Assembly (NCBI RefSeq): GCF_000341085.1
Contig: NZ_ANBA01000011.1
Location: 248,001-312,000 of the forward strand
DNA: 64,000 nt
From: Nocardiopsis ganjiahuensis DSM 45031
GTDB taxonomy: Bacteria; Actinomycetota; Actinomycetes; Streptosporangiales; Streptosporangiaceae
Direction of reading: 5' to 3'
Shown: positions 1 to 64,000 of the stretch, one piece after another
How positions within the stretch are numbered: position 1 is the first letter of the stretch
Layout of the letters: each line of letters begins with the position of its first letter
Position numbers and translations under genes: made by a program
The notes under the pieces: generated by a model
Seen by the model: only the letters and a program-made list of their open reading frames with translations
What the model was told of the DNA's origin: nothing
Database searches by the model: none

Positions 1-462
1 ACGCCGCAGCAGCGCCTCGATCCGTGAGGCACCGGGTTCCCGGAACAGCGCGATCGAGGCGGCGTGCAGAGCCCTGACCCCGGGTTCCAGGCTCTCCGGG
101 AGTTCGCCCGGGCGCCAGCGCCAGTCGGCGGCGTCGGCCATCCGGAAGTCGTACCGGGCCGACCCGTCCTCGTTCAGGGTGGCCAGGGCCAGCGCCGACG
201 GTTCCTCGGCCGCGACCAGGCCGGAGGGGTCCAGTCCCTCGGCCAGGAGGCGGCTCCGGATGAGTTCCCCGAAACCGTCGGATCCGATCCTGGCCAGCAG
301 CCGGGTGGGCAGGCCCAGGCGGGAGGCGGCCACCGCCGTGTTGGCCGGACCGCCGCCGGGGGCCGCCCGCAGGACGTCGGGGCCCTGCCGGGTGGGCAGC
401 AGGTCCATGACGTTCTCCCCGACCACGACGAGCCGGGCGGGGCTCACGGGTTCCGTGCTCAC
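1..462 (-). CDS. PfkB-family carbohydrate kinase (N-terminal part, runs off the window)
   Basis: This is the N-terminal part of a PfkB/ribokinase-type sugar kinase, which transfers phosphate from ATP to a sugar or sugar phosphate in the cytoplasm. The visible 154 residues carry the family's N-terminal signature, a GGGPANTAVAASRLG stretch at about residues 36-50, followed by the LLARIGSDGFG segment. The ATP-binding C-terminal half, with the catalytic Asp, lies outside the window. The GTG start overlaps the TGA of the upstream isomerase gene as GTGA, so the two are translationally coupled and probably work in one pathway. A fructokinase or a 6-deoxy-6-sulfofructose kinase would both fit such a partner; the sequence here does not decide. 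Confidence 0.85.
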   Translation of the reverse strand, partial: MSTEPVSPARLVVVGENVMDLLPTRQGPDVLRAAPGGGPANTAVAASRLGLPTRLLARIGSDGFGELIRSRLLAEGLDPSGLVAAEEPSALALATLNEDGSARYDFRMADAADWRWRPGELPESLEPGVRALHAASIALFREPGASRIEALLRR

Positions 463-1751
463 GCAGCCCCTCCTTCCTGGGGTGTGGCGGGCAGGGCCGC
501 GCCGATCGAGGTCGAGAGGCCCACCTGGGGCAGGAGTACGGCCTGGTAGGCGTGGTAGACGTCCGGTTTGCCCGCCCACACCGAACCGGCGGGCCGGTTC
601 GAGGGGTCGAGTTCGTGCCGCCAGCTGCCGTGCTCGCGGTCCACGTGGAAGCGGTCGGCGTAGTCCCACCAGCGGTCGTAGTACTCGGTGTAGGCCTGGT
701 CGCCGGTGCGCCGGGCCAGCGTCCACGCGGTCATGGTGGCCTCGGCGACCACCCAGTGCATGCGCTGGCGCACGACCGGCCGGTCCTCCCAGTCCAGGGT
801 GTAGGCGAACCCCTCCGCGCCGTCCGCGTGCCAGCCGCGCCGGACGGCGTTGGCGAAGAGGAGTTCGGCGTCGGTGCGCAGCCAGGCGGGAACCGCCTCG
901 CCCGCGCGCTCCAGCGCGAGTTCGAGGTGGACGAGCAGGCGCGCCCACTCCAGGAGGTGGCCGGTGGTGCTGCCGAAGGGGCGGAAGGGGTGGTCCGGCT
1001 GGTCCCGGTTGTAGTCCGGGATCGGCTGCCAGTCCGGGGTGAAGTGCTCGGGCAGGCGCCAGTCGTGCGCGGCGGCGACCCCGTGCACCAGGCGTTCGGC
1101 GATGGCCAGGGCCCGGCGGGTCCAGCGGATGTCGCCGGTGGCGTCGGCCGCTGCGAGGAGGGCCTCCACCCAGTGCATGGCGCTGTTGGCACCCCGGTAG
1201 GGCTCGGTGGCGGTCCAGTCGGCGTCCCAGCTCTCCCGGACGCAGGCCGCCTCCTCCTCCCAGAACCGTTCGTCGAACACCGTCAGGGCCCGGGTGAGCA
1301 GGTCGCGCGCGCCGGGGCGCGCGGCCAGGGTCGCGGACGACGCGGCCAGGACCACGAAGGCGTGCGGGTAGGCGGACTTGGCCGGCAGCCCCCGCTCACC
1401 CGAGGACGCGTGGGAGCGCTCCCGGACACGGGCCGCGTCCCCGCCCTCCGGCACCTCGTCGAACCATCCCCCCAGGTCGCCGTCGCACAGCGGCCCGGTG
1501 AGGGCGGCCAGGCCGTGGTCGGCGAGTTCCGCCGCGTCCGGGTCCCCGCGCAGGTGCGCCAGGGAGAACACGTGCGTCATCCGCGCGGTGATCCAGGTCT
1601 CGGTCGGGCGGTCGGGCTCCACCCCGCCCTTGGCGTCCAACCAGCCGAACCCGTCGGGGACGGCGGCTCCGGCGGCGAAGCCGACCAGGCGCCGCTCCTC
1701 CGCGTTCAGCCACGCGGGTTCGCCCGGGACCGGGTGTGTCGATGTGGTCAA
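459..1751 (-). CDS. AGE-family sugar epimerase/isomerase
   Basis: This 430-residue protein belongs to the N-acylglucosamine 2-epimerase (AGE) family of (alpha/alpha)6-barrel enzymes, which also holds mannose isomerase and the sulfoquinovose isomerase YihS. Family landmarks in order are WITARMTHVF (about 53-62), AKSAYPHAFVVLAA, a GANSAMHWVEALLAA segment, GHLLEWARLL and MHWVVAEATMTAW. The start is the TTG at 1751, because a GAGGAGG ribosome-binding site lies 8 bases upstream; the reading frame stays open further up but without such a site. The 3' end overlaps a PfkB kinase by 4 bases. An isomerase plus kinase pair suggests conversion of an aldose to a ketose and its phosphorylation. Which sugar is used is inference: mannose to fructose is the common case. 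Confidence 0.88.
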   Translation of the reverse strand: MTTSTHPVPGEPAWLNAEERRLVGFAAGAAVPDGFGWLDAKGGVEPDRPTETWITARMTHVFSLAHLRGDPDAAELADHGLAALTGPLCDGDLGGWFDEVPEGGDAARVRERSHASSGERGLPAKSAYPHAFVVLAASSATLAARPGARDLLTRALTVFDERFWEEEAACVRESWDADWTATEPYRGANSAMHWVEALLAAADATGDIRWTRRALAIAERLVHGVAAAHDWRLPEHFTPDWQPIPDYNRDQPDHPFRPFGSTTGHLLEWARLLVHLELALERAGEAVPAWLRTDAELLFANAVRRGWHADGAEGFAYTLDWEDRPVVRQRMHWVVAEATMTAWTLARRTGDQAYTEYYDRWWDYADRFHVDREHGSWRHELDPSNRPAGSVWAGKPDVYHAYQAVLLPQVGLSTSIGAALPATPQEGGAA

Positions 1752-2015
1752 AACCAGTGCCTCCTCGGGAGTCGCTTCGCGCGCAACGCTATCCCGCTCC
1801 CTCTCCTCGGGAAAGACCGAGGAGCAGCCTGAGGGCCGGAGGACGTTCGGGTCGTGTCCGCACATAACCTGAATGCCGATATATCTCGTTGAGTCGCGGT
1901 GGGGCCTCACCGGTGGTCGCGTACGACCGGTCGGCCCGACAGTACCCGCGTCCAGTCGGCGGCGGGAGCCGGATTCCACCCGCCACCACCGCGAACACCC
2001 AGGAGGCAGACAGTG
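1752..2015. promoter_or_regulatory. Divergent promoter region, isomerase/kinase operon and antiporter
   Basis: This 264-base gap lies between two divergent starts and must hold both promoters. A relatively AT-rich patch around 1870-1895 (ATGCCGATATATCTCG) is the most promoter-like stretch. An AGGAGG ribosome-binding site for the antiporter sits at 2001-2006. I do not see a clear operator. Confidence 0.4.
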
Positions 2016-4046
2016 ATGCTCGCTGCGGGGGAGACCCCCGTGTACCTGGGCCCCATCGTGGCGCTGCTCGTCGCCGCGGGGCTCATCGGAGCGCTCTTCG
2101 TCCGGTTGAAGGTCGTCCCCATCGTCGGGTTCCTCCTCGCCGGCGTCCTCATCGGCCCGCACCAGCTGGGAGTCGTCGCGGACGAGAGCCAGGTGGAGGC
2201 CGCGGCCGAGATCGGGGTCATGCTGCTCCTGTTCACCATCGGCGTGGAGTTCTCCGTCGAGCGCCTCGCGAGGATCAAGAAGTTCGTCCTCGGCGGCGGC
2301 ACCGTGCAGGTACTGCTGACGACCGCCGTCGTGGCCGCCCTCTGCCTGCTGTTCGGGGTCGACTGGCGGGTCGGCGTCTTCACCGGATTCCTCGTCGCGC
2401 TCTCCTCCACCGCGATCGTGCTCAAGGTGGTCGCGGCGAAGGGGATCACACAGCAGCCGGTCGGACAGGCCTCGGTGGGCACCCTCATCTTCCAGGACCT
2501 CGCCATCATCGTGATGGTCCTGCTGATCCCGATCCTGGCCGGGCAGAGCGAGGGCGCCTGGGACATCGTCCGCGCCCTGGGGACCGCGGCCCTGGTCCTG
2601 ACCGCCGTGATCGTCATCGCCCGCAAGGTGATGCCTCCGCTGCTGGAGCGGGTGGCACGCCTGTGCTCCCCCGAGATCTTCCTGCTGTCCATCGTCGCCA
2701 TCGCCCTGGGTGTGGCCTACCTGACCTCGCTTGCCGGGGTCAGCGACGCACTGGGGGCCTTCCTCGCCGGCATGGTGCTGAGCGAGTCCCGGCACAGTGC
2801 CCACGCGCTGAGCGAGATCATGCCGCTCCAGATGATCTTCAGCGCCGTCTTCTTCGTCTCCATCGGCATGATGCTCGACGTCACCGTGCTGGCCCAGCTG
2901 TGGTGGATGGTCCTGCTCGCCGCCCTCGCCGTCGTGGTCGTCAAGGTGGTCACCGCCTACACCGCGATCTCCGTTCTCCGGGTCGGGGCGCCGACCGCGG
3001 TGGGAGCGGCCTTCCTCCTCGCCCAGATCGGCGAGTTCTCCTTCGTCCTCCAACAGGTGGGCGCCGAGTACGGGCTGAGCCCGGCCGGGCTGGGCGCCGA
3101 CGGGGACCAGCTCCTCGTGGCCGTCACAGTGGTCCTCATGACCGTCACACCCGCGCTCGGCGCGCTCGGCGAGCGCCTCGCCAAGCGGATGGGAGGGCGG
3201 ACGGGCCGGGGGACGGCCCCCTCCGCCGACCGGGGCGGCCGGGAGTCCGATGACACGAGGAACCGGGTCCTGGTCTCCGGGTGGGGACCGGTGGCCAAGA
3301 ACCTGTCCGCCTACCTGCGGTCCAACGACGTCCCGGTGACGGTGACGACCCTCAACCCGGACCTGGCGGCCCAGGCCGAGGCCGAGGCGCACACCGTCGT
3401 CCGCGGGGAGGCCACGAAGGCGAGCGTCCTCCACGAGGTCGACATGGACCGGGTCAAACTGATCGTGATCTGCGAGAACACGGCGGAGGAGGCCGCTCAC
3501 GTCGCGCACATCCTGAGCGGTGTCGCCCCCGGCGTCCCGATCGTGGTGCGGCCCGTGGACGCCCCCGACGTCCCCGGACTGTACGACGCGCACGCCACCC
3601 GCGTGGTGGACACCCAGCGCGCGGTGACCGAACCGCTGGGCCGTGCGGTCCTGGACCTGCTCGGCATCGACCACACCGGGAAGAACCACCCCGACCCCAC
3701 CGTCATGTCCCTCTTCACGCCGGACCCCGCATCCTCCTGCGCGCACACGGAGAACCTCCGGCCCGTCCTGCCGAAGAGCCCCGGTTGCACCGAGTGCCTG
3801 AGGCAGGGCCGACACGACTGGGTCCACCTGCGCCTGTGCGCCCACTGCGGTTTCGTGGGCTGCTGCGACGACTCCCCCGGCCGGCACGCGAGCGCGCACG
3901 CGGAGGGAGGCGCGCATCCGGTCGCGACCTCCGTGGAACCCGGCGAGGACTGGGCCTGGTGCTACCTGGACTCGGTCAGGATCGAGCCCGACAGGGCCGG
4001 GACCGGCGGAGTGGGAGCCGGCGGAGTGGGAGCCGGCGGGGCCTGA
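2016..4046 (+). CDS. KefB-like cation:proton antiporter with TrkA-N and UBP-type zinc finger domains
   Basis: This 676-residue membrane protein has three parts. Residues 1-390 form a Na+/H+ exchanger (CPA2) domain with about 12 hydrophobic segments. Residues 415-550 form a TrkA-N/RCK-like regulatory domain whose nucleotide loop reads GWGPVA rather than GxGxxG. Residues 574-655 form a ubiquitin-hydrolase-type zinc finger with Cys and His at the expected positions (CTEC, CAHCGFVGCC, then HASAHA). The end is a short GVGAGG repeat from a 15-bp DNA duplication. It probably exchanges K+ or Na+ for protons under nucleotide control. Bacteria lack ubiquitin, so the zinc finger must bind something else. 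The start could be the GTG at 2013 or the ATG at 2016; both suit the AGGAGG at 2001. Confidence 0.88.
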   Translation: MLAAGETPVYLGPIVALLVAAGLIGALFVRLKVVPIVGFLLAGVLIGPHQLGVVADESQVEAAAEIGVMLLLFTIGVEFSVERLARIKKFVLGGGTVQVLLTTAVVAALCLLFGVDWRVGVFTGFLVALSSTAIVLKVVAAKGITQQPVGQASVGTLIFQDLAIIVMVLLIPILAGQSEGAWDIVRALGTAALVLTAVIVIARKVMPPLLERVARLCSPEIFLLSIVAIALGVAYLTSLAGVSDALGAFLAGMVLSESRHSAHALSEIMPLQMIFSAVFFVSIGMMLDVTVLAQLWWMVLLAALAVVVVKVVTAYTAISVLRVGAPTAVGAAFLLAQIGEFSFVLQQVGAEYGLSPAGLGADGDQLLVAVTVVLMTVTPALGALGERLAKRMGGRTGRGTAPSADRGGRESDDTRNRVLVSGWGPVAKNLSAYLRSNDVPVTVTTLNPDLAAQAEAEAHTVVRGEATKASVLHEVDMDRVKLIVICENTAEEAAHVAHILSGVAPGVPIVVRPVDAPDVPGLYDAHATRVVDTQRAVTEPLGRAVLDLLGIDHTGKNHPDPTVMSLFTPDPASSCAHTENLRPVLPKSPGCTECLRQGRHDWVHLRLCAHCGFVGCCDDSPGRHASAHAEGGAHPVATSVEPGEDWAWCYLDSVRIEPDRAGTGGVGAGGVGAGGA

Positions 4047-4079
4047 GCCCGCGGGGCGGGTGCCGCGGGGGCGGGCTCA
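4044..4079. terminator. Bidirectional terminator containing both stop codons
   Basis: A perfect 9-bp inverted repeat (TGAGCCCGC at 4044-4052, GCGGGCTCA at 4071-4079) spans the junction of two convergent genes. The stop codon of the antiporter forms the first three bases of one arm, and the stop codon of the hydrolase forms the last three of the other. There is no T-run, as is usual for actinobacterial hairpin terminators. Confidence 0.55.
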
Positions 4080-4901
4080 CCCCCGCGTGGACAGCCTGTG
4101 CTCCCGGTCGGCGGCGTGGCAGGTCCAACGGATGTGTTCGGCGACGCTGAGGGGGTCGTCAGCCATCGGGATGTGTCCGGCCCCGAGCAGGGACACCATG
4201 CGCGCGTTGGGCACCCGCTGGTGCGCGTGCTCGGCGCTGGAGGGCAGCAGTGTCCGGTCCCGGTCGCCCCAGGCGATCGTGACCGGGCACCGGATCGGGC
4301 GCGCGGTGAAGTCGTAGTCGGCGATCCTCGGCACCATGCGCACGTAGGGCGCCCCCGGTTCGAGCCCCTGGACACCGAACCGGGTGGCCTTGGCCTCGGG
4401 CGAGGAGGGGTCGCCGCGCAGGGCGATCCGGGCCGCGGCCCGTGCGGGCGGGGTGTCCGCCAGCCGTTCCTTGACCGGCATGGGGATGCGGGTGGCCAGG
4501 TTGGCCACCAGGCCCACCGTGCGCATGCCCCAGCGGGCGAGGTGGTCGGAGAACCCGGCCGGGGAGAACACCGTCACCGACCCGGCCACCCCCTGGACCC
4601 CCAGTTCCAGGGCGATGGAGCCGCCCAGGGAGTTGCCCGCCAGGTGCGGGCGCTCGAACCCGTGGAGCTCGCAGAACTCCCGGACCACCCGCACGAGACT
4701 GTGCACGTCGTAGGGCTCGTCCCGCTCCGGGGCGGGGGACTCCCCGAACCCCGGCAGGTCCACGCTGACGACCTCGTAGTCAGCGGCCAGCCGGGGGGCC
4801 ACGGCCCTCCAGCACTGTCTGCGGTCACCGAGCCCGTGCAGGAGGAGCAACGGGCGGCCGCTGCCGTACCGGTCGTAGGCGATGTGTCTGGGGTTCATCA
4901 C
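4077..4901 (-). CDS. Alpha/beta-fold hydrolase
   Basis: This cytoplasmic hydrolase of 274 residues has the full alpha/beta-hydrolase signature. It contains the oxyanion motif HGLGD near residue 22, the nucleophile elbow GNSLGG (Ser near 92), an acidic residue in WGDRD, and the catalytic His in GAGHIPM near the C-terminus. The substrate cannot be read from the sequence; relatives include esterases, haloperoxidase-like enzymes and C-C bond hydrolases. Two starts are adjacent, GTG at 4901 and ATG at 4898. It lies 88 bases downstream of the acyltransferase gene on the same strand and ends facing the antiporter gene. Confidence 0.85.
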   Translation of the reverse strand: MMNPRHIAYDRYGSGRPLLLLHGLGDRRQCWRAVAPRLAADYEVVSVDLPGFGESPAPERDEPYDVHSLVRVVREFCELHGFERPHLAGNSLGGSIALELGVQGVAGSVTVFSPAGFSDHLARWGMRTVGLVANLATRIPMPVKERLADTPPARAAARIALRGDPSSPEAKATRFGVQGLEPGAPYVRMVPRIADYDFTARPIRCPVTIAWGDRDRTLLPSSAEHAHQRVPNARMVSLLGAGHIPMADDPLSVAEHIRWTCHAADREHRLSTRG

Positions 4902-4989
4902 ACCTGTCTACCCGGCGTCCATCCCCCGTCCACCGGGGCGAGCCGTGAAAATGGGCAAAAGGTCGTCCTGCCGTCGGCCGGACCGGCCT

Positions 4990-6387
4990 TCAGTTCGCCC
5001 GCGTGCCGATCCTCGGACCGGTCGGCAGACCGATCCGCAGGCCCGGACGGGACGCGGCCGCACGGGGTACGCGCGGGGCAGCGGTCAGCAGCAGGCCCGA
5101 CACCACCGCCACCAGACCCAGCACCGGCGCCAGTCCGAAGCCCAGACCGGCCACCGTCAGGGCCAGCAGCCCTCCGCCGATCAGGGCCGCGGCGGCCAGC
5201 ACCCGCACCGGGCCCGGGTCGCCCTTGAGGACCTTGGGCGGGTTCTCGAACCGCACCGCCCAGTTGGCCAGCGGCAGGACCAGCGGCAGCAGGACGGCCA
5301 TCCCGAGCACGCCCCACAGCAGCCACAGCCCGGTCATCGGGTCGGGCGTGTTGATGCCCAGGCCGTACACCACGACCCCGGCCACCACCGTGATCGGCAG
5401 CATGTGCCACAGGTACACGGTCATCAGCTGCGGGGAGACCCAGTCCAGCATCCGTGCCACTCCGGGCCGGTCCGACCAGGCGGAGATCCGGTCGCGCAGC
5501 AGCATCGCGACCCCGACCTGCACCGCGCCCAGCGCCGCCAGCACCAGGGTCGGCGGGGCCACGTTCGAGGTCTCGGCCGCGAACACCCCGGTCATGTTCA
5601 TCGAGTAGGGACCGGCGTACACCAGGACCACGGCGGTCACGGCGCCGACCGCGATCATCCACGCCGCGTGGGAGCGGCGGATCGCCCCGGTCCCGTACAG
5701 GAACCCGAGCTGGTGCACGGCCAGCCAGACGAACGCCACGTTCAGGAAGCCGAACGCCTCCACCCCGAACCCGAACCGGCTCAGGTCGACGGCCACGGCG
5801 CCGGTGATCAGCGCGGCCGGAACCCACCAGCCGAACCGGTCGTGCGCGGCCACCAGGACCGGCGTCGCCACGACCACCAGCACGTACGCGGCCAGGAACC
5901 AGAGCACCATGCCCGCGGCGCCCGCGCCGACCAGCACCGGCTGCTCGGGCGCGCCCGCCAGCACCGCGACGTGGCAGGCGAGGATCCACACCACGGCGAG
6001 GGGGACCACCGGCCAGGCCAGTCTCCGCAGCCGCTTGGCCCACCAGACGGAGGCGGTCTCGCCCCGGGCCGAGGCCGAGCGCCAGCTGATCAGGTTGGCG
6101 GCACCGCCCACGAAGAAGATCAGGGGCATGACCTGGGAGACCCAGGTCAGAGCGAACCCGCCCGGGGCGCTCAGGACACTGCTCGCCGCGAGCTGGCCCT
6201 CGGACTGCACCGTCAGCACCGGCAGCCACCAGTGCTGCACGACCACCAGGACCATGACGAACAGGCGCAGGGCGTCGAGGAAGCGGTCGCGAGCCACCGC
6301 CGGCCGCGGCACGGCGCGTACCGACGCGGCCACGGGGGCCGTGGTCGGAGGCCTGCCCTCTCCTGAGGGTTCGACGGTCACGGTCAT
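4990..6387 (-). CDS. Acyltransferase family 3 membrane protein
   Basis: This 465-residue integral membrane protein belongs to the acyltransferase-3 (OafA/WecH-like) family, which moves acyl groups such as acetyl onto cell-surface sugars or peptidoglycan. It opens with the typical RFLDALRLFVMVLVVVQHWW segment, where the conserved His follows the first membrane helix. It then has FFVGGAANLISWRS and about ten further hydrophobic helices, ending in a basic tail. The ATG at 6387 is chosen because AAGGAG lies 9 bases upstream; the open frame extends further but without support. The acceptor molecule is unknown. A hydrolase gene follows on the same strand and may be co-transcribed. Confidence 0.85.
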   Translation of the reverse strand: MTVTVEPSGEGRPPTTAPVAASVRAVPRPAVARDRFLDALRLFVMVLVVVQHWWLPVLTVQSEGQLAASSVLSAPGGFALTWVSQVMPLIFFVGGAANLISWRSASARGETASVWWAKRLRRLAWPVVPLAVVWILACHVAVLAGAPEQPVLVGAGAAGMVLWFLAAYVLVVVATPVLVAAHDRFGWWVPAALITGAVAVDLSRFGFGVEAFGFLNVAFVWLAVHQLGFLYGTGAIRRSHAAWMIAVGAVTAVVLVYAGPYSMNMTGVFAAETSNVAPPTLVLAALGAVQVGVAMLLRDRISAWSDRPGVARMLDWVSPQLMTVYLWHMLPITVVAGVVVYGLGINTPDPMTGLWLLWGVLGMAVLLPLVLPLANWAVRFENPPKVLKGDPGPVRVLAAAALIGGGLLALTVAGLGFGLAPVLGLVAVVSGLLLTAAPRVPRAAASRPGLRIGLPTGPRIGTRAN

Positions 6388-6794
6388 AGGTTGTCGCTCC
6401 TTGGTCTTTCCCGGGTGCTGGGGGACGTCCGGGCACGTGGAGGTGCCTTGGCCGTGCTGACCGGGGTGTGCTGACCTGCTGGGGGCCGACACGTCTCGGT
6501 GTGTGCCCTGTTGGCGGGCGCGCACCGGCCCGGATCATCATGCGGCGACGCGTCGTTGGTACGACCTTAGGCGGAGGGGCAAGGGGCCCGCGATGGAGCT
6601 GGGTACCCTTATCTCCTGCGGCCAGCCCACCCCCGGAGGGTGGTGCAGGCACCACCGGGACCCCTGGGTCGCTGGTGGGACAGGGGTTCCCGGGATTTCG
6701 CCGGGGCCGGTGGAGTTCGTGGAACGGAGGGATCCGGGGCCCATCGAGGGGCCCGGAAGCGGTGGTGTCCGGTGGGTGGGACGCTGCCGTCCGG
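6388..6794. other. 407-base gap upstream of the acyltransferase gene
   Basis: No credible gene is visible. The part nearest the acyltransferase presumably holds its promoter. The part next to nadE (6640-6790) is very G-rich on the plus strand, with several GGGG runs, and shows no convincing hairpin. Confidence 0.4.
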
Positions 6795-7625
6795 TCAGGG
6801 CGCGGTGGGCATGGCCCGCTTGTGGGCGGTGACACGGTAGCGGTCGACCAGGGTGCGCACCACGTGGTCGGAGACCGGGAGCCCTTCGAGGAAGTCGTCG
6901 ATCTGGTCGTAGGTCAACCCCAGCGCCTCCTCGTCCGGCTTCTGCGGGGTGAGAGTCTCCAGGTCGGCGGTGGGCACCTTGTTCACGAGGTCCTCCGGGG
7001 CGCCCAGTTCGGCTGCGACCGCGCGCACCCGCCGCTTGGTCAGGCCGGTCAGCGGGACCAGGTCGGCCCCGCCGTCACCGTACTTGGTGAAGAAACCGGT
7101 GACCGCCTCGGCGGCGTGGTCGGTGCCGACCACCAGCCCGCCCAGACCGCCCGCGACCGCGTACTGGGCGATCATCCGCTGCCGGGCCTTGACGTTGCCG
7201 ACGACGAAGTCCTCGGCGGCGGCGTCGCTGTAGGTCATGCCGCCCGCGGTGAGGGAGGCGGCCATGGCGTCGACGGCCGGACGCACGTCCACGGTCAGGC
7301 AGCGGTCGGGGGCACCGAACTCCACGGCGCGAGTCGCGTCGTCCTCGTCCTTCTGCGCGCCGTAGGGCAGGCGCATGGCGACGTACTCGGCCTCGTGCCC
7401 GGCCTCACGGGCCCGGTCGGCGGCGAGGCGGCACAGCCGGCCTGCGGTGAGCGAGTCCACGCCGCCGCTGATCCCCAGGACCAGGGCGCGGGCGCCGGTC
7501 GTGGTCAGTCTCTCGGCGAGGAAGGCCACGCGGCGCTCGATCTCTGCTCCGACGTCGAAGTGCTCGGGGACTTCGAGGTCGCGGATGATCTCGCGGCGCT
7601 CCTGGCTCAGCTCGGTCTCGGTCAC
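6795..7625 (-). CDS. nadE: Ammonia-dependent NAD+ synthetase
   Basis: NadE makes NAD+ from nicotinic acid adenine dinucleotide, ATP and ammonia, the last step of NAD synthesis. The 276-residue protein has the PP-loop ATP-pyrophosphatase signature ISGGVDS at about 52-58, MRLPYG, GNVKARQRM, the VGTDHAAEAVTGFFTKYGDG region, and the LTGLTKRRVRAVAAELG helix. Length matches the short bacterial form with no glutaminase domain, so free ammonia or a separate amidase is needed. The GTG at 7625 is preferred because GGGAG sits 6 bases upstream and the resulting N-terminus matches E. coli NadE; an ATG at 7649 would add 8 residues. It lies downstream of the glycolipid-binding-domain gene on the same strand. 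Confidence 0.93.
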   Translation of the reverse strand: MTETELSQERREIIRDLEVPEHFDVGAEIERRVAFLAERLTTTGARALVLGISGGVDSLTAGRLCRLAADRAREAGHEAEYVAMRLPYGAQKDEDDATRAVEFGAPDRCLTVDVRPAVDAMAASLTAGGMTYSDAAAEDFVVGNVKARQRMIAQYAVAGGLGGLVVGTDHAAEAVTGFFTKYGDGGADLVPLTGLTKRRVRAVAAELGAPEDLVNKVPTADLETLTPQKPDEEALGLTYDQIDDFLEGLPVSDHVVRTLVDRYRVTAHKRAMPTAP

Positions 7626-7751
7626 GTGCGCTCCCTGCGTGTGGTGCATGTGTCCACCGATTATCACCTGTACCGGGGATCGCTTCCCACACCGGCTCTC
7701 CGGTCCGGGGCCGTGGGCCGGAAGCCGGGACCGGGGCCTCGGCCGGGGTGC

Positions 7752-8336
7752 TCAGGCCTCGGGGCGCAGACGGCGGGCGAACCGCTCGTAGTCCACCACC
7801 AGGCCGTCGCCGTCCACGGACAGCCGGTACTCGCCGTGGAGGGGGTCCCGGTAGGTGTACCGCTCCAGGCCGTCCTCGGCCGGGTGGCGGGTGTATCGCT
7901 GGCGGACGCGGCGGATACGCAGGGAGGGGATGTCGATCCACGCGACCGCGATGTCCCGGTGCTCGCCCGGGCGCAGGCCGAGGCGGCGGATCGGGAGCGT
8001 GTTCGTGAGGGGGGTCGCGGCGACGTCGACGTCCAGGCAGCCCACCAGCTCGGCGAGGGGGTGGCCGTTGACGTCGACCCAGTGGCCGCCCTGGGCCCGG
8101 AGGGTGACCGACTCCAGCCCGGAGGCGGACAGCACCTCGGCGCGGACCTCACGGGTCGTCCAGGCCAGGTCCGCGCGGACGGTGAAGCGTGTGAAGAAGC
8201 GTTCCTGCCCCTCCACCACGGTCTCCCCCGCCTCCAGCCGGTGGCCGTCGGGCTCGGGCAGGAGTGTGCCGAGCCCCAACCCCTCCGGGACGTCGGTACG
8301 GGTCCAGGCTGCCGGGTGTTCCGTCACTGGCGACAT
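7752..8336 (-). CDS. Putative glycolipid-binding domain protein (DUF1089 type)
   Basis: This 194-residue protein matches the putative glycolipid-binding family first seen in Pseudomonas PA1994. The hallmarks are ADLAWTTREVRAEVL near residue 55, GHWVDVNGHP, GCLDVDVAATPLTNTLPIRR and the closing RQRYTR segment. The only functional hint for the family comes from structural similarity to lipoprotein-localization folds; the true role is unknown. There is no signal peptide, so it should be cytoplasmic. A TAGAAC element lies 6 bases before the ATG, which would suit a leaderless transcript. nadE follows 126 bases downstream on the same strand. Confidence 0.75.
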   Translation of the reverse strand: MSPVTEHPAAWTRTDVPEGLGLGTLLPEPDGHRLEAGETVVEGQERFFTRFTVRADLAWTTREVRAEVLSASGLESVTLRAQGGHWVDVNGHPLAELVGCLDVDVAATPLTNTLPIRRLGLRPGEHRDIAVAWIDIPSLRIRRVRQRYTRHPAEDGLERYTYRDPLHGEYRLSVDGDGLVVDYERFARRLRPEA

Positions 8337-8423
8337 GTCACCGTTCTACCGTTCCGGGCGGGACGGCGCCAGAGCGTGAACGTGCCCGTGCCGAACGCGA
8401 CACGGGCACGGAAGCCTTTCGTT

Positions 8424-8465
8424 ACAGGGCCTGCGGCTCGCCCCCGGGTGAGCCGCAGGCCCTGT
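8424..8465 (-). terminator. Terminator downstream of putP
   Basis: A perfect 16-bp inverted repeat (arms 8424-8439 and 8450-8465, 10-base loop) lies 15 bases after the putP stop. There is no T-run. It should end putP transcripts and insulate the glycolipid-binding gene. Confidence 0.8.
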
Positions 8466-8479
8466 CCGACAGGACCGGG

Positions 8480-10051
8480 TCAGGCGACCTGCTCGGCCTC
8501 CGGGGTCCCGCCCTGCTCGATCTCGCGGACGACCTTGTCGAAGTCCTCCTCCATCTGCTCGCTGACCTTGCCCAGGCTGTTGAAGGCGAGGATGGCGCCG
8601 AAGCTGAGGATGACCGCGGGAACCATGGCGTACAGACCGGTTCCGATGTAGGCGCTGTCGACGATGTCCCAGATGATGGCCGTGGCGCCGCCGACGAGCA
8701 TGCCGGCCAGGGCACCGGTCCAGGTCATGCGCTTCCAGAACAGGGCCAGCAGCAGGACCGGGCCGAAGCCGGCACCGAAGCCCGCCCAGGCGTAGCCGAC
8801 CAGGTCCATGACGGACTGGTTGCCCCACAGCGCCACACCGGCCGCGATGACGGCCACCGCGACCACCGTGCCCCGGCTGATCCAGAGCAGCGACCGGGGG
8901 GAGGCCTCCTCGTTCACGAAGGCCTTGTAACCGTCCTCGGTGAGGGCCGAGGCGGCCACCAGGAGCTGGGAGTCGGCGGTGCTCATCACCGCGGCGAGGA
9001 TGGCGGCCAGCAGGAGACCGGCCACCAGCGGGTGCGTCAGCGCCTCGATCAGGCGCGGGAAGACCTGCTCGGGTGTGTCGAGCGGGGTGTCGAAGTAGGC
9101 GATGCCGATGAAGCCCACCAGGACGGCCAGGGCCATCGCGGAGACCGCCCAGGCGACGCTGACGAACCCGGCCTTCGGGATGTCCTTCACCGAGCGGATG
9201 CCCATGTAGCGGGCCAGGATGTGCGGCTGGCCGAAGTAGCCGAAGCCCCAGGCCAGGCCGGAGACGATGACGACCCAGCCGAGGGTCTCGGTGGAGACCC
9301 AGGCGCCGGTGTCCAGGTCCAGGGCCGTGCCGCCCACCACGGACAGCAGGTCCTCGCCCCGGCCCGCGACCCTGTCGGCGAGCCCGGCGAAACCGCCGAG
9401 GGCGGTGATGGCCATGACCGGGACCACCAGCAGGGCGGCCCACATCATGGCGGCCTGGATCACGTCCGTGTAGGAGACCGCCAGGAACCCGCCGAGCACC
9501 GTGTAGAGCACGACGATGCTGACGCCGATCACGATGGCCGGAGCCGGGCCCAGGCCGAAGACCTGGTCGAAGAGGGCGGCCATGGCGACGAGGCCGGAGG
9601 CGACGTAGAAGAAGTAGAAGACGATGATGAGCACGGCCGAAACCGCGCGCAGGGCACGGGAGCGGTCGTTGAAGCGGTTCTCGAGGAAGGAGGACAGGGT
9701 GAGGGAGTCGGACTCACCCCCGAAGCGGGAGTCGCTGACCCTCTCGGTGTAGACCCGCAGACGCGGGGCGACGAGGATCCAGCTTCCAGCGAACCCCGCC
9801 GCGAGCCCGACGGCGATCCAGGCCTCGCCGAGGCCGGAGACGTAGATGGCACCCGGGAGCCCCAGCAGCAGCCAGCCGCTGAAGTCGCTGGCGTTGGCGC
9901 TCAGCCCGGCCACCCAGCTGTTGAGCTGGCGACCGCCGAGCACGAAATCGGCCTGCGAGACGGTTCTCCGATAGACCCAGAGACCGATGGCCACCATGAC
10001 GGCGAGGTACACGCCGAAGGTCGCGATTGACGCGAGCACGGAGTCGTTCAT
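8480..10051 (-). CDS. putP: Sodium/proline symporter
   Basis: PutP takes up proline with sodium. The 523-residue protein is a solute:sodium symporter with about 13 membrane helices. It is closely similar to E. coli PutP in the N-terminal ADFVLGGRQLNSWVAGLSA stretch, in ASDFSGWLLLGLPGAIYVSGLGEAW, and in the GYFGQPHILARYM segment. The ATG at 10051 has a GGGAGGAG ribosome-binding site 5-6 bases upstream. The gene lies 260 bases downstream of a GntR/FadR regulator on the same strand. The gap holds a spaced pair of FadR-type dyads, so that regulator probably controls uptake. The C-terminus is acidic and cytoplasmic. Confidence 0.92.
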   Translation of the reverse strand: MNDSVLASIATFGVYLAVMVAIGLWVYRRTVSQADFVLGGRQLNSWVAGLSANASDFSGWLLLGLPGAIYVSGLGEAWIAVGLAAGFAGSWILVAPRLRVYTERVSDSRFGGESDSLTLSSFLENRFNDRSRALRAVSAVLIIVFYFFYVASGLVAMAALFDQVFGLGPAPAIVIGVSIVVLYTVLGGFLAVSYTDVIQAAMMWAALLVVPVMAITALGGFAGLADRVAGRGEDLLSVVGGTALDLDTGAWVSTETLGWVVIVSGLAWGFGYFGQPHILARYMGIRSVKDIPKAGFVSVAWAVSAMALAVLVGFIGIAYFDTPLDTPEQVFPRLIEALTHPLVAGLLLAAILAAVMSTADSQLLVAASALTEDGYKAFVNEEASPRSLLWISRGTVVAVAVIAAGVALWGNQSVMDLVGYAWAGFGAGFGPVLLLALFWKRMTWTGALAGMLVGGATAIIWDIVDSAYIGTGLYAMVPAVILSFGAILAFNSLGKVSEQMEEDFDKVVREIEQGGTPEAEQVA

Positions 10052-10206
10052 CCGTCTCCTCCCTTCCTTTGGAGCGCGGAAACTTCACTCACGCGCATAT
10101 GACGAACTCTGTCCGCGATCATCACTCCTCGTTGTCGGGACCACAATGCCCTGTGTGCGGAACAACACCTGTTCGAGACCTCGTTGAGTTCTCGACCAGG
10201 CATTAT

Positions 10207-10252
10207 TGTCCGATTGGCCAGCGCCGTGGCAGCCGGGTTGTCTGATCGGACA
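10207..10252. promoter_or_regulatory. Candidate operator pair for the GntR/FadR-type regulator
   Basis: Two copies of a 14-bp dyad of the form TGTCyGATCrGACA occur at 10207-10220 (two mismatches) and 10239-10252 (near-perfect palindrome). They are 32 bp apart, about three helical turns. FadR-subfamily proteins bind compact dyads with a GTC..GAC core, so these fit the regulator gene that ends about 60 bases away. The location is between the regulator stop and the putP start. Confidence 0.6.
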
Positions 10253-10311
10253 TAAACGCCGGGACCGCGCTCGCGCCAGGGGCCCGGGACGCCCCGCAGG
10301 TGCTCCGGCGC

Positions 10312-11040
10312 TCAGCCGAGCAGCTCCCGGAGCCGCCGCTCCACCCCGGCCAGGTGCTCTCCCAGGGCCCGGCGCGCCGCTTCGGGGTCGCGCTCGCGCA
10401 CCGCCCGGACGATACGGCGGTGCTGGCTGTCACTGGCCGCCAGCCCTGCCTCGGACAGGGGCGCGACGTCCATGAGCTGGTTGATCCGCATCCGCGCGTC
10501 CGTGAGCGCGGCGGCCAACCGATCCGAGCCGGCCAGCTGGGCCAGGGTGATGTGGAAGACGGTGTCGCAGCGCCGGTAGTCGGCGGGTCCGGCCTCGGCG
10601 GCCACGGCCACACGCCGGTCCAGCAGGTCCCCCTGGGACCCGGTGATCCCGGTCTCGGCCAACCGGACCACGGCACCGGTCTCCAGGCCGCGCCGGAAGG
10701 CGAGCAGGTCCTCCAGGGCGGTACCCGTCTCGACGAGGTCGCGACGCGCCTCCTCGGGTGTGGGCCTGGGCGGGAGGTCGGCGACGAACGTGCCGCCGCT
10801 CCGGCCCCGCCGGGACTCGACGTACCCCTGGCGTTGGAGGAGGCGGATCGCCTCGCGCAGCGTGATGCGGCTGACGCCCAGGCGGGAGGCCAGGTCGCGT
10901 TCGGCCGGGAAGCGGGCGCCCGCCGGGACGACGCCGAGCCTGATGGCGCACATCAGCCGCTCGACGGTGACCTCCAGGGCGTTGCCGACCTGGACCGGGC
11001 GGAAGACCGCCTCGGCCGCGGGATCGCAGGGTGGGACCAC
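10312..11040 (-). CDS. GntR-family transcriptional regulator, FadR subfamily
   Basis: This 242-residue cytoplasmic DNA-binding protein has a GntR winged helix at about residues 20-90 (FPAERDLASRLGVSRITLREAIRLLQRQGYVESRRGRSGGTFV) and an all-helical FCD ligand domain at about 105-235 with the metal-site residues typical of the family (D/H in the YRRCDTVFH and SQHRRIV segments). The start is a GTG at 11040. There is no good ribosome-binding site, but a TAAGCT element lies 6 bases upstream (11047-11052), so the message may be leaderless. It sits upstream of putP and probably senses proline or a related metabolite; that link is inference. Confidence 0.88.
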   Translation of the reverse strand: MVPPCDPAAEAVFRPVQVGNALEVTVERLMCAIRLGVVPAGARFPAERDLASRLGVSRITLREAIRLLQRQGYVESRRGRSGGTFVADLPPRPTPEEARRDLVETGTALEDLLAFRRGLETGAVVRLAETGITGSQGDLLDRRVAVAAEAGPADYRRCDTVFHITLAQLAGSDRLAAALTDARMRINQLMDVAPLSEAGLAASDSQHRRIVRAVRERDPEAARRALGEHLAGVERRLRELLG

Positions 11041-11557
11041 GGGGCCAGCTTAGGGCGTGTTCTGCGACCTCGCCCGGAAAAGACCGATCTTCGACGCGTT
11101 CACCGGCTCCCCGTGCCGAGCCCTTCACACAGGTGGCTTCCGCACCACCGGGCACACCGTTCACACCCTTCGGTGACGGTCGCGTATCCCCGTATCCACA
11201 GGCAGTGGACAACTATCGACACGGCACAGAGCAGAACCTAGCCTGGGAGAGAGCGAGCACACACCCGTGGTCGGCCCCGTCCACCGCAGCGGGTGGTCCC
11301 GCCCCTCACCCCGCCCCTCTCCCCCTCCAGCAGCCGTCCGCCCTGACCGGGCAGGCCCCGCGGCGACCCCGTCCGGGCGCCCGCGCCGACGCTCCTCCGC
11401 ACCCGCCCCGGGGGGCCACCGCCCTCACTTCCTCCTCCCTGATCCGCGGCGCCTCTCCGGGACCGTCCGAGAGCCCCAAGTGAACGGTTCCGCTGCCCGG
11501 CCCCGGAGGTACCGCGGGGCCGCGACCCCGCCGCCACACGAGAAAGCTGGTGGACCG
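11041..11557. other. 517-base gap with a DnaA-box-like inverted pair
   Basis: No gene is supported. At 11193-11213 the sequence holds GTATCCACA and, after a GGC spacer, the inverted TTGTCCACT. This is the same arrangement as in the terminator at 57740. The second half (11280-11440) is C-rich on the plus strand and looks like noncoding leader DNA. Confidence 0.45.
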
Positions 11558-14113
11558 ATGACGACCGGCCCCGGCCGCCCCCGCCGGAGGGACCCCGCGC
11601 GCCTTCCGGTGATCGGCGGGGTTCCCCGCACCAACCCGGACTTCACCGGACGCGAGTCCGTCCTGGAACGGATCCACGACGCCCTCGGCTCCCGCACCGG
11701 CTCCCGCTTCCTGATCGGCGGCGGCAGCGGTGTCGGCAAGAGCCGCATCGCCGCCGAGTTCGCACACCGCTACGCCGCGGACTACGACCTCATCTGGTGG
11801 GTCCCCGCCGCCACCGACATCGAGACGCACCGCGCCTACCTGCGCCTGGCCGAGCACCTCGGACTGCCCGTCTCCTACGAACACGTCCCCCGCACCGTGC
11901 AGACCGTGCGGCAGGAACTCTCGGAGAACGCCGGCCTCGGCTCCTGGCTGCTGGTGTTCGACGACGTCGCGGACGTGGAGGCGCTGGCCGACGAGTACTT
12001 CCCCCACGGCGGCGGGCACATCCTCGTCACCTCCCGCGGACACCGGTCGCTGCCCCGGAGCAGGCCCGGGCACCGGTTCGACGGACAGGTGGTCCCCCGG
12101 ATGACCAACGCCGAGAGCCTGGCCCTGCTGCGGCGGGTCTGCCCCGCCCGCCTGGACACCCCCGGTGACGGGGAGCGCCTCGCCGAACTGCTCGAACACC
12201 TCCCCCTCGCCCTCGGCCAGGTCGGCGCGTTCCTCCGGGAGTCCACCATGTCGACCCATGACTTCCTCGAACTGTTCGAGGAGCGCTACGACGCGATGGT
12301 CTGGCACATGGGGGCCGACGACGACCACACGGCCCCGCTCCGGGTGGCCTGGAGCATCCAGGCCGAGCAGCTGCTGGACGGCCCCGACGACCGGGAGCGC
12401 GAGACCAGGCGCATGGTCCTGGAGCTCATCCGGCTCTGCGCCTTCTTCGCGCCCCGCCCCCTCTCCCGTGCCCTCTTCACCCGGTCCCGCGGCCTGGGGC
12501 CCACCCCCGAGCGGTCACTGCTGCTCGGCGACGGCATCCGGCTCGGCCGGGTCCTGGAGTACATGGGCAGGCACAACCTGGCCTACTTCGACCACGAGCG
12601 GAACACCTTCCAGCTGCACGAGCTGTTCCAGTCGGTGATCCGTGACTCGCTCACCCTGGAGGAACGGGTGCGCTACCGGCACCTGGCCCACCTGATCCTG
12701 GCCCAGAACGACCCCGCCGGCCCCGTCGACCCGGCGCACCGCACCGCCTACCTGCTGCTGTACGCGCATGTGAAGGCCTCCCAGGCCTGGGCCAGCCGGG
12801 ACGCGCGGGTGCGCGGCACGGTGCTCAACGTGGTCGACTTCCTCACCGAGGTGGGCAACTACACGGACGCGACCAGCCTCGTCGGGCAGGCCGTCAACGC
12901 CTGGGGCGACGCTCCGGACCTGCTCCTGCGCGCGCGGCTCCGGCGCAACAAGATCCGGCGCGTCCACGGCGAGTACGGCACCGCGCTCGAGGAGGCCGAG
13001 GAGCTCCACGCCGAACAGGTGCGCCGGCAGGGCCCCGACGACGACGAGGCGCTGGAGTCGCTCCGGGCGGTCGCCATCGCGCTGAGCGGCCTGGCCCGGT
13101 TCGAGGAGGCCGGACGGCTGTTCCGCCGCATCCTGGACCACCGGCGGGAGCGGCACACCGACGCCGACCCGCGCACCCTGGAGGCCGCGCACGACTACGG
13201 GCAGACGCTGCAGGAGCAGGGCAGGTTCGGGGAGGCCCTGGCCATCGACCAGCGGACCGTGGCCGGACGGCGCGCCCTGCTCGGGCCGAACGACGTGCAG
13301 ACCCTGCGTACGGGGCTGTCCCTGGGACTGAACCTGATCCTGCTGGGGCGCCTGGAGGAGGCCCGGGAACAGATCACCGAGTGCATGGAGCGGTTCGGGA
13401 CCGCGGCCGAACCCGACAGCCCGCACGCGCTCCAGGGGATGCTCTTCCTCTCCGTGGTGTACCGGCGGCTCGGCGAGGCGGAGCGGGCGCTGGAGCTGTC
13501 CGGCCGGGCGCTCTCCCTGTACCTGCTCAAGCACCCGCCGACCGTCCGGCAGGTGCTGTACTGCCGGGTCATCCACATGGTGACGCTGGCGCAGACGGGG
13601 GCGGTGGACCAGGCGGTGAGCGAGGTGGACCGGCTCCTGCGCCCGCTGGACGAGCGCTACCCCTCGGAGCATCCGTTCCCGGCCACGGCCAGGATCAGCA
13701 TGGGCATCGTCCTGCGGGCCGCCGGACGCTACACCGAGGCGCTCAAACTCGACCAGGAGGGCCTGGAGCGGCTGCTGCGGATCTACGGCCCGGGTTCGTT
13801 CAGCAGCCTGCCCGCCGCCCTGAACGTGGCCACCGACCTGTACCACCTGGACCGGTTCCACGAGGCCCGTGACCTGGAGGCTCTGACGGAGGCGGACTGC
13901 CGTCACCGACTGCCCGCCGACCATCCGATCCTGCTGACGGCACGCCGGAACCACCTGGTCAGCCGACGTGCCGGGGGTGAGGACGTGAGCGAGGCGTGGG
14001 ATCGGCTACGCGTGGAGTTCGCCGAGCGCTTCGGCGAGGACCACCCCGGTACGGCGTCCATGTCCTCGTTCACCCGTCAGGACTGCGACGTGTTCCCCGT
14101 CGCGTCCCTGTGA
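11558..14113 (+). CDS. NB-ARC/TPR protein (STAND-type ATPase)
   Basis: This 851-residue cytoplasmic protein starts with a motif shared by actinobacterial TPR proteins (GVPRTNPDFTGRE at about 21-33). A P-loop GGSGVGKS (55-62) and a Walker B-like LLVFDD follow, then an NB-ARC/winged-helix region to about residue 380, and then some 450 residues of tetratricopeptide repeats. Such STAND proteins act as signal-driven switches, and relatives occur in the FxSxx-COOH system and in regulatory or defence settings. No FxSxx-type peptide, radical SAM gene or effector domain is found next to it here, so the role is open. The ATG at 11558 follows a weak GGTGG site. A DUF397 gene is convergent downstream. 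Confidence 0.8.
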   Translation: MTTGPGRPRRRDPARLPVIGGVPRTNPDFTGRESVLERIHDALGSRTGSRFLIGGGSGVGKSRIAAEFAHRYAADYDLIWWVPAATDIETHRAYLRLAEHLGLPVSYEHVPRTVQTVRQELSENAGLGSWLLVFDDVADVEALADEYFPHGGGHILVTSRGHRSLPRSRPGHRFDGQVVPRMTNAESLALLRRVCPARLDTPGDGERLAELLEHLPLALGQVGAFLRESTMSTHDFLELFEERYDAMVWHMGADDDHTAPLRVAWSIQAEQLLDGPDDRERETRRMVLELIRLCAFFAPRPLSRALFTRSRGLGPTPERSLLLGDGIRLGRVLEYMGRHNLAYFDHERNTFQLHELFQSVIRDSLTLEERVRYRHLAHLILAQNDPAGPVDPAHRTAYLLLYAHVKASQAWASRDARVRGTVLNVVDFLTEVGNYTDATSLVGQAVNAWGDAPDLLLRARLRRNKIRRVHGEYGTALEEAEELHAEQVRRQGPDDDEALESLRAVAIALSGLARFEEAGRLFRRILDHRRERHTDADPRTLEAAHDYGQTLQEQGRFGEALAIDQRTVAGRRALLGPNDVQTLRTGLSLGLNLILLGRLEEAREQITECMERFGTAAEPDSPHALQGMLFLSVVYRRLGEAERALELSGRALSLYLLKHPPTVRQVLYCRVIHMVTLAQTGAVDQAVSEVDRLLRPLDERYPSEHPFPATARISMGIVLRAAGRYTEALKLDQEGLERLLRIYGPGSFSSLPAALNVATDLYHLDRFHEARDLEALTEADCRHRLPADHPILLTARRNHLVSRRAGGEDVSEAWDRLRVEFAERFGEDHPGTASMSSFTRQDCDVFPVASL

Positions 14114-14120
14114 GACGGCC

Positions 14121-14333
14121 TCAGAAAGGTCCCTTGGAAACCGCGAGAAAGGTGCTCCACTCACGGTTGTCAAACCTCAGCTGAGCGTCCTCGGGGTGTA
14201 CCGAGTCGCGGAAGAACGATTCCCCTGACGTCAGGTTGAGAACCTCACAGCAGGCCCCGATGTCGTAGGAGTACTGCGACTTGCGCCATCGGCCGAAAAA
14301 GGCCTGAGATTCCCCCGCGCGCGCTTCGATCAT
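14121..14333 (-). CDS. DUF397 domain protein
   Basis: This 70-residue protein shows the DUF397 pattern: WRKSQYS near residue 13, a Cys-containing EVL segment, the RDSVHPED motif and a closing EWSTFLAVSKG. DUF397 proteins are small actinobacterial partners of XRE regulators or HATPase-type kinases and affect differentiation in streptomycetes. The ATG at 14333 has AGGA 9 bases upstream. Base composition in 14120-14700 is lower in GC than the flanks, a hint of transfer. No intact XRE gene lies beside it; upstream is only a doubtful remnant. Confidence 0.75.
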   Translation of the reverse strand: MIEARAGESQAFFGRWRKSQYSYDIGACCEVLNLTSGESFFRDSVHPEDAQLRFDNREWSTFLAVSKGPF

Positions 14334-14349
14334 GTTGTTGTCCTGAATC

Positions 14350-14646
14350 TTAGTCAGCGTTGACCCTGGCGAGTTCCGACCACGCCACTCCGGGGCCCAT
14401 ACCAAACCAAGCGATGACATAGCAGGTCAGAGCCTTGTCAGGCGAGACATGAAGGCGCCCGCGCGCGACGCGGCGGGAAACACAGGGAACATTAGCGCAA
14501 GGAGCCCCGCTTCGGCGATACCCCAAACGGACACGGCTCGTGAATTTCCTTGATCGTTCCTCATCAGTGACCGAAGGCGATTCAGCGAGAGCACGTGGTG
14601 AATTGGCGAGAAGTACTTGCTTTCGTGCCCGTTTGGCCGTATTCAC
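14350..14646 (-). pseudogene. Possible remnant upstream of the DUF397 gene
   Basis: A 98-residue frame ends 16 bases before the DUF397 start. Its last 25 residues (AWFGMGPGVAWSELAR) resemble the C-terminal end of HATPase-type anti-sigma proteins that often precede DUF397 genes, while the rest matches nothing I recognise. It may be a decayed partner gene or chance. Codon use is not typical of the neighbours. Confidence 0.25.
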
Positions 14647-14732
14647 AAGCCGTTTTCACAAGGCGGATCGACGGCAGAGCGCCCGGACCGTGACCACATC
14701 CAGAACTCATTCCGGGCGCTCCGGGCATGCGA

Positions 14733-14764
14733 ACGGCCCGGGGCGCGCGCCCGCCCCGGGCCGT
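14733..14764 (-). terminator. Terminator of the nrd operon
   Basis: A perfect 13-bp GC-rich inverted repeat (14733-14745 and 14752-14764) with a 6-base loop lies 37 bases beyond the nrdB stop. Confidence 0.8.
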
Positions 14765-14800
14765 CGGAGGGGAGAAACTCGGTCTCTCCCAGGAGAGGAC

Positions 14801-15883
14801 CTAGTCCCAGTCCAGGCCGCCACCCGTCTGGTACTCGATCACTCGGGTCTCGAAGAAGTTCTTCTCCTTCTGGAGGTCCATCATCTCCGACATCCACGGG
14901 AACGGGTTCTCCGTCTCGCCGAAGATCGGGGCGAGGCCGATCTGCTCGGCGCGCCGGTCGGTGATGAAGTGCATGTACTTCTCGCACAGCTCGGAGTTGA
15001 GGCCCAGCACGCCGCGCGGCATGGTCTCGCGTCCGTAGGCCACCTCGAGCTCACAGGCGTCGGTGAGCATCTGCCGCACCTCGGCCTGGAACTCCTCGGA
15101 CCACAGGTGCGGGTTCTCGATCTTGATCTGGTTGATCACGTCGATGCCGAAGTTCAGGTGGATCGACTCGTCGCGCAGGATGTACTGGTACTGCTCGGCG
15201 ATGCCGACCATCTTGTTGCGGCGGCCCAGCGAGAGGATCTGCGCGAAGCCGGTGTAGAACCACATGCCCTCGAAGATCACGTAGAACGCGACCAGGTCAC
15301 GCAGGAAGGCCTGGTCGGCCTCGGGGGTCCCGGTGCGGAACTCCGGGTTCTCCAGGTTCTGGGTGTACTTGAGCGCCCAGGCGTCCTTCGCGGTGATCGA
15401 GGGGACCTCGCGGTACATGTTGAAGAGCTCGCCCTCGTCCAGGCCGAGGCTCTCGCAGATGTACTGGAAGGTGTGCGTGTGCACCGCCTCCTCGAAGGCC
15501 TGGCGCAGCAGGTACTGGCGGCACTCCGGGTTGGTGAGCTGGCGGTACACGGCCAGGACGATGTTGTTGGCGACCAGGGACTCCGCGGTGGCGAAGAAGC
15601 CCAGGTTGCGCTTGAGCATGAGGCGCTCGTCCTCGGTCAGCCCGTCCTTGGACTTCCACAGCGCGATGTCGGCCTGCATGGCCACCTCGGTGGGCATCCA
15701 GTGGTTGTTGCACCCGGACAGGTACTTGTCCCACGCCCACGTGTACTTGAGGGGCAGCAGCTGGTTGACGTCGGCTCGGGCGTTGATCATCGACTTGTCG
15801 TCGACGTTGACGCGCTCGGCGTCGCGCTCGATCTCGCCGAGGCCGCTGATGGGGGCGGCGCTGTTCTCGGAAACCGCGGTCAT
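14801..15883 (-). CDS. nrdB: Ribonucleoside-diphosphate reductase small subunit, Phe at the radical site
   Basis: NrdB houses the dimetal cofactor that starts radical chemistry in aerobic ribonucleotide reductase. The 360-residue protein has the first metal ligand in TAESLV (Glu101), the next pair in [10 protein letters not shown] (Glu132, His135) and the last pair in RDESIH. At the place of the radical tyrosine (E-x-x-H-x-x-x-Y) it has Phe139. This is the class Ic pattern known from Chlamydia trachomatis, which uses a Mn/Fe cofactor rather than a tyrosyl radical. The start is the ATG at 15883. It follows nrdA by 109 bases with a strong hairpin between them. Confidence 0.93.
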
Positions 15884-15952
15884 GCTCGAAACTTTTCCGT
15901 TCTCCGGTCGGGCCGGGGTCGTCTGTGGGGAGCGGAGGGAGAACAAGGGGGC

Positions 15953-15981
15953 GGGGCGCCCGCGACTGCGGCGGGCGCCCC
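15953..15981 (-). terminator. Intercistronic hairpin between nrdA and nrdB
   Basis: A perfect 11-bp inverted repeat (15953-15963 and 15971-15981, 7-base loop) begins 12 bases after the nrdA stop. It could be a partial terminator or a stabilizer that sets the nrdA:nrdB ratio. Confidence 0.65.
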
Positions 15982-15992
15982 CGGAACCCTCG

Positions 15993-18545
15993 TTACTGGC
16001 AGGCCTCGCACTCGGGGTCCTCGATGCTGCACGCCTGGCCGTCGACGATCTCGAACTCGTCCTCGGGCTCGGGCGCGACGGGCTCGGCCACGGGGGCCGG
16101 GCTCGGCGTCGGCGCCGGGGCGGCGGGCACCGGGGCGGCCACGGGAGCGGCCGGGCCGGAGGAGACCGCGTTCAGGCGGCCGTCCGTGCCCTTGAGCGTG
16201 CTCTTCTCCACGTGGGTGGCGCTCTGCGAACGCAGGTAGTAGGTGGTCTTGAGACCGGAGCGCCAGGCGCGGCGGTACAGGGCGTCCAGCTTCTTGCCGC
16301 TGGGGGCGCCCATGTACAGGTTCAGCGACTGGGCCTGGTCGATCCACTTCTGGCGGCGCGAACCGGCGTCCACGAGCCAGTTGGGGTCGATCTCGAACGC
16401 GGTGGCGTACAGGGCCTTGAGGTCGTCCGGGACGCGGTCGATGTCACCGAGGCTGCCGTCGTGCATCTTCAGCGCGGACACCATGTCCTCGTCCCAGAGG
16501 CCGCGGTCCTTGAGGTCGCGGACCAGGTAGTCGTTGACCACCGTGAAGTCGCCGGACATGTTCGACTTGACGAACAGGTTCCGGTAGACCGGCTCGATCG
16601 ACTGGCTGACGCCGGTGATGTTGGCGATGGTCGCGGTGGGCGCGATCGCCATGACGTTGGAGTTGCGCATCCCGTTGGACTTGACGCGCTCGCGCAGGGA
16701 GTCCCAGTCCAGGGTCTCGCCGCGGTCCATGTCCAGGTCGCCGCCGCGGGAGTCGGCGAGCAGGCGCAGGGAGTCGATCGGCAGGATGCCCTGGCTCCAC
16801 AGCGAGCCGTCGAAGCTCTCGTACGCACCGCGCTCGGTGGCCAGCTCCATGGACGCCTCGATGGCGTAGTAGCTGATCAGCTCCATGCTCTCGTCCGCGA
16901 AGGTCACCGCGCCCTCGGAGGCGAACGGCGTGCGGATCTTGAACAGCGCGTCCTGGAAGCCCATGAGGCCCAGGCCGACCGGGCGGTGGCGCATGTTCGC
17001 GCGGCGCGCCTCGGGGATCGTGTAGAAGTTCACGTCGATGACGTTGTCGAGCATGCGCACGGCGGTGCGGACGGTGCGGCGCAGGCGCTCGACGTCGATG
17101 CCGTTCGGGCCCACGTGCTGGGGCAGGTTCACCGAGCCGAGGTTGCAGACCGCGACCTCGTCCTTGCTGGTGTTCAGCGTGATCTCGGTGCACAGGTTGG
17201 AGGAGTGCACCACACCGTTGTGCTGCTGCGGCGAGCGCAGGTTCGACGGGTCCTTGAAGGTGATCCACGGGTGGCCGGTCTCGAACAGCATGGTGAGCAT
17301 GCGGCGCCACAGGTCCACGGCGGGCATCGTCTTGGAGACCTTGATGCGGCCGGCCGCGGCGTCGGCCTCGTACTTCTCGTAGGCCTCGACGAAGTCCTGG
17401 CCGTACTTGTCGTGCAGGTCGGGCACCTCGTCCGGGGAGAACAGGGTCCAGGTGCCCTGCTCCTCCACGCGCTTCATGAACAGGTCCGGAACCCAGTTCG
17501 CGGTGTTCATGTCGTGGGTGCGGCGGCGCTCGTCACCGGTGTTCTTGCGCAGGTCGAGGAATTCCTCGATGTCGATGTGCCAGGTCTCGAGGTAGGCGCA
17601 GACCGCGCCCTTGCGCTTGCCGCCCTGGTTGACCGCGACCGCGGTGTCGTTGGCGATCTTCAGGAACGGGACGACGCCCTGGCTCTTGCCGTTGGTGCCC
17701 TTGATGTGCGAGCCCAGGCCGCGGACCGGGGTCCAGTCGTTGCCCAGGCCGCCCGAGTACTTGGACAGCATGGCGTTGTTGCTGATGCCGTGGAAGATGT
17801 CCTGCAGGTCGTCGCCGACCGTGGTCAGGAAGCAGGACGACAGCTGCGCGCGCACCGTGCCCGAGTTGAACAGGGTGGGGGTGGAGGCCATGAAGTCGAA
17901 CGAGCTCAGCAGCTCGTAGAACTCGATCGCGCGGGCTTCGCGGTCGTCCTCGTTGAGCGCCAGGCCCATCGCGACGCGCATGAAGAACGCCTGCGGGAGC
18001 TCGTAGCGGACGTCGTCGCTGTGCAGGAAGTAGCGGTCGTACAGGGTCTGGAGACCGAGGAAGGTGAACTGCTCGTCGCGCTCGGCGTGCAGCGCCTTGC
18101 CCAGTCGCTCCAGGTCGAACTGGGCCAGTGCCGGGTCCAGCTGCCCGAGGGCGATGCCGCGGCCGACGTAGGCGCCCAGGTAGCTGGCGTAGCGGTCGTC
18201 CATGTCGGACTGGGTGGCGGTCTCGGGGGCGCCGCCGACGAAGCTCAGGGCCTCGGTGCGGAGCTTGTCCAGCAGCAGGCGGGCGGCCACGTACGAGTAG
18301 TTCGGGTCGACCTCCACGTAGCTGCGGGCGGCCATGACCAGGGCGAGCTCGACCTCGGAGGCGGCAATGCCGGGATAGAAGCCCCTCCGCGCCTCGGTGA
18401 GGACCTTGTCCGCCGAAACACCGGTGAGCCGCGCACAGGCCTCGGTTACGACGTGCTCGATCCGGTCGATGGCGGCGCGGGCGCCACCTCCGTGGGTCGG
18501 CTCGGGCCGAACGGATACGGGCACGGCCTCGACGTCAAGGGTCAT
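15993..18545 (-). CDS. nrdA: Ribonucleoside-diphosphate reductase large subunit
   Basis: NrdA reduces ribonucleoside diphosphates to deoxy forms with NrdB. The 850-residue protein has the catalytic core: [12 protein letters not shown], the active-site Cys pair and loop in SSCFLTT and SSNLCTE, and [18 protein letters not shown] Pro/Ala-rich linker (about 785-825) leads to a C-terminal Cys tail, [12 protein letters not shown], for shuttle reduction. The N-terminus aligns with the helices of the E. coli ATP-cone, but the nucleotide-binding hairpin (VTKRDG in E. coli) is replaced by a Gly/Pro stretch, so ATP/dATP activity control may be altered. The start is the ATG at 18545, with GGAG 7 bases upstream. 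Confidence 0.95.
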
Positions 18546-18846
18546 ACAGCGGCTCCAACCTCGGTAAAGAAGAGTCCCGGCGGGGAAACGGGGTTCACGA
18601 GTAGCAGACGCGCGGCTCGCACCGGCGGCCCAACGCACTGGGTGCGAATGAACCTGTGACCGGTGGGTCGCGGCGACTCCCCTCGAAGCCCCCTCGTCTG
18701 CGTTGTCGGCGGCTGGTCCTGGGACCCGCGGGTGACCTACTCGACCACTGCTCCCCGAAGTCGATCGGACTCCGGCGGACGTGGCGGTCGTCGTTCCCGC
18801 CTGTTTCACCAGGGCGGGAACCCCGGTGAACCACCAACGGGACCCG
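18546..18846 (-). promoter_or_regulatory. Long leader of nrdA with hairpin
   Basis: About 300 bases lie between the NrdR-like box and the nrdA start with no gene. On the minus strand a hairpin with 8-bp arms TTCCCGCC/GGCGGGAA forms near 18797-18823. I compared the leader with the cobalamin riboswitch known from some nrd leaders and did not find the conserved CCACTG core, so I do not call a riboswitch. Confidence 0.4.
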
Positions 18847-18862
18847 ATACTACATCTAGGGG
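18847..18862. promoter_or_regulatory. NrdR-like box upstream of nrdA
   Basis: The 16 bases ATACTACATCTAGGGG match the NrdR-box consensus ACACwAtATwTwGTGT at about 11-12 positions, including the ACTAcAT core. NrdR boxes usually come in pairs about 31 bp apart. The next candidate, at 18876, matches only about half, so the second box is doubtful. Confidence 0.5.
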
Positions 18863-19412
18863 CGGCTGCCTTGGAACACCCCAAGATGATGGCGTGTCGC
18901 TGATTTCTCGGATTCTTCGACGAGTGTCGAACACACGCGTGGAGCGTGGTATGAGTGCCTCATCATCGCCCGATTTCGAGGCGTGTCCGGCCGGGTTCGC
19001 AGGCTTTCGGAGAGGGTCGCACACAGCCTAGGACGTCGGCGGGGCACACGTGTCCGCCCGACTCCCGGAGATGGGCCACAGGTGGTCTGCAGGGGCGCCG
19101 GGACGGGGCCTGCGCGGCACGGGAAAGGTGCCGGAACCTGGCGTACCCGGTCGGCGTGGCAGCGGGAGCCGTGCACCGGGCGTCCGGAACCGGACGCCCG
19201 CCCCCGGCCCGGGACGGTCCGGGACGCGTCAGAAAGCTCACTCCTCGCCGCCGGACAGGGGGTCGTTCTCACGCCCGGCCCGGTCACCTCCTCCCCGGCG
19301 ATCCTGGAGGTGACCGGGGCCGGGCACGGGCGTGTCGGGGGTCTTCGTGCAGGCGTGGGTGACCGCGATGACCGGGTCCCCGCGTTGTGGGCGCGGGTCC
19401 GGCTGCGGGAGC
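18863..19412. other. Intergenic region between nrdA promoter and TPR gene
   Basis: No gene is supported in these 550 bases. The nrdA promoter should lie near 18865-18960 on the minus strand. The remainder is GC-rich noncoding sequence ending in the strong terminator at 19273-19325. Confidence 0.4.
19273..19325 (-). terminator. Terminator of the NYN/TPR operon
   Basis: A 19-bp inverted repeat with one bulged base (19273-19291 and 19306-19325, 14-base loop) lies about 90 bases after the TPR gene stop. Confidence 0.8.
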
Positions 19413-19985
19413 TCACTCCGTGTCGAGGAGGAGGTCCAGGTCGTCCTCGGGCAGACCGAGGTCGGTCCGGATGCGGAACCGGATCCTGAGGAGCTCGAAG
19501 AACAGGTCCCGGGTGTAGGCGGGCGGGTTCGTGCCCTCGAACCGGCGGGCGCCCGCGGTGGCCCAGCGCTCGGCGCCCTCCAGGTCGTCGTGGGCGTAGA
19601 GGACCTCCGCGACGTGGATGTGGGTCTGGAGTCCGGGTCCGTCCCCGGTCTCCAGCCGTTTCAGGTGCTCGTAGGCCAGGTCGTGCTCGTCCAGCTGGAG
19701 CAGCGCCCCGGCGCTCAGGGCGTGTGCGTCGACCACGGTGGGACCGCCGTCGTCCATGGCCCGCTGGTACGCGGCGCAGGCCCGCTCGAACTCCTGGGCG
19801 ATCTCCCACTGCTCCCCGGCGCGCACGAACAACTCCGCCCGGGTGACCTCGCTACCGGCGTCGACCCTGTTGGCCAGATCCAGCAGTTGGGCGGCGATCC
19901 GACTGTGTTCGCCGGACCTGACGGCGTGGAATTCCAACCGGTCGAGTTCTGCCGTCGTCACGTGGGTCAACCGCATCGCCCCCAT
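19413..19985 (-). CDS. TPR-like helical protein, function unknown
   Basis: This soluble 190-residue acidic protein is made almost wholly of paired helices with tetratricopeptide-like spacing (for example WEIAQEFERACAAYQRAMDDG and AEVLYAHDDLEGAERWATAG). The end is a run of acidic residues and leucines. TPR proteins mediate protein contacts; no partner is named by the sequence. It starts 26 bases after the NYN-domain gene on the same strand and is probably co-transcribed, so a link to RNA metabolism is possible but unproven. The start could be the ATG at 19985 or at 19976; the second has a better-spaced G-rich site. Confidence 0.7.
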   Translation of the reverse strand: MGAMRLTHVTTAELDRLEFHAVRSGEHSRIAAQLLDLANRVDAGSEVTRAELFVRAGEQWEIAQEFERACAAYQRAMDDGGPTVVDAHALSAGALLQLDEHDLAYEHLKRLETGDGPGLQTHIHVAEVLYAHDDLEGAERWATAGARRFEGTNPPAYTRDLFFELLRIRFRIRTDLGLPEDDLDLLLDTE

Positions 19986-20011
19986 CCCCTACTCGCACTC
20001 GCGCGCACCGG

Positions 20012-21718
20012 TCAGGGTCTGGCACGCTCCAGCGCCTGCCAGAACCCCTGGCGCAGTCCGTCACGGACCTCGTCGCGCAACAGGTGGTCGATCGGGAGTG
20101 AGGAGCCCTGAAGCAGACGTGCCTCCAGGTCGGAGGGCATCCGCGGCCTGCGGGCCAGGACAGCCTCGACCCACAGGGCGGGCGCCTCACGTGCGATCGA
20201 CTCCGCGAAGTCGTTCCCTTCCTTGTGCGCGACATGCACCGCGTCATCAACGGTATGCGCGGGGGAGCCCGTCTGCTGGGTATATCCAGGACTAGGGCTG
20301 GATTCCTGGTAACCACCGGGGCCGAACCGGCTGTCGTACTCGGGACCAGTAGGTCGCCGTTCCCCGAACCGGGGGTCGGCGCCACCGCGGCGTGCGGTGT
20401 CAGTTTCCGTACTGGTCCCATAGGTAGGGTTTGTGTCCGCCCCACCTCCGAAGCCTGGCTCCTCACCGGATCCGAACCTCAGGTCCTGCTGGGGAGGTGG
20501 GGTGTTTCTCTGCGGTGGCCCCTGCTGGGGATCGGCGAACGAGGCCTGTGGGCCGGTCCCGTTGTTGAAGGCTCTCTGGGGCCCCGTCCCGTTGAAGGAC
20601 GGCTGGGGTCCGGTCATCGAGTGGCCCTGTGGCTGTCCCGGTACCGGTCTGCCGGGGAGACCGTAGCCCCCCTGCTCGATCCCGCGCATGGACTGGTGTC
20701 CGCCGGTGCCGGAGGGCGGGTAACCGCCCTGGCCGCCGGTGCCGTGCCCGTTCTGCGTGGCGTGACTGTTCTGGGCGGGGTGCCCGTTCTGGGCGGGGTG
20801 GCCTCCCGTGGCCCCGGGATAGGACCCGTTGCCGCTCACCCCGGGCGGGACCTGCCCGCCGGAGGGGAAGCCGTTCGCGTCGATCGCACCGGAGGGCGTG
20901 TTCTCCGAACCCGGTCCGGCCAGGTGGTCGACGCCGCGCTGTTGCGCTATCGAACGGCGCATCGCACGCAGCTGCTCCATGGCGCTGCCCTGGGGCACGG
21001 GCTGGCCGCCGGTGCCGGCGAACATCGCCTCGAGGCCGCCGGTGGAGGTACTGACCGGGTCGACCCGGCCGGTGTTGGCGGCCGCCGCCACGGGCTGGGG
21101 CGGGGTCTCCGGCGCCGACCGGGTGCGGCCGTTGGAGAAGGGGGTGGTGGTCTTCGCGGCCGTCTCCTGGGTGGAACCGCCGCCGGAGAGCAGGCTGACG
21201 TGCGGGCGCAGGTGCCCGGCACCGATCTCGATGAGGTCGTCGCACTCCCGGCGCAGCGCGCGGGAGATGGTCCAGTTGCCCTCCACCGAGATGTGCACGA
21301 CGGTGACGCGCACACCCATGTCCTGGACGTCGGCGACCACGGACGCCATGTCCTCGTCCCCGCTAACCAGGACCGCGTCGCACAGGACGCCGGTACGGGC
21401 CAGGGTGGTGAGGTCGCGCTGGACGTAGCTCTCCACGCCCTCGCGGCGGCCCGGGCGTATCCGGGCGGCCCGGAACTTGATACCGGGGATGTCGGCGATG
21501 CTGTCCTGTTCCTGGGCCCGCCGGTCGTCGGCGATCGCCTCGTACCAGTAGCAACGCAGGAGCGGCAGCCCCGTCCGGTCCCGCGCCACCTCGTTGAGGA
21601 ACTGGACGAGACCGGAGTAGTCCCAGGCGACGGAGTCCCGGTTGCGGGTTCCGTGCACGGCCATTGCACCGTCGGCGAGAAGGTATCCCGCGTCGACGAA
21701 CAACGCGCAGCGGTCCAC
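20012..21718 (-). CDS. NYN-domain RNase-like protein with disordered tail
   Basis: The first 170 residues form a NYN/LabA domain, a PIN-like nuclease fold. It has acidic metal-binding positions in CALFVDAGYLL (Asp9), the DEDM turn after VLVSG, and the EGNWTISRALRRECDDLIEIG ending. A Gly/Pro/Gln-rich low-complexity region of some 320 residues follows, including a short tandem repeat of GHPAQN units. The last 80 residues are a folded helical domain (KEGNDFAESIAREAPALW onwards). It probably cleaves or binds RNA in the cytoplasm, with the tail for assembly or interaction. The GTG at 21718 is chosen because the conserved first strand starts just after it; a GGGGG site lies 8 bases upstream. Confidence 0.78.
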   Translation of the reverse strand: MDRCALFVDAGYLLADGAMAVHGTRNRDSVAWDYSGLVQFLNEVARDRTGLPLLRCYWYEAIADDRRAQEQDSIADIPGIKFRAARIRPGRREGVESYVQRDLTTLARTGVLCDAVLVSGDEDMASVVADVQDMGVRVTVVHISVEGNWTISRALRRECDDLIEIGAGHLRPHVSLLSGGGSTQETAAKTTTPFSNGRTRSAPETPPQPVAAAANTGRVDPVSTSTGGLEAMFAGTGGQPVPQGSAMEQLRAMRRSIAQQRGVDHLAGPGSENTPSGAIDANGFPSGGQVPPGVSGNGSYPGATGGHPAQNGHPAQNSHATQNGHGTGGQGGYPPSGTGGHQSMRGIEQGGYGLPGRPVPGQPQGHSMTGPQPSFNGTGPQRAFNNGTGPQASFADPQQGPPQRNTPPPQQDLRFGSGEEPGFGGGADTNPTYGTSTETDTARRGGADPRFGERRPTGPEYDSRFGPGGYQESSPSPGYTQQTGSPAHTVDDAVHVAHKEGNDFAESIAREAPALWVEAVLARRPRMPSDLEARLLQGSSLPIDHLLRDEVRDGLRQGFWQALERARP

Positions 21719-21917
21719 GTGACACCGCCCCCTTCCCTGTCGATCTCTGGGGCCATATCCATGACCGGGGCACAGCCTAGCCAAGTCTGTCTCGTTTTGC
21801 GTGCCACCGACGAACACTGACAGTTACGGTCTTGCTACACACAGGCGGTCTTCTGGGATGACTTGCGGTTTTCCGCTCGCCTCACGAGCGCCGGAAAGAC
21901 CTCCCCCTCAACGGACT

Positions 21918-24833
21918 TCACGTGCGCATCGGGGCCGTGAGGGCCACGACCCCCACCAACACGGCGTCCTGGCCGGAGGAGATTCGGATATCCGTTTTAC
22001 GCCCGAGTACTGCGTTGAATCGGACCACGTCCGTCCCGAACGTCATCGGGTCGCCCACGGCACCGCGCGCGGAGCTCACGAAGACGTTGTCGACGCTCCC
22101 GTGGCCCCCGGTCGGTGCGACCGGCGTCCCGCCGACCGTCACCCGGTCACCGCCGAGATCCGCGTCGCCCTCCCAGGCCACCACGTCGAACGTGGCCGCG
22201 ACCGACTCCGGCAGCAGGCCCGACACCGGGAACCGCGCCCCGGTCTCGTCCTGGAAGACCGCACTGGTCTCGTCCAGCACCATCGCCTGGTGGTAACCCT
22301 CCACGGCGGGATCCTCCAGGACCACGACGAGGCTCCAGCCCGCGTGGACGCCCCGGCCCTCCCGGGTCGGGATGTCACCGACCCACCACTCGCCACCACC
22401 ACCCGCCCGGACCAGTTCGGTGACGTTGGCGAACGCCTGGTAGGCGGGGTAGGCGGGCAGCTGGGCGACCCGGGTGTCGGAGGCCGTGACCGTCGTGTAG
22501 GCCGCCATGCCCGGGCCCTTGATCCGCGCGGTGGGCATGCCGGGTTCACCGGCCGCGGAGAAGTACAGCCCGGCCCAGCGCACCGTCCCTCCGGCCGGGA
22601 GTTCCCAGGTGACGGAGCTGGAGGAGGTGGTGGTGGGGTCCTGGTCCCGGTCGAGCGGGGCCATCACCCAGTTGTCGTTGTCGAGCCGGTCACCGACCCG
22701 GTTCCGCGCGTCCGCGCACGGGCCGGACCCGTCCCCTTCCTCCTCTTCCTCCTCGGCGTACCCGTCCTCGGGGACGGGGGAGGGTTCGGCGGGGGTGTCG
22801 ACCGGGTCCTCGGCCCCTTCGGAGCCGCCCGCACCACCCGCACCGCCGGCTCCGCCCGAACCGTCGGCGTCTCCGGCGCCCTCCTCGGAGCCGTCCGGCA
22901 CATCGTTACCGGATTCGTTCCGGGGACCGTCGAGGACCCCACCATCACCCAGGACATCACCGACCCCATCACTCACATCGGCCCCCGGGGCCTCGGAGTC
23001 AACGGGCGCCCGCCGCAGGTCGGCGCCATCCCCCGAGTCGGTGGGAGGTCCCCCGGGGTCGGTCGGTGCGGGCGGAACCACCGGACGCTCGTCCGGCAGG
23101 TCCACCGAGCCCCCCGGCCGGCCCCACCACGGCCAGGGCCACCCGCCCGTGGGCGGATCCGGTTCGGTGCAGGTCAGCAGGGCGTTGCCGACCGCCTCCG
23201 TGCGCACCTGTCCCGCGGTGGCGTAACGGGCGGCGATGCCGTCCGGGGTCACCCCCCGCTCGCCGACCGCCTCGAAACTGATCCCGCCGGAGGAGACCAC
23301 CACGCTGGCGGGCACGTTCACGTCGGCGTCGGTCGCCACACGGACGTCGAAGAACTGGGTACTGGTCTCACCCTCGCCCATCCCGGGGCGCACGCACTCA
23401 CCGCCGCCGCTCCCCGCGGAGCAGCCCCAGTCACCGTGGCCGACCGCCATCGGGACCGCGTTGCCCGCGCCGCCGGAGGAGATCATCTCCACGCCGGGCG
23501 GCAGGGTGATGGCGGCGACCACGTCACCGGCGGTGTCCGTTCCCAGGTTGAGCACGTCCAGGACCATGATCCCGTCGTTGCCCGGGACCAGCGCGCCGAC
23601 CGGGTCGATGCCCGCGGCGAACTCCGGCAGCAGCTCCTCCGGCTCCTCCGGTTCCTCCGGGGGTTCGGGCGCCTCCGGGGGTTCGGGCTGCTCCGGCTCG
23701 TCCGGGGGCTCGGGGGCCGGCGGCGCGGGGGTCGGGACCGAGGCCGCCGGGACGTCCGCGGGCGGCGCCGGTACGGGCTGGGGCGCCGGCGGGTTCGGGG
23801 CGGGCGGATCCTGTGCGGGCGGATCGGCCGGAGGGCTGTCGGGGGCGGGCTCCCCCGCGGGCGGCTGTTCCTGGGGCGCCGCCACCGGAGGGGGGTCGAC
23901 CGGGGGCGCCCCCTCGCCGCCGACCAGGGCGAGCGCGACCGCGGCGGCCACACCCGCGGCGGCCACGGCCCCGGCGGTGGCCTGCTGCTGACGGCGGGAC
24001 ATCCGGTTCCACCAGGCACCGGTCGCGGCCCCGCCCGGGGTGGCGGTGAGGTAACCCGTGGCACCGAAGCCGACCACCAGGGGAAGGACGATCCCGCGCA
24101 GTCCGACGTTGACGTCCATCAGCTCCGCGTACACCTCGCGGCAGTCCGCGCAGTCGTCCATGTGCCGGTCGACCTTGGTGGTGTCGCGCTTGGACAGGCC
24201 CCCGCGCACGTAGGCGCCGAGCAGGCCGAGCGTGGGCCGACAGGCCTCCGCCGCACCTCCTCCCGCCAGGTGCATCTGCAGGTAGGCCTGGCGCAGCCCC
24301 TCGCGCGCCCGGTAGGCCAGGGCGGCCACGCCGTTGGCGTTCATCCCGAGGATGGTCGCGGCCTCGGCGGGCTTGACCCCCTCGATCTCCGTGTGCCAGA
24401 GCACGGACTGCCAGCGCTCGGGCAGGGAGAGGAAGGCACGGGCGATCAGCGACCGCTCGAGGCCCTCCAGCGCCGGGTCGACGAAGGGCTCGCCGGAGTC
24501 GTAGCTCTCCATGTCGTCGGTGACGAGCTGGCGCTTCTCCCCTCTCCCCCGGTCATAGGCCGCGTTGCGCACCGCCGTCAGGAGGTAGGGGCGGAAGGCG
24601 TCGCTGGGACCGCCGCCGCGCTGGATGACGCTGAGCACCTTGGTGAACGCCTCGGCGACCGCGTCCTCGACCTCGGCCTCACCCCGCAGCAGTTGGCGGG
24701 CCAGGCCGCGGGCGGCTCCGGCGTGGCGTTCGTAGAGGGTCCCGTAGGCGGCGTTGTCGCCCGCCTTGACCCGCTCAATGATCTCGGCGTCACCGACCAG
24801 TGTCTCGGTGTGCTCGCCCTCGGCGTCGGTCAC
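21918..24833 (-). CDS. Membrane-tethered ECF sigma factor fused to zinc-finger, TM and large extracellular domain
   Basis: One 971-residue protein joins a regulator and its sensor. Sigma region 2 lies at about 20-95 and region 4 at 125-185. A zf-HC2-type anti-sigma zinc site, HMDDCADC (His224, Cys228, Cys231), follows. Hydrophobic stretches come at 247-263 and 286-305. Then come about 120 residues rich in Pro, Glu and Ala, a DUF11-like beta domain, a second Pro/Gly/Glu-rich linker, and a C-terminal beta-rich domain of about 270 residues. The layout puts sigma inside and the rest outside the membrane. Release probably needs proteolysis or a conformational signal; no separate anti-sigma gene is next to it. 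The start is a GTG at 24833 with AAAGGG upstream. The divergent neighbour is GGDEF-like. Confidence 0.85.
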   Translation of the reverse strand: MTDAEGEHTETLVGDAEIIERVKAGDNAAYGTLYERHAGAARGLARQLLRGEAEVEDAVAEAFTKVLSVIQRGGGPSDAFRPYLLTAVRNAAYDRGRGEKRQLVTDDMESYDSGEPFVDPALEGLERSLIARAFLSLPERWQSVLWHTEIEGVKPAEAATILGMNANGVAALAYRAREGLRQAYLQMHLAGGGAAEACRPTLGLLGAYVRGGLSKRDTTKVDRHMDDCADCREVYAELMDVNVGLRGIVLPLVVGFGATGYLTATPGGAATGAWWNRMSRRQQQATAGAVAAAGVAAAVALALVGGEGAPPVDPPPVAAPQEQPPAGEPAPDSPPADPPAQDPPAPNPPAPQPVPAPPADVPAASVPTPAPPAPEPPDEPEQPEPPEAPEPPEEPEEPEELLPEFAAGIDPVGALVPGNDGIMVLDVLNLGTDTAGDVVAAITLPPGVEMISSGGAGNAVPMAVGHGDWGCSAGSGGGECVRPGMGEGETSTQFFDVRVATDADVNVPASVVVSSGGISFEAVGERGVTPDGIAARYATAGQVRTEAVGNALLTCTEPDPPTGGWPWPWWGRPGGSVDLPDERPVVPPAPTDPGGPPTDSGDGADLRRAPVDSEAPGADVSDGVGDVLGDGGVLDGPRNESGNDVPDGSEEGAGDADGSGGAGGAGGAGGSEGAEDPVDTPAEPSPVPEDGYAEEEEEEGDGSGPCADARNRVGDRLDNDNWVMAPLDRDQDPTTTSSSSVTWELPAGGTVRWAGLYFSAAGEPGMPTARIKGPGMAAYTTVTASDTRVAQLPAYPAYQAFANVTELVRAGGGGEWWVGDIPTREGRGVHAGWSLVVVLEDPAVEGYHQAMVLDETSAVFQDETGARFPVSGLLPESVAATFDVVAWEGDADLGGDRVTVGGTPVAPTGGHGSVDNVFVSSARGAVGDPMTFGTDVVRFNAVLGRKTDIRISSGQDAVLVGVVALTAPMRT

Positions 24834-25066
24834 CCAGCGCCCTTTCCCTTGTGGTGCCGTCTCCCCCGCCGCGAGCCGGAACTTGTGGGGCGCGGGGGAA
24901 TGAAGGTCCGGCGTCGGAGAATCACGTGCTCGAAAAAATATCCCGTATCCGCGTCATAGCCGCTACCGATCTACGTGATTGGGGTGAGGGCGAACGGAGC
25001 GGGCCCACCGCGGGGGCGCGGACCCACCTCCGTTCACCTGGCGAAACGACGACCGGGAGCAGTGCC
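24834..25066. promoter_or_regulatory. Divergent promoter region, sigma factor and GGDEF-like gene
   Basis: These 233 bases separate two divergent starts. An AT-richer patch (TCGAAAAAATATCCCG) lies near 24930-24945. A GGAACTT near 24877 resembles an ECF minus-35 element, but no CGTC-type minus-10 lies at the usual distance, so self-regulation is not shown. Confidence 0.35.
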
Positions 25067-25822
25067 ATGGGCGAGATCGATGTGGGTGCCGGAGCGCGGG
25101 ACCGTGTGGTTCACCGTGCCCGGAAACTGCGTGCGCCGTGGGGGCGCCGGAGCAGGGATGAGGGGTGGAATCCGGCCGAGGACTGGTGGACCCCCTCCGT
25201 GGACGCCGTCTGCGAGGCCCACACGGGCGGCCGCGACCTGTCCGGAGCCTGCGCCCGGCTCGGGGAGGCCCGCGCCCGCTCCGGGGTGGGCATCGGCCGG
25301 GCTCTGACCGACCTCGGCGCCTTCGGCTCCGTCGCGGGCTGGGACCAGGTCCCGCTTCCGCTCCTGCGCTCACTGGCCGAGGGCTGGGTCGAGGGCACCC
25401 TGAGCCGCGACACCTGTCAGGACCCCCTCACCGGCCTGGCCAGCGAGGCGTACCTGCGCACCCGGATCAGCGAGCTCTACCGGAGCGCGGACGACACGGT
25501 CCCGGCGGCGTTCGGCCACCGGTTGGTCGTGGTGGCGCTGGACCCCTCGCTCGACCCCTGGCGGCGGACGGCCCGGCTGATCGTGCTCGGACACGAGCTG
25601 AGCCGCTTCTTCACCCGGGGCGAGTCCGTGTGCCTGGCCGGCCGGGGCCGGATCGCGGTGGTCACCGAGGACGGTCCCGGGCTGGAACCGGAACTGGACG
25701 AGCTGCGCACGGGGATCGGCTGGGAGCACGGGGCCGCCGTGTGGTCGGTCCCGATGCCCGGCACCCACCGGGAGGCGGCGGCCCTGGTCGACGGCCTGGG
25801 GAGACCTCGGCGGGACGAATGA
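25067..25822 (+). CDS. Degenerate GGDEF-like protein
   Basis: This 251-residue soluble protein has the opening signature of a GGDEF (diguanylate cyclase) domain, DPLTGLASEAYLRTRISELY, at about 126-145. The loop where GG(D/E)EF belongs reads GRGRIAVV and lacks the active site, so it should not make cyclic-di-GMP. It may bind a nucleotide or a protein instead. The N-terminal 120 residues are helical and match nothing I know. The ATG at 25067 has GGGAG 7 bases upstream. Its gene is divergent from the tethered sigma factor, so a functional link is possible but not shown. Confidence 0.6.
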   Translation: MGEIDVGAGARDRVVHRARKLRAPWGRRSRDEGWNPAEDWWTPSVDAVCEAHTGGRDLSGACARLGEARARSGVGIGRALTDLGAFGSVAGWDQVPLPLLRSLAEGWVEGTLSRDTCQDPLTGLASEAYLRTRISELYRSADDTVPAAFGHRLVVVALDPSLDPWRRTARLIVLGHELSRFFTRGESVCLAGRGRIAVVTEDGPGLEPELDELRTGIGWEHGAAVWSVPMPGTHREAAALVDGLGRPRRDE

Positions 25823-26218
25823 CCCACTGACGCCGCCGCGGACCCCGCGGCCTTCCTAGAGGGGGGAGGGCCCGGTCCGGGCGGCACGCCGACCGCCGCG
25901 CGAGGCTGAGGGGACGAGCGCGGAGCGGTCGGTCCCGTCCGACGGGGCCCCGGGCTCTCTGGCCCCCACGGGAGGGCGGCCCACAGGACCGTCGGACGGA
26001 CAGGCGCCGCACGACCGCGGCGTCCGGAGGCGCGCTCACACAGGGGAGGTGGGCGCGCCTTCCGTCATGTCAGCGGACGATGTGGTGGGAAGGTCACCCG
26101 ACCTTGAGACGTCCGGGGCTGACCCGGACCGTCGGAGGGAACGCCTCTCTGGCTCCGTCCCGGGGTGAGGGCCCTTGCCCCGCAGGAGGACAGGCGTGGC
26201 GCGGGGGTTCTACGAGGG
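25823..26218. other. 396-base gap between the GGDEF-like and proline-rich genes
   Basis: I see no gene. A small hairpin (CCGCGG repeated around AC near 25833-25846) may end the upstream transcript. The rest is GC-rich and noncoding. Confidence 0.4.
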
Positions 26219-26749
26219 CTACGCGTAGGGGGGCGGGGCCTGGGGGCCCGGGGCATCCTGTGGCGGGGGCGGTGCCTGGACCACGGGGGGACCCTGCGGC
26301 GGAGGCGGCCCCTGCGGCTCGGGTGGGAACCACTGGGAAGCGACCGGCCGCGGCGGGGTGTGGTGGGCCGGCCCCGGATCGGCGTCCCCCGGGTGCGGTC
26401 GGCCGTTGAGGAAGGCCTCCGAGTAGGAGTCGGCGGCGAAGGTGAGCGGCCCCGTCGGCCGCGGGGCCTGGGGCCGGGCCTGCTGCGGCCCCGTGGGCCG
26501 GGGAGCCGAGGAGCGCGGAGCCTGTCGGGGACCCGGGGGCGGCGGAGCGGCGGGCCGTGGTTCGGGCTGTTCCGGTCGCCGGTTCGGAGGCTGCGCCGGA
26601 GGTGCGCTGTTCCACGGCGCCCTGGTGGGCCCGGTGGGCTGGTGGGGCCCCGGGCGCTCGATGGCGTAAGGGCTCGGTGGAAGGGCGTATCCCTGTTGTC
26701 CGGGCCGTTCCGGTGCGGGCATCCCGGACCCGCGTCCGTCGTCGTTCAT
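26219..26749 (-). CDS. Proline-rich protein, function unknown
   Basis: This 176-residue protein is about one-third proline, with Gln, Arg and Ala. Only a short central patch, FAADSYSEAFLNGRPHP, looks non-repetitive. There is no signal peptide or membrane helix, so it is probably a disordered cytoplasmic protein. The ATG at 26749 has a GGGAAG site upstream. Codon third positions are G/C rich, as in its neighbours, which supports that it is expressed. Confidence 0.55.
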   Translation of the reverse strand: MNDDGRGSGMPAPERPGQQGYALPPSPYAIERPGPHQPTGPTRAPWNSAPPAQPPNRRPEQPEPRPAAPPPPGPRQAPRSSAPRPTGPQQARPQAPRPTGPLTFAADSYSEAFLNGRPHPGDADPGPAHHTPPRPVASQWFPPEPQGPPPPQGPPVVQAPPPPQDAPGPQAPPPYA

Positions 26750-26820
26750 CGCCGGCTTCCCTTTCCGCTCGACGCGTCACGCGTGCGGGCACACACTCCA
26801 GGAAAGCACACACAACCATT

Positions 26821-26847
26821 CGCTTGATGACCAACATCAACAAAGCG
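26821..26847. promoter_or_regulatory. Inverted repeat in divergent promoter region
   Basis: A broken palindrome, with outer arms CGCTT/AAGCG and inner arms TTGATG/CATCAA, sits between divergent genes in a locally AT-rich stretch. It could be an operator. Confidence 0.35.
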
Positions 26848-26893
26848 ATACATAAGCCCTGAAAGGTGCAGCATTCGCTGGTAACTTCCAAGA

Positions 26894-27502
26894 ATGCTGA
26901 CACGCTTTGCTGGATTCTTCGTCGGTTCGGTGTTCGGACTGGCGTTCGTACTGATCAACAGCGGTCCACCCCTGCCGCCCGCGGTGTCGGCGGTGACCCG
27001 GACCCTCGCCGTGGGGGCCGCCGTCGCCATTGTCGTCCTGGTGCTCCTCGCCGTGCGGAAGGAGTCCCGGGAGAGCGCGGAGGAGCCCGAGGCCTCCCCC
27101 GGCCCGGCGAGCACGCCGCAGTTCGGTGCCTTCTTCGGTGTGGTCACCCTGGTCGAGGTGGCCCTCATCATCGGCGGAGCACAGGTCATCAGCAGGCTCG
27201 ACGGGATTCCCGACCAGGCCGGGGTGGCCTGGGTCGCGCTCGTCGTCGGCCTGCACTTCTTCCCGCTGGCCTGGTACTGGAAGCAGCCCGAGATGCTCTA
27301 CGTCGCCGGGTACGGCACTGTGCTCGGCGGTGTCGGCCTGCTCATGGCCCTGTCGGGGTACCCGGACTGGGTGCCGCTGGTCAGCGGCGTGGTCACCGGC
27401 GCGGGCATGCTGCTCGGCCTCCTCACGGGCCTGCTCCTGATGCGCCGCGGGACCGGCGAGCCCGCCGGCCGTCAGTCGGGCAGCTCGCCCAGTCCGAAGT
27501 AG
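26894..27502 (+). CDS. Small integral membrane protein, unknown function
   Basis: This 202-residue protein has about six hydrophobic segments: one at the N-terminus (FAGFFVGSVFGLAFVLI), one near 36-53, and four between about 80 and 188, with a short charged loop (ESRESAEEPEASPG) between the second and third. I do not recognise the family. The start is an ATG at 26894, without a strong ribosome-binding site. Its 3' end overlaps the convergent acetyltransferase gene by 31 bases. Confidence 0.65.
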   Translation: MLTRFAGFFVGSVFGLAFVLINSGPPLPPAVSAVTRTLAVGAAVAIVVLVLLAVRKESRESAEEPEASPGPASTPQFGAFFGVVTLVEVALIIGGAQVISRLDGIPDQAGVAWVALVVGLHFFPLAWYWKQPEMLYVAGYGTVLGGVGLLMALSGYPDWVPLVSGVVTGAGMLLGLLTGLLLMRRGTGEPAGRQSGSSPSPK

Positions 27503-28128
27503 GGCAGGCACGGTTCCAGGCCCTCGATCTCCACCGGAACCGTACGGTGCCTCTCCCACTCCTCCCGGGTCAGCAGGTACCGCGTCTCGTGGACCTGCCG
27601 GCCCCGGACCGAGATCAGCCGCGAGCCGTTGGGCCGGTAACCCAGCTTGCGGGACACCCCCCGCGAAGCGGTCGAGGCGTCGAAGGCAGCCGTGATCGCG
27701 GCGTCCGCGCCCAGTCCCTCGAAGGCCAGGTGGAGGACGGCGGCGCGCATCTCCGTGCCGAGGCCCCTTCCCTGGAACCGCTGGGCGAGCCACGAGCCCG
27801 TGTCCACCTGGCGGGCGACCGCGAAGTCCTTCGCGGTCATGTCCTGGATGCCGATCACGGTGCCCTCGTGCACCGCGACCCCGTTGAACGTCCAGTTCTC
27901 GGGCGTCCACGCCGCCATGGCCGACCAGTTGTGCTGGATGACCCCCTGGGCCAGACGGCCGGGTGTCTGGTCGGTCCACGGCACGACGAACGGCATCTGC
28001 TCCGGGTCGTGGATGCCCGAGACCGCGGCGTCGGCCAGCTGGGCCAGGTCCGCGTCGGAGGGCATCCTCAGCTGGAGGCGTGGTGTGTTCAGGCGTAGCC
28101 CCATCGGGGGGAAGTGGTCCGCGATCAT
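27472..28128 (-). CDS. GNAT family N-acetyltransferase (RimJ/RimL-like)
   Basis: This 218-residue GNAT protein transfers an acetyl group from acetyl-CoA to an amine. The RimJ/RimL pattern is clear: LNTPRLQLRMPSDADL at the N-terminus, VIGIQDM in the central sheet, the acetyl-CoA loop RFQGRGLGTEMRAAVLH at about 118-134, and ASRGVSRKLGY for the final helix. The substrate is unknown. The start is an ATG at 28128. The gene ends inside the 3' end of a convergent membrane protein gene. Confidence 0.88.
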   Translation of the reverse strand: MIADHFPPMGLRLNTPRLQLRMPSDADLAQLADAAVSGIHDPEQMPFVVPWTDQTPGRLAQGVIQHNWSAMAAWTPENWTFNGVAVHEGTVIGIQDMTAKDFAVARQVDTGSWLAQRFQGRGLGTEMRAAVLHLAFEGLGADAAITAAFDASTASRGVSRKLGYRPNGSRLISVRGRQVHETRYLLTREEWERHRTVPVEIEGLEPCLPYFGLGELPD

Positions 28129-28279
28129 GTCCCGATTCTGGGGACGCCCCCTCCCGTTGTCACCTGGATTTCCGTCCGGCCGGAGACCGCCGCGCCCCGG
28201 TCCGGAGGTCCGACGGCCGCCGGTCCGACGGCTCAGCAGTTCCGCGACCCTACGGCCCCGGCTCAGCGGCTCGCCGCGC

Positions 28280-28861
28280 TCAGCGAAGGAGTCCGCCCAT
28301 GAGCGCGGCGAGCTCGCCGGCCGCCTCGGACCGGTCCCCCGTGGCGTCGCGGACCACCCAGCCGCGCATCCCGGCCAGGTGCGCGGGGTGCGCGAAGGCG
28401 GGGTCGGTCAGCAGGTAGCCGCACGGAGCGTCCGGCCAGTCCGGGACGGTGGGCAGGCGCTCGGTGCGGTAGGCGGCCGGTTCGTCCGCCCTGGCCGGGA
28501 CCCCGGTGAGCAGCTGGTTCCGGGTGAGGTCGTCCCGGGTCGGGCTGCCGGGCTGCGGTAGCGGAGCGTCCACGAGCACGTAGCCCAGGACCGGGCGGTG
28601 CGCGGAGCGCTGGGCCGCGCCGACGGCACCCAGGAGCGGTCCGCTGTCGCCCTCGGCGACCAGGACCACCGGGGAGCGGTCGGTGACCAGTCGGCTGATC
28701 TCCAGGCTCGCCCGGGCGACGTAGCGGGCGGCGTGCGGCGCGGTGTCGTCGTCCGGGACCTCGGGGAAGACCGGGGTGTGCCCCTCGGCGGTGAGGGCCT
28801 CCCCGACCCCCGGAAGCGAGAAGGGGGCGCGGAGGGTGGGGGGTAGGAGGACGGCGATCAC
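28280..28861 (-). CDS. Hydrolase-like hypothetical protein coupled to cutA
   Basis: This 193-residue cytoplasmic protein looks like a shortened alpha/beta hydrolase. It has a VIAVLLPP first strand, a GDSGPLLGAVG stretch where the nucleophile elbow would be (Ser in AEGDSGP), and LGYVLVDAPLP after it. A clear catalytic His cannot be assigned, although HLAGMRGW near the end is possible. The GTG at 28861 overlaps the cutA TGA as GTGA, so the two are translationally coupled. The function is unknown. Confidence 0.65.
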   Translation of the reverse strand: MIAVLLPPTLRAPFSLPGVGEALTAEGHTPVFPEVPDDDTAPHAARYVARASLEISRLVTDRSPVVLVAEGDSGPLLGAVGAAQRSAHRPVLGYVLVDAPLPQPGSPTRDDLTRNQLLTGVPARADEPAAYRTERLPTVPDWPDAPCGYLLTDPAFAHPAHLAGMRGWVVRDATGDRSEAAGELAALMGGLLR

Positions 28862-29220
28862 GCGGGACCGCCCGCCCTGGTCTCGTCCCGAACCCAGGTC
28901 AGGTACGCCGGGTTCCCGCCGGTCACGGGCACGGCGACGATCTCGGGGACGTCGTAGGGGTGCGTCTCGACCAGGTGCGCGACCAGGTCGTCCACGCGGT
29001 CCGCGGCGGTCTTGAGCACCACGGTCCACTCCTCGTCGGACTGGACCGAACCCTCCCAGCGGTAGAAGCTCGTGATCGGGCCGCCCACCTGCGCGCAGGC
29101 CGCCAACCGGTGCCCGACCACGGAACGGGCCACCTCCTCGGCGCCCTCGCGGCTGTCCACGGTGGTCTCCACCCGGACGGTTCCGGTGTGCTCCTGGCCG
29201 GTGTTCTCCTGCATCGACAT
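28858..29220 (-). CDS. cutA: CutA divalent-cation tolerance family protein
   Basis: CutA is a small trimeric ferredoxin-fold protein linked to copper or divalent-cation tolerance; its exact task is debated. The 120-residue product has the family pattern LAACAQVGGPITSFYRWEG at about 41-59, EEWTVVLKT, and HPYDVPEIVAVPV near the C-terminus. The start is set at the ATG at 29220. An ATG at 29283 would add 21 residues, but that codon shares bases with the divergent pyrE start. It is coupled to the hydrolase-like gene downstream. Confidence 0.88.
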   Translation of the reverse strand: MSMQENTGQEHTGTVRVETTVDSREGAEEVARSVVGHRLAACAQVGGPITSFYRWEGSVQSDEEWTVVLKTAADRVDDLVAHLVETHPYDVPEIVAVPVTGGNPAYLTWVRDETRAGGPA

Positions 29221-29267
29221 CCCATCCGGGGCGAGAGCCCTGGTCCGCGCGGCCCCACCCGGTGTTC

Positions 29268-29273
29268 TAGGCT
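29268..29273 (+). promoter_or_regulatory. Minus-10 element of pyrE, leaderless message likely
   Basis: TAGGCT ends 8 bases before the pyrE ATG, and no ribosome-binding site is present. This is the spacing expected for transcription starting at the A of the start codon. Confidence 0.5.
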
Positions 29274-29281
29274 CACTGGTC

Positions 29282-29815
29282 ATGAGCGAACGTGATGAAC
29301 TCCTGCGTCAGATCAACGATAAGGCGGTCGTGCGCGGGAAGGTGACCCTGTCCTCCGGCAAGGAGGCCGACTACTACGTCGACCTGCGCCGGATCACCCT
29401 CGACGGGGAGGCCGCGCCGCTGGTCGGCTCGGTTCTGCTGGACACCGTGGAGGACCTGGAGTTCGACGCGGTGGGCGGTCTGACCCTGGGCGCGGACCCG
29501 GTGGCCACCGCCATGCTGCACGCCGCGCACGCGCGCGGACGCAAACTGGACGCCTTCGTGGTGCGCAAGGCGGGCAAGGCGCACGGTCTGCAGCGCCGGA
29601 TCGAGGGCCCGGACGTGAAGGGGCGCCGTGTGCTGGCGCTGGAGGACACCTCCACCACCGGCGGTTCGGTGATGACGGCCGTGGAGGCCCTGCGTGAGGC
29701 CGGCGCCGAGGTCGTGGCGGTCGCGCTGATCGTCGACCGCGGCGCGCGCGGCAAGCTGGAGGAGGAGGGCCTGGAGTACCGGCCCGTCTTCGAGGTCTCC
29801 GACCTGGACGTGTGA
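29282..29815 (+). CDS. pyrE: Orotate phosphoribosyltransferase
   Basis: PyrE joins orotate to PRPP to give OMP in pyrimidine synthesis. The 177-residue protein has the short bacterial length. It contains KVTLSSGKEADYYVDLRR at the N-terminus, AFVVRKAGKAHG for the catalytic flexible loop, and the PRPP-binding signature VLALEDTSTTGGSV at about 120-133. The ATG at 29282 is chosen because the family starts here and a minus-10 lies just upstream. It is divergent from cutA. It is followed by a UUCG-type terminator. Confidence 0.95.
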   Translation: MSERDELLRQINDKAVVRGKVTLSSGKEADYYVDLRRITLDGEAAPLVGSVLLDTVEDLEFDAVGGLTLGADPVATAMLHAAHARGRKLDAFVVRKAGKAHGLQRRIEGPDVKGRRVLALEDTSTTGGSVMTAVEALREAGAEVVAVALIVDRGARGKLEEEGLEYRPVFEVSDLDV

Positions 29816-29820
29816 TCCCT

Positions 29821-29858
29821 GGTCCGCGCGGTGGGGTCTTCGGGCCCCGCCCCGGACC
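29821..29858 (+). terminator. Terminator of pyrE
   Basis: A two-level hairpin (outer GGTCCG/CGGACC, inner GTGGGGTC/GGCCCCGC with two G-U pairs) is capped by a TTCG tetraloop, 5 bases after the stop codon. Confidence 0.7.
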
Positions 29859-29971
29859 GCGGGTCGGGGGCGGCCGCGCTCGGGAGCCCGCCGGGTCCGG
29901 GCGCGCCGAAGCCCGCAGCCGCACCGAGGGCCTGGCCGGGGGTGAAGGGCCTGGCCGAGGAGGGTCCGGAC

Positions 29972-30019
29972 TACGGGTTGAGGGTGAAGCGCTTCCGTAT
30001 TACGGATTGAGAGTGAAGC
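29972..30019. repeat. Duplicated 3' end of the RodZ-C-like gene
   Basis: Two 19-base copies (29972-29990 and 30001-30019) match at 17 positions. On the minus strand both encode Phe-Thr-Leu-Asn-Pro followed by a stop codon. The inner copy is the true gene end; the outer copy lies just beyond it. Confidence 0.7.
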
Positions 30020-30425
30020 TGTGCCCCGGCCCGCGATCGGAGATGTCGCGCTCGCTGCCGTTGACGTAGACCTCGACGGCGGTCGGGTCGCCGATGGTGA
30101 CCTCGAGGCCGTTGGCGTTGTCGGGGTAGTTCACGGAGTTGCCCTGGGTGAGTTCCTGGTCCAGGAGCACGTCCCCGCCGGGAACCCGGACGAACACCGT
30201 GCTGGAGTCGCCCACCACCCGGATGTAGAGGACACCCATCTCGTCGGTGTCCACTCCTTCGGCCGCAGCCTCTGACGCGTTGGCGCTGACGCTGGTGCCC
30301 GTACCCGGAATAGCTCGGTACAAGAAGTACCCGCCGAGGGCCACCAGAGTGACCAGGAGCACGACAGCCCCGACGATGGCCATCACCTGGCCAACGCCGC
30401 GCGGATCGTTCCTATGCCTTCCCAC
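30000..30425 (-). CDS. Membrane-anchored protein with RodZ C-terminal-like (DUF4115) domain
   Basis: This 141-residue protein has a short basic N-terminus (GRHRNDPRGVG), one membrane helix (about 13-35) and an extracytoplasmic beta domain. That domain follows the RodZ C-terminal pattern: LYIRVVGDSSTVFVRVPGG, LLDQELTQGNSVNY, then LEVTIGDPTAVEVYVNGSE. It lacks the helix-turn-helix of full RodZ. RodZ links the wall-synthesis machinery with MreB, and such short forms are common in actinobacteria with unknown roles. The GTG at 30425 is the best start because the basic segment precedes the helix. The 3' end has been partly duplicated. Confidence 0.7.
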   Translation of the reverse strand: MGRHRNDPRGVGQVMAIVGAVVLLVTLVALGGYFLYRAIPGTGTSVSANASEAAAEGVDTDEMGVLYIRVVGDSSTVFVRVPGGDVLLDQELTQGNSVNYPDNANGLEVTIGDPTAVEVYVNGSERDISDRGPGHSFTLNP

Positions 30426-30811
30426 GGCGACGAATGTAGCGCGTATCACGACAAAAAGCGACAGCAGTCGCCCCCCAGGTGCAGCTTCACCACTATTCGT
30501 GACATAGCCGCACAGAATCTCCGGTCCGCGCCCGGCCCCCTCTCGACCCCCTCCCCCGGTGCCCTTTCCCGGCCCCGTAAGCTGCGGGTACGTCGCCGAT
30601 CCGGAGCATTTTGGTCTAGACCTTTCCAACGGCTCCGGCTATTCGGGATACTTGGACGACACCTGGTGGACACCTCCGGACGCACGGCCCCCGGGCCGCC
30701 CCCGACAGTCCGGTCTCCTCCACCGGGGCAACGCACGTGGGGTGCCGTCGGTACGCGAGAGTCTCGCGTCGGCGGCCGCTCGCTCCAGGCCGAACCAGGG
30801 AGAGTCAAGCC

Positions 30812-31834
<1,023 letters not shown>

Positions 31835-32185
31835 GACCCCGCCCGACCGCTCCCCGGCGGTCCGGCACCCGGTGTCCGGCAGTCGTGTCACGACCGCCGG
31901 ACACCGTCCTTTTGTCCCGTGTCCCGTGTCCCGCATCCCCGTTCTCCCACGCCTCGCCCGCCCCCGTGGCGGGCATCGGTCGCAACACGAAACGCGCCCG
32001 TGGACTGCCCGAATCAGGCGGACAGATATTCTCCGGACCCCTCTTCCGAGGGAAACCCGGGTGCACTTTTCACTGCATTTCCCCACAGGACGCCCAGCGT
32101 CGAAAAAGGACCTTCCAACCTCGGTTTCGCGTCCGTCGGCCCGGGAATTCACCCCGCGCTTCTCCCTCGGACAGAATGAGGAAAC
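31835..32185. other. 351-base gap downstream of fba
   Basis: It contains the fba terminator, then a short CCCGTGT tandem repeat near 31916-31930. A lower-GC stretch (31985-32110) presumably carries the promoter of the secreted-protein gene. Confidence 0.4.
31871..31905 (+). terminator. Intrinsic terminator of fba
   Basis: Arms GGTGTCCGGC (31871-31880) and GCCGGACACC (31896-31905) enclose a second inner hairpin, GTCGTG/CACGAC. A CCTTTTG tract follows, which makes this one of the few classic terminators in the window. Confidence 0.85.
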
Positions 32186-32614
32186 GTGAAGGACAGGAAC
32201 CGATCGGTCCGCCTGGCGGCTGTCGGCGTGCTCGTGGCGGGCAGCGTGCTCGTCGGGGGCTCGACGGCCGGCGCCGCGTGGGCCTCGTCGTCCCCGGCCG
32301 CAGCCGCGTCCCGAAGCGCGAGTGAGCAGGCGGCCGCCTGTTCGCTCGGCGCCGACAACCCCACCGCTTCGAACGGCACCGTCTCCGGAACCGGATCCCG
32401 TGCCGGCTGCGGGGGCACGGTGACCCTCACCGTGCAGGTACGCAGGCACCGCACCGCCTGGCCCGACAAAGTCGTGGCCGAGACCAGCCGGACCGGGTTC
32501 TCCAACGGAGACCTCCGAGCCTCCGGAAACTGCGACGGACAAGGCACCTACTTCACCGAGACCAGGAGTTCGAGCGGAAACAAACTGTCGTCCGGAAGGA
32601 CGACCCTGTGCTGA
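32186..32614 (+). CDS. Small secreted Cys-containing protein
   Basis: This 142-residue protein begins with a signal peptide: basic VKDRNRSVR, a hydrophobic core to about residue 28, and a cleavage zone near AGAAWA. The mature part of about 105 residues has four cysteines, which would form two disulfides, and is rich in Ser, Thr and Gly. I do not recognise the family. The GTG at 32186 follows a GAGGAAAC site. It directly precedes a three-gene ABC cassette and may be its cargo or partner; that is inference. Confidence 0.7.
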   Translation: MKDRNRSVRLAAVGVLVAGSVLVGGSTAGAAWASSSPAAAASRSASEQAAACSLGADNPTASNGTVSGTGSRAGCGGTVTLTVQVRRHRTAWPDKVVAETSRTGFSNGDLRASGNCDGQGTYFTETRSSSGNKLSSGRTTLC

Positions 32615-32659
32615 CCAGGATCCCCGGACGAATTCCGGTGGGGGCGAAGGGGCGGGCCC

Positions 32660-33421
32660 GTGCGGGTCACCGCTGAGGGTCTGGACTTCGGTTACCGAAA
32701 CCGGAGAAAGGTCCTGGACGGCCTCACCTGGACCGTGGAGCCCGGGGTCACCGGGCTCCTCGGCCCGAACGGCGCGGGCAAGACCACTCTGCTGTCGCTC
32801 ATCGTGACGCTGCTCCCCGTCCGGGGAGGGCGCCTGCTCATCGGGGAGCACGACCTGTCCACCGGGACCGGCCGCTCCCGGGCCCGCCACGAACTCGGGT
32901 TCGTACCGCAGCGCTTCTCCCTGACCGGTGAGCTGACCGTGGCGGAGACCGTCGCCTACGCCGCCTGGACGCACGGGCTGGACCGCCGCGAGTGCGGGGA
33001 GGCGGCCCGGCGGGCGCTGGAATCCGTGGACCTGGCCGGGCTCGCCGACCGGCGCACCCGGACCCTGTCCGGGGGCCAGCGCCAGCGCGTGGGCATCGCC
33101 GCGGCCCTCGCCCACGACCCCCGCGTCCTGATCCTGGACGAGCCCACCGCGGGTCTCGATCCGGGGCAGCGGCTCCGGGTGCGCGAGGTCGTGGCCGGCC
33201 TGGGCGCGGACCGGACCGTGCTGATCTCCACCCACCTCATCGAGGACGTCGCCCACCTGTGCACCCGGATCGGGGTCCTGGCGGGCGGCCGGATCGAGTT
33301 CCAGGGCACCTTTCCCGAACTGGAGGCCCTGATCGACGACGTCCCCGGGGCGAGCGCCTACGGCTCCGGGTTCGAGCGCGCCTACGACCGGCTGATCGCC
33401 CGGGTCGGAGAGCGACCGTGA
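32660..33421 (+). CDS. ABC transporter ATP-binding protein
   Basis: This 253-residue ATPase subunit has every functional motif: Walker A GPNGAGKTT at about 35-43, Q-loop LGFVPQRFSL, signature LSGGQRQRVG, Walker B VLILDEPTAGLD, and the H-loop ISTHLIED. The layout is that of ABC-2-type systems paired with separate permeases. The start is the GTG at 32660. Its TGA overlaps the GTG of the permease gene, and the next gene overlaps in turn, giving a tight three-gene operon downstream of a secreted-protein gene. Confidence 0.9.
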   Translation: MRVTAEGLDFGYRNRRKVLDGLTWTVEPGVTGLLGPNGAGKTTLLSLIVTLLPVRGGRLLIGEHDLSTGTGRSRARHELGFVPQRFSLTGELTVAETVAYAAWTHGLDRRECGEAARRALESVDLAGLADRRTRTLSGGQRQRVGIAAALAHDPRVLILDEPTAGLDPGQRLRVREVVAGLGADRTVLISTHLIEDVAHLCTRIGVLAGGRIEFQGTFPELEALIDDVPGASAYGSGFERAYDRLIARVGERP

Positions 33422-34791
33422 GCCCGCTCCGGAACCGGGCGCCCCGGAGTGAGGCGGCCCAGGGCACGTCGTCCCGGAACACGTCGGTTCGGAGCAGGTT
33501 GACGACCTCGCCCCTCTTCTGGCCGCTCCCGCCGCCCCTGGTGCTGGTCCCGGCCGGGATCGTCCTCCTCATGACACTGACAGCGACCTGGGGTCAGCTT
33601 TCCTGGCGCGCCCTGGACTGGGTGTACCTCTCCGGACAGGTGGGGGTCCAGGCCCGGCTGCCGGTCGTGGTGGCGGCCGGTGCCGCGGCCTTGGCTGCCG
33701 CCCGCCTCACCCGGCCGAGTCTGGTGTTCGCCCAGTCCTGGCAGCCCCGTCTGGGGCGGGATGTCCCGCTGCGGCACGTGACAGTGGTCATCGGCTGGTG
33801 CCTGAGCGCCTATCTGGTGGGGCTGCTCCCGCTGACCGCCGCCGTCGCCTCGCAGGGTGCGGGCACGCCGAACCCCGTGCCCGTCCTGGGTGCGCTGACC
33901 GGGTTCGCGGCCCTCACCCTGCTCGGCTACCTGTGCGGGGTCGCCCTGCGCGGGTTGATCGCGGTTCCGGTGGCGATCGGTCTTGTCTTCGTGTGCACCA
34001 GCCTGCCCCTGGTCGCCGACGCCTGGACCGCCCTGTCGCTCCAGCTTCCGTTCACTCCCTCCCTCGGTATGCGGGAGAGCGTCCCGCTCGGCCTCTACCG
34101 GCTGGGGTTCTTCCTGCTCCTGGCGACCGCCGCCGCGTGGACGTCCGTCTGGCTGCTGCGGGCCCCGCGCCGGTGGTCGGCCCCGCACGTCACGGCGGTG
34201 GTCGCGGTGGCGACCGCCGCTGTCCTGCCCCACCTGCACGCGTTCCCGCTCGTGACCTACGCTCCGGTCGGCTCCGAGGTCTGTGCGGAGCGCGAAGGGG
34301 TCCGTTACTGCGTGCACGAGGGGCACGCGGACGAACTCGCCCTGATCGTCGAACTGGCCGCCCCGGTCTTCGCCGCCTACGGGTCGTCCGAAGCCGCCCC
34401 CGCGCAGGTGCGCGACCACAGCCTGGCCACCGGGGACGACGAAGTGCTGCACGGCACCGGGCACGGCGTGCTCTGGACGCGCGTCCACCCGGGCTGGGAC
34501 CCCTACCAGGAGGTACCGCAGGCATCCGCCGGGTGGCTGGTACCCGACCTGCTCGTGTGCGGTTCCGAGGGTGTGGCCGGGACCGGCGGGGAAGCGACCC
34601 CGCAGGAGCGCCGGGCGGCCGTGCTGGTGGGGCTCCAGACCTGGCTCGCCTCACGGTCCTTCCCCGGTTCTCCCGGCGCCGGGCCGTTCGCGGAGGCCGC
34701 CCCCGACGAGGTCCGGGACTGGATCGGCCGGAACGAGGACCGGCTCGCCCGGTGCGAAGTGGAACCCGAGGAGCTGCCGTGGCGACCGTGA
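33418..34791 (+). CDS. ABC transporter permease-like membrane protein
   Basis: This 457-residue protein has about six membrane helices in the first 280 residues. A C-terminal soluble part of about 170 residues follows, with a Cys motif (EVCAEREGVRYCVHEGHADEL) like that of DUF7224-type transporter proteins of actinobacteria, where an outer domain follows the helices. It should form the channel with the ATPase encoded upstream. The GTG start overlaps the upstream TGA as GTGA. The transported substrate is unknown. Confidence 0.7.
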   Translation: MSPLRNRAPRSEAAQGTSSRNTSVRSRLTTSPLFWPLPPPLVLVPAGIVLLMTLTATWGQLSWRALDWVYLSGQVGVQARLPVVVAAGAAALAAARLTRPSLVFAQSWQPRLGRDVPLRHVTVVIGWCLSAYLVGLLPLTAAVASQGAGTPNPVPVLGALTGFAALTLLGYLCGVALRGLIAVPVAIGLVFVCTSLPLVADAWTALSLQLPFTPSLGMRESVPLGLYRLGFFLLLATAAAWTSVWLLRAPRRWSAPHVTAVVAVATAAVLPHLHAFPLVTYAPVGSEVCAEREGVRYCVHEGHADELALIVELAAPVFAAYGSSEAAPAQVRDHSLATGDDEVLHGTGHGVLWTRVHPGWDPYQEVPQASAGWLVPDLLVCGSEGVAGTGGEATPQERRAAVLVGLQTWLASRSFPGSPGAGPFAEAAPDEVRDWIGRNEDRLARCEVEPEELPWRP

Positions 34792-35459
34792 CACCGCACC
34801 CCGTCCTGGTGCCGGTGCGCCCTTCCCTGCTGCCGATGCTGCAGGCCCTGGCAGCGGCCGTGGCGGCGGTGGCCCTGGGCTCGGCATCGGCGGGCGTCGT
34901 GGTGCCGGTGGCGGTGTTCGACTGGCCCAACGAGGAGCAGCGGATCCCCGTCGCCGAACTGCTGTGCGTGTGCGCGGCCTCGGTCGGGGCGTGGGCGAAC
35001 CGCCCCCGCCTGTGGGAGTGGGAGCGGCTGGGCGGGGCCCGGACGCGGGTCCGGGCGGCCGCGGTGGCCGCGCTCGGAGTTCTGCTGCCGGGGGCCGCCG
35101 CGTCGGCGCTGCTGCCCTCCGCCTCGGAGGCGGAGAACCCGTGGCTGCTGGTGACCAACATCCTGCTGGCGGTGTCCGCCGTGTACCTGCTGGCGCCCTT
35201 CCTGGGCGCGGTGCCGTCCGGGCTGGTCGTGCTGGCGGGGATCTTCCTGGGGGCGGCGGCCTGCAACATGGTGCCGGGACTGAACCGGGTGAGCCCTTAC
35301 GCGTACGTGGGGTCCGACGGGTGGAGGGCCCCGGACCTGCTCGCCGGTCCGACGCTGCCCGCCCTGGCCCTCGTGCTGGCCCTGGCCGCGGTGGCGGCGC
35401 ACGCGGCGACGCACGGCTCCACCGCCCGGGTCCAGCGGCACGGGTCGGAGGCGGGTTGA
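34779..35459 (+). CDS. Membrane protein of the ABC cassette
   Basis: This 226-residue protein has about six hydrophobic helices and a short acidic loop after helix 2 (FDWPNEEQRIP). It is probably a second permease subunit. Of two in-frame GTG codons, 34779 is preferred because GAGGAG lies 5 bases upstream; the one at 34788 would give another GTGA overlap. I do not recognise the family beyond its place in the operon. Confidence 0.65.
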   Translation: MATVTPHPVLVPVRPSLLPMLQALAAAVAAVALGSASAGVVVPVAVFDWPNEEQRIPVAELLCVCAASVGAWANRPRLWEWERLGGARTRVRAAAVAALGVLLPGAAASALLPSASEAENPWLLVTNILLAVSAVYLLAPFLGAVPSGLVVLAGIFLGAAACNMVPGLNRVSPYAYVGSDGWRAPDLLAGPTLPALALVLALAAVAAHAATHGSTARVQRHGSEAG

Positions 35460-35503
35460 GCCCGGCTCTCCGGGAGGTGCCGGCCCGGTGGCAGGATGGG
35501 GGC

Positions 35504-35920
35504 ATGAACCTGCACCAGAACCTGCTGAACGAGCCGCCCGAGACGCGCCTGCCCGACGACCCCGAGGCGCGCGAGGCGCTGGCCGCCTCGGACGACCCCA
35601 CCCCGGTCGCCGGTCGTTTCCCGACCTACTCCGCGGCCTGGGCGCGCCTGGCCGAGCTGGCCCTGGCCGACGGCCGGCCGGTGACCGCCTACGCGTACGC
35701 CCGCACCGGATACCACCGCGGCCTGGACCAGCTGCGCCGCTCCGGTTGGAAGGGCCACGGCCCGATCCCGTGGGAGCACGAGCCCAACCAGGGCTTCCTG
35801 CGCGCCCTGCACGCCCTGGGCAAGGCCTCCGAGCAGATCGGCGACGCCGAGGAGGCCGAGCGCTGCGCGACCTTCCTCAAGGAGTCCAGCCCGGAGGCGG
35901 ACCAGGCGCTCAACGGCTGA
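35504..35920 (+). CDS. DUF3151 family protein
   Basis: This 138-residue protein matches the actinobacterial DUF3151 family. It opens with NLLNEPPETRLPDD, followed by FPTYSAAWARLAELAL, AYAYARTGYHRGLDQLRRSGW and GPIPWEHEPNQGFLRALHALGKA, all conserved. The helical pairs recall TPR units. Its function is unknown, but it is regularly found near fba and purA, as here. The ATG at 35504 has AGGA 7 bases upstream. Confidence 0.85.
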   Translation: MNLHQNLLNEPPETRLPDDPEAREALAASDDPTPVAGRFPTYSAAWARLAELALADGRPVTAYAYARTGYHRGLDQLRRSGWKGHGPIPWEHEPNQGFLRALHALGKASEQIGDAEEAERCATFLKESSPEADQALNG

Positions 35921-36005
35921 GTCCGCCACGCCGGAGCCGGCCGGGGAAAAGGCGTGCGCACAGAGCACGCGGGAACCGTGTGACACAGGCGCCGCAAAGC
36001 CCCAC

Positions 36006-36034
36006 TTAACCCGGATGCGCAGGTCGTGTACGCT
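36006..36034 (+). promoter_or_regulatory. Promoter of purA
   Basis: TTAACC (36006-36011), a 17-base spacer and TACGCT (36029-36034) fit a housekeeping sigma promoter about 100 bases upstream of purA. Confidence 0.5.
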
Positions 36035-36128
36035 CAATACGCAACGGCCCCTGTCGCTGCCTTGCGCCAGGGGTTCATCCATGTTCGGGGCCGGAAAAGC
36101 CCCGGTCAGGTGTCGAGCGAAGAGGTAG

Positions 36129-37418
<1,290 letters not shown>

Positions 37419-37467
37419 CCCGGCGACCACCCGTAACGTCCTCCAGCAGAAGAAGAGGCCCCCTGTA

Positions 37468-38718
37468 GTGAAAGCCCTCGTTCTCGGCGGCGGAGGCCGC
37501 GAGCACGCACTCGTCCGAGCTCTGTCCCTTGATCCGGGCGTCACCAGCATCCACAGCGCACCCGGCAACCCGGGCATCTCCGACCTGTCCGAGAACCACG
37601 TCATCAACGTGACGGACGGGCTGGCCGTGACCGAGCTGGCCGCGCGCATCCGGGCCGAGCTGGTCGTGATCGGCCCGGAGGCGCCGCTGGTGGCCGGGGT
37701 GGCCGACGCCCTGCGCGACCGCGGCATCCCGGTGTTCGGCCCCGACAAGGAGGCAGCCCGGCTGGAGGGCTCCAAGGCCTTCGCCAAGGAGGTCATGGAG
37801 GCGGCCGGGGTCCCCACCGCCAAGGCGCGTGTGTGCCGCAGCGCCGGCCAGGTCTCCGAGGCCCTCGACGAGTTCGGGGCGCCCTACGTGGTCAAGAACG
37901 ACGGGCTGGCCGCGGGCAAGGGCGTCGTGGTGACCGAGGACCGCGCCCTCGCGGAGCAGCACGCCCGCGAGTGCGGCCGGGTCGTCATCGAGGAGTTCCT
38001 CGACGGCCCCGAGGTCTCGCTGTTCGTGCTCACCGACGGCACCCACGCGCTCCCGCTGCTGCCCGCACAGGACTTCAAGCGCGCCTACGACGGCGACCAG
38101 GGGCCCAACACGGGCGGCATGGGCGCCTACGCCCCTGTCCCCTGGGCACCCGCCGGCCTGGTGGACGAGGTCATGGAGTCGGTCGTCCGGCCGACCGTGT
38201 CCGAGATGAACCGCCGCGGCCACCGCTACCAGGGCCTGCTCTACGTGGGCCTGGCGCTGACCTCCAAGGGTCCGCGCGTGGTGGAGTTCAACGCGCGCTT
38301 CGGCGACCCGGAGACCCAGGTCGTGCTGGACCGGCTGGCCACCCCGATCGGGACGGTCCTCCAGGCCACCGACACCGGCGGTCTCGGTTCGATCGGTTCG
38401 CTCCAGTGGAAGTCGGGCGCCGCGGTGACCGTCGTGGTCGCGGCGGAGAACTACCCGGGCGACCCGGTCAAGGGCGACCTCGTCGGCGGCCTCGACGCCG
38501 CGAACTCCGTCGAGGGCGCCTACGTGCTGCACGCGGGCACCGCCTGGGACGGGGTCCGCGACGTCAAGTCCAACGGCGGCCGCGTGCTGAACGTGGTCGG
38601 TACCGGCTCGGACCTGCGCCAGGCCCGTGAGCGCGCCTACGAGGCCGCGAGCAGGCTCGAACTGCGCGGCTCCTTCTACCGCACCGACATCGCCGAGCGG
38701 GCCGCCGCCGAGGTCTAG
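37468..38718 (+). CDS. purD: Phosphoribosylamine-glycine ligase
   Basis: PurD makes glycinamide ribonucleotide from phosphoribosylamine, glycine and ATP, the second step of purine synthesis. The 416-residue ATP-grasp protein has VLGGGGREHAL at the N-terminus, the P-loop-like GLAAGKGVVV, FLDGPEVSLF, the QGPNTGGMGAYAPVP segment and EFNARFGDPETQ. The GTG at 37468 marks the conserved N-terminus; an AAGAAGAGG stretch lies about 10 bases upstream. A terminator follows before purC. Confidence 0.97.
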   Translation: MKALVLGGGGREHALVRALSLDPGVTSIHSAPGNPGISDLSENHVINVTDGLAVTELAARIRAELVVIGPEAPLVAGVADALRDRGIPVFGPDKEAARLEGSKAFAKEVMEAAGVPTAKARVCRSAGQVSEALDEFGAPYVVKNDGLAAGKGVVVTEDRALAEQHARECGRVVIEEFLDGPEVSLFVLTDGTHALPLLPAQDFKRAYDGDQGPNTGGMGAYAPVPWAPAGLVDEVMESVVRPTVSEMNRRGHRYQGLLYVGLALTSKGPRVVEFNARFGDPETQVVLDRLATPIGTVLQATDTGGLGSIGSLQWKSGAAVTVVVAAENYPGDPVKGDLVGGLDAANSVEGAYVLHAGTAWDGVRDVKSNGGRVLNVVGTGSDLRQARERAYEAASRLELRGSFYRTDIAERAAAEV

Positions 38719-38738
38719 CGACGGGCGACAGAACCCCT

Positions 38739-38771
38739 CAAGGGCCTCCGGCGGCGCGCCGGGGGCCCTTG
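38739..38771 (+). terminator. Terminator between purD and purC
   Basis: Arms of 15 bases (38739-38753 and 38757-38771) pair with one mismatch, with a 3-base loop. Confidence 0.75.
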
Positions 38772-38882
38772 TGCGTGCGTGCCGCCGCCCCGGAGGAGAC
38801 GGAGCGCGGGGGCTGCCCGAGCGGGCCCGTCACCGGGAACGCGATACTGGAGGGGTCCGCACCGAAACCAGAGAGAAGCGTC

Positions 38883-39788
38883 ATGAGTGGCTTCGTCACC
38901 GTTCCCGAGCCCGTCGAGGTTCCGGGGCTCACCCATCTGCACACCGGCAAGGTGCGCGACCTGTACTCGACGGCCTCCGGCGAACTGGTGATGGTGGCCA
39001 GCGACCGCGTCTCGGCGTTCGACTGGGTGCTGCCCACGGAGATCCCCGGCAAGGGCCGACTGCTCACACAGCTGTCCCTGTGGTGGTTCGAGCGCCTCGG
39101 CGACCTGGTCGCCAACCATGTTGTCTCGGACACCCCTCCCGAGGGCGCGCCGGCCGACTGGGCCGGGCGCACGCTGGTCTGTGAGCGGCTGGACATGGTC
39201 CCGGTGGAGTGCGTGGCCCGCGGCTACCTCGCCGGTTCCGGGCTGGCCGAGTACCGGGTGGACCGCACGGTGTGCGGCGTCCCGCTCCCCGAGGGCCTGA
39301 CCGACGGCTCCGAGCTGCCCGAGCCGGTCTTCACCCCGGCCACCAAGGCCGAGGTCGGCGACCACGACGAGAACGTGTCGTTCGAGGTCGTGGCCGAGCG
39401 GCACGGTGAGAAGCTCGCCGCGGAGCTGCGCGACCTCACTCTGCGGGTCTACGGGCGCGGCCGGGACATCGCCCGGGAGCGCGGTGTGCTCCTCGCCGAC
39501 ACGAAGTTCGAGTTCGGTCGGAACGGCTCGGGTGACCTCGTCCTCGCCGACGAGGTGTTCACCCCGGACTCGTCCCGTTACTGGCCCGCCGACGAATGGC
39601 ACCCGGGACACGCCCAGCCGTCGTTCGACAAGCAGGTCCTCCGCGACTGGCTGACTTCGGCCGGGTCGGGGTGGGACCGCGCCTCGGACACACCGCCTCC
39701 GGAACTCCCTGCCGACGTGGTGGAGCGCACTCTGTCCCGTTACACGGAGATCTACAGGCGTCTGACCGGTACCGACCCCGCCCTGTGA
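38883..39788 (+). CDS. purC: SAICAR synthetase
   Basis: PurC condenses CAIR with aspartate, using ATP, to give SAICAR in purine synthesis. The 301-residue protein has HTGKVRDLYS, VASDRVSAFDWVLPTEIPGKG, VECVARGYLAGSG, the ATKAEVGDHDENVSF segment, LLADTKFEFG and LADEVFTPDSSRYW. This is the longer actinobacterial/fungal-type form. The ATG at 38883 has AGAGAGAAG upstream. It has its own promoter region after the purD terminator. Confidence 0.97.
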   Translation: MSGFVTVPEPVEVPGLTHLHTGKVRDLYSTASGELVMVASDRVSAFDWVLPTEIPGKGRLLTQLSLWWFERLGDLVANHVVSDTPPEGAPADWAGRTLVCERLDMVPVECVARGYLAGSGLAEYRVDRTVCGVPLPEGLTDGSELPEPVFTPATKAEVGDHDENVSFEVVAERHGEKLAAELRDLTLRVYGRGRDIARERGVLLADTKFEFGRNGSGDLVLADEVFTPDSSRYWPADEWHPGHAQPSFDKQVLRDWLTSAGSGWDRASDTPPPELPADVVERTLSRYTEIYRRLTGTDPAL

Positions 39789-39888
39789 CCGACGGCGGCG
39801 GCGTGATTCAGCGCACGCGAACGTCGTTTCGGCTGTGAGAGCGCGTATGGTGGTGGAGTCGTATGCAACACCGGAGTAACGGAAAGCC

Positions 39889-39996
39889 ATGCGTACGACC
39901 CCTGGTCTCTCCCTCCGGCGTCATGCCTCTTTGGCCGTTTGGCGGGACTCTTACCGCGATCTGCGGGTATACCACGTTCTGAGCCGGTTGGCGTGA
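39889..39996 (+). CDS. Possible 35-residue peptide upstream of murA
   Basis: A short frame with a GGAAAG site 3 bases before its ATG would encode a basic, Leu/Arg-rich peptide. No family is recognised. It may be a leader peptide or chance. Confidence 0.2.
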   Translation: MRTTPGLSLRRHASLAVWRDSYRDLRVYHVLSRLA

Positions 39997-40108
39997 GCGG
40001 GTTGCTATAGAGTCAGCGCGAACCCACCGGTTCACTGGCCGCGCAGGTCACACGCAAGTTGGTCGCAACGTTCCGGGGGAATCCCGCGTCTAAAACGCAT
40101 ACGGGCGA

Positions 40109-40133
40109 CACCCGACGTGGGTGACCTTTTTTT
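40109..40133 (+). terminator. Hairpin and T-run just before murA
   Basis: CACCC (40109-40113) pairs with GGGTG (40119-40123) and is followed by seven T bases. It ends 24 bases before the murA start, so it either ends read-through from purC or acts as an attenuator. Confidence 0.55.
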
Positions 40134-40157
40134 CACATCTGCCTCACAAAGGAGCAC

Positions 40158-41459
40158 ATGAGCATGGGCCAGGAGGTTCGTTACCGCGTCCGCGGCGGAC
40201 GCCCCCTCAGTGGAACGGCGTTCATCCAAGGCGCGAAGAACGCCGTCCTGCCGATGATCGGGGCCGCCCTACTGGCGGCCAAGGGCCGTACTGTGCTGCG
40301 GAACGTCCCGGTCATCGAGGACGTCTACCGCGCGCTTGAGCTCGCCGAACACGTGGGCGCCAAGGTCGCTTTCCATGAGGCCGAGCGCACTGTCGTCATC
40401 GACGCGTCCGGTCTCAACGACCCCGAGCGCGCCGTCCTGCCCGCCGACATCGCGGCCCGCTTCCGCGGCTCCGTGCTCTTCGTTCCCGCGCTGATGCACC
40501 GCACCGGCCGCGCGCGCATCGAGGGTGTCGGCGGCTGCAACCTCGGCAGCCGGAACCTCGACTTCCACTACCGCGGCTTCGCGCGGCTGGGCGCCGAGGT
40601 CACCGAGGACCTCGAGCTCAACCACATCAACGTGGAGGCGAGCAAGCTCCGCGGCGGTCACCTGTACCTGGACACCCCGTCCCACACCGGTACCGAGAAC
40701 CTCCTGATGGCGGCCGTGCTGGCTCCTGGCACCACCGTGATCGAGCACGCGGCCCTCGAGCCCGAGGTCATCGACGTCATCAACTTCCTCTCCGCCATGG
40801 GCGCGAAGATCAGCGGTGGCGGCACCGGTCTGATCACCGTCGAGGGCGTCGAGGAGCTCACCGCCGTCGAGCACACCATCATGTCCGACCGCATCGACGC
40901 CGGTGTGTTCGCGATGACCGTCGCCGCCACCGGTGGCGAGGTCAGCCTGGTGGGCGCCAACCTGGACCACCTGGGTGTGGCCCGCTGGAAGCTCGAGCAG
41001 ATGGGCGTCGGCTTCTCCCAGGAGGGCGCCGTCCTGCACGTCCAGCGGGACCCGTCCGTGCCGCTGCGCCCGATCAACGCGGTGACCTCGCCGTTCCCGG
41101 GCTTCGCGACGGACCTGCAGTCCCCGCTGATGGCGCTGGCCACGCTCGCCGAGGGTGAGAGCTACATCCACGAGGCCATCTACGACGGCCGCTTCGCGCT
41201 GGCCGACGAGCTCAACAAGATGGGCGCCAAGATCGAGGTCGAGGGCACCCGCGCCATCGTGCACGGTTCCACGAACCTGCGCGGCGCCGAGGTGATCGCC
41301 CACGACCTGCGCACCGGCGCGGCCCTGGTCCTCGCCGGACTGGTCGCCGAAGGTGAGACAATCGTGGCGCCTGGTTATCTGGTTGACCGCGGTCACGCTC
41401 AGTTCGCGACGCGGCTTGCCGCGCTGGGCGGTGACGTGGAGCGCGTCACCGTCTCGTAG
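40158..41459 (+). CDS. murA: UDP-N-acetylglucosamine 1-carboxyvinyltransferase
   Basis: MurA adds enolpyruvate from PEP to UDP-GlcNAc, the first committed step of peptidoglycan synthesis, and is the fosfomycin target. The 433-residue protein has QGAKNAVLP (Lys-Asn pair), the catalytic Cys and Arg in VGGCNLGSRNLDFH, FATDLQ with the general base Asp, YDGRFALADELNKMGA, AHDLRTGAAL and VDRGH. All key E. coli residues have counterparts, and the Cys is intact, so fosfomycin sensitivity is expected. It differs much from the usual streptomycete MurA, so a second copy elsewhere is possible. The ATG at 40158 or at 40164 fits the AAGGAG site. Confidence 0.9.
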   Translation: MSMGQEVRYRVRGGRPLSGTAFIQGAKNAVLPMIGAALLAAKGRTVLRNVPVIEDVYRALELAEHVGAKVAFHEAERTVVIDASGLNDPERAVLPADIAARFRGSVLFVPALMHRTGRARIEGVGGCNLGSRNLDFHYRGFARLGAEVTEDLELNHINVEASKLRGGHLYLDTPSHTGTENLLMAAVLAPGTTVIEHAALEPEVIDVINFLSAMGAKISGGGTGLITVEGVEELTAVEHTIMSDRIDAGVFAMTVAATGGEVSLVGANLDHLGVARWKLEQMGVGFSQEGAVLHVQRDPSVPLRPINAVTSPFPGFATDLQSPLMALATLAEGESYIHEAIYDGRFALADELNKMGAKIEVEGTRAIVHGSTNLRGAEVIAHDLRTGAALVLAGLVAEGETIVAPGYLVDRGHAQFATRLAALGGDVERVTVS

Positions 41460-41483
41460 GAGCCGTAAGCGCAGTTCGAGCCG

Positions 41484-41506
41484 GGGTGGGAGGCTTCCTC
41501 CCACCC
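41484..41506 (+). terminator. Terminator of murA
   Basis: A perfect 10-bp hairpin (41484-41493 and 41497-41506) with a 3-base loop is followed by GGGCTTTCG, 25 bases after the stop codon. Confidence 0.75.
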
Positions 41507-41558
41507 GGGCTTTCGGCGTTGATATGGAAAACGATCTTCTTTGGCCCCGCACAATGGG

Positions 41559-41592
41559 TACGATCTCGGCAATCATGCCGTGACAGAGATCG
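41559..41592. promoter_or_regulatory. Nested dyad over the promoter of the regulator gene
   Basis: A TACGAT minus-10-like element (41559-41564) overlaps nested inverted repeats: CGATCTC (41561-41567) with GAGATCG (41586-41592), and GGC with GCC inside. The site lies 64 bases before the regulator gene and suits autoregulation. Confidence 0.45.
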
Positions 41593-41655
41593 GGTCGGGA
41601 AACCAGTGGGCGCACATAGTGAAGAGCGTGGAATGGTAGCGGGGAGCAACCCGAG

Positions 41656-42975
41656 GTGAGTGCGCAGCGTACTGGCGATTTGACGATCGGCGTCATAGGA
41701 CCCCATGAGGTGGTCGAACGGGTCATGCTCATGGGTCCGGGGTCCACCGGGCCCCTCAACGCCAGACTCATCGCCGCCGCCTACCGAGATGAGCAAGAGG
41801 CGACGGACAAGGTCGTCAGGCTGGGTTCGGCGATCGACGCCTATCTTTTCGCCAGCCCTGTCCCCTACGAGTTCGCACGGAAGGCCGGCGTGTTGACCAT
41901 GCCCGCGACCTTCGTGCCGCTCGGCGGGGCGAGCCTGCACGAGGCCTTGCTCCGAGCGACCCTGGACGAGCGGTACGACCCGACCAGAGCCAGTCTCGAC
42001 GTGCTCAGCCGTGCCGACGTGGTGGAGGCCTACTCCGAGGTCGACCTGCCCGTGGACGGCATCCATGTGCACGAGGAGCTGACCAACACCGCCCAGCTCA
42101 CCTCCTTCCACGAGGGGCTGTGGCGGCGCAAGGCCACCAAGATGGCGATCACCTGCGTACGCGGCGTCGCCGAGCGCCTGGAGGCCATCGGCGTGCCGGT
42201 GATCCGGCTGCGTCCGACCAACGCGGGTGTGCGCAGCGCCCTGCAGACCGCCGGTCTGCTGGGTGCGCACCACCGCTTGGAGGAGGCCCAGCTGGGTGTG
42301 GTCGTCGTGGACGTGCCGACGCTGCGCGACTCCTCCCGCCGCTCCACCCCGCGCTACTGGCGCGAGGAGCTGCGGCTGTCGCTGCACCGCCTGCTGCTCC
42401 AGGAGGCCCACCGGATCAACGCGACGGCGCACCGGCTGGACGACCACTCGTTCATGGTGACCGCCACGCGGGGTTCCCTGGTCACCGCGACCGAGGGGTT
42501 CCGGCAGCCCCCGTTCGTGGAGCGCATCAAGGCGGAGCTGGGCATCGCGATCGAGGTGGGCATCGGCATGGGCCGGACCACCCAGGACGCGGAGTCGCAC
42601 GCACGCGCGGCGCTCAACCGGGCCCAGGCGTCCCGGCAGAGCTTCGCGGTGGACCGTGAGGGCCGTTCACTGGTTCCGGCGCAGCGCGCTCCGGCCCGCC
42701 AGTCGTCCGAGCCCCTGCGTACCAAGGGCAGGGAGACCCTCGTCCGCCTCTCGGAGAAGATCGCCGAGGAGGACGGGCCGCTGGTCGTGGACGCGGAGAA
42801 CGCCGGGCGCATGCTCGGGGTCACCTCCCGGACCGCGCGCCGGCTGCTGCGCACCCTGGTGGAGGAGGGCCTGGCCTGGCCCCTGCCGCCGAACCGCACA
42901 CTCCAGCCCGGCCGTCCGCGACAGCTCTACCGGCTGATCGTGGAGAAGCTGGACAAGGACGCCGCGGGCAAGTAG
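41656..42975 (+). CDS. Putative transcriptional regulator with PrpR-N-like and winged-helix regions
   Basis: This 439-residue soluble protein seems to have three parts. Residues 1-140 resemble a two-layer sensor fold (DLTIGVIGPHEVVERVM then DAYLFASPVPYEFARKAGVL). A central alpha/beta region at about 150-320 resembles a degenerate nucleotidyl-cyclase or GGDEF fold (IEVGIGMGRTTQDAESHA). A C-terminal winged helix at about 375-430 follows (AGRMLGVTSRTARRLLRTLVEEG). It is conserved in style but I cannot name the family. The GTG at 41656 has GGGGAG 9 bases upstream. It is transcribed after murA but behind a terminator, so it has its own promoter. Confidence 0.7.
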   Translation: MSAQRTGDLTIGVIGPHEVVERVMLMGPGSTGPLNARLIAAAYRDEQEATDKVVRLGSAIDAYLFASPVPYEFARKAGVLTMPATFVPLGGASLHEALLRATLDERYDPTRASLDVLSRADVVEAYSEVDLPVDGIHVHEELTNTAQLTSFHEGLWRRKATKMAITCVRGVAERLEAIGVPVIRLRPTNAGVRSALQTAGLLGAHHRLEEAQLGVVVVDVPTLRDSSRRSTPRYWREELRLSLHRLLLQEAHRINATAHRLDDHSFMVTATRGSLVTATEGFRQPPFVERIKAELGIAIEVGIGMGRTTQDAESHARAALNRAQASRQSFAVDREGRSLVPAQRAPARQSSEPLRTKGRETLVRLSEKIAEEDGPLVVDAENAGRMLGVTSRTARRLLRTLVEEGLAWPLPPNRTLQPGRPRQLYRLIVEKLDKDAAGK

Positions 42976-43045
42976 CCCGCACGTGCCGCCGCGGCGTGCA
43001 TCGGCACGGATCCAATGCACGGTGCGGGTGCACATGACGACACGC

Positions 43046-43085
43046 CCGACGGGGGCGGCCCTTCACATGGGGCCGCCCCCGTCGG
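43046..43085. terminator. Bidirectional terminator between the regulator and hisC
   Basis: A 16-bp inverted repeat (43046-43061 and 43070-43085, 8-base loop) lies between two convergent genes and would serve both. Confidence 0.8.
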
Positions 43086-43115
43086 TGTTGCGTACCGCCG
43101 CCCGGCGGGTGGTCC

Positions 43116-44198
43116 TCAGCGGCGCTTGCCGTAGGCGGTGGCGACGGAGAGGAACACGTCGTTCTCCTCGGGCGTGCCGAGGCTGACCCGGGCGCCCTCG
43201 CCGTCGAACGGACGCACGGCGACACCCTCCTCGGCGCAGGCGGCGGCGAAGTCCAGGGTGTCCCCGTCCAGCCGCAGCCACACGAAGTTGGCCTCCGTGG
43301 GGGGCACGGTCCACCCGGAGGCCACCAGGGCCTCACGGACGCGCTCACGCTCCTTCACGGTGGCCTCCACGCGCTCCAGGAGCTCGGGTTCGGCCTCGAG
43401 GGACGCGATCCCGGCCGCCTGGGCGAGGTGGTTGACCGCGAAGGGCACGATCGTCTTGCGCGCGGCGGAGGCCACGTGGGGGTGGCCGACGAGGTAGCCC
43501 AGGCGCACGGCGGCCAGCCCGTAGGCCTTGGAGAAGGTGCGCAGGACCGCCACGTTGGGGCGGTCGCCGTACAGCTTCACGCCGTCCGGGACCTCGGGGT
43601 CGCGCACGTACTCGCGGTAGGCCTCGTCGAGGATGACCAGCACGTGGTCGGGGACCCGGTCGAGGAAGTCGACGAGCTCCCGCTCCCGGACCGTGGTTCC
43701 GGTCGGGTTGTTCGGGTTGCACACCAGCACCATGCGGGTGTTCTCGGTGATCGCGGCGAGGAGCGCCTCGAGGTCGTGGGTCTCGTCCCTGAGCGGGACC
43801 CGGACCGACGTCACCCCGGCCAGCTCGGCGAGCAGCGGGTAGGCCTCGAAGGAGCGCCAGGCGTAGACGACCTCGGCGCCGGGCTCTCCGACGGCCTCCA
43901 GGAGCTGCTGGAGCAGGCCCACAGAGCCCGCGCCGAGCGCGACGTGGTCCTCGGGCACGTCCAGGTGCGCCGCGAGCACGGCGATCAGCTCGGTGGCGCC
44001 CGGGTCCGGGTAGCGGTTCAGGTCTGCGGAGGCGCGGGTGATGGCCTCACGCACCGACGGGAGCGGACCGTAGGGGCTCTCGTTGGAGGACAGCTTGATC
44101 GAGCGCCCGCCGGGCCCGACGACCCTGAGCCCGGGCTTGTAGGCGGGGATGGACTCCAGTACCGCCCGCAGATATGGCGATTTCGACTCCGACACCAT
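43116..44198 (-). CDS. hisC: Histidinol-phosphate/aromatic aminotransferase
   Basis: This 360-residue PLP enzyme of fold type I converts imidazole-acetol phosphate to histidinol phosphate, or transaminates aromatic keto acids. It has [10 protein letters not shown], the [11 protein letters not shown] cofactor loop, [15 protein letters not shown] with the PLP-binding Asp and Tyr, and [15 protein letters not shown] with the PLP lysine. The family also includes the phenylalanine transaminase Pat, and a stand-alone gene away from the his operon, as here, leans toward that role. The ATG at 44198 has AGGAAGGA upstream. The divergent neighbour is a lipoprotein. Confidence 0.88.
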
Positions 44199-44306
44199 TG
44201 TCCTTCCTCAATACTTTGTGCTAACCCCGCGACACTCTCAGCAATGAGAGGCCCGGGCCGGTCACCGCTCCAAGCGGAAATATCGCACAAACGAGGAGAT
44301 ACCACC

Positions 44307-45014
44307 ATGCGTTTGCGTCATAGTCCTGTCCGCCCCGCCTCGGCCGTCGCGATCGCGATGACCTGTGCGGTCACCCTGGCCGCCTGCGGCGGCGCGGACG
44401 AGGAGCAGGCCGACGACCCCGGCATGGAGGCGGCGGCGCAGCTGCACGACGCCCAGCCGCTGAACGTCGGAGACGTGACCCTGCTCCCCGAGAGCAGTGA
44501 GGCCGGAACCTACTCCGAGCTTGTCACAGTGAAGTACTCCGAAGAAGTCCGGGCCTCCACCGAGCTGGACAAACCCGAGTGCATGGACGCCGCCAACCGG
44601 TGGGGCGACCTGGAATCCGTGCGCGACGCGCCCGCCTCCGTGGCCGCCTACGAGTGGTCCGAGGGCAACGTCTCGCACATCCTCGTCCAGCTCGACGAGG
44701 AGTCGGCGGCCGAGGCGCTGTCCGTCGAGCCCCCGGAGACCTGCGCGGAGTACACCGCCACCTACGAGGACGGCAGCAGCTCCGACTACGGGGTCACCGA
44801 CCTGGACGTGCCCCCCGTGGGCGACGAGTCACGCTCCTTCGGCATCCAGGTCAGCGACGACGACGGCGAGAACCACATGTACACCGTCATGTACCGCAAC
44901 GGCGGCCTGCTGGGCACCACCTCCGTGATGGGGCCCGGCGAGGCCGAGGACTACGAGCAGCTGCTCGTGGACTTCAGCGAGGCCGCCGTCAAACGACAGG
45001 ACCAGATGCTCTGA
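44307..45014 (+). CDS. Putative lipoprotein
   Basis: This 235-residue protein starts with a lipoprotein signal: basic MRLRHSPVRP, a hydrophobic core and the lipobox LAACGG, with the lipidated Cys at about 28. The mature part is strongly acidic and has two further cysteines. It should be anchored on the outer face of the cytoplasmic membrane. I do not recognise the fold. The ATG at 44307 has GAGGAG 8 bases upstream. Its last 26 bases overlap the convergent MauE-type gene. Confidence 0.78.
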   Translation: MRLRHSPVRPASAVAIAMTCAVTLAACGGADEEQADDPGMEAAAQLHDAQPLNVGDVTLLPESSEAGTYSELVTVKYSEEVRASTELDKPECMDAANRWGDLESVRDAPASVAAYEWSEGNVSHILVQLDEESAAEALSVEPPETCAEYTATYEDGSSSDYGVTDLDVPPVGDESRSFGIQVSDDDGENHMYTVMYRNGGLLGTTSVMGPGEAEDYEQLLVDFSEAAVKRQDQML

Positions 45015-45978
45015 CCCCGTCCGGAAGGCCGCGTCCGGACCCGCCCGGGGACTCCTTCGCCAGGGTCCCGGCCTTGGCCCCGCCCCGTCCCTCGGCCTCG
45101 TCCCGCTTGGCCGCCTGGCGCGGCCTGGGCAGCCTGCGCGGCGGCCCCTGGAGGTCGAGCGTGGTCACCGCGCCGAAGGAGGCGATCACCGTGCCGCTCT
45201 CCCGGTCCACCAGGACGGCGCGCACCCCGGTCCGGCCCGGGCCGCCGATCCGCACCGCGTAGACCACGTCCACGCGGTGCCCGTGGCGCAGGCCGTCGTA
45301 GCGCAGGAACCGCCAGCAGCCGTGGCGCCACGTCTCCTCCGGCCGGCTCCGGATCATCACCTTGGCGTTGGTCCGCCAGACCTCGCTGCGGTGCAGGCGG
45401 CGGGTGGTCCGCCGTTCGGAGACCTCGCGCAGCGCGCAGGGCTCGCGGGTGGCGGCCCGGGCCGCCGCCTCGCGGAGTTCGGGGCTGAGCAGGGCCAGCA
45501 GGAGCAGCTCCGCGCCGAGGACCGCCCCGTGGAGCGCGGTGGGCGCGGAGGCCACCTCCCAGCCGGTGGGCGCCAGCCCGACCGTGGCGGCCGCGGCCAC
45601 CGCGAGCAGCGACGCCCGGGCGAGCGTGCGCCGGCCGATCGGCGCCTGGCTCAGGCCTCCGAAGCAGCCGCACCCGGCCTCGGGATCACGGCGGCGGGCC
45701 ACCAGCAGCAGGACGACGGACACCGCGAACACCACGGCGGTGAGCACCCTGGCCGCCTCGCCGAGGAGGCCGGTCGCGGTCAGCAGTGCCACCGCGAGGG
45801 CGGCCTCCAGCAGGCAGGTGGCGAGTGTGGCCGGGCGGCGCAGGCGTTCGGGCAGCAGGACGGCCACGCCCGTCCCCGCCGCCTGCGGAGCGGCCTTGGC
45901 CGCGGCGCCGAGCAGGAGCAGGGCCGCGAGCAGCGGCAGCTGCACCTCGCGTACCGCTTCGAGTACCTCCGGGAACAT
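44989..45978 (-). CDS. MauE/DoxX-type redox-associated membrane protein
   Basis: This 329-residue protein has about six membrane helices in the first 190 residues. A CGCFGG motif lies after the third or fourth helix (about 102-107), the mark of the MauE family, whose namesake helps form disulfides in methylamine dehydrogenase. The C-terminal 140 residues are basic and cytoplasmic and match nothing known to me. No mau genes are present. The gene begins 3 bases after a Cys-rich RlpA-like gene, so the MauE protein may serve that partner's disulfides. Confidence 0.75.
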   Translation of the reverse strand: MFPEVLEAVREVQLPLLAALLLLGAAAKAAPQAAGTGVAVLLPERLRRPATLATCLLEAALAVALLTATGLLGEAARVLTAVVFAVSVVLLLVARRRDPEAGCGCFGGLSQAPIGRRTLARASLLAVAAAATVGLAPTGWEVASAPTALHGAVLGAELLLLALLSPELREAAARAATREPCALREVSERRTTRRLHRSEVWRTNAKVMIRSRPEETWRHGCWRFLRYDGLRHGHRVDVVYAVRIGGPGRTGVRAVLVDRESGTVIASFGAVTTLDLQGPPRRLPRPRQAAKRDEAEGRGGAKAGTLAKESPGGSGRGLPDGVRASGPVV

Positions 45979-45981
45979 CGG

Positions 45982-46953
45982 TCAGCCCTCCTGGTTGGCG
46001 ACGGTCATGGTCGCGTTGAAGCAGCCGGCCTCCAGCCGCCCGCCCAGGGCGACGAAGGAGGTCATGGTGAGGGAGGCGAGGCGGCCCGCGCTCTGGCTTC
46101 CGCAGGACGGGCACAGGTCGCACAGCCAGCTGTCGGCGGCGGCGCAGTCGACGACGGGGACGACGGCGGTGTCCCGGGTGCAGTCGTTGCGCAGGCTGAG
46201 CGCGGCCCCGGTGGACAGCAGCGGCAGCGGCACGCAGGAGGTGCGCCGGTCGCACTCCCCGGGCACGCCCTCGTGGCCGACGGGGTCGAGCGCCGGGTAG
46301 GCGGCCCCGGCCACCAGCGCCCGCGGGTTCAGGTGGCTGGAACGGCCCCAGGCCGGGTCGTACCAGGTGGCGATGCCGGTGACGGTCGTGGAGTACTGCC
46401 GCGTGGGCGGGCGGCGCGGAGTCGAGTTCAGCGGGTAGGGCGGCTGGGTGGTGACCGGACGGGCCGCCCAGACCTCGCCGTCGCGCCAGGTGCCGACGGC
46501 GTCGAACAGGTAGCCGGGCTCCAGGTTCGGGTGCCGTACGGCGATGCGCCCGGAGATCCGGTAGGGCAGGACCACGGTCAGGCGGGGACGTCCGTGCCCC
46601 GGATCGATCTGGAGGCTGTCCCCCTCCCGGCCCGTGATGACGCCCGTGGCCCGGGCCGCCTGGGCCCAGACGCGTTCGGCGACCAGGCGGCCGTCGTGTG
46701 AGCACAGCACCACGGCGTCGTCCCCGGGGCGCAGCTCGGCGGGCCGGACCTCGCCGCCGCGCCAGAAGGAGGTGACCCGTTCGTAGAGGAAGCGCTCCTC
46801 CCCCTCCGGTGTGGCCAGGCAGAGCATGTAGGAGGTGGCGTCGACGACCACGCCGCGCGCGACGCGGTGGTGGACCGGTGTGGGTTCGGGTGCGGATTCG
46901 GCACCGAGCACGGCGGCTGTGAACCGACGGCGGTCCCGTCCGCTGTCCGTCAT
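45982..46953 (-). CDS. Cys-rich protein with RlpA-like double-psi barrel region
   Basis: This 323-residue protein has a beta-rich N-terminal half (to about 165) and a C-terminal half. The C-terminal half starts with GIATWYDPAWG, similar to the opening of RlpA/expansin-type double-psi barrels, and ends with GRLEAGCFNATMTV. That half has at least eight cysteines (CDRRTSC, CLDLCPSC-like cluster WLCDLCPSC). No signal peptide is visible, which is odd for so many cysteines. It is followed after 3 bases by a MauE-type membrane protein. The function is unknown. The ATG at 46953 or at 46962 could be the start. Confidence 0.6.
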   Translation of the reverse strand: MTDSGRDRRRFTAAVLGAESAPEPTPVHHRVARGVVVDATSYMLCLATPEGEERFLYERVTSFWRGGEVRPAELRPGDDAVVLCSHDGRLVAERVWAQAARATGVITGREGDSLQIDPGHGRPRLTVVLPYRISGRIAVRHPNLEPGYLFDAVGTWRDGEVWAARPVTTQPPYPLNSTPRRPPTRQYSTTVTGIATWYDPAWGRSSHLNPRALVAGAAYPALDPVGHEGVPGECDRRTSCVPLPLLSTGAALSLRNDCTRDTAVVPVVDCAAADSWLCDLCPSCGSQSAGRLASLTMTSFVALGGRLEAGCFNATMTVANQEG

Positions 46954-47133
46954 CACTGACATGTCCTTCGCGCCCCCTTGTAGACCGACTCGTCCGTCTG
47001 TGCCCATTGTGACCCCCGGCCCCTGGAACAGCCGCTCACACGCCGACACGCACCCGTTCGTGTCGGTGACATGTCCTGGGCATTGCACAACGACGGGGTC
47101 GCGGCCCCGCCTGTGAACGAAGGAGAACTCCGT
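46954..47133. promoter_or_regulatory. Divergent region upstream of the Cys-rich gene and the tiny ORFs
   Basis: 180 bases that must hold promoters in both directions. I see no clear consensus element or dyad. Confidence 0.35.
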
Positions 47134-47253
47134 GTGAAACGGCCCGGTTTCGAGGCCACCGCGCCATCACCGCATGCAAGCATTCGCGCACAGCTCGTGG
47201 CCGCGAAGTTGTCGATGTACTCCCCGAGTTCCGGAAAGAGCGCGAAGACATGA
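47134..47253 (+). CDS. Possible 39-residue peptide coupled to the next small gene
   Basis: A GTG start with an AGGAGA site 7 bases upstream opens a 39-residue basic peptide. Its TGA overlaps the ATG of the following secreted-peptide gene as ATGA. The strong site and the overlap support a real small gene or leader peptide. No family is recognised. Confidence 0.45.
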   Translation: MKRPGFEATAPSPHASIRAQLVAAKLSMYSPSSGKSAKT

Positions 47254-47438
47254 ACAAGAACCGCACCCTGCTCAACACCGTCGCCGTCGCGGTGGCCGTT
47301 CCGTTCGTCCTGTTCGGCCTGGCCGCCCCCGCCGGTGCGGCCGAACTCGCGCCCGTCGCGGGCGCGGTCGACCACCTGGTGGCGGTCACCTCCGAGCAGC
47401 TGGGCCTGAGCGCGACCCTGGCCCACCTCGGCCTGTAG
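47250..47438 (+). CDS. Small secreted protein
   Basis: This 62-residue protein has a textbook signal peptide (MNKNRTLLNTV, a hydrophobic core, then AAPAGAA near residue 31). The mature peptide has about 31 residues, is rich in Ala, Val and Leu, and lacks Cys. It might be a surface or signalling peptide. The start overlaps the tiny upstream frame. A strong terminator follows 58 bases after the stop. Confidence 0.6.
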   Translation: MNKNRTLLNTVAVAVAVPFVLFGLAAPAGAAELAPVAGAVDHLVAVTSEQLGLSATLAHLGL

Positions 47439-47495
47439 GAGCCCGTCGGGGCCGCGGCCCCGGCCGCTCCGGACGCGACCCGTCCGGCGAGAGCC

Positions 47496-47529
47496 GGCGG
47501 CGGAGGGGAGAGGCGTCCCCTCCGCCGCC
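47496..47529 (+). terminator. Terminator of the small secreted protein gene
   Basis: A perfect 14-bp inverted repeat (47496-47509 and 47516-47529) with a 6-base loop; TTTT follows 10 bases later. Confidence 0.8.
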
Positions 47530-47700
47530 CTCGCGCTGTTTTCTACCTGTTCGCGCGGTTTGTCGGCACGTGGTTCCCAGCTGCCTGGGCATTTGCGTTC
47601 GCTGTGTGAGAGTGAGAGTCCAGGGCGGCTCCGAGCCGCGGCACACACAGCGACGGCGCGCGACGGGAGTCGGCGCGGCCCGCGAGGGGCGGTGATCGGC

Positions 47701-48219
47701 GTGACGGGAATGACCCGGACCCCCAGGTCCGAGGAGTTCAGCCGCTACGTGTCCGAACGCGGACCGGCCCTGCTGCGCATGGCCCGTTCCCTCACCAACA
47801 GCCACGCGGACGCCGAGGACCTGCTCCAGGCCGCGCTGGTCAAGACCTTCCTCGCCTGGGGGCGCATCGCCAACCCGCGCGCCCGCGACGGCTACGTCCG
47901 CCGGGCCATGGTGAACACCCAGATCTCGGAGTGGCGCCGCAACCACCTGGAGGTCTACCCCACCGACGAGATCCCCGAGCAGCGGGTGGACGACCCCACC
48001 TGGCGCAGCGACCTCGCCGACGTCGTGGGCCGCTCCATCGAACGCCTGCCCGACCGCCAGCGCACCACGGTGCTCCTGCGCTACTACGACGACCTCACCG
48101 AGGCCCAGATCGCCGAGCGGATGGGCGTCACCATCGGCACCGTCAAGAGCACCCTGTCCCGGGCCGTGGAGAAGCTGCGCAGCGACGCCGACCTCATCAT
48201 CGAGCGCACCACCGCCTGA
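47701..48219 (+). CDS. SigE-family ECF RNA polymerase sigma factor
   Basis: This 172-residue sigma factor has region 2 (FSRYVSERGPALLRMARSLT, DAEDLLQAALVKTFLAWGRI) and region 4 (RLPDRQRTTVLLRYYDDLTEAQIAERMGV, then GTVKSTLSRAVEKLR). This matches the SigE family of actinobacterial ECF factors. No anti-sigma gene follows; the next gene is an ABC exporter 398 bases away. Several starts are in frame (GTG 47692, GTG 47701, ATG 47710). 47701 is chosen as the best fit with the GAGGGG site, without certainty. Confidence 0.88.
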   Translation: MTGMTRTPRSEEFSRYVSERGPALLRMARSLTNSHADAEDLLQAALVKTFLAWGRIANPRARDGYVRRAMVNTQISEWRRNHLEVYPTDEIPEQRVDDPTWRSDLADVVGRSIERLPDRQRTTVLLRYYDDLTEAQIAERMGVTIGTVKSTLSRAVEKLRSDADLIIERTTA

Positions 48220-48259
48220 ACCGGTCCCGTCCTCGACCCGGCCCGCCCCGGTCCGGCAT

Positions 48260-48292
48260 GGCGTCGGCCCGGCGTCGGCCCGGCGTCGGCCC
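48260..48292 (+). repeat. Three-copy 11-bp tandem repeat
   Basis: GGCGTCGGCCC occurs three times without gaps, directly before a terminator. It is probably slippage-prone noncoding DNA. Confidence 0.75.
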
Positions 48293-48306
48293 GACCCGGT
48301 CCGGCG

Positions 48307-48335
48307 CCGGAGAACCTGGCCACCAGGTTCTCCGG
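48307..48335 (+). terminator. Terminator of the SigE-family gene
   Basis: A perfect 13-bp inverted repeat (48307-48319 and 48323-48335) with a 3-base loop, 88 bases after the stop codon. Confidence 0.8.
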
Positions 48336-48617
48336 GACGCTTCGCCCGGCCTCCGGTTTTCGGACCCCGGCCCGCCAGCCACCGGCAGCCTCCCCCGGTG
48401 CTTTGCGCGCGGCCGATTCGTACAGGCATTCGGATCGCGACTATCCCCCGACTTCCGTCCCGCTCCCCCGCGCGCCCCGCCCCGACAGGCCGCGCACGCC
48501 TGCCGACCGGAGTGTGATCCGGCCCGTCCGCAAACACCGCGCCCTTCCCACGGCATGGTGCCGCCGGGCCATGATCGGCACCGCCCGATCCCGCCCCGAC
48601 CTCCAGGAGGAACCGCC

Positions 48618-50570
48618 GTGCGCACCACCCACGCCCCCGAGGACCGAGGGCCGGACACCTCCGAAACAGGCCTTGACCTGCCCGAACTCGCCCCACCCAG
48701 GTGGAACCGGCACGGCGCCGACGTCGCCGGGGCCTCCTGGTTCCGGATCGCCCGCCGCATGCCCGTGCTGGTCGGTCAGGCCGCCGCCCTGGCCTGGCGG
48801 AGCGGTCCCCGGGACGTCGTGGCCACCGCCCTGTTCAACCTCGGTTCGGGGGTCTCCACCGCCTGGGCCCTGCTGGCCACCACCTCCGTACTCACCGAAC
48901 TCTTCGCGGAGGTGCCCACGCCGGACCGGGTGGCCGCCGCGCTCCCCTCTCTGGCCCTGCTCGCCCTGGCGCTCGTGCTCCGCGGCGGTTGCGGCGCCCT
49001 GGCCGGCCGCGCACAGGCCCGCCTGGTGCCCAAGGTGGTCCTGGCCGCGGAACGGCGCCTCCTGCGCGACGCCACCTCCGTGGAGCTGCGGGCCTTCGAC
49101 GACAGCGACTTCCACGACCACCTCTTCCGCTCCCACACCCGGGGCTGCGACGAGGCGGGCGCCCTGGTCCGACAGACCACCGACCTGCTCACCTCCCTGG
49201 TGGGGATCGTCGCCGCGGCCGGGGTGCTGACCGCCCTGCACCCGGCCCTGGTCCCGCTCCTGCTGCTGGCGATGGTGCCCCAGTGGTGGGGTGCGGCCGC
49301 GGCCGCGCGGATGCGGTACCGGATGATCCTCGCCTTCACCGAGGGGCGGCGCCGCAAGTACATGCTCCAACAGCTCATGACGGCGCGGGAGAGCGCCGCC
49401 GAGGTGCGCTCGTTCACGATGGAGCGCCGCCTGCTCGCCGAGTTCGACCGCATCGCCCGTCGCGAGCTGGACATCCACCTGGGATTGGCCACCCGCCAGT
49501 CCGCCGTCCGGCTGGTCGGGGACACCGCGAGCGGACTCGTGACCGCGGGAGTGTTCGCCGTGCTCGCCGTGCTGCTGGCCCAGGGAGTGGTACCGATCGC
49601 TGTCGCCGGAGCGGCCGTCGTCGCCGTACGGGTGGCCCAGGGCGCGCTGAGCAACGCCCTGTACGCGGTGGCCGGCGTGTACGAGTCGGGCCTGTACTTC
49701 TCCGACTTCACGGCCTTCCAGGACGAGGCCCGCACCCGGCTCCCGCGTCCCGGCCTGGCGCCCGCCCCGGCCGGGTTCGAGCGGATCGAGCTGCGGGACG
49801 TCACCTTCGGCTACCCCTCCGGAGAGGGCTGCGCCCTGCGCGACGTGAACCTCACCCTCCACCGGGGGCGGACCGTGGCGCTGGTCGGGGAGAACGGCTC
49901 GGGCAAGAGCACGCTGGCCAAGCTGCTGTCCGGGCTGTACTCCCCCCAGCGGGGAAGCGTGTGCTGGGACGGCACCGACCTGGCCGGGGTGGACGGGGTG
50001 AGTCTGCGCGAGCGGATCTCCGTGATCGCCCAGGACCACACCCACTGGCCGCTGACCGCACGCGGCAACACCGTCATGAGCAGCACCGACTGCCCCGAGC
50101 GCTTCGCCCGGGCGGCGGCCGCTGCCCAGGCCGACAGCGTGGTCGCGGCGTTCCGGAACGGCTGGGAGACCCTGCTGGACAAGCGCTTCGCCCACGGCGT
50201 GGAACCGTCCGGCGGCCAGTGGCAGAGGCTCGCCGCCGCCCGGTCCTTCTACCGGGGTGACGACGGCGACGCGGTGCCCCTGCTCATCGCCGACGAACCC
50301 ACCGCCGCCATGGACGCCCGCGCCGAGCACGGCTTCTTCACCTCCGTGCACCGGCATGCGCACCGTACCGGCGCGACGGTGGTCCTCATCACCCACCGGC
50401 TGGCCTCCGTGCGGATGGCCGACCACATCGTGGTCCTCGACCGGGGCCGCGTGGTCGCCGAGGGCAGCCACACCGAGCTGATGGCCGGAAACAGCCCGTA
50501 CCGGGAACTGTGGGAGCTCCAGGCCGCCGCCTACCGGACCCCGCCCGTGCCGCAGCCGCGCACTCCCTGA
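48618..50570 (+). CDS. ABC transporter, fused membrane and ATPase domains
   Basis: This 650-residue half-transporter has six membrane helices at about 55-345 and an ATPase at about 395-640. All motifs are intact: Walker A GENGSGKST, the Q-loop Gln in ISVIAQDHTHWPL, signature PSGGQWQRLAAAR, Walker B LLIADEPTAAMD and H-loop ITHRLAS. The Ser-Gly-Gly-Gln-Trp signature variant is common among peptide exporters of lantibiotic-like clusters. No precursor peptide or modification enzyme is beside it. The GTG at 48618 has GGAGG 7 bases upstream. Confidence 0.9.
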   Translation: MRTTHAPEDRGPDTSETGLDLPELAPPRWNRHGADVAGASWFRIARRMPVLVGQAAALAWRSGPRDVVATALFNLGSGVSTAWALLATTSVLTELFAEVPTPDRVAAALPSLALLALALVLRGGCGALAGRAQARLVPKVVLAAERRLLRDATSVELRAFDDSDFHDHLFRSHTRGCDEAGALVRQTTDLLTSLVGIVAAAGVLTALHPALVPLLLLAMVPQWWGAAAAARMRYRMILAFTEGRRRKYMLQQLMTARESAAEVRSFTMERRLLAEFDRIARRELDIHLGLATRQSAVRLVGDTASGLVTAGVFAVLAVLLAQGVVPIAVAGAAVVAVRVAQGALSNALYAVAGVYESGLYFSDFTAFQDEARTRLPRPGLAPAPAGFERIELRDVTFGYPSGEGCALRDVNLTLHRGRTVALVGENGSGKSTLAKLLSGLYSPQRGSVCWDGTDLAGVDGVSLRERISVIAQDHTHWPLTARGNTVMSSTDCPERFARAAAAAQADSVVAAFRNGWETLLDKRFAHGVEPSGGQWQRLAAARSFYRGDDGDAVPLLIADEPTAAMDARAEHGFFTSVHRHAHRTGATVVLITHRLASVRMADHIVVLDRGRVVAEGSHTELMAGNSPYRELWELQAAAYRTPPVPQPRTP

Positions 50571-50666
50571 GCTCGGGCGGGAGGGGCCGGGCCCGCGCAC
50601 AGCCCCTCCTGCCCGGGAGATTCGTTTTGCGCAGGGCTCCCGTGCTCTGTAGTCTGGTCGCAGCCA

Positions 50667-50753
50667 GGAGGATTCGCCTAGAGGCCTATGGCGCCGCACT
50701 GCTAATGCGGTTAGGGGGCAACCCCTTCATGGGTTCAAATCCCATATCCTCCG
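50667..50753 (+). tRNA. tRNA-Ser (anticodon GCU)
   Basis: The acceptor stem GGAGGAT (50667-50673) pairs with ATCCTCC (50746-50752), with G as discriminator base. The anticodon stem CCGCA/TGCGG encloses CTGCTAA, giving anticodon GCU at 50701-50703. The T-arm GGGTTCAAATCCC and a long variable arm agree with a class II serine tRNA. CCA is not encoded. Confidence 0.95.
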
Positions 50754-50760
50754 CCGGTAA

Positions 50761-50795
50761 GAAAGGGTCCCTGCCCACGTGGTAGGGGCCCTTTC
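50761..50795 (+). terminator. Terminator of tRNA-Ser
   Basis: Arms of 15 bases (50761-50775 and 50781-50795) pair with two G-U wobbles, starting 7 bases after the tRNA. Confidence 0.65.
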
Positions 50796-50861
50796 GTCAT
50801 GTCGGGACCCGGGCGCCCCCGGGTCGACCGCCCTCCCCGGCGACAACCCTGGAGCATGCCG

Positions 50862-51467
50862 ATGCGAGACGACATCCACCGCTCAGCCGTACTGGCCCTG
50901 CACTGGCAGGTCAACGTGATCGAGCCGCAGGGGGTCTTCGGTCCGCTGCTGGCCGAGCCGGTGCTCAGGAGCGGCGTGGTGAAGCGCGCCGCGGACTTCC
51001 ACCGGTTCATGCGTTCGATCGGCGTACCCGTCTACTTCACCCGGTTCGTCGTCCCCGAGGACGAGGGGCAGCTGGTGCGCAACACCGCCTTCATGGAGAT
51101 GGTGGGGGCGCAGCAGGAACGGTTCCGGCCGGACGGCCCCGGAGCCGAGCTGATCACCGAGATGCGGGAGTTCGCCGATCCGCAGCACGTCGTCGACAAC
51201 CAGAAGCTGTCGGGCCTGGCCGGGAACCACCTGCCGGACCTGCTGGCCGCGCGAGGGATCGACACGGTCCACCTGACCGGTGTCGCCACCAACCTGACGG
51301 TCGAGCAGACGGCCCGGCACGCCACCGATCTCGGTCTGACGGTGCGTCCCGTCAGCGACTGCACGGCCGCGGCGGACGAGGACGTCCACGGCGCCTCCCT
51401 CGCGAACCTGGACCTGACGACCCGCGGCCTCGTCACGTCCGCCGACGTCCGGCACGCGCTGGGCTGA
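50862..51467 (+). CDS. Cysteine hydrolase (isochorismatase) family protein lacking catalytic residues
   Basis: This 201-residue protein has the Rossmann-like layout of the isochorismatase/nicotinamidase family: a first strand AVLALHWQVN, then RFMRSIGVPVYFTRF, DNQKLSGL and VHLTGVATNLTVEQTARHATDLG. The Asp of the first strand (usually D-x-Q) is His. The catalytic Cys of the usual GxxTxxCVxxTA motif is Thr. The Lys is kept. So two of three catalytic residues are gone and hydrolase activity is unlikely; it may be a binding protein. Two ATG codons compete (50856 and 50862); the second suits the GGAG site. Confidence 0.8.
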   Translation: MRDDIHRSAVLALHWQVNVIEPQGVFGPLLAEPVLRSGVVKRAADFHRFMRSIGVPVYFTRFVVPEDEGQLVRNTAFMEMVGAQQERFRPDGPGAELITEMREFADPQHVVDNQKLSGLAGNHLPDLLAARGIDTVHLTGVATNLTVEQTARHATDLGLTVRPVSDCTAAADEDVHGASLANLDLTTRGLVTSADVRHALG

Positions 51468-51553
51468 TCGGCACACGACCCCCGCTCCTGTGTTTGGGGC
51501 ACCGGAACACCGGTCAGGCGGAGGACAAGGAGCAACGACCTCAGGGGGCAACC

Positions 51554-52705
51554 ATGGACCGGAACACTCCGTCCCTACGCGTCTTCGCCTCACCCGGCCG
51601 CTACGTCCAGGGGCGGGGCGCGATGGAACAGCTCGGCACGCTGGTCGGCAGGCTGGGGAGGAGCCCCCTGGTCCTCACCGACGACGTGGTGCGGGGCCTG
51701 GTCGGCGACACGCTGGAGCGCTCCTTCGAGGAGGCGGGGGTCCCGCTGACCTTCGAGCGGTTCGGCGGCGTCCCCACCAAGGCGGAGTCCGAGCGGATCG
51801 GCCGGGCCGTCGAGGACAACGGCCACGACGTGATCGTGGGGCTGGGCGGGGGCGCGGCGATCGACGCCGCCAAGGCCGCGGGGGACAACGCCGGGGTGCC
51901 CTGGGTGAGCGCCGCCACGGTGGCCTCCACCGACGCGCCCACCTCCGCGCTCTCCGTGGTCTACACGGAGGAGGGCGCCTTCGAGTCCTACCGCTTCTAC
52001 GACCGCAACCCCGCGCTGGTGGTGGTCGACACCCAGCTGGTGGCGCAGGCGCCCACGAGGTTCCTGGCCGCCGGGGTGGGCGACGCCCTGGCCACCTGGA
52101 TCGAGGCCCGTGCCCTGCGGGGCACCGGCGCCCCGAACATGGTGAGCGGGCTCCCCACCAGGGCCGGGACCGCCCTGGCCCAGCTCTCCTGGGACATCCT
52201 GTGGGAGTCCGCCCTGCCCGCGCTGGACGCCGTGGAACGGGACCTGGTGACGCCGGACGTGGAGGCGGTGGTCGAGGCCACCACCCTGCTGTCCGGGCTG
52301 GGCTTCGAGTCGGGCGGGCTGGCCGCCGCGCACGCGGTGCACGACGGCCTCACCGCGGTCGACGAGACCCACCACCTGGCGCACGGCGAGAAGGTCAACA
52401 TCGGCTCCCTCACCCAGCTGGTCCTGGAGGGAGCCGCCACCGCCGAGGTGGAGGAGTTCGCCGAGTTCACCGCACGGGCGGGGCTGCCCACCACACTCAC
52501 CGAGGCCGGACTGGGCGACGCCGACGACGCGCTGTTGGACCGGGTGGTCGAGGCCGCCACGGCCCCGGAGGAGACCATCCACAACCTGCCGTTCGCCCCC
52601 TCCCACCGGGACGTGCGCGACGCGCTCCGCGCGGTGGAGGGGGTCGGCCGCCGTGGGCGGGAGCGCGCGGGGCTGGGTGGGCCCGAGGCACCGAAGAAGG
52701 ACTGA
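51554..52705 (+). CDS. gldA: Glycerol dehydrogenase-like iron-containing dehydrogenase
   Basis: GldA oxidizes glycerol to dihydroxyacetone with NAD. The 383-residue protein has SPGRYVQGRGA at the N-terminus, the NAD loop GLGGGAAIDAAKAAG at about 96-110, TVASTDAPTSALSVVYTEEG, and the metal ligands Asp in GVGDALATWIEA and His in AAHAVHDGL and HHLAHGEKV. The order and spacing match glycerol dehydrogenases better than long-chain alcohol dehydrogenases. The ATG at 51554 follows AGGGGGCAACC. It is convergent with trkH; a hairpin lies between. Confidence 0.88.
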   Translation: MDRNTPSLRVFASPGRYVQGRGAMEQLGTLVGRLGRSPLVLTDDVVRGLVGDTLERSFEEAGVPLTFERFGGVPTKAESERIGRAVEDNGHDVIVGLGGGAAIDAAKAAGDNAGVPWVSAATVASTDAPTSALSVVYTEEGAFESYRFYDRNPALVVVDTQLVAQAPTRFLAAGVGDALATWIEARALRGTGAPNMVSGLPTRAGTALAQLSWDILWESALPALDAVERDLVTPDVEAVVEATTLLSGLGFESGGLAAAHAVHDGLTAVDETHHLAHGEKVNIGSLTQLVLEGAATAEVEEFAEFTARAGLPTTLTEAGLGDADDALLDRVVEAATAPEETIHNLPFAPSHRDVRDALRAVEGVGRRGRERAGLGGPEAPKKD

Positions 52706-52743
52706 ACCCGGGCCGGGTCACCGCCGTCCGGCCGGACCCGGGT
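52706..52743. terminator. Terminator between gldA and trkH
   Basis: Arms of 11 and 12 bases (52706-52716 and 52732-52743) pair with one bulge and could stop both convergent transcripts. Confidence 0.6.
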
Positions 52744-52760
52744 GCGGTGAGGACCGCTGG

Positions 52761-54161
52761 TCAGCCCACGATCGGGCGTTCCTCGGGGAGTTCGTAGGCC
52801 CGGCCGCGCCTGCGCATGGCCAGTGCCGACGCCAGGGTGATGGGGCCGATCCGCCCGACGAACATCAGGAACACCAGGAGCAGCTGCCCGGAGGCCGGCA
52901 GGTCACCGGTGATGCCGGTGGAGAGTCCGACGGTGGCGAAGGCCGAGGTGGCCTCGAAGAGGATCTGGTCCAGTGTGAACGGGGTGATCGTCATCAGGAC
53001 CAGCGTCGCGGACAGCACCAGCCCCAGTGACAGCACCACGACGGTGGTGGCCTGTGTCACCGTGGCCTGGCTCAGCCGCCGGCCGGCCGCGTGCACCGTG
53101 GGCTCGCCCCGCACGTTGGCGTGGACCACCAGGAGCAGGATCGCGAACGTGGTCACCTTGATGCCGCCGGCGGTGCCCGCGCTGCCGCCCCCGATGAACA
53201 TCAGGATGTCCGTGGCCAGGAGCGTCTGGGTGTTCATCGCGCCGAAGTCCAGGCTGTTGAACCCGGCGGTGCGCGGCATGACGGCCTGGAAGAAGCCGGT
53301 CAGCAGCTTCTCCCTCAGGTTCAGCGCGCCCATGGTGGCCGGGTTGTTCCACTCCGTGGCCAGGAAGGCCGCCATACCGATCAGCAGCAGGGCCGCGGAC
53401 ATCCCCATCGTGATCTTGGCGTGCACCGACCAGTGGCGGGGCTCCCCCCGGCGCCGGGAGAACCGCCACAGCTCCACCCACATCGGGAATCCGAGACCGC
53501 CGGCGATGACGGCGAGGGCGATGGGCACCGTGATCCACGGGTCCGTGGCGAACCCCACCATGCTGTCGGAGTAGAGGGAGAACCCGGCGTTGTTGAACGC
53601 GGAGACCGAGTGGAAGGTCCCGGTGTACAGGGCTTCGGGGAAGGTCAGGTCGTAGGCGAGCCACCAGCGCACGGTGAGCACGGCCAGCAGCGCGCCCTCG
53701 AACAGGAGGGTCACCCAGAGCACCCCGGTGACCAGTTGGCGCACCTCGCCCAGGGAGACCCCCTTGGCCTCCGAGCCGGTGTAGACGGCCATCCGCAGGC
53801 CGAGTCGGCGTCCCACCACCAGCGCCAGCACCGTGGCCAGGGCCATCACCCCGAAACCGCCGACCTGGATCAGCAGGAGGACCACCACCTCGCCCGGCGT
53901 CGACCAGTACGCGGAGGTGTCCTCCACCACCAGCCCCGTCACGCTGGCGGCCGAGGCGGCGGTGAACAGTGCCGTGAGCGGGGGAGCGGACTCACCGCTC
54001 TCGGTGGCTCCGGGCAGCGACAGGAGCCCGGTGCCCGTCAGCACCAGGGCGGCGAAGGCCACCACGGTGAACTGCGGAGGGCTCGCCCAGAACCATCTCC
54101 GCCGCCGGTGCCGCCAACGGGACCACCGCGGCCCCGGACGGAGGCGTCGACCGGGGATCAC
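52761..54161 (-). CDS. trkH: Trk-type potassium transporter, channel subunit
   Basis: TrkH/KtrB proteins form the K+ channel of Trk/Ktr uptake. The 466-residue protein has four repeated helix-pore-helix units, with filter turns in TAASAASVTGL, HSVSAFNNAGFSL, MPRTAGFNSLD and FEATSAFATVGLSTG, and about eight long membrane helices. The GTG start overlaps the stop of the KdpE-like gene as GTGA, so it is made together with the response regulator. No trkA/ktrA gene is adjacent. The N-terminus is strongly basic. Confidence 0.92.
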   Translation of the reverse strand: MIPGRRLRPGPRWSRWRHRRRRWFWASPPQFTVVAFAALVLTGTGLLSLPGATESGESAPPLTALFTAASAASVTGLVVEDTSAYWSTPGEVVVLLLIQVGGFGVMALATVLALVVGRRLGLRMAVYTGSEAKGVSLGEVRQLVTGVLWVTLLFEGALLAVLTVRWWLAYDLTFPEALYTGTFHSVSAFNNAGFSLYSDSMVGFATDPWITVPIALAVIAGGLGFPMWVELWRFSRRRGEPRHWSVHAKITMGMSAALLLIGMAAFLATEWNNPATMGALNLREKLLTGFFQAVMPRTAGFNSLDFGAMNTQTLLATDILMFIGGGSAGTAGGIKVTTFAILLLVVHANVRGEPTVHAAGRRLSQATVTQATTVVVLSLGLVLSATLVLMTITPFTLDQILFEATSAFATVGLSTGITGDLPASGQLLLVFLMFVGRIGPITLASALAMRRRGRAYELPEERPIVG

Positions 54162-54865
54162 GCGTCCTCCCCCGGAGCGAACCGGTAGCCCAGGCCGGGT
54201 TCGGTGAGGAAGTAGCGGGGGCGGGGCGGGTCCGGCTCCAGCTTCTGCCGGATCTTGGTCATGAACACCCGCAGGTAGTTGGTCTCCCGGCCGTAGTTGG
54301 GCCCCCAGACCTCCTGGAGCAGCTGCCGGTGGGTGACGAGTCGGCCGCGGTTGCGCACCAGCACCTCCACGATGTGCCACTGGCGGGGGGTCAGCTGCAC
54401 CGTCTCCCCACCCCTGGTGATCTGCTGGGCGGCCAGGTCGATGGTGAAGTCCTCCGTCACCACCGAGACCTTCTCCTCCGACGGCGCCGTCCTGCGCATC
54501 GCCGCGCGGATCCGGGCGAACAGTTCGTCCATCCCGAACGGTTTGACGACGTAGTCGTCGGCACCCAGGTCCAGGGCCTGGACCTTCATCGGCTCCGTGT
54601 CCCGGCCGGACAGCACCACGACGGGGACCTCCGTCCAGCCGCGCAGCCCCCGGAGCACGTCCAGGCCGCTCATCTTCGGCAGGCCCAGGTCCAGCAGCAC
54701 CAGGTCGGGGCGGTGGTGGGCCACGAGTCTGAGCGCGTGCTCCCCGGTGTCGGAGAGCAGGGGGGTGTACCCCCTCGCCCGCAGGTTGAGGTCGAGGGCT
54801 CTGAGCAGACGGGGGTCGTCGTCGACGACCAGGACCACCGGCGCGGCGGTGTTCCGCTCGTTCAT
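54158..54865 (-). CDS. KdpE-like response regulator
   Basis: This 235-residue OmpR/PhoB-family regulator has a receiver at 1-120 (VLVVDDDPRLLRALDLNLRARGY, phospho-acceptor Asp in LVLLDLGLPKMSG, Lys in VVKPFGMDEL) and a winged helix at 140-230 (LTPRQWHIVEVLVRNRGRLVTHRQLLQEVWG, then YLRVFMTKIRQKLE and GLGYRF). It closely resembles KdpE. It is coupled to trkH rather than to a kdpFABC operon and is divergent from the KdpD kinase gene. Confidence 0.9.
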   Translation of the reverse strand: MNERNTAAPVVLVVDDDPRLLRALDLNLRARGYTPLLSDTGEHALRLVAHHRPDLVLLDLGLPKMSGLDVLRGLRGWTEVPVVVLSGRDTEPMKVQALDLGADDYVVKPFGMDELFARIRAAMRRTAPSEEKVSVVTEDFTIDLAAQQITRGGETVQLTPRQWHIVEVLVRNRGRLVTHRQLLQEVWGPNYGRETNYLRVFMTKIRQKLEPDPPRPRYFLTEPGLGYRFAPGEDA

Positions 54866-55168
54866 ACGGGTCCGTTCTGTGCCGTGTCAGCGCGTTCTTC
54901 CCTCAGCGGGCGCCTGAACTGGGTTTTCGTCTTTTCGTCCGACATCACGATGGTAGGAGGGGGAGCCCCCGCGGAGCCCGGGGCACACCCGAGGGGTCCT
55001 GCGGGTCAGCACGGACGCCGCGGTCGACTATGCGCCGGCACGGAGCCCGGACGGTGTCCGGGTAGCGCTCCGTTAGCGCCAACCCGAGGGGATTTAGCGG
55101 ACAGTTAGCGCCAATGAGCCCCAAAACACCCGATGACCAGTGAGGATGGTTTCCGAGGAGGTACCGCT
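54866..55168. promoter_or_regulatory. Divergent promoter region, KdpE-TrkH and KdpD
   Basis: These 303 bases hold both promoters and the phased repeats listed at 55061-55114. No gene is supported inside. Confidence 0.5.
55061..55114 (+). promoter_or_regulatory. Phased direct repeats, likely KdpE binding sites
   Basis: Four copies of a TTAGCG-type element have their TAGCG cores at 55063, 55074, 55095 and 55106. The second and fourth are identical over 11 bases (GTTAGCGCCAA). The steps are 11, 21 and 11 bases, so all lie on one face of the helix. OmpR/PhoB-family regulators bind direct repeats with an 11-base period. Confidence 0.7.
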
Positions 55169-57733
55169 GTGACACGTGGGAGCTTGCGGGTCTATCTGGG
55201 GGCGGCACCCGGGGTGGGCAAGACCTACCGGATGCTGGACGAGGCCCATCGGCGCCGTGACCGGGGCGCGGACGTGGTCGTGGGGTACGTGGAGTGCCAC
55301 GGCCGGGTGATGACCGAGGCGATGATCGACGACCTGGAGGTGGTCGCGCGCACCCGGATCACCCACGAGGGGCGCTCCTTCGAGGAGATGGACCTGGACG
55401 CGGTCCTGGAACGCCGCCCCCAGGTGGTCCTGGTGGACGAACTGGCGCACAGCAACGTGCCCGGCAGCCGCAACGCCAAGCGGTGGCAGGACATCGAGGC
55501 GCTTCTGGACGCCGGTGTCACCGTGCTGTCCACACTCAACATCCAGCACCTGGAGTCCCTCAACGACGTCGTGGAACGCGTCACCGGGATCCGCCAGAGC
55601 GAGACCGTGCCCGACGCGTGGGTGCGCGCCGCCGAGCAGATCGAACTCGTCGACATGACCCCCGAGGCCCTGCGCAAGCGGCTCGCGCACGGCAACGTCT
55701 ACCGCCCGGAGAAGATCGACGTCTCCCTGGGCAACTACTTCCGCAGCGGCAACCTGTCCGCCCTGCGGGAGCTGGCCCTGCTCTGGCTGGCGGGCCGGGT
55801 CGAGGACGAACTGGAGAGCTACCGCAGCGACCACGGTGTGACCGACACCTGGGAGACACGGGAGCGGGTCGTGGTCGCGCTCACCGGCGGCCCCGAGGGC
55901 GAGACGCTCCTGCGCCGTGCGGGCCGCATCGCCCGACGCGGCAGGGGTGCGGACCTCCTGGCCGTCCACGTGGCCCGCAGCGACGGCCTGACCGGCGCCG
56001 ACCCCGCCCTGCTGGCGAGGCAACGCGTCCTGGTGGAGCACCTGGGAGGCACCTACCACCAGGTGCTGGGTGAGGACGTGGCCCGTTCGCTGATCGCGTT
56101 CGCACGCGGTGTCAACGCCACCCAGCTGGTGCTCGGAGCCAGCCGCCGGGGCCGGATCGCCCGGTTGTTCTCCCCCGGCATCGGGGCCGCCACGACCTCC
56201 CTGTCCGGACCGATCGACGTCCACCTGGTCACCCACGAACACACGGGCGTGCGACCCGCCGCGGGCCCCGGGAGCACGGTCTCCCGGGGCCGCAGGCCGG
56301 CCGCCTGCGCGCTGGGTCTGCTGGGCCTGCTCCTGGTGGGGTTCGGGGTGGGCACCCCGGCGGGCGAGGTCTACCTGAGCAGCGCGATCGTCCTGGTGTT
56401 CGCCACGGTGACGGTGGTCGCCCTCGTCGGGGGGATGCGGCCCGCACTGCTGACCTCGGTCAGCGGCTTCGCCGTACTCAACCTCCTCTACACCGAGCCC
56501 TACCTCACCCTCACCGTCGCCAACGTGCAGAGCCTCCTGGCCCTGGCGGGCTTCGTGGTCGTGGCGGTGTCGGTCAGCGTGGTGGTGGACCAGGCGGCGC
56601 GCCGTACCAGGGAGGCGGCACAGGCGGGAGCGGAAGCCCAGATCCTGGCGACCGTCGCGGGCAACGTCCTGCGGGGCTCGCGTCCGCTGGAGGCGCTGAT
56701 GGGGCGTCTTCGGGAGACCTTCTCCCTGACCTCGGTGGCCCTCCTCCAGCGCAGACCCGGTTTCTCCGCGCGGCCCGACCAGCGTCAGGACCGCCAGCAG
56801 TGGGAGGTGGTCGCCGCCGCGGGCGAGGACCACCCGCTCTCCCCTGCGGAGCGGGACACCGAGGTACCGGTGGACGACAACCTCACCCTGGTGCTGCGCG
56901 GCCGCCGGCTCGAGGCCGGAGACCGCAGGATCGTCGAGGTCTTCGCCGCACAGGCCGCCATCGCCCTGCGCCAGGAGCGGTTGGAGCGGGAGGCGGCCTC
57001 GGCCAGACCGCTGGCGGAGGCCGACCGGATGCGCACGGCCCTGCTCTCGGCGGTCAGCCACGACCTCCGGGCGCCGTTGGCTTCGGCGAAGGCGGCGGTG
57101 ACCAGTCTGCGCAGCCGCGAGGTGCGCTTCAGCGACCAGGACCGGGACGGGCTCCTGGCCATGGCGGACGAGTCCCTGGACCAGCTGACCAGCCTCGTGA
57201 CCGACCTGCTGGACATGAGCCGCCTCCAGGCGGGGGTGCTGGGGGTGACCGCGTGTCCGCTGCAGCTGCGGGAGTCCGTGTTCTCCGCGTTGGGCCAACT
57301 GGACGGGGACGCGGGGTCGAGGGTGCGGGTCCTGGTCCCGGAGGAGCTGCCGGAGGCGCTCGCCGACGCGGGACTGCTCGACCGGGTGCTGGTCAACATC
57401 GTCGGCAACGCCCTGCGGTTCAGCCCCGAGGACCGGCCGCCGACCGTCACCGCGTCCTGGAGCGGGGACCGAATCGAGCTGCTGGTGGCCGACCACGGTC
57501 CCGGAGTCGCGGAGGAGGACCGGCAGAACATGTTCGTGCCGTTCCAGCGGCTGGGCGACACCGACAACCACAGCGGCCTCGGGCTGGGCCTGGCCCTGTC
57601 CCAAGGGCTGGCCGAGGCCATGGGCGGTTCCCTGGAGGCCGACTCCACGCCCGGCGGCGGGCTGACGATGCGGTTGACGCTGCGGGTCCCGGAGTGCGTG
57701 CGCGGCGCGGCCGTCCCGGAGGCCGACCGCTGA
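55169..57733 (+). CDS. kdpD: KdpD-like sensor histidine kinase
   Basis: KdpD senses K+ limitation and osmotic stress and phosphorylates KdpE. The 854-residue protein has the KdpD N-domain with a P-loop, YLGAAPGVGKTYRMLDEAH (about 9-27), VDELAHSNVPGSRN, and a universal-stress-type domain at about 225-360. Four membrane helices lie at about 374-477, then a GAF region. The kinase core has SHDLRAPLASAK (phospho-His), NIVGNALRFSP, DHGPGV and GLGLGLALSQG. The GTG at 55169 has GAGGAGG 7 bases upstream. The kdpFABC pump genes are not nearby; the regulator partner and trkH are divergent. Confidence 0.93.
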   Translation: MTRGSLRVYLGAAPGVGKTYRMLDEAHRRRDRGADVVVGYVECHGRVMTEAMIDDLEVVARTRITHEGRSFEEMDLDAVLERRPQVVLVDELAHSNVPGSRNAKRWQDIEALLDAGVTVLSTLNIQHLESLNDVVERVTGIRQSETVPDAWVRAAEQIELVDMTPEALRKRLAHGNVYRPEKIDVSLGNYFRSGNLSALRELALLWLAGRVEDELESYRSDHGVTDTWETRERVVVALTGGPEGETLLRRAGRIARRGRGADLLAVHVARSDGLTGADPALLARQRVLVEHLGGTYHQVLGEDVARSLIAFARGVNATQLVLGASRRGRIARLFSPGIGAATTSLSGPIDVHLVTHEHTGVRPAAGPGSTVSRGRRPAACALGLLGLLLVGFGVGTPAGEVYLSSAIVLVFATVTVVALVGGMRPALLTSVSGFAVLNLLYTEPYLTLTVANVQSLLALAGFVVVAVSVSVVVDQAARRTREAAQAGAEAQILATVAGNVLRGSRPLEALMGRLRETFSLTSVALLQRRPGFSARPDQRQDRQQWEVVAAAGEDHPLSPAERDTEVPVDDNLTLVLRGRRLEAGDRRIVEVFAAQAAIALRQERLEREAASARPLAEADRMRTALLSAVSHDLRAPLASAKAAVTSLRSREVRFSDQDRDGLLAMADESLDQLTSLVTDLLDMSRLQAGVLGVTACPLQLRESVFSALGQLDGDAGSRVRVLVPEELPEALADAGLLDRVLVNIVGNALRFSPEDRPPTVTASWSGDRIELLVADHGPGVAEEDRQNMFVPFQRLGDTDNHSGLGLGLALSQGLAEAMGGSLEADSTPGGGLTMRLTLRVPECVRGAAVPEADR

Positions 57734-57739
57734 CAGCGG

Positions 57740-57778
57740 CGCCCCCGGTTGTCCACAGGCTGTGGACAACCGGGGGCG
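57740..57778 (+). terminator. Terminator of kdpD containing two inverted DnaA-box-like sequences
   Basis: A perfect 18-bp inverted repeat (57740-57757 and 57761-57778, 3-base loop GGC) starts 6 bases after the stop. Each arm includes TTGTCCACA, the preferred DnaA box of high-GC actinobacteria. Since M3 peptidase is convergent, the hairpin may serve both genes. Confidence 0.85.
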
Positions 57779-57833
57779 AAAGAAGGCCGGCGGCCCGGCC
57801 CCGCGCGCCGGAGCGGGGCCCGGGCCCGGTGTC

Positions 57834-59804
57834 CTAGTGGAGGCCCTTGCGGGTGAGCAGGGGGTCCATCCCGGGCTCGCGGCCCAGGAAGTCGGTGACG
57901 GCCGCCATCGGGTCGACGCTGCCGCCGAGGGACAGCACCTTCTCACGGAAGGCGTCGCCGCCCGCGCGGGTGAGGCCGCCGTTCTCCTTGAACCACTCGA
58001 CGCTCTCGGCGTCCAGGACCTCGCTCCACACGTAGGAGTAGTAGCCCGCGCTGTAGCCGTCGTCGGAGAAGATGTGCTGGAAGTACGTGCTCCGGTAGCG
58101 GGGGCGCACCAGCGGGTGCAGGACGCCGGCGGCCTCGAGGGCCTCGGCCTCGAAGGACGCGGGGTCCTCCACGGTCTCCCCGGGGGCCAGGCGGTGCCAG
58201 GCCCAGTCGAGCAGCGCCGCGGCGAGGTACTCGAAGGTGCCGAAGCCCTGGTTGAACTGGCCGGCGGCGGTCAGCCGCCCCACCAGCTCGGCGGGCACCG
58301 GCTCACCGGTCTCGTGGTGCCTGGCGTAGTTGGACAGGACCTCCGGCCAGAGCGCCCACATCTCGTTGACCTGCGAGGGGAACTCCACGAAGTCGCGGGG
58401 CACGCTGGTGCCCTCGACCCGGGGGAAGCGCACCGCGGACAACAGCCCGTGGATGGCGTGGCCGAACTCGTGGAAGGCCGTCTCGACCTCGTCGAAGGTG
58501 AGCAGGGTGGGCCCGGACACCGGCTTGGTGACGTTCAGGTTGTTGACCACCACCGGCTTCTCGTCCAGGAGGAAGGACTGATCGACGAGGTTGTGCATCC
58601 ACGCGCCGCCGCGCTTGGTCGGGCGGGCGTAGGGGTCCAGCAGGAACAGGCCCAGGGCGGTGCCGTCCTCGTCGAAGACCTCCCAGACGCGCATGTCGGG
58701 GTGGTAGCCCGCGAGGTCGGTGCGCTCGGTGAAGGTGATCCCGTAGAGCAGGGTCGCGGCGTGGAAGACGCCGTCCTCGATCACCCGGCCGAGTTCGAAG
58801 TAGGGCCGCAGCACGCTCTCGTCGAAGTCGTAGCGGGCCCGGCGCACCTGCTCGGTGTAGAAGGGCCAGTCCCACGGCTCGATGTCGTGTCCGGCGTGTT
58901 CGGCGAGGACCCGGGCCTCCTTCTCGACGTTGCGGCGGGCCGGGCCGACCAGCTGTCCGAGCCGCTCCTCGACCGCCTCGACGGTCTTGGCGGTCTGGTC
59001 GGCGACCTTGTAGGCCGCGTGGTCGGGGTACCCCAGCAGCTTCGCCCGCTCCGCCCGGATCGCGGCCGTGCGGGCGGCGATCTCCAGGTTCTCCGGGGCG
59101 CGCTCGGCGCTCAGGGTGTACAGGCGCTCGCGGACGGCCCGGTTCGTGAGCTGGGCCAGCGCGGGCTGCACGGTGGTGTTCAGCAGCGGAAGGACGTACT
59201 CGTCGTCCTGCTTGATCGCGCTGATCCAGGCCTCGTCCAGGCCGTCGAGGTCGGTGGCGTCCGTCGTGACGAGGGCGGCCTCGCCGGTCGCCCGGACGAC
59301 GTTGCGCGAGAACTCCGTGCCGAGCTCGGCGAGTCGGGCGTTGAGCTCGCGGAGCCGCTCCTGTTCCTCGTCGCCGAGGTCGGCCCCGGCCTTGACGAAG
59401 TCGAGGCGGTACCGCTCCAGCAGCCAGGCCTCCTGGGGGTCGTCGGTGGTGACCTGCTGGATGCGCGCCCACAGGTCGCGGTTGAGGGAGACGGCGTCCC
59501 GGTGCCGGGCGGCGCGGGGGACGAGCTCCTGCTCGATCTCACGGATGCCGTCGGTGGCGTCGGAGCTGGTCAGGGTGTGCAGGACGGTCTCGACCCGCTT
59601 GAGGGTGGCGCCGGAGCGCTCCAGCGCGGCGATGGTGTTGTCGAAGGTCGCGGGCTCCGGGTTGTTCGCGATCGCGTCGACCTCGGCGAGGTGCTCGGCC
59701 ACACCCTGCTCGAAGGCGGGCAGGTAGTGCTCCTCACGGACCGCAGCGAAGTCGGGAAGGCGGTAGGGCAGTTCGCTGGGTGACAGGAACGGGTTGGCGG
59801 TCAA
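57834..59804 (-). CDS. M3-family metallopeptidase (dipeptidyl carboxypeptidase type)
   Basis: This 656-residue zinc peptidase has the HEFGH motif at about 445-449 with the downstream Glu, and the usual family segments: NPFLSPSELPYRLPDF at the N-terminus, FLLDPYARPTKRGGAWM, and FPSQVNEMWALWPEVLSNYA. It probably trims oligopeptides in the cytoplasm, like E. coli Dcp or oligopeptidase A. There is no signal peptide. The TTG at 59804 is chosen because GAGGAG lies 9 bases upstream and the product then starts like other family members. Confidence 0.92.
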   Translation of the reverse strand: MTANPFLSPSELPYRLPDFAAVREEHYLPAFEQGVAEHLAEVDAIANNPEPATFDNTIAALERSGATLKRVETVLHTLTSSDATDGIREIEQELVPRAARHRDAVSLNRDLWARIQQVTTDDPQEAWLLERYRLDFVKAGADLGDEEQERLRELNARLAELGTEFSRNVVRATGEAALVTTDATDLDGLDEAWISAIKQDDEYVLPLLNTTVQPALAQLTNRAVRERLYTLSAERAPENLEIAARTAAIRAERAKLLGYPDHAAYKVADQTAKTVEAVEERLGQLVGPARRNVEKEARVLAEHAGHDIEPWDWPFYTEQVRRARYDFDESVLRPYFELGRVIEDGVFHAATLLYGITFTERTDLAGYHPDMRVWEVFDEDGTALGLFLLDPYARPTKRGGAWMHNLVDQSFLLDEKPVVVNNLNVTKPVSGPTLLTFDEVETAFHEFGHAIHGLLSAVRFPRVEGTSVPRDFVEFPSQVNEMWALWPEVLSNYARHHETGEPVPAELVGRLTAAGQFNQGFGTFEYLAAALLDWAWHRLAPGETVEDPASFEAEALEAAGVLHPLVRPRYRSTYFQHIFSDDGYSAGYYSYVWSEVLDAESVEWFKENGGLTRAGGDAFREKVLSLGGSVDPMAAVTDFLGREPGMDPLLTRKGLH

Positions 59805-59914
59805 GGGATGGTGCTCCTCGTCGATCAAGGTAGGTGGCTCGTGCCGTTCTACCGTGCCGCCGACGGCCTGTCACCCGTCAGCCGGGGCGGCCGCGCCGGA
59901 CCGCCCCGGTCCGC

Positions 59915-61453
59915 TCACTCCGACCCGATGACGTGCGGGTCCGGCAGCGGTTCCCGGGGATCGGTCATGGGCAGCTCGACGATGGGCACGTACCTCCCGG
60001 TCGCCTCGCCACCGCCCTCCGGGCTGTAGCTGAGGGTCCCTCCCCCGGCCTCGACGGCGTACGCGGAGTTGAGCAGCATCAGCCGGGACCTCACCTCCTC
60101 GGGGGTCGGCACGTCCTCCGTGCCCCCCTCCTCGGCGGTCATCCGCACCGCTCTGACGGCCACGGCCGCGGCGTCGTGGTTGACCAGCGCGTAGCCGTTG
60201 GCGAGCCCGCTGACCTGGCCCCCTTCGACATACCTCAGATAGGCGTCCCGGAACCTCGAGTACCCCCGCGGGACGACCTCCTCCCCGCTGGAGGTGCTCT
60301 GCCAGCGGGTGTCGATCCCGGACGCGTACACGAGGGTGATGTCGTTCGCCTCCAGGATCTTCATGGTCCTCTCGTCCTCGAGGATGCTCAGTCCGGTGAC
60401 CACGAACAGGATGCGCAGGGGTTCCTCGAACGTGCAGATCTCGGCGTCCAGGGCGTCCAGGAAGACGTCGAGGTCGGGGGCGCGACCAGCGAAGAGGACC
60501 GTGTTGACCTGGGTGCTGCACACGTTCCGGGCCACGTTCTGGAACAGCCCGCTGATCGGGGTGTCGCCGACGGTGGTCCCCCGGTAGGACTGGGTCGCCT
60601 CGTCGATGTGGTCCTGGAGGTGTTCGCGGTAGGCCTGGTACAGCGTGGAAGCGAAGAGGTCGTCGTTGGTGTCCTGCACGATCAGCGCCCGGACCGGGGA
60701 GGGGACGGCGTCGAGGTAGGCGCCGAGCGCCTTGATGTACTCGTTGTTGCTGGGAGCCGCCCGGATCACCCCGGGCAGGGCCGGGGCCTCCGGGTCACCG
60801 GCGTCGTCCAGCCCCCTGGGGCCGTGCGCCAGGCCGTCTGCGGTGACGGCGGAGGAGACCATGGGGATGTTGTGCGCGTTCAACCGTTCGGCGATGTCTC
60901 GCGTGCTCGGGATGCTCACCCCCATGCCGGTGACGGCGACCAGGGGCCGTTTCTCGTCCTCGGACATGGACACGAGGTCGTCCACGACGGGTCCCCACTG
61001 CTCCTGCTGGCTGCCCACGTTGGCCAGGACCAGCTGGATCTGCGGGAACTTGTCCCCGAAGCTCTGGCTGCTGTTGGCCCGCCGCACGGCGGTGTAGGCG
61101 CCCTCCAGCGAACGGAGCATCCGTTCCGCGTCCATCGGGCTGACCGAGTCGAAGGTCAGAATGCCGAGAAAGGCCACCCGGACCACGGGGGTCTCCCCCT
61201 GTCCCAGTTCCTCGACCCGGTCGTTCTCCTGCTTGATCTGGTTCTGGATCCGCTCGAACTGGGGGTGGAAGGAGTAGGAGCCGTCGGTGATTCCGATGCA
61301 CTGGCCGTCGATCTCCTGGACCCCGCTGTCAGGGCCTCCACAGGTGAACCGGTCCCAGAGGGCGACGGTGGTCGCGACAAGGGTGACGGCGAGCGCGCCC
61401 GCGAACCCCAGCAGCAAGGCTCGTTTCCAGTCCTTGCCGCCCGTGTCGGCCAT
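59915..61453 (-). CDS. Membrane-anchored type-1 periplasmic-binding-like protein
   Basis: This 512-residue protein has one N-terminal membrane helix (about 12-33) that lacks a lipobox, so it is probably anchored with the rest outside. The large domain has a type-1 periplasmic-binding layout, seen in VVRVAFLGILTFD, a LVAVTGMGVSIPSTRDIAERL segment, IPMVSSAVTAD, VRALIVQDTNDD and LRILFVVTGLSIL. Such domains bind amino acids or small ligands for transport or sensing, and no permease or kinase gene is adjacent. The ATG at 61453 has AAAGGAGAGG upstream. Confidence 0.75.
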   Translation of the reverse strand: MADTGGKDWKRALLLGFAGALAVTLVATTVALWDRFTCGGPDSGVQEIDGQCIGITDGSYSFHPQFERIQNQIKQENDRVEELGQGETPVVRVAFLGILTFDSVSPMDAERMLRSLEGAYTAVRRANSSQSFGDKFPQIQLVLANVGSQQEQWGPVVDDLVSMSEDEKRPLVAVTGMGVSIPSTRDIAERLNAHNIPMVSSAVTADGLAHGPRGLDDAGDPEAPALPGVIRAAPSNNEYIKALGAYLDAVPSPVRALIVQDTNDDLFASTLYQAYREHLQDHIDEATQSYRGTTVGDTPISGLFQNVARNVCSTQVNTVLFAGRAPDLDVFLDALDAEICTFEEPLRILFVVTGLSILEDERTMKILEANDITLVYASGIDTRWQSTSSGEEVVPRGYSRFRDAYLRYVEGGQVSGLANGYALVNHDAAAVAVRAVRMTAEEGGTEDVPTPEEVRSRLMLLNSAYAVEAGGGTLSYSPEGGGEATGRYVPIVELPMTDPREPLPDPHVIGSE

Positions 61454-61809
61454 CTGTGGTCACCTCTCCTTTGCCGGTCCGCGCACCCTGGCGGCGCGAC
61501 CGGTTCGCCCTCCAGCGGGTCTGCCCAGGGTCCCCCGTCAGACCGTCAAGGACTTATGATGCGCGTTTTTCCTCGATATATGAGCGGACTTATCTTTCGT
61601 GACGGAGGCGTTATAAGAATTCCCTCCCTTTTATCGCCGCGAATCACCGGAGTCACTTTTGAGACCCCGCGTCGGTTCCGGGACCTGACCGCTGAATCAG
61701 GTGCCCCGAACCGACGCCCCCGCCTCCTCACCTCTCGGACACCCCCACCCGAGCACCTTTCCGGCGCTCTGGTTTCATGACTGTGATCCAGCACGCACGG
61801 AGGTGTTGC
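61454..61809. promoter_or_regulatory. 356-base divergent region with AT-rich island
   Basis: Between 61545 and 61665 the sequence is far richer in A and T than the flanks (for example ATATATGAGC and GTTATAAGAATTC). It lies between the binding-protein gene and the ABC exporter operon, so it probably carries both promoters. Confidence 0.5.
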
Positions 61810-63588
61810 TTGCCCGTTCCCACGGGTGTCCCCGGCCCCTGGGGAACTCTCCCGCTCCCCCGCTCCGCACTTCCCCCCATCGGCACCCCCGACCTGCGCG
61901 GCCCCTTCCGCTTCGTGTGGTGGCTGATCGCCTCGCAGCCCTGGCGCGTCCTGCGCGGCACGTTCTACGGCACCCTGTGGATGGTCGGGCTGATGACCCC
62001 GCCCTACCTGCTCTCCCGGGCCATCGACGACGGGCTGCGCGCCGAGAACGTCCGGGCGCTCCTCCTGTGGGCCGGGATCACCGCCGTGGTCGCCGTGGTC
62101 ACCGCGACCGTGTCGATCCTGCGGCACCGGACGATGTTCCTGGTCCGCACGGACGCCGCGCTCCGCACCATGCGCGCGATCACCCGGCACTCCACGGTGC
62201 TGGGCTCGTCCCTGTCCCGCCGGGTCACCTCCGGTGAGCTCTCCACGGTGCAGGCCTCCGACGTCCTCCAGATCGCCCACATCCTGACCCTGACCGGCCC
62301 CGGCGTGGGCTCGATCATCGGCTACGTGGGCGTCGCCGTCCTGCTGTTCACCATCTCCCCGCTGCTCGCCGCGATCGTCGTGCTCGGGGTCCCGGTGCTG
62401 GGCCTGGTCATCGGCCCCCTGATGGGCCGGCTGCACAGCAGGCAGGCCGTCTACCGCGAGCACCAGGGGCGCACCACCGCGCTGGCCGCGGACATCGTGT
62501 CCGGTCTGCGGGTCCTGTGCGGGATCGGCGGCAAGACGCACTTCGCCCGCCGCTACGAGGAGCGGTCCGGGGAGCTGCTCCACCAGGGCTACCGGGTCAG
62601 CGAGACCACCAGCTGGTTCCAGGCCGTGAGCGCCTGCCTGCCCGTGGTCTTCCTCGGCGCGGTCACCTGGGTGGCCGCCCGCCTGGCCGTGACCGGCCAG
62701 GTCACCGTCGGCGAGACCGTCGCCGTCTACGCCTACGTGGCGGTCCTCATCCTCCCGGTCTTCTTCCTCGTCGAGATGGCCGACTCCGTCGTCCAGGGCC
62801 TGGTCTGCGTGCGCCGGGCGCTCGCCCTGCTCACCCTCGAACCCCCGCGCACCGGCAGCGGCAGGGACCTCCCCGGACCGGAGGAGGATTCGGAACTGGT
62901 CGAACCGCGCTCCGGGGTGACCGTCCCGCCGGGCCTGACCACCGCCCTGGCCGGTGCCGTCCCCCGGCAGGCCGCCGAGGTCGTGGACCGGCTGGGCCGC
63001 TTCACCGCCTCCGACACCCTGTGGGGCGGTACCGGGCTGCGCGACCTGGCGCTCGACGAGGTCCGCCACCGGATCCTGGTCTCCGACAACGACTCCTACC
63101 TGTTCGCCGGCTCCCTGCGTGAGGTCCTGGACCCGCACGGAACCCGGACCGACACCGAGATCCACTCGGCACTGCACGTCGCGGGCGCCGACGACGTGGT
63201 CACGTCCATGCCCGACGGCCTGGACTCCGCGGTGGAACCCCAGGGCCGCAACCTCTCCGGCGGCCAGCGCCAACGGGTCAGGCTGGCCCGGGCCGTGCTC
63301 GCCGACCCCGAGGTCCTGCTCCTGGTCGAACCCACCTCGGCCGTGGACGCGCACACCGAGTCCACCATCGCCGAACGGCTGCACGGGGCCAGGGCCGGAC
63401 GTACCACCGTGATCGTGAGTTCCTCCCCGCTGCTGCTGGACCGGGCGGACCGGGTGGTCCTGCTCGTGAACGGGGAGGCCGCAGCCGTCGGCACCCATGG
63501 TGAGCTGCTCACCGAACGGCCGGACTACCGGGCGCTGGTCTTCCGCGGCGCCCCGAACGGCGAGAACGGCGAGGAGAGCCCGCAGTGA
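61810..63588 (+). CDS. ABC exporter half-transporter with degenerate ATPase domain
   Basis: This 592-residue protein has six membrane helices at about 40-330 and an ATPase-like domain at about 360-585. The signature LSGGQRQRVRLARAVL is perfect. The Walker A motif is missing: the place reads LAGAVPRQAAEVV. The Walker B Asp is Val (LLLVEPTSAVD). The Q-loop reads VSDNDSYLF and the H-loop His is Ser (IVSSSP). So it cannot hydrolyse ATP alone but can complete the site of a partner. The partner is encoded next, overlapping by GTGA. The TTG at 61810 has CGGAGG 6 bases upstream; an ATG at 61777 without a site is the alternative. Confidence 0.88.
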   Translation: MPVPTGVPGPWGTLPLPRSALPPIGTPDLRGPFRFVWWLIASQPWRVLRGTFYGTLWMVGLMTPPYLLSRAIDDGLRAENVRALLLWAGITAVVAVVTATVSILRHRTMFLVRTDAALRTMRAITRHSTVLGSSLSRRVTSGELSTVQASDVLQIAHILTLTGPGVGSIIGYVGVAVLLFTISPLLAAIVVLGVPVLGLVIGPLMGRLHSRQAVYREHQGRTTALAADIVSGLRVLCGIGGKTHFARRYEERSGELLHQGYRVSETTSWFQAVSACLPVVFLGAVTWVAARLAVTGQVTVGETVAVYAYVAVLILPVFFLVEMADSVVQGLVCVRRALALLTLEPPRTGSGRDLPGPEEDSELVEPRSGVTVPPGLTTALAGAVPRQAAEVVDRLGRFTASDTLWGGTGLRDLALDEVRHRILVSDNDSYLFAGSLREVLDPHGTRTDTEIHSALHVAGADDVVTSMPDGLDSAVEPQGRNLSGGQRQRVRLARAVLADPEVLLLVEPTSAVDAHTESTIAERLHGARAGRTTVIVSSSPLLLDRADRVVLLVNGEAAAVGTHGELLTERPDYRALVFRGAPNGENGEESPQ

Positions 63589-64000
63589 CCGAACGACTCC
63601 CGGTCGCGGACCGCGCCCAGGTGCGCCGCGACACCGTCCGGCTGCTGAGCACCGAACGCGGACGGGTGTTCCGGCTGATCCTGCTGACCTGTCTGGCCGC
63701 CGGCGCCGGACTGGTCGGCCCGTACCTGCTGGGCCGGATCATCAACATGGTGGAGGAGGGCACCGCCACGCTGGGCCGTGTGGACCTGCTGGCCGCCTGC
63801 GTGGTGGCGGCGGCCTTTCTCCAGCTCCTGCTGACCCGGTACGCGCGCCGTGCCATCTACCGCTTCGGCGAACACGTCCTGCGGCGGCTGCGCGAGGACT
63901 TCGTCGGCCGGGTGCTGTCCCTGCCCACCCGGGTGGTGGAGCGTTCGGGCACCGGCGACCTCACCACCCGCGTCTCGGCGGACGTGGCGACCGTGGGGAC
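63585..64000 (+). CDS. ABC exporter second half-transporter (5' part, runs off the window)
   Basis: The first 138 residues show the start of an ABC exporter membrane domain: two hydrophobic helices (about 29-49 and 67-84), then the coupling region YRFGEHVLRRLREDFVGRVLSLPTRVVERSGTGDLTTRVSADV, typical of the family. The ATPase is outside the window. The GTG overlaps the upstream TGA as GTGA. It presumably supplies the working ATPase motifs that the first subunit lacks. Confidence 0.88.
   Translation, partial: MTERLPVADRAQVRRDTVRLLSTERGRVFRLILLTCLAAGAGLVGPYLLGRIINMVEEGTATLGRVDLLAACVVAAAFLQLLLTRYARRAIYRFGEHVLRRLREDFVGRVLSLPTRVVERSGTGDLTTRVSADVATVG

Follow-up and report, generated by a model that had tools for sequence, protein, structure and literature searches.

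A one-piece ECF52-like sigma factor gene and its degenerate GGDEF-like neighbour, joined by a conserved promoter-like element, in Nocardiopsis ganjiahuensis

Architecture of the sigma factor protein

The window, a stretch of 64,000 nucleotides from Nocardiopsis ganjiahuensis DSM 45031 to which all positions refer, carries a one-piece ECF sigma factor gene (21918..24833, minus strand), a divergently transcribed GGDEF-like partner gene (25067..25822, plus strand) and, between them, a conserved bipartite promoter-like element, CGTCA-N17-CGT (24952..24976, plus strand), which is directed at the partner. The sigma factor gene begins with GTG and encodes 971 aa; all of its features lie on the minus strand. 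Sigma-70 region 2 (residues 33-101; 24531..24737) matches Pfam Sigma70_r2 (PF04542) over the cut-off with E 3e-10, and region 4 (residues 129-178; 24300..24449) scores 25.3 bits with Sigma70_r4_2 (PF08281), just under the cut-off of 25.7. In NCBIfam, TIGR02937 exceeds its cut-off over residues 29-183; the best 25 of 50 models are all sigma-factor models, and among them only the general sigma70-ECF model is over its cut-off. An anti-sigma-type zinc site follows (residues 198-232; 24138..24242; zf-HC2, PF13490, E 1.4e-8, over the cut-off), whose ligands Cys198, His224, Cys228 and Cys231 are invariant in 27/27 aligned sequences, including that of the window. Conservation within the protein is highest in its sigma and zinc parts.

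The strongest hydrophobic 19-mer (residues 287-305; 23919..23975; mean hydropathy 2.17) is predicted to form a membrane helix. A second, lower hydropathy peak is located at residues 238-256 (1.64), so that one or two membrane helices are possible as judged by hydropathy. About 665 residues extend beyond the membrane stretch, beginning with a proline-rich linker (residues 310-404; 23622..23906; 44% Pro). The preliminary description had placed the sigma regions, a zinc site, a membrane helix and a large ectodomain in one chain, and the Pfam matches, the hydropathy profile and the single frame bear this out. It had also allowed for a frameshift or sequencing error that joined two genes. Among the 26 related loci in which sigma was matched, 22 retain a single open frame of more than 700 aa from the sigma start and four are interrupted, and the GTG start occupies the equivalent position in 25 of the 26, which makes such a join unlikely; this origin of the reading frame was rejected.

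The ectodomain comprises three parts. Residues 405-560 (23154..23621) are conserved in the genus and contain a DUF11-like domain, matched over residues 424-511 at only a sub-threshold E 0.18 in Pfam, and probably the first cysteine-bearing strand of the C-terminal domain; in the Nonomuraea locus L145, the corresponding stretch continues directly into the C-terminal domain. A poorly conserved stretch rich in Gly, Asp and Glu (residues 561-702; 22728..23153) separates this part from the C-terminal ectodomain (residues 703-971; 21921..22727). The latter appears related to DUF3344 (PF11824), which is detected at E 1 or better in 5 of 23 aligned relatives (best 4.4e-5) and not in the window's own domain, for which the Pfam scan returned no match. 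In the predicted structure (pLDDT 83.7), residues 848-968 fold like a carbohydrate-binding module and resemble CBM35/36 folds (Z 8.7-9.5), with CBM35 2w1w superimposing at Z 9.5 and rmsd 2.8 over 104 aligned residues. Foldseek also paired the C-terminal domain with capsid, protease and other chains, but at low TM-scores, and these hits were set aside; folds missing from the VIA lists were given no weight. The preliminary description did not recognise this ectodomain. It is not entirely unknown, given the sub-threshold DUF11 match, the relation to DUF3344 in some relatives and the CBM-like sandwich.

One sigma core carries different ectodomains across relatives, which offers a natural series of sensors. 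Seven ectodomain changes are counted on the sigma tree. This count is approximate because the NPCBM label was extended to all eight loci of family f20, which we take to be the Streptomyces family, from the single scanned locus L099; because L066 was labelled 'other', yet its C-terminal domain sits in another frame of the locus; and because long branches meet (L104 with f20). The tree left out 13 loci judged to be fragments or duplicates, or else divergent or additional copies, and was thinned by 20 more (Lentzea, Amycolatopsis, Saccharopolyspora and others). The C-terminal domain is also present in large DUF11 proteins that have no sigma domains (L110-L112).

The GGDEF-like partner and its association with the sigma gene

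The partner gene was assigned the ATG at 25067, where protein homology begins, and the first in-frame start at 24800 was rejected on this ground. Its 251-aa product consists of a helical domain (residues 7-115) and a GGDEF fold (residues about 113-251) in which GRGRI replaces GGDEF. Pfam gave no match to this protein. Structure comparison with LapD (3pjw) yielded Z 12.3 and rmsd 3.7 over 132 aligned residues, and a profile match to DgcR (6zxm) was obtained at E 0.0016; the protein thus has the fold of diguanylate cyclases. The GG(D/E)EF signature is absent from all 44 rows of the main partner alignment (A6; the window together with 43 of 58 available named partner sequences) and from all rows of two others (0/20 in A5, 0/17 in A3). 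A much looser GGDEF pattern, sought anywhere in the chain, occurs in 1/17 rows of A3 and in none of A5 or A6. The gene is therefore degenerate, as first described, c-di-GMP synthesis is unlikely, and an active diguanylate cyclase was rejected as the identity of the partner. A loosely defined DPLTGL-type motif is retained in 35/44 rows. RsbRD_N matched 3/44 family members weakly (best E 0.057) and was not relied on.

A partner match was detected in 35 of 246 genomes of the class. With one sigma place counted per genome, all 35 lie within 500 bases of the sigma match, 19 divergently and 16 on the same strand, and in this sample the candidate partner was never found apart from the sigma gene. The same-strand matches are mostly weak (E 1e-6 to 1e-11). 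Among 40 genomes of the genus, 31 have both genes, three have the sigma gene only, one has only a GGDEF-like remnant and five have neither. The two genes decay jointly in three genomes (G002, G020 and G028). Other genomes retain parts of the locus: G025 and G017 have lost the partner gene but keep the sigma gene and the element, both partner and element are missing from G024, and G009 has only a shortened partner. No GGDEF-like match was found at the threshold used in 51 of the 86 genomes with the sigma protein, including every f20 genome with a sigma match, and the partner is therefore not needed everywhere; of these 51 genomes, at least G058 has a diverged partner copy (L105). Partner presence requires 12 changes on the sigma tree. 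The surroundings of the locus, with NYN, TPR and ribonucleotide reductase genes, are themselves syntenic in the genus. The preliminary description had asked whether the pair is missing from all relatives, which these counts answer in the negative. Its suggestion that the two proteins act in the same pathway gains support from the constant adjacency, the joint loss in some genomes and the common promoter-like element. No description of the pair was found in the open-licence literature searched.

The bipartite element CGTCA-N17-CGT

The element is aimed at the partner in 68 of 75 divergent intergenic regions, against 0.3 expected from shuffles that preserve nothing but letter composition, and 0-5 at other spacings; the loci compared are related. 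The 75 divergent loci were drawn from L066-L105 and L126-L205, with L106-L125 left out. The element loci cover 27 of 32 genus labels, and their spacers share a mean identity of 35%. In four of the seven misses (L074, L142, L066 and L075), TGTC replaces CGTC and the spacing is unchanged; L074 and L142 are one contig fetched twice, and both are counted among the seven. The element also lies upstream of the pair in 7/7 same-strand loci fetched, which represent six of the 16 same-strand genomes and G058. Taken by itself, the one match in the window is unremarkable (2.4 expected), and the significance of the element derives from the divergent and same-strand loci together. In form it corresponds to an ECF promoter, with two boxes, a fixed 17-base spacer and a CGTC-like downstream box.

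Loci without a detected partner give a more varied picture. Among 44 such loci, seven have a copy directed toward the sigma gene that outscores the 50 shuffles of the same locus; L086, L087 and L121 are the clearest cases. In 20, a copy that likewise outscores its shuffles points away from the sigma gene. The eight f20 loci carry weak copies only; the best, in L099, scores 12.2, compared with at most 10.2 among its shuffles. The strict form of the element has five matches in the window's genome, where about four are expected by a rough estimate, and a reversed control pattern has one. Three of the five lie inside ORFs (L207, L208 and L210) and one faces away from the nearest ORF (L209); only the match at the present pair looks like a promoter, and hence no wider regulon is seen.

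A proposed switch and its relation to known systems

The domain order, the single frame, the adjacency, the conserved element, the lost signature and the varied ectodomains are directly seen here. We consider it probable that the locus encodes an ECF52-like sigma factor with a built-in anti-sigma module, which is released on a surface signal and activates a GGDEF-like feedback partner through CGTCA-N17-CGT. The sigma domains would be cytoplasmic and held inactive by the zinc module, and the membrane helix would connect them to a surface sensor formed by the DUF11-like and DUF3344/CBM-like domains. In response to a cell-surface or polysaccharide signal, the sigma part may then be set free, either by cleavage or by a change of conformation. 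As the position and conservation of the element suggest, the freed sigma could guide RNA polymerase to CGTCA-N17-CGT and switch on the GGDEF-like gene and, in certain lineages, also the sigma gene itself. For the GGDEF-like protein, the probable role is that of a cytoplasmic partner dedicated to the sigma factor, which gives feedback or senses a nucleotide. On this reading the sigma factor would recognise the element and may be cleaved, and the partner may bind the sigma factor. More tentatively, the pair may represent a two-gene actinobacterial unit, absent from the literature searched, in which a membrane sigma factor with swappable sensors has a dedicated, catalytically silent GGDEF-fold target and regulator that closes a feedback loop on the released sigma, perhaps gated by a nucleotide, and in which signals from outside (surface) and inside (nucleotide) would converge on one sigma factor.

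Other readings place the weight on different parts of the evidence. It is possible that the locus is a second-messenger module, in which the partner binds c-di-GMP or another nucleotide and, when ligand-bound, holds or releases the sigma factor, by analogy with the action of c-di-GMP with RsiG-WhiG. The retained GGDEF fold and the DPLTGL-type motif are compatible with such binding, while the missing signature makes synthesis unlikely. A somewhat less likely reading is that another ECF sigma factor reads the element, or that it is a transcription-factor operator, so that a third regulator merely co-regulates both genes. The tie between sigma factor and element is indirect, and the weak copies in f20 would fit; against this, the element has the shape of an ECF promoter, its spacing is kept in 68/75 loci and it precedes the pair in either gene order.

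Two further explanations appear improbable. The ectodomain might be a surface adhesin or wall-binding part of a mainly structural protein with a constitutively held, vestigial sigma portion, as the occurrence of the C-terminal domain in the sigma-less DUF11 proteins would allow, but the sigma and zinc parts are the best conserved and the zinc ligands do not vary. The slightest probability is given to an ordinary ECF52 member whose GGDEF-like gene is a chance neighbour retained by synteny; the syntenic surroundings and the 12 changes on the tree speak for this, and the 35/35 adjacency across several families in two arrangements, together with the joint decay in three genomes, against it.

If the proposed switch is correct, one sigma factor would tie surface sensing to a regulator with a GGDEF fold. 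The element offers a testable candidate promoter. The surprise of the locus is the GGDEF-like partner and not the sigma architecture. The latter is not new; it is that of the published ECF52/ECF53 groups, and earlier work has suggested that these proteins are released by proteolysis (PMC8999054, PMC5826349). The window's protein has ECF regions 2 and 4, a fused zinc finger, a membrane helix by hydropathy and a long proline-rich extension, and on sequence is ECF52-like. For the C-terminal carbohydrate-binding domain of ECF52 proteins, the CBM35/36-like fold of residues 848-968 is a possible counterpart.

Its reciprocal best match is L099, the only f20 fused protein that was scanned whole, zinc finger included, and in which NPCBM was found. 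L099 adjoins genes for a TetR protein and for a pyridine nucleotide oxidoreductase. SCO4117 is described in a like setting, with NPCBM in the protein and TetR encoded next to it, which suggests that L099 may be its orthologue (PMC5826349). In Streptomyces coelicolor, SCO4117 governs development as well as antibiotic production, and it is the only ECF52 member with a deletion study in the literature searched; a version truncated to the sigma portion activates the SCO4117 gene, and the same work settles neither the promoter signature nor the post-translational control of SCO4117 (PMC5826349). In both SCO4117/ECF52 and the window's protein, a single polypeptide runs from the sigma domains through a zinc finger, a membrane helix and a proline-rich stretch to a C-terminal surface domain. 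The ectodomain is DUF11-like plus DUF3344/CBM-like in the window, where NPCBM was not found, and NPCBM in SCO4117/ECF52, and the adjacent gene is the GGDEF-like partner in the former and atrA in the latter (PMC5826349). Compared by eye, CGTCA-N17-CGT is unlike the highly degenerate SCO4117 motif CSGYN-17-SRHA (PMC5826349).

ECF48/ECF53 likewise have a fused zinc finger and membrane part, with activation by proteolysis expected (PMC8999054). Some ECF52/ECF53 proteins carry glycosyl hydrolase domains (PMC10766802), none of which was found by Pfam in the window's sigma protein. IutY of Pseudomonas putida (ECF243), compared here by its description, is a sigma factor fused to a membrane anti-sigma part and freed by regulated proteolysis, but belongs to a proteobacterial iron system, unlike that of the window (PMC8999054). 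Compared with diguanylate cyclases and degenerate GGDEF receptors such as DgcR and LapD, the partner shares the GGDEF fold; in contrast to DgcR and LapD, it lacks the signature, has an N-terminal helical domain and adjoins a sigma gene in 35/35 genomes. The pair thus suggests an unstudied partner for the ECF52-like switch, in which the two genes stay together in many genera with a common element.

A membrane-tethered sigma factor in one frame

The sigma gene (24833..21918, minus strand, GTG start) encodes a protein of 971 residues. Pfam places sigma-70 region 2 at residues 33-101 and a zf-HC2 zinc finger at residues 198-232, with sigma-70 region 4 (residues 129-178) just missing the 25.7-bit cut-off at 25.3 bits; the NCBIfam sigma70-ECF model matches residues 29-183 above its cut-off. 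The top hydrophobic stretch is located at residues 287-305, with a weaker one at residues 238-256. It is followed by a proline-rich stretch (residues 310-404, 44% proline), a conserved domain (residues 405-560) matched by DUF11 only at E 0.18, a Gly/Asp/Glu-rich stretch of low conservation (residues 561-702) and a conserved C-terminal domain (residues 703-971). Among related loci, conservation is highest in the sigma and zinc part and lowest in the proline-rich and acidic stretches; the zinc ligands C198, H224, C228 and C231 are present in 27/27 aligned sequences, the window's own counted. The acidic low-complexity stretch (window 22728-23153, minus strand) seems to be inserted within the C-terminal domain, between two cysteines, because the flanking parts are contiguous in Nonomuraea (L145).

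A sigma match was found in 26 of 35 stretches drawn from related genomes; of these, 22 carry a single uninterrupted frame longer than 700 aa, which argues that the one-chain protein is real and not two genes joined by a sequencing error. The frame is interrupted in the remaining four (L040, L048, L053 and L055), L048 coming from an assembly with 84% completeness. In some relatives (L066, 2153-6189; L040; L053) the break falls between the sigma part and the ectodomain, reflecting either a real split or an assembly error in the proline-rich repeat. A similar break of frame is reported for S. clavuligerus in an excerpt of PMC5826349.

The GGDEF-like partner and its distribution

The divergent partner gene extends from ATG 25067, a start set by homology, to 25822 (plus strand). 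In the model of its product (pLDDT 91.1, pTM 0.67), a helical domain (residues 7-115) precedes a C-terminal domain, and the latter aligns to GGDEF domains (LapD 3pjw; Z 12.3, rmsd 3.7, 132 residues); a profile of 44 partner sequences matched DgcR at E 0.0016. A loosely defined DPLTGL-type motif is retained in 35 of the 44 aligned partner rows. The GGDEF signature is found in 0/44, with GRGRI at that site in the window's protein; because of this loss, the partner is not expected on its sequence to make c-di-GMP.

The nearest named relatives belong to Nocardiopsis and Streptomonospora. Within the genus, 34 of 40 genomes have the sigma part and 32 have the GGDEF-like protein; both occur in 31, sigma without partner in three (G025, G017 and G024), a lone GGDEF-like remnant with stop codons in one (G028) and neither in five (G002, G011, G012, G020 and G035, the last with a contig end inside the sigma gene). 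Within the 31, the partner is shortened in G009 and frames are broken in G013 and G018. The sigma gene is reduced to its 3' end and the partner lost in G002 and G020, and both genes are remnants in G028. In a class sample of 246 genomes, the sigma-zinc-helix part (E <=1e-25) was present in 86 and the GGDEF-like protein (E <=1e-5) in 35, all 35 within 500 bases of the sigma match. The tethered sigma factor beside a degenerate GGDEF-like gene, as noticed in the preliminary description, is confirmed. Nineteen pairs are divergent and 16 lie on the same strand with the GGDEF-like gene just upstream; the same-strand partner matches are mostly weak (E 1e-6 to 1e-11), and position adds support. Titled records with the divergent pair cover Nocardiopsidaceae, Streptosporangiaceae, Thermomonosporaceae, Pseudonocardiaceae, Actinopolysporaceae, Cellulomonadaceae and Promicromonosporaceae. 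At the thresholds used, the partner was undetected in family f20, apparently the Streptomyces family, and likewise in several genera belonging to the same family as the window.

Three genes follow the sigma gene downstream (window 15993-21817, minus strand): one with an NYN domain (PF01936, E 3.2e-9), one that is TPR-like and one whose product, by eye, looks like a ribonucleotide reductase. This order is constant in the examined genus loci, even those missing the sigma gene.

A promoter-like element ahead of the partner

A bipartite CGTCA-N17-CGT element is directed at the GGDEF-like gene in 68 of 75 divergent intergenic regions, compared with 0.3 in letter shuffles; other spacings gave 0 to 5 and the reverse orientation at 17-base spacing gave 7. 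The mean identity of the spacers is 35%. The element occurs in 27/32 genus labels, Pseudonocardiaceae supply 39 of the 68 copies, and conservation in Nocardiopsis extends past the two boxes. In same-strand loci it is found with identical spacing upstream of the GGDEF-like gene, and hence of the whole pair, in 7/7 fetched (0.04 expected). The window copy (24952-24976, plus strand), a match that chance would account for if the window alone were considered, precedes the partner start by 90 bases and is separated from the sigma start codon by 118.

Because G025 and G017 retain the element and have lost the partner, it may also serve the sigma gene. The partner was undetected at 44 loci; in 7 of them (most clearly L086, L087 and L121) a copy directed into the sigma gene exceeded its shuffles, and in 20 a copy directed away from sigma did so. 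The best copies in the eight f20 loci are weak (L099, 12.2 versus a shuffle maximum of 10.2). In four Actinomadura loci (L147, L148, L155 and L159) the sigma protein is short (ORFs of 465-523 residues) and the partner undetected, yet a copy directed away from sigma is retained.

Zinc anti-sigma modules keep ECF sigma factors inactive, and membrane-bound anti-sigma factors are frequently removed via proteolysis. We infer that a surface signal would free the sigma part from the membrane, that the freed sigma would read the element and that the GGDEF-like partner would act in feedback. The strongest argument for the latter two steps is the occurrence of element, partner and sigma gene together in two gene orders.

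Variable ectodomains and known fused sigma factors

One sigma core carries differing ectodomains across relatives: NPCBM in L099, immunoglobulin-like domains with a ricin-type lectin in L092, DUF11 under its cut-off in L166 and no recognised domain in L134. Mapped onto a quickly built tree of 99 sigma-zinc sequences, the three ectodomain labels (window-type C-terminal domain, NPCBM, other) require 7 changes and the presence of the partner 12, both approximate, with some loci left out. The window-type C-terminal domain also occurs without sigma parts, near the start of large DUF11-repeat proteins of other actinobacteria (L110, 3-4514; L111, 3-3515; L112, 5053-9843) and in separate ~400-residue proteins of f20 genomes (L107 and L109). 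DUF3344 matches 5 of 23 aligned relatives weakly (best 4.4e-5), the window's own domain not among them. The model of the window's domain (pLDDT 83.7) is beta-strand for the most part; residues 848-968 align best to a GH86 enzyme (Z 10.8, rmsd 3.0, 113 residues) and also to CBM35 2w1w (Z 9.5, rmsd 2.8, 104 residues). Both are modest Z values, and a common fold is no proof of sugar binding.

The f20 locus L099 encodes sigma regions, a zinc finger and the NPCBM domain (E 1.8e-29), and adjoins genes for a TetR protein and a pyridine nucleotide oxidoreductase. It is the sole match in its genome at E 1e-25, and its back-search of the window's genome returned the sigma gene at 9.4e-55, with the second-best at 4.4e-4. 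On this two-way best matching, the TetR neighbour and the description of SCO4117 excerpted from PMC5826349, we name the window's protein ECF52-like. No description of the partner or of the promoter candidate was found in the open-licence papers searched. The sigma-ectodomain architecture is of a known kind: SCO4117, an ECF52 member that adjoins atrA, has the same domain order as the L099 homologue (PMC5826349, excerpt), and ECF48, ECF52 and ECF53 are fused groups probably activated by proteolysis (PMC8999054, excerpt).
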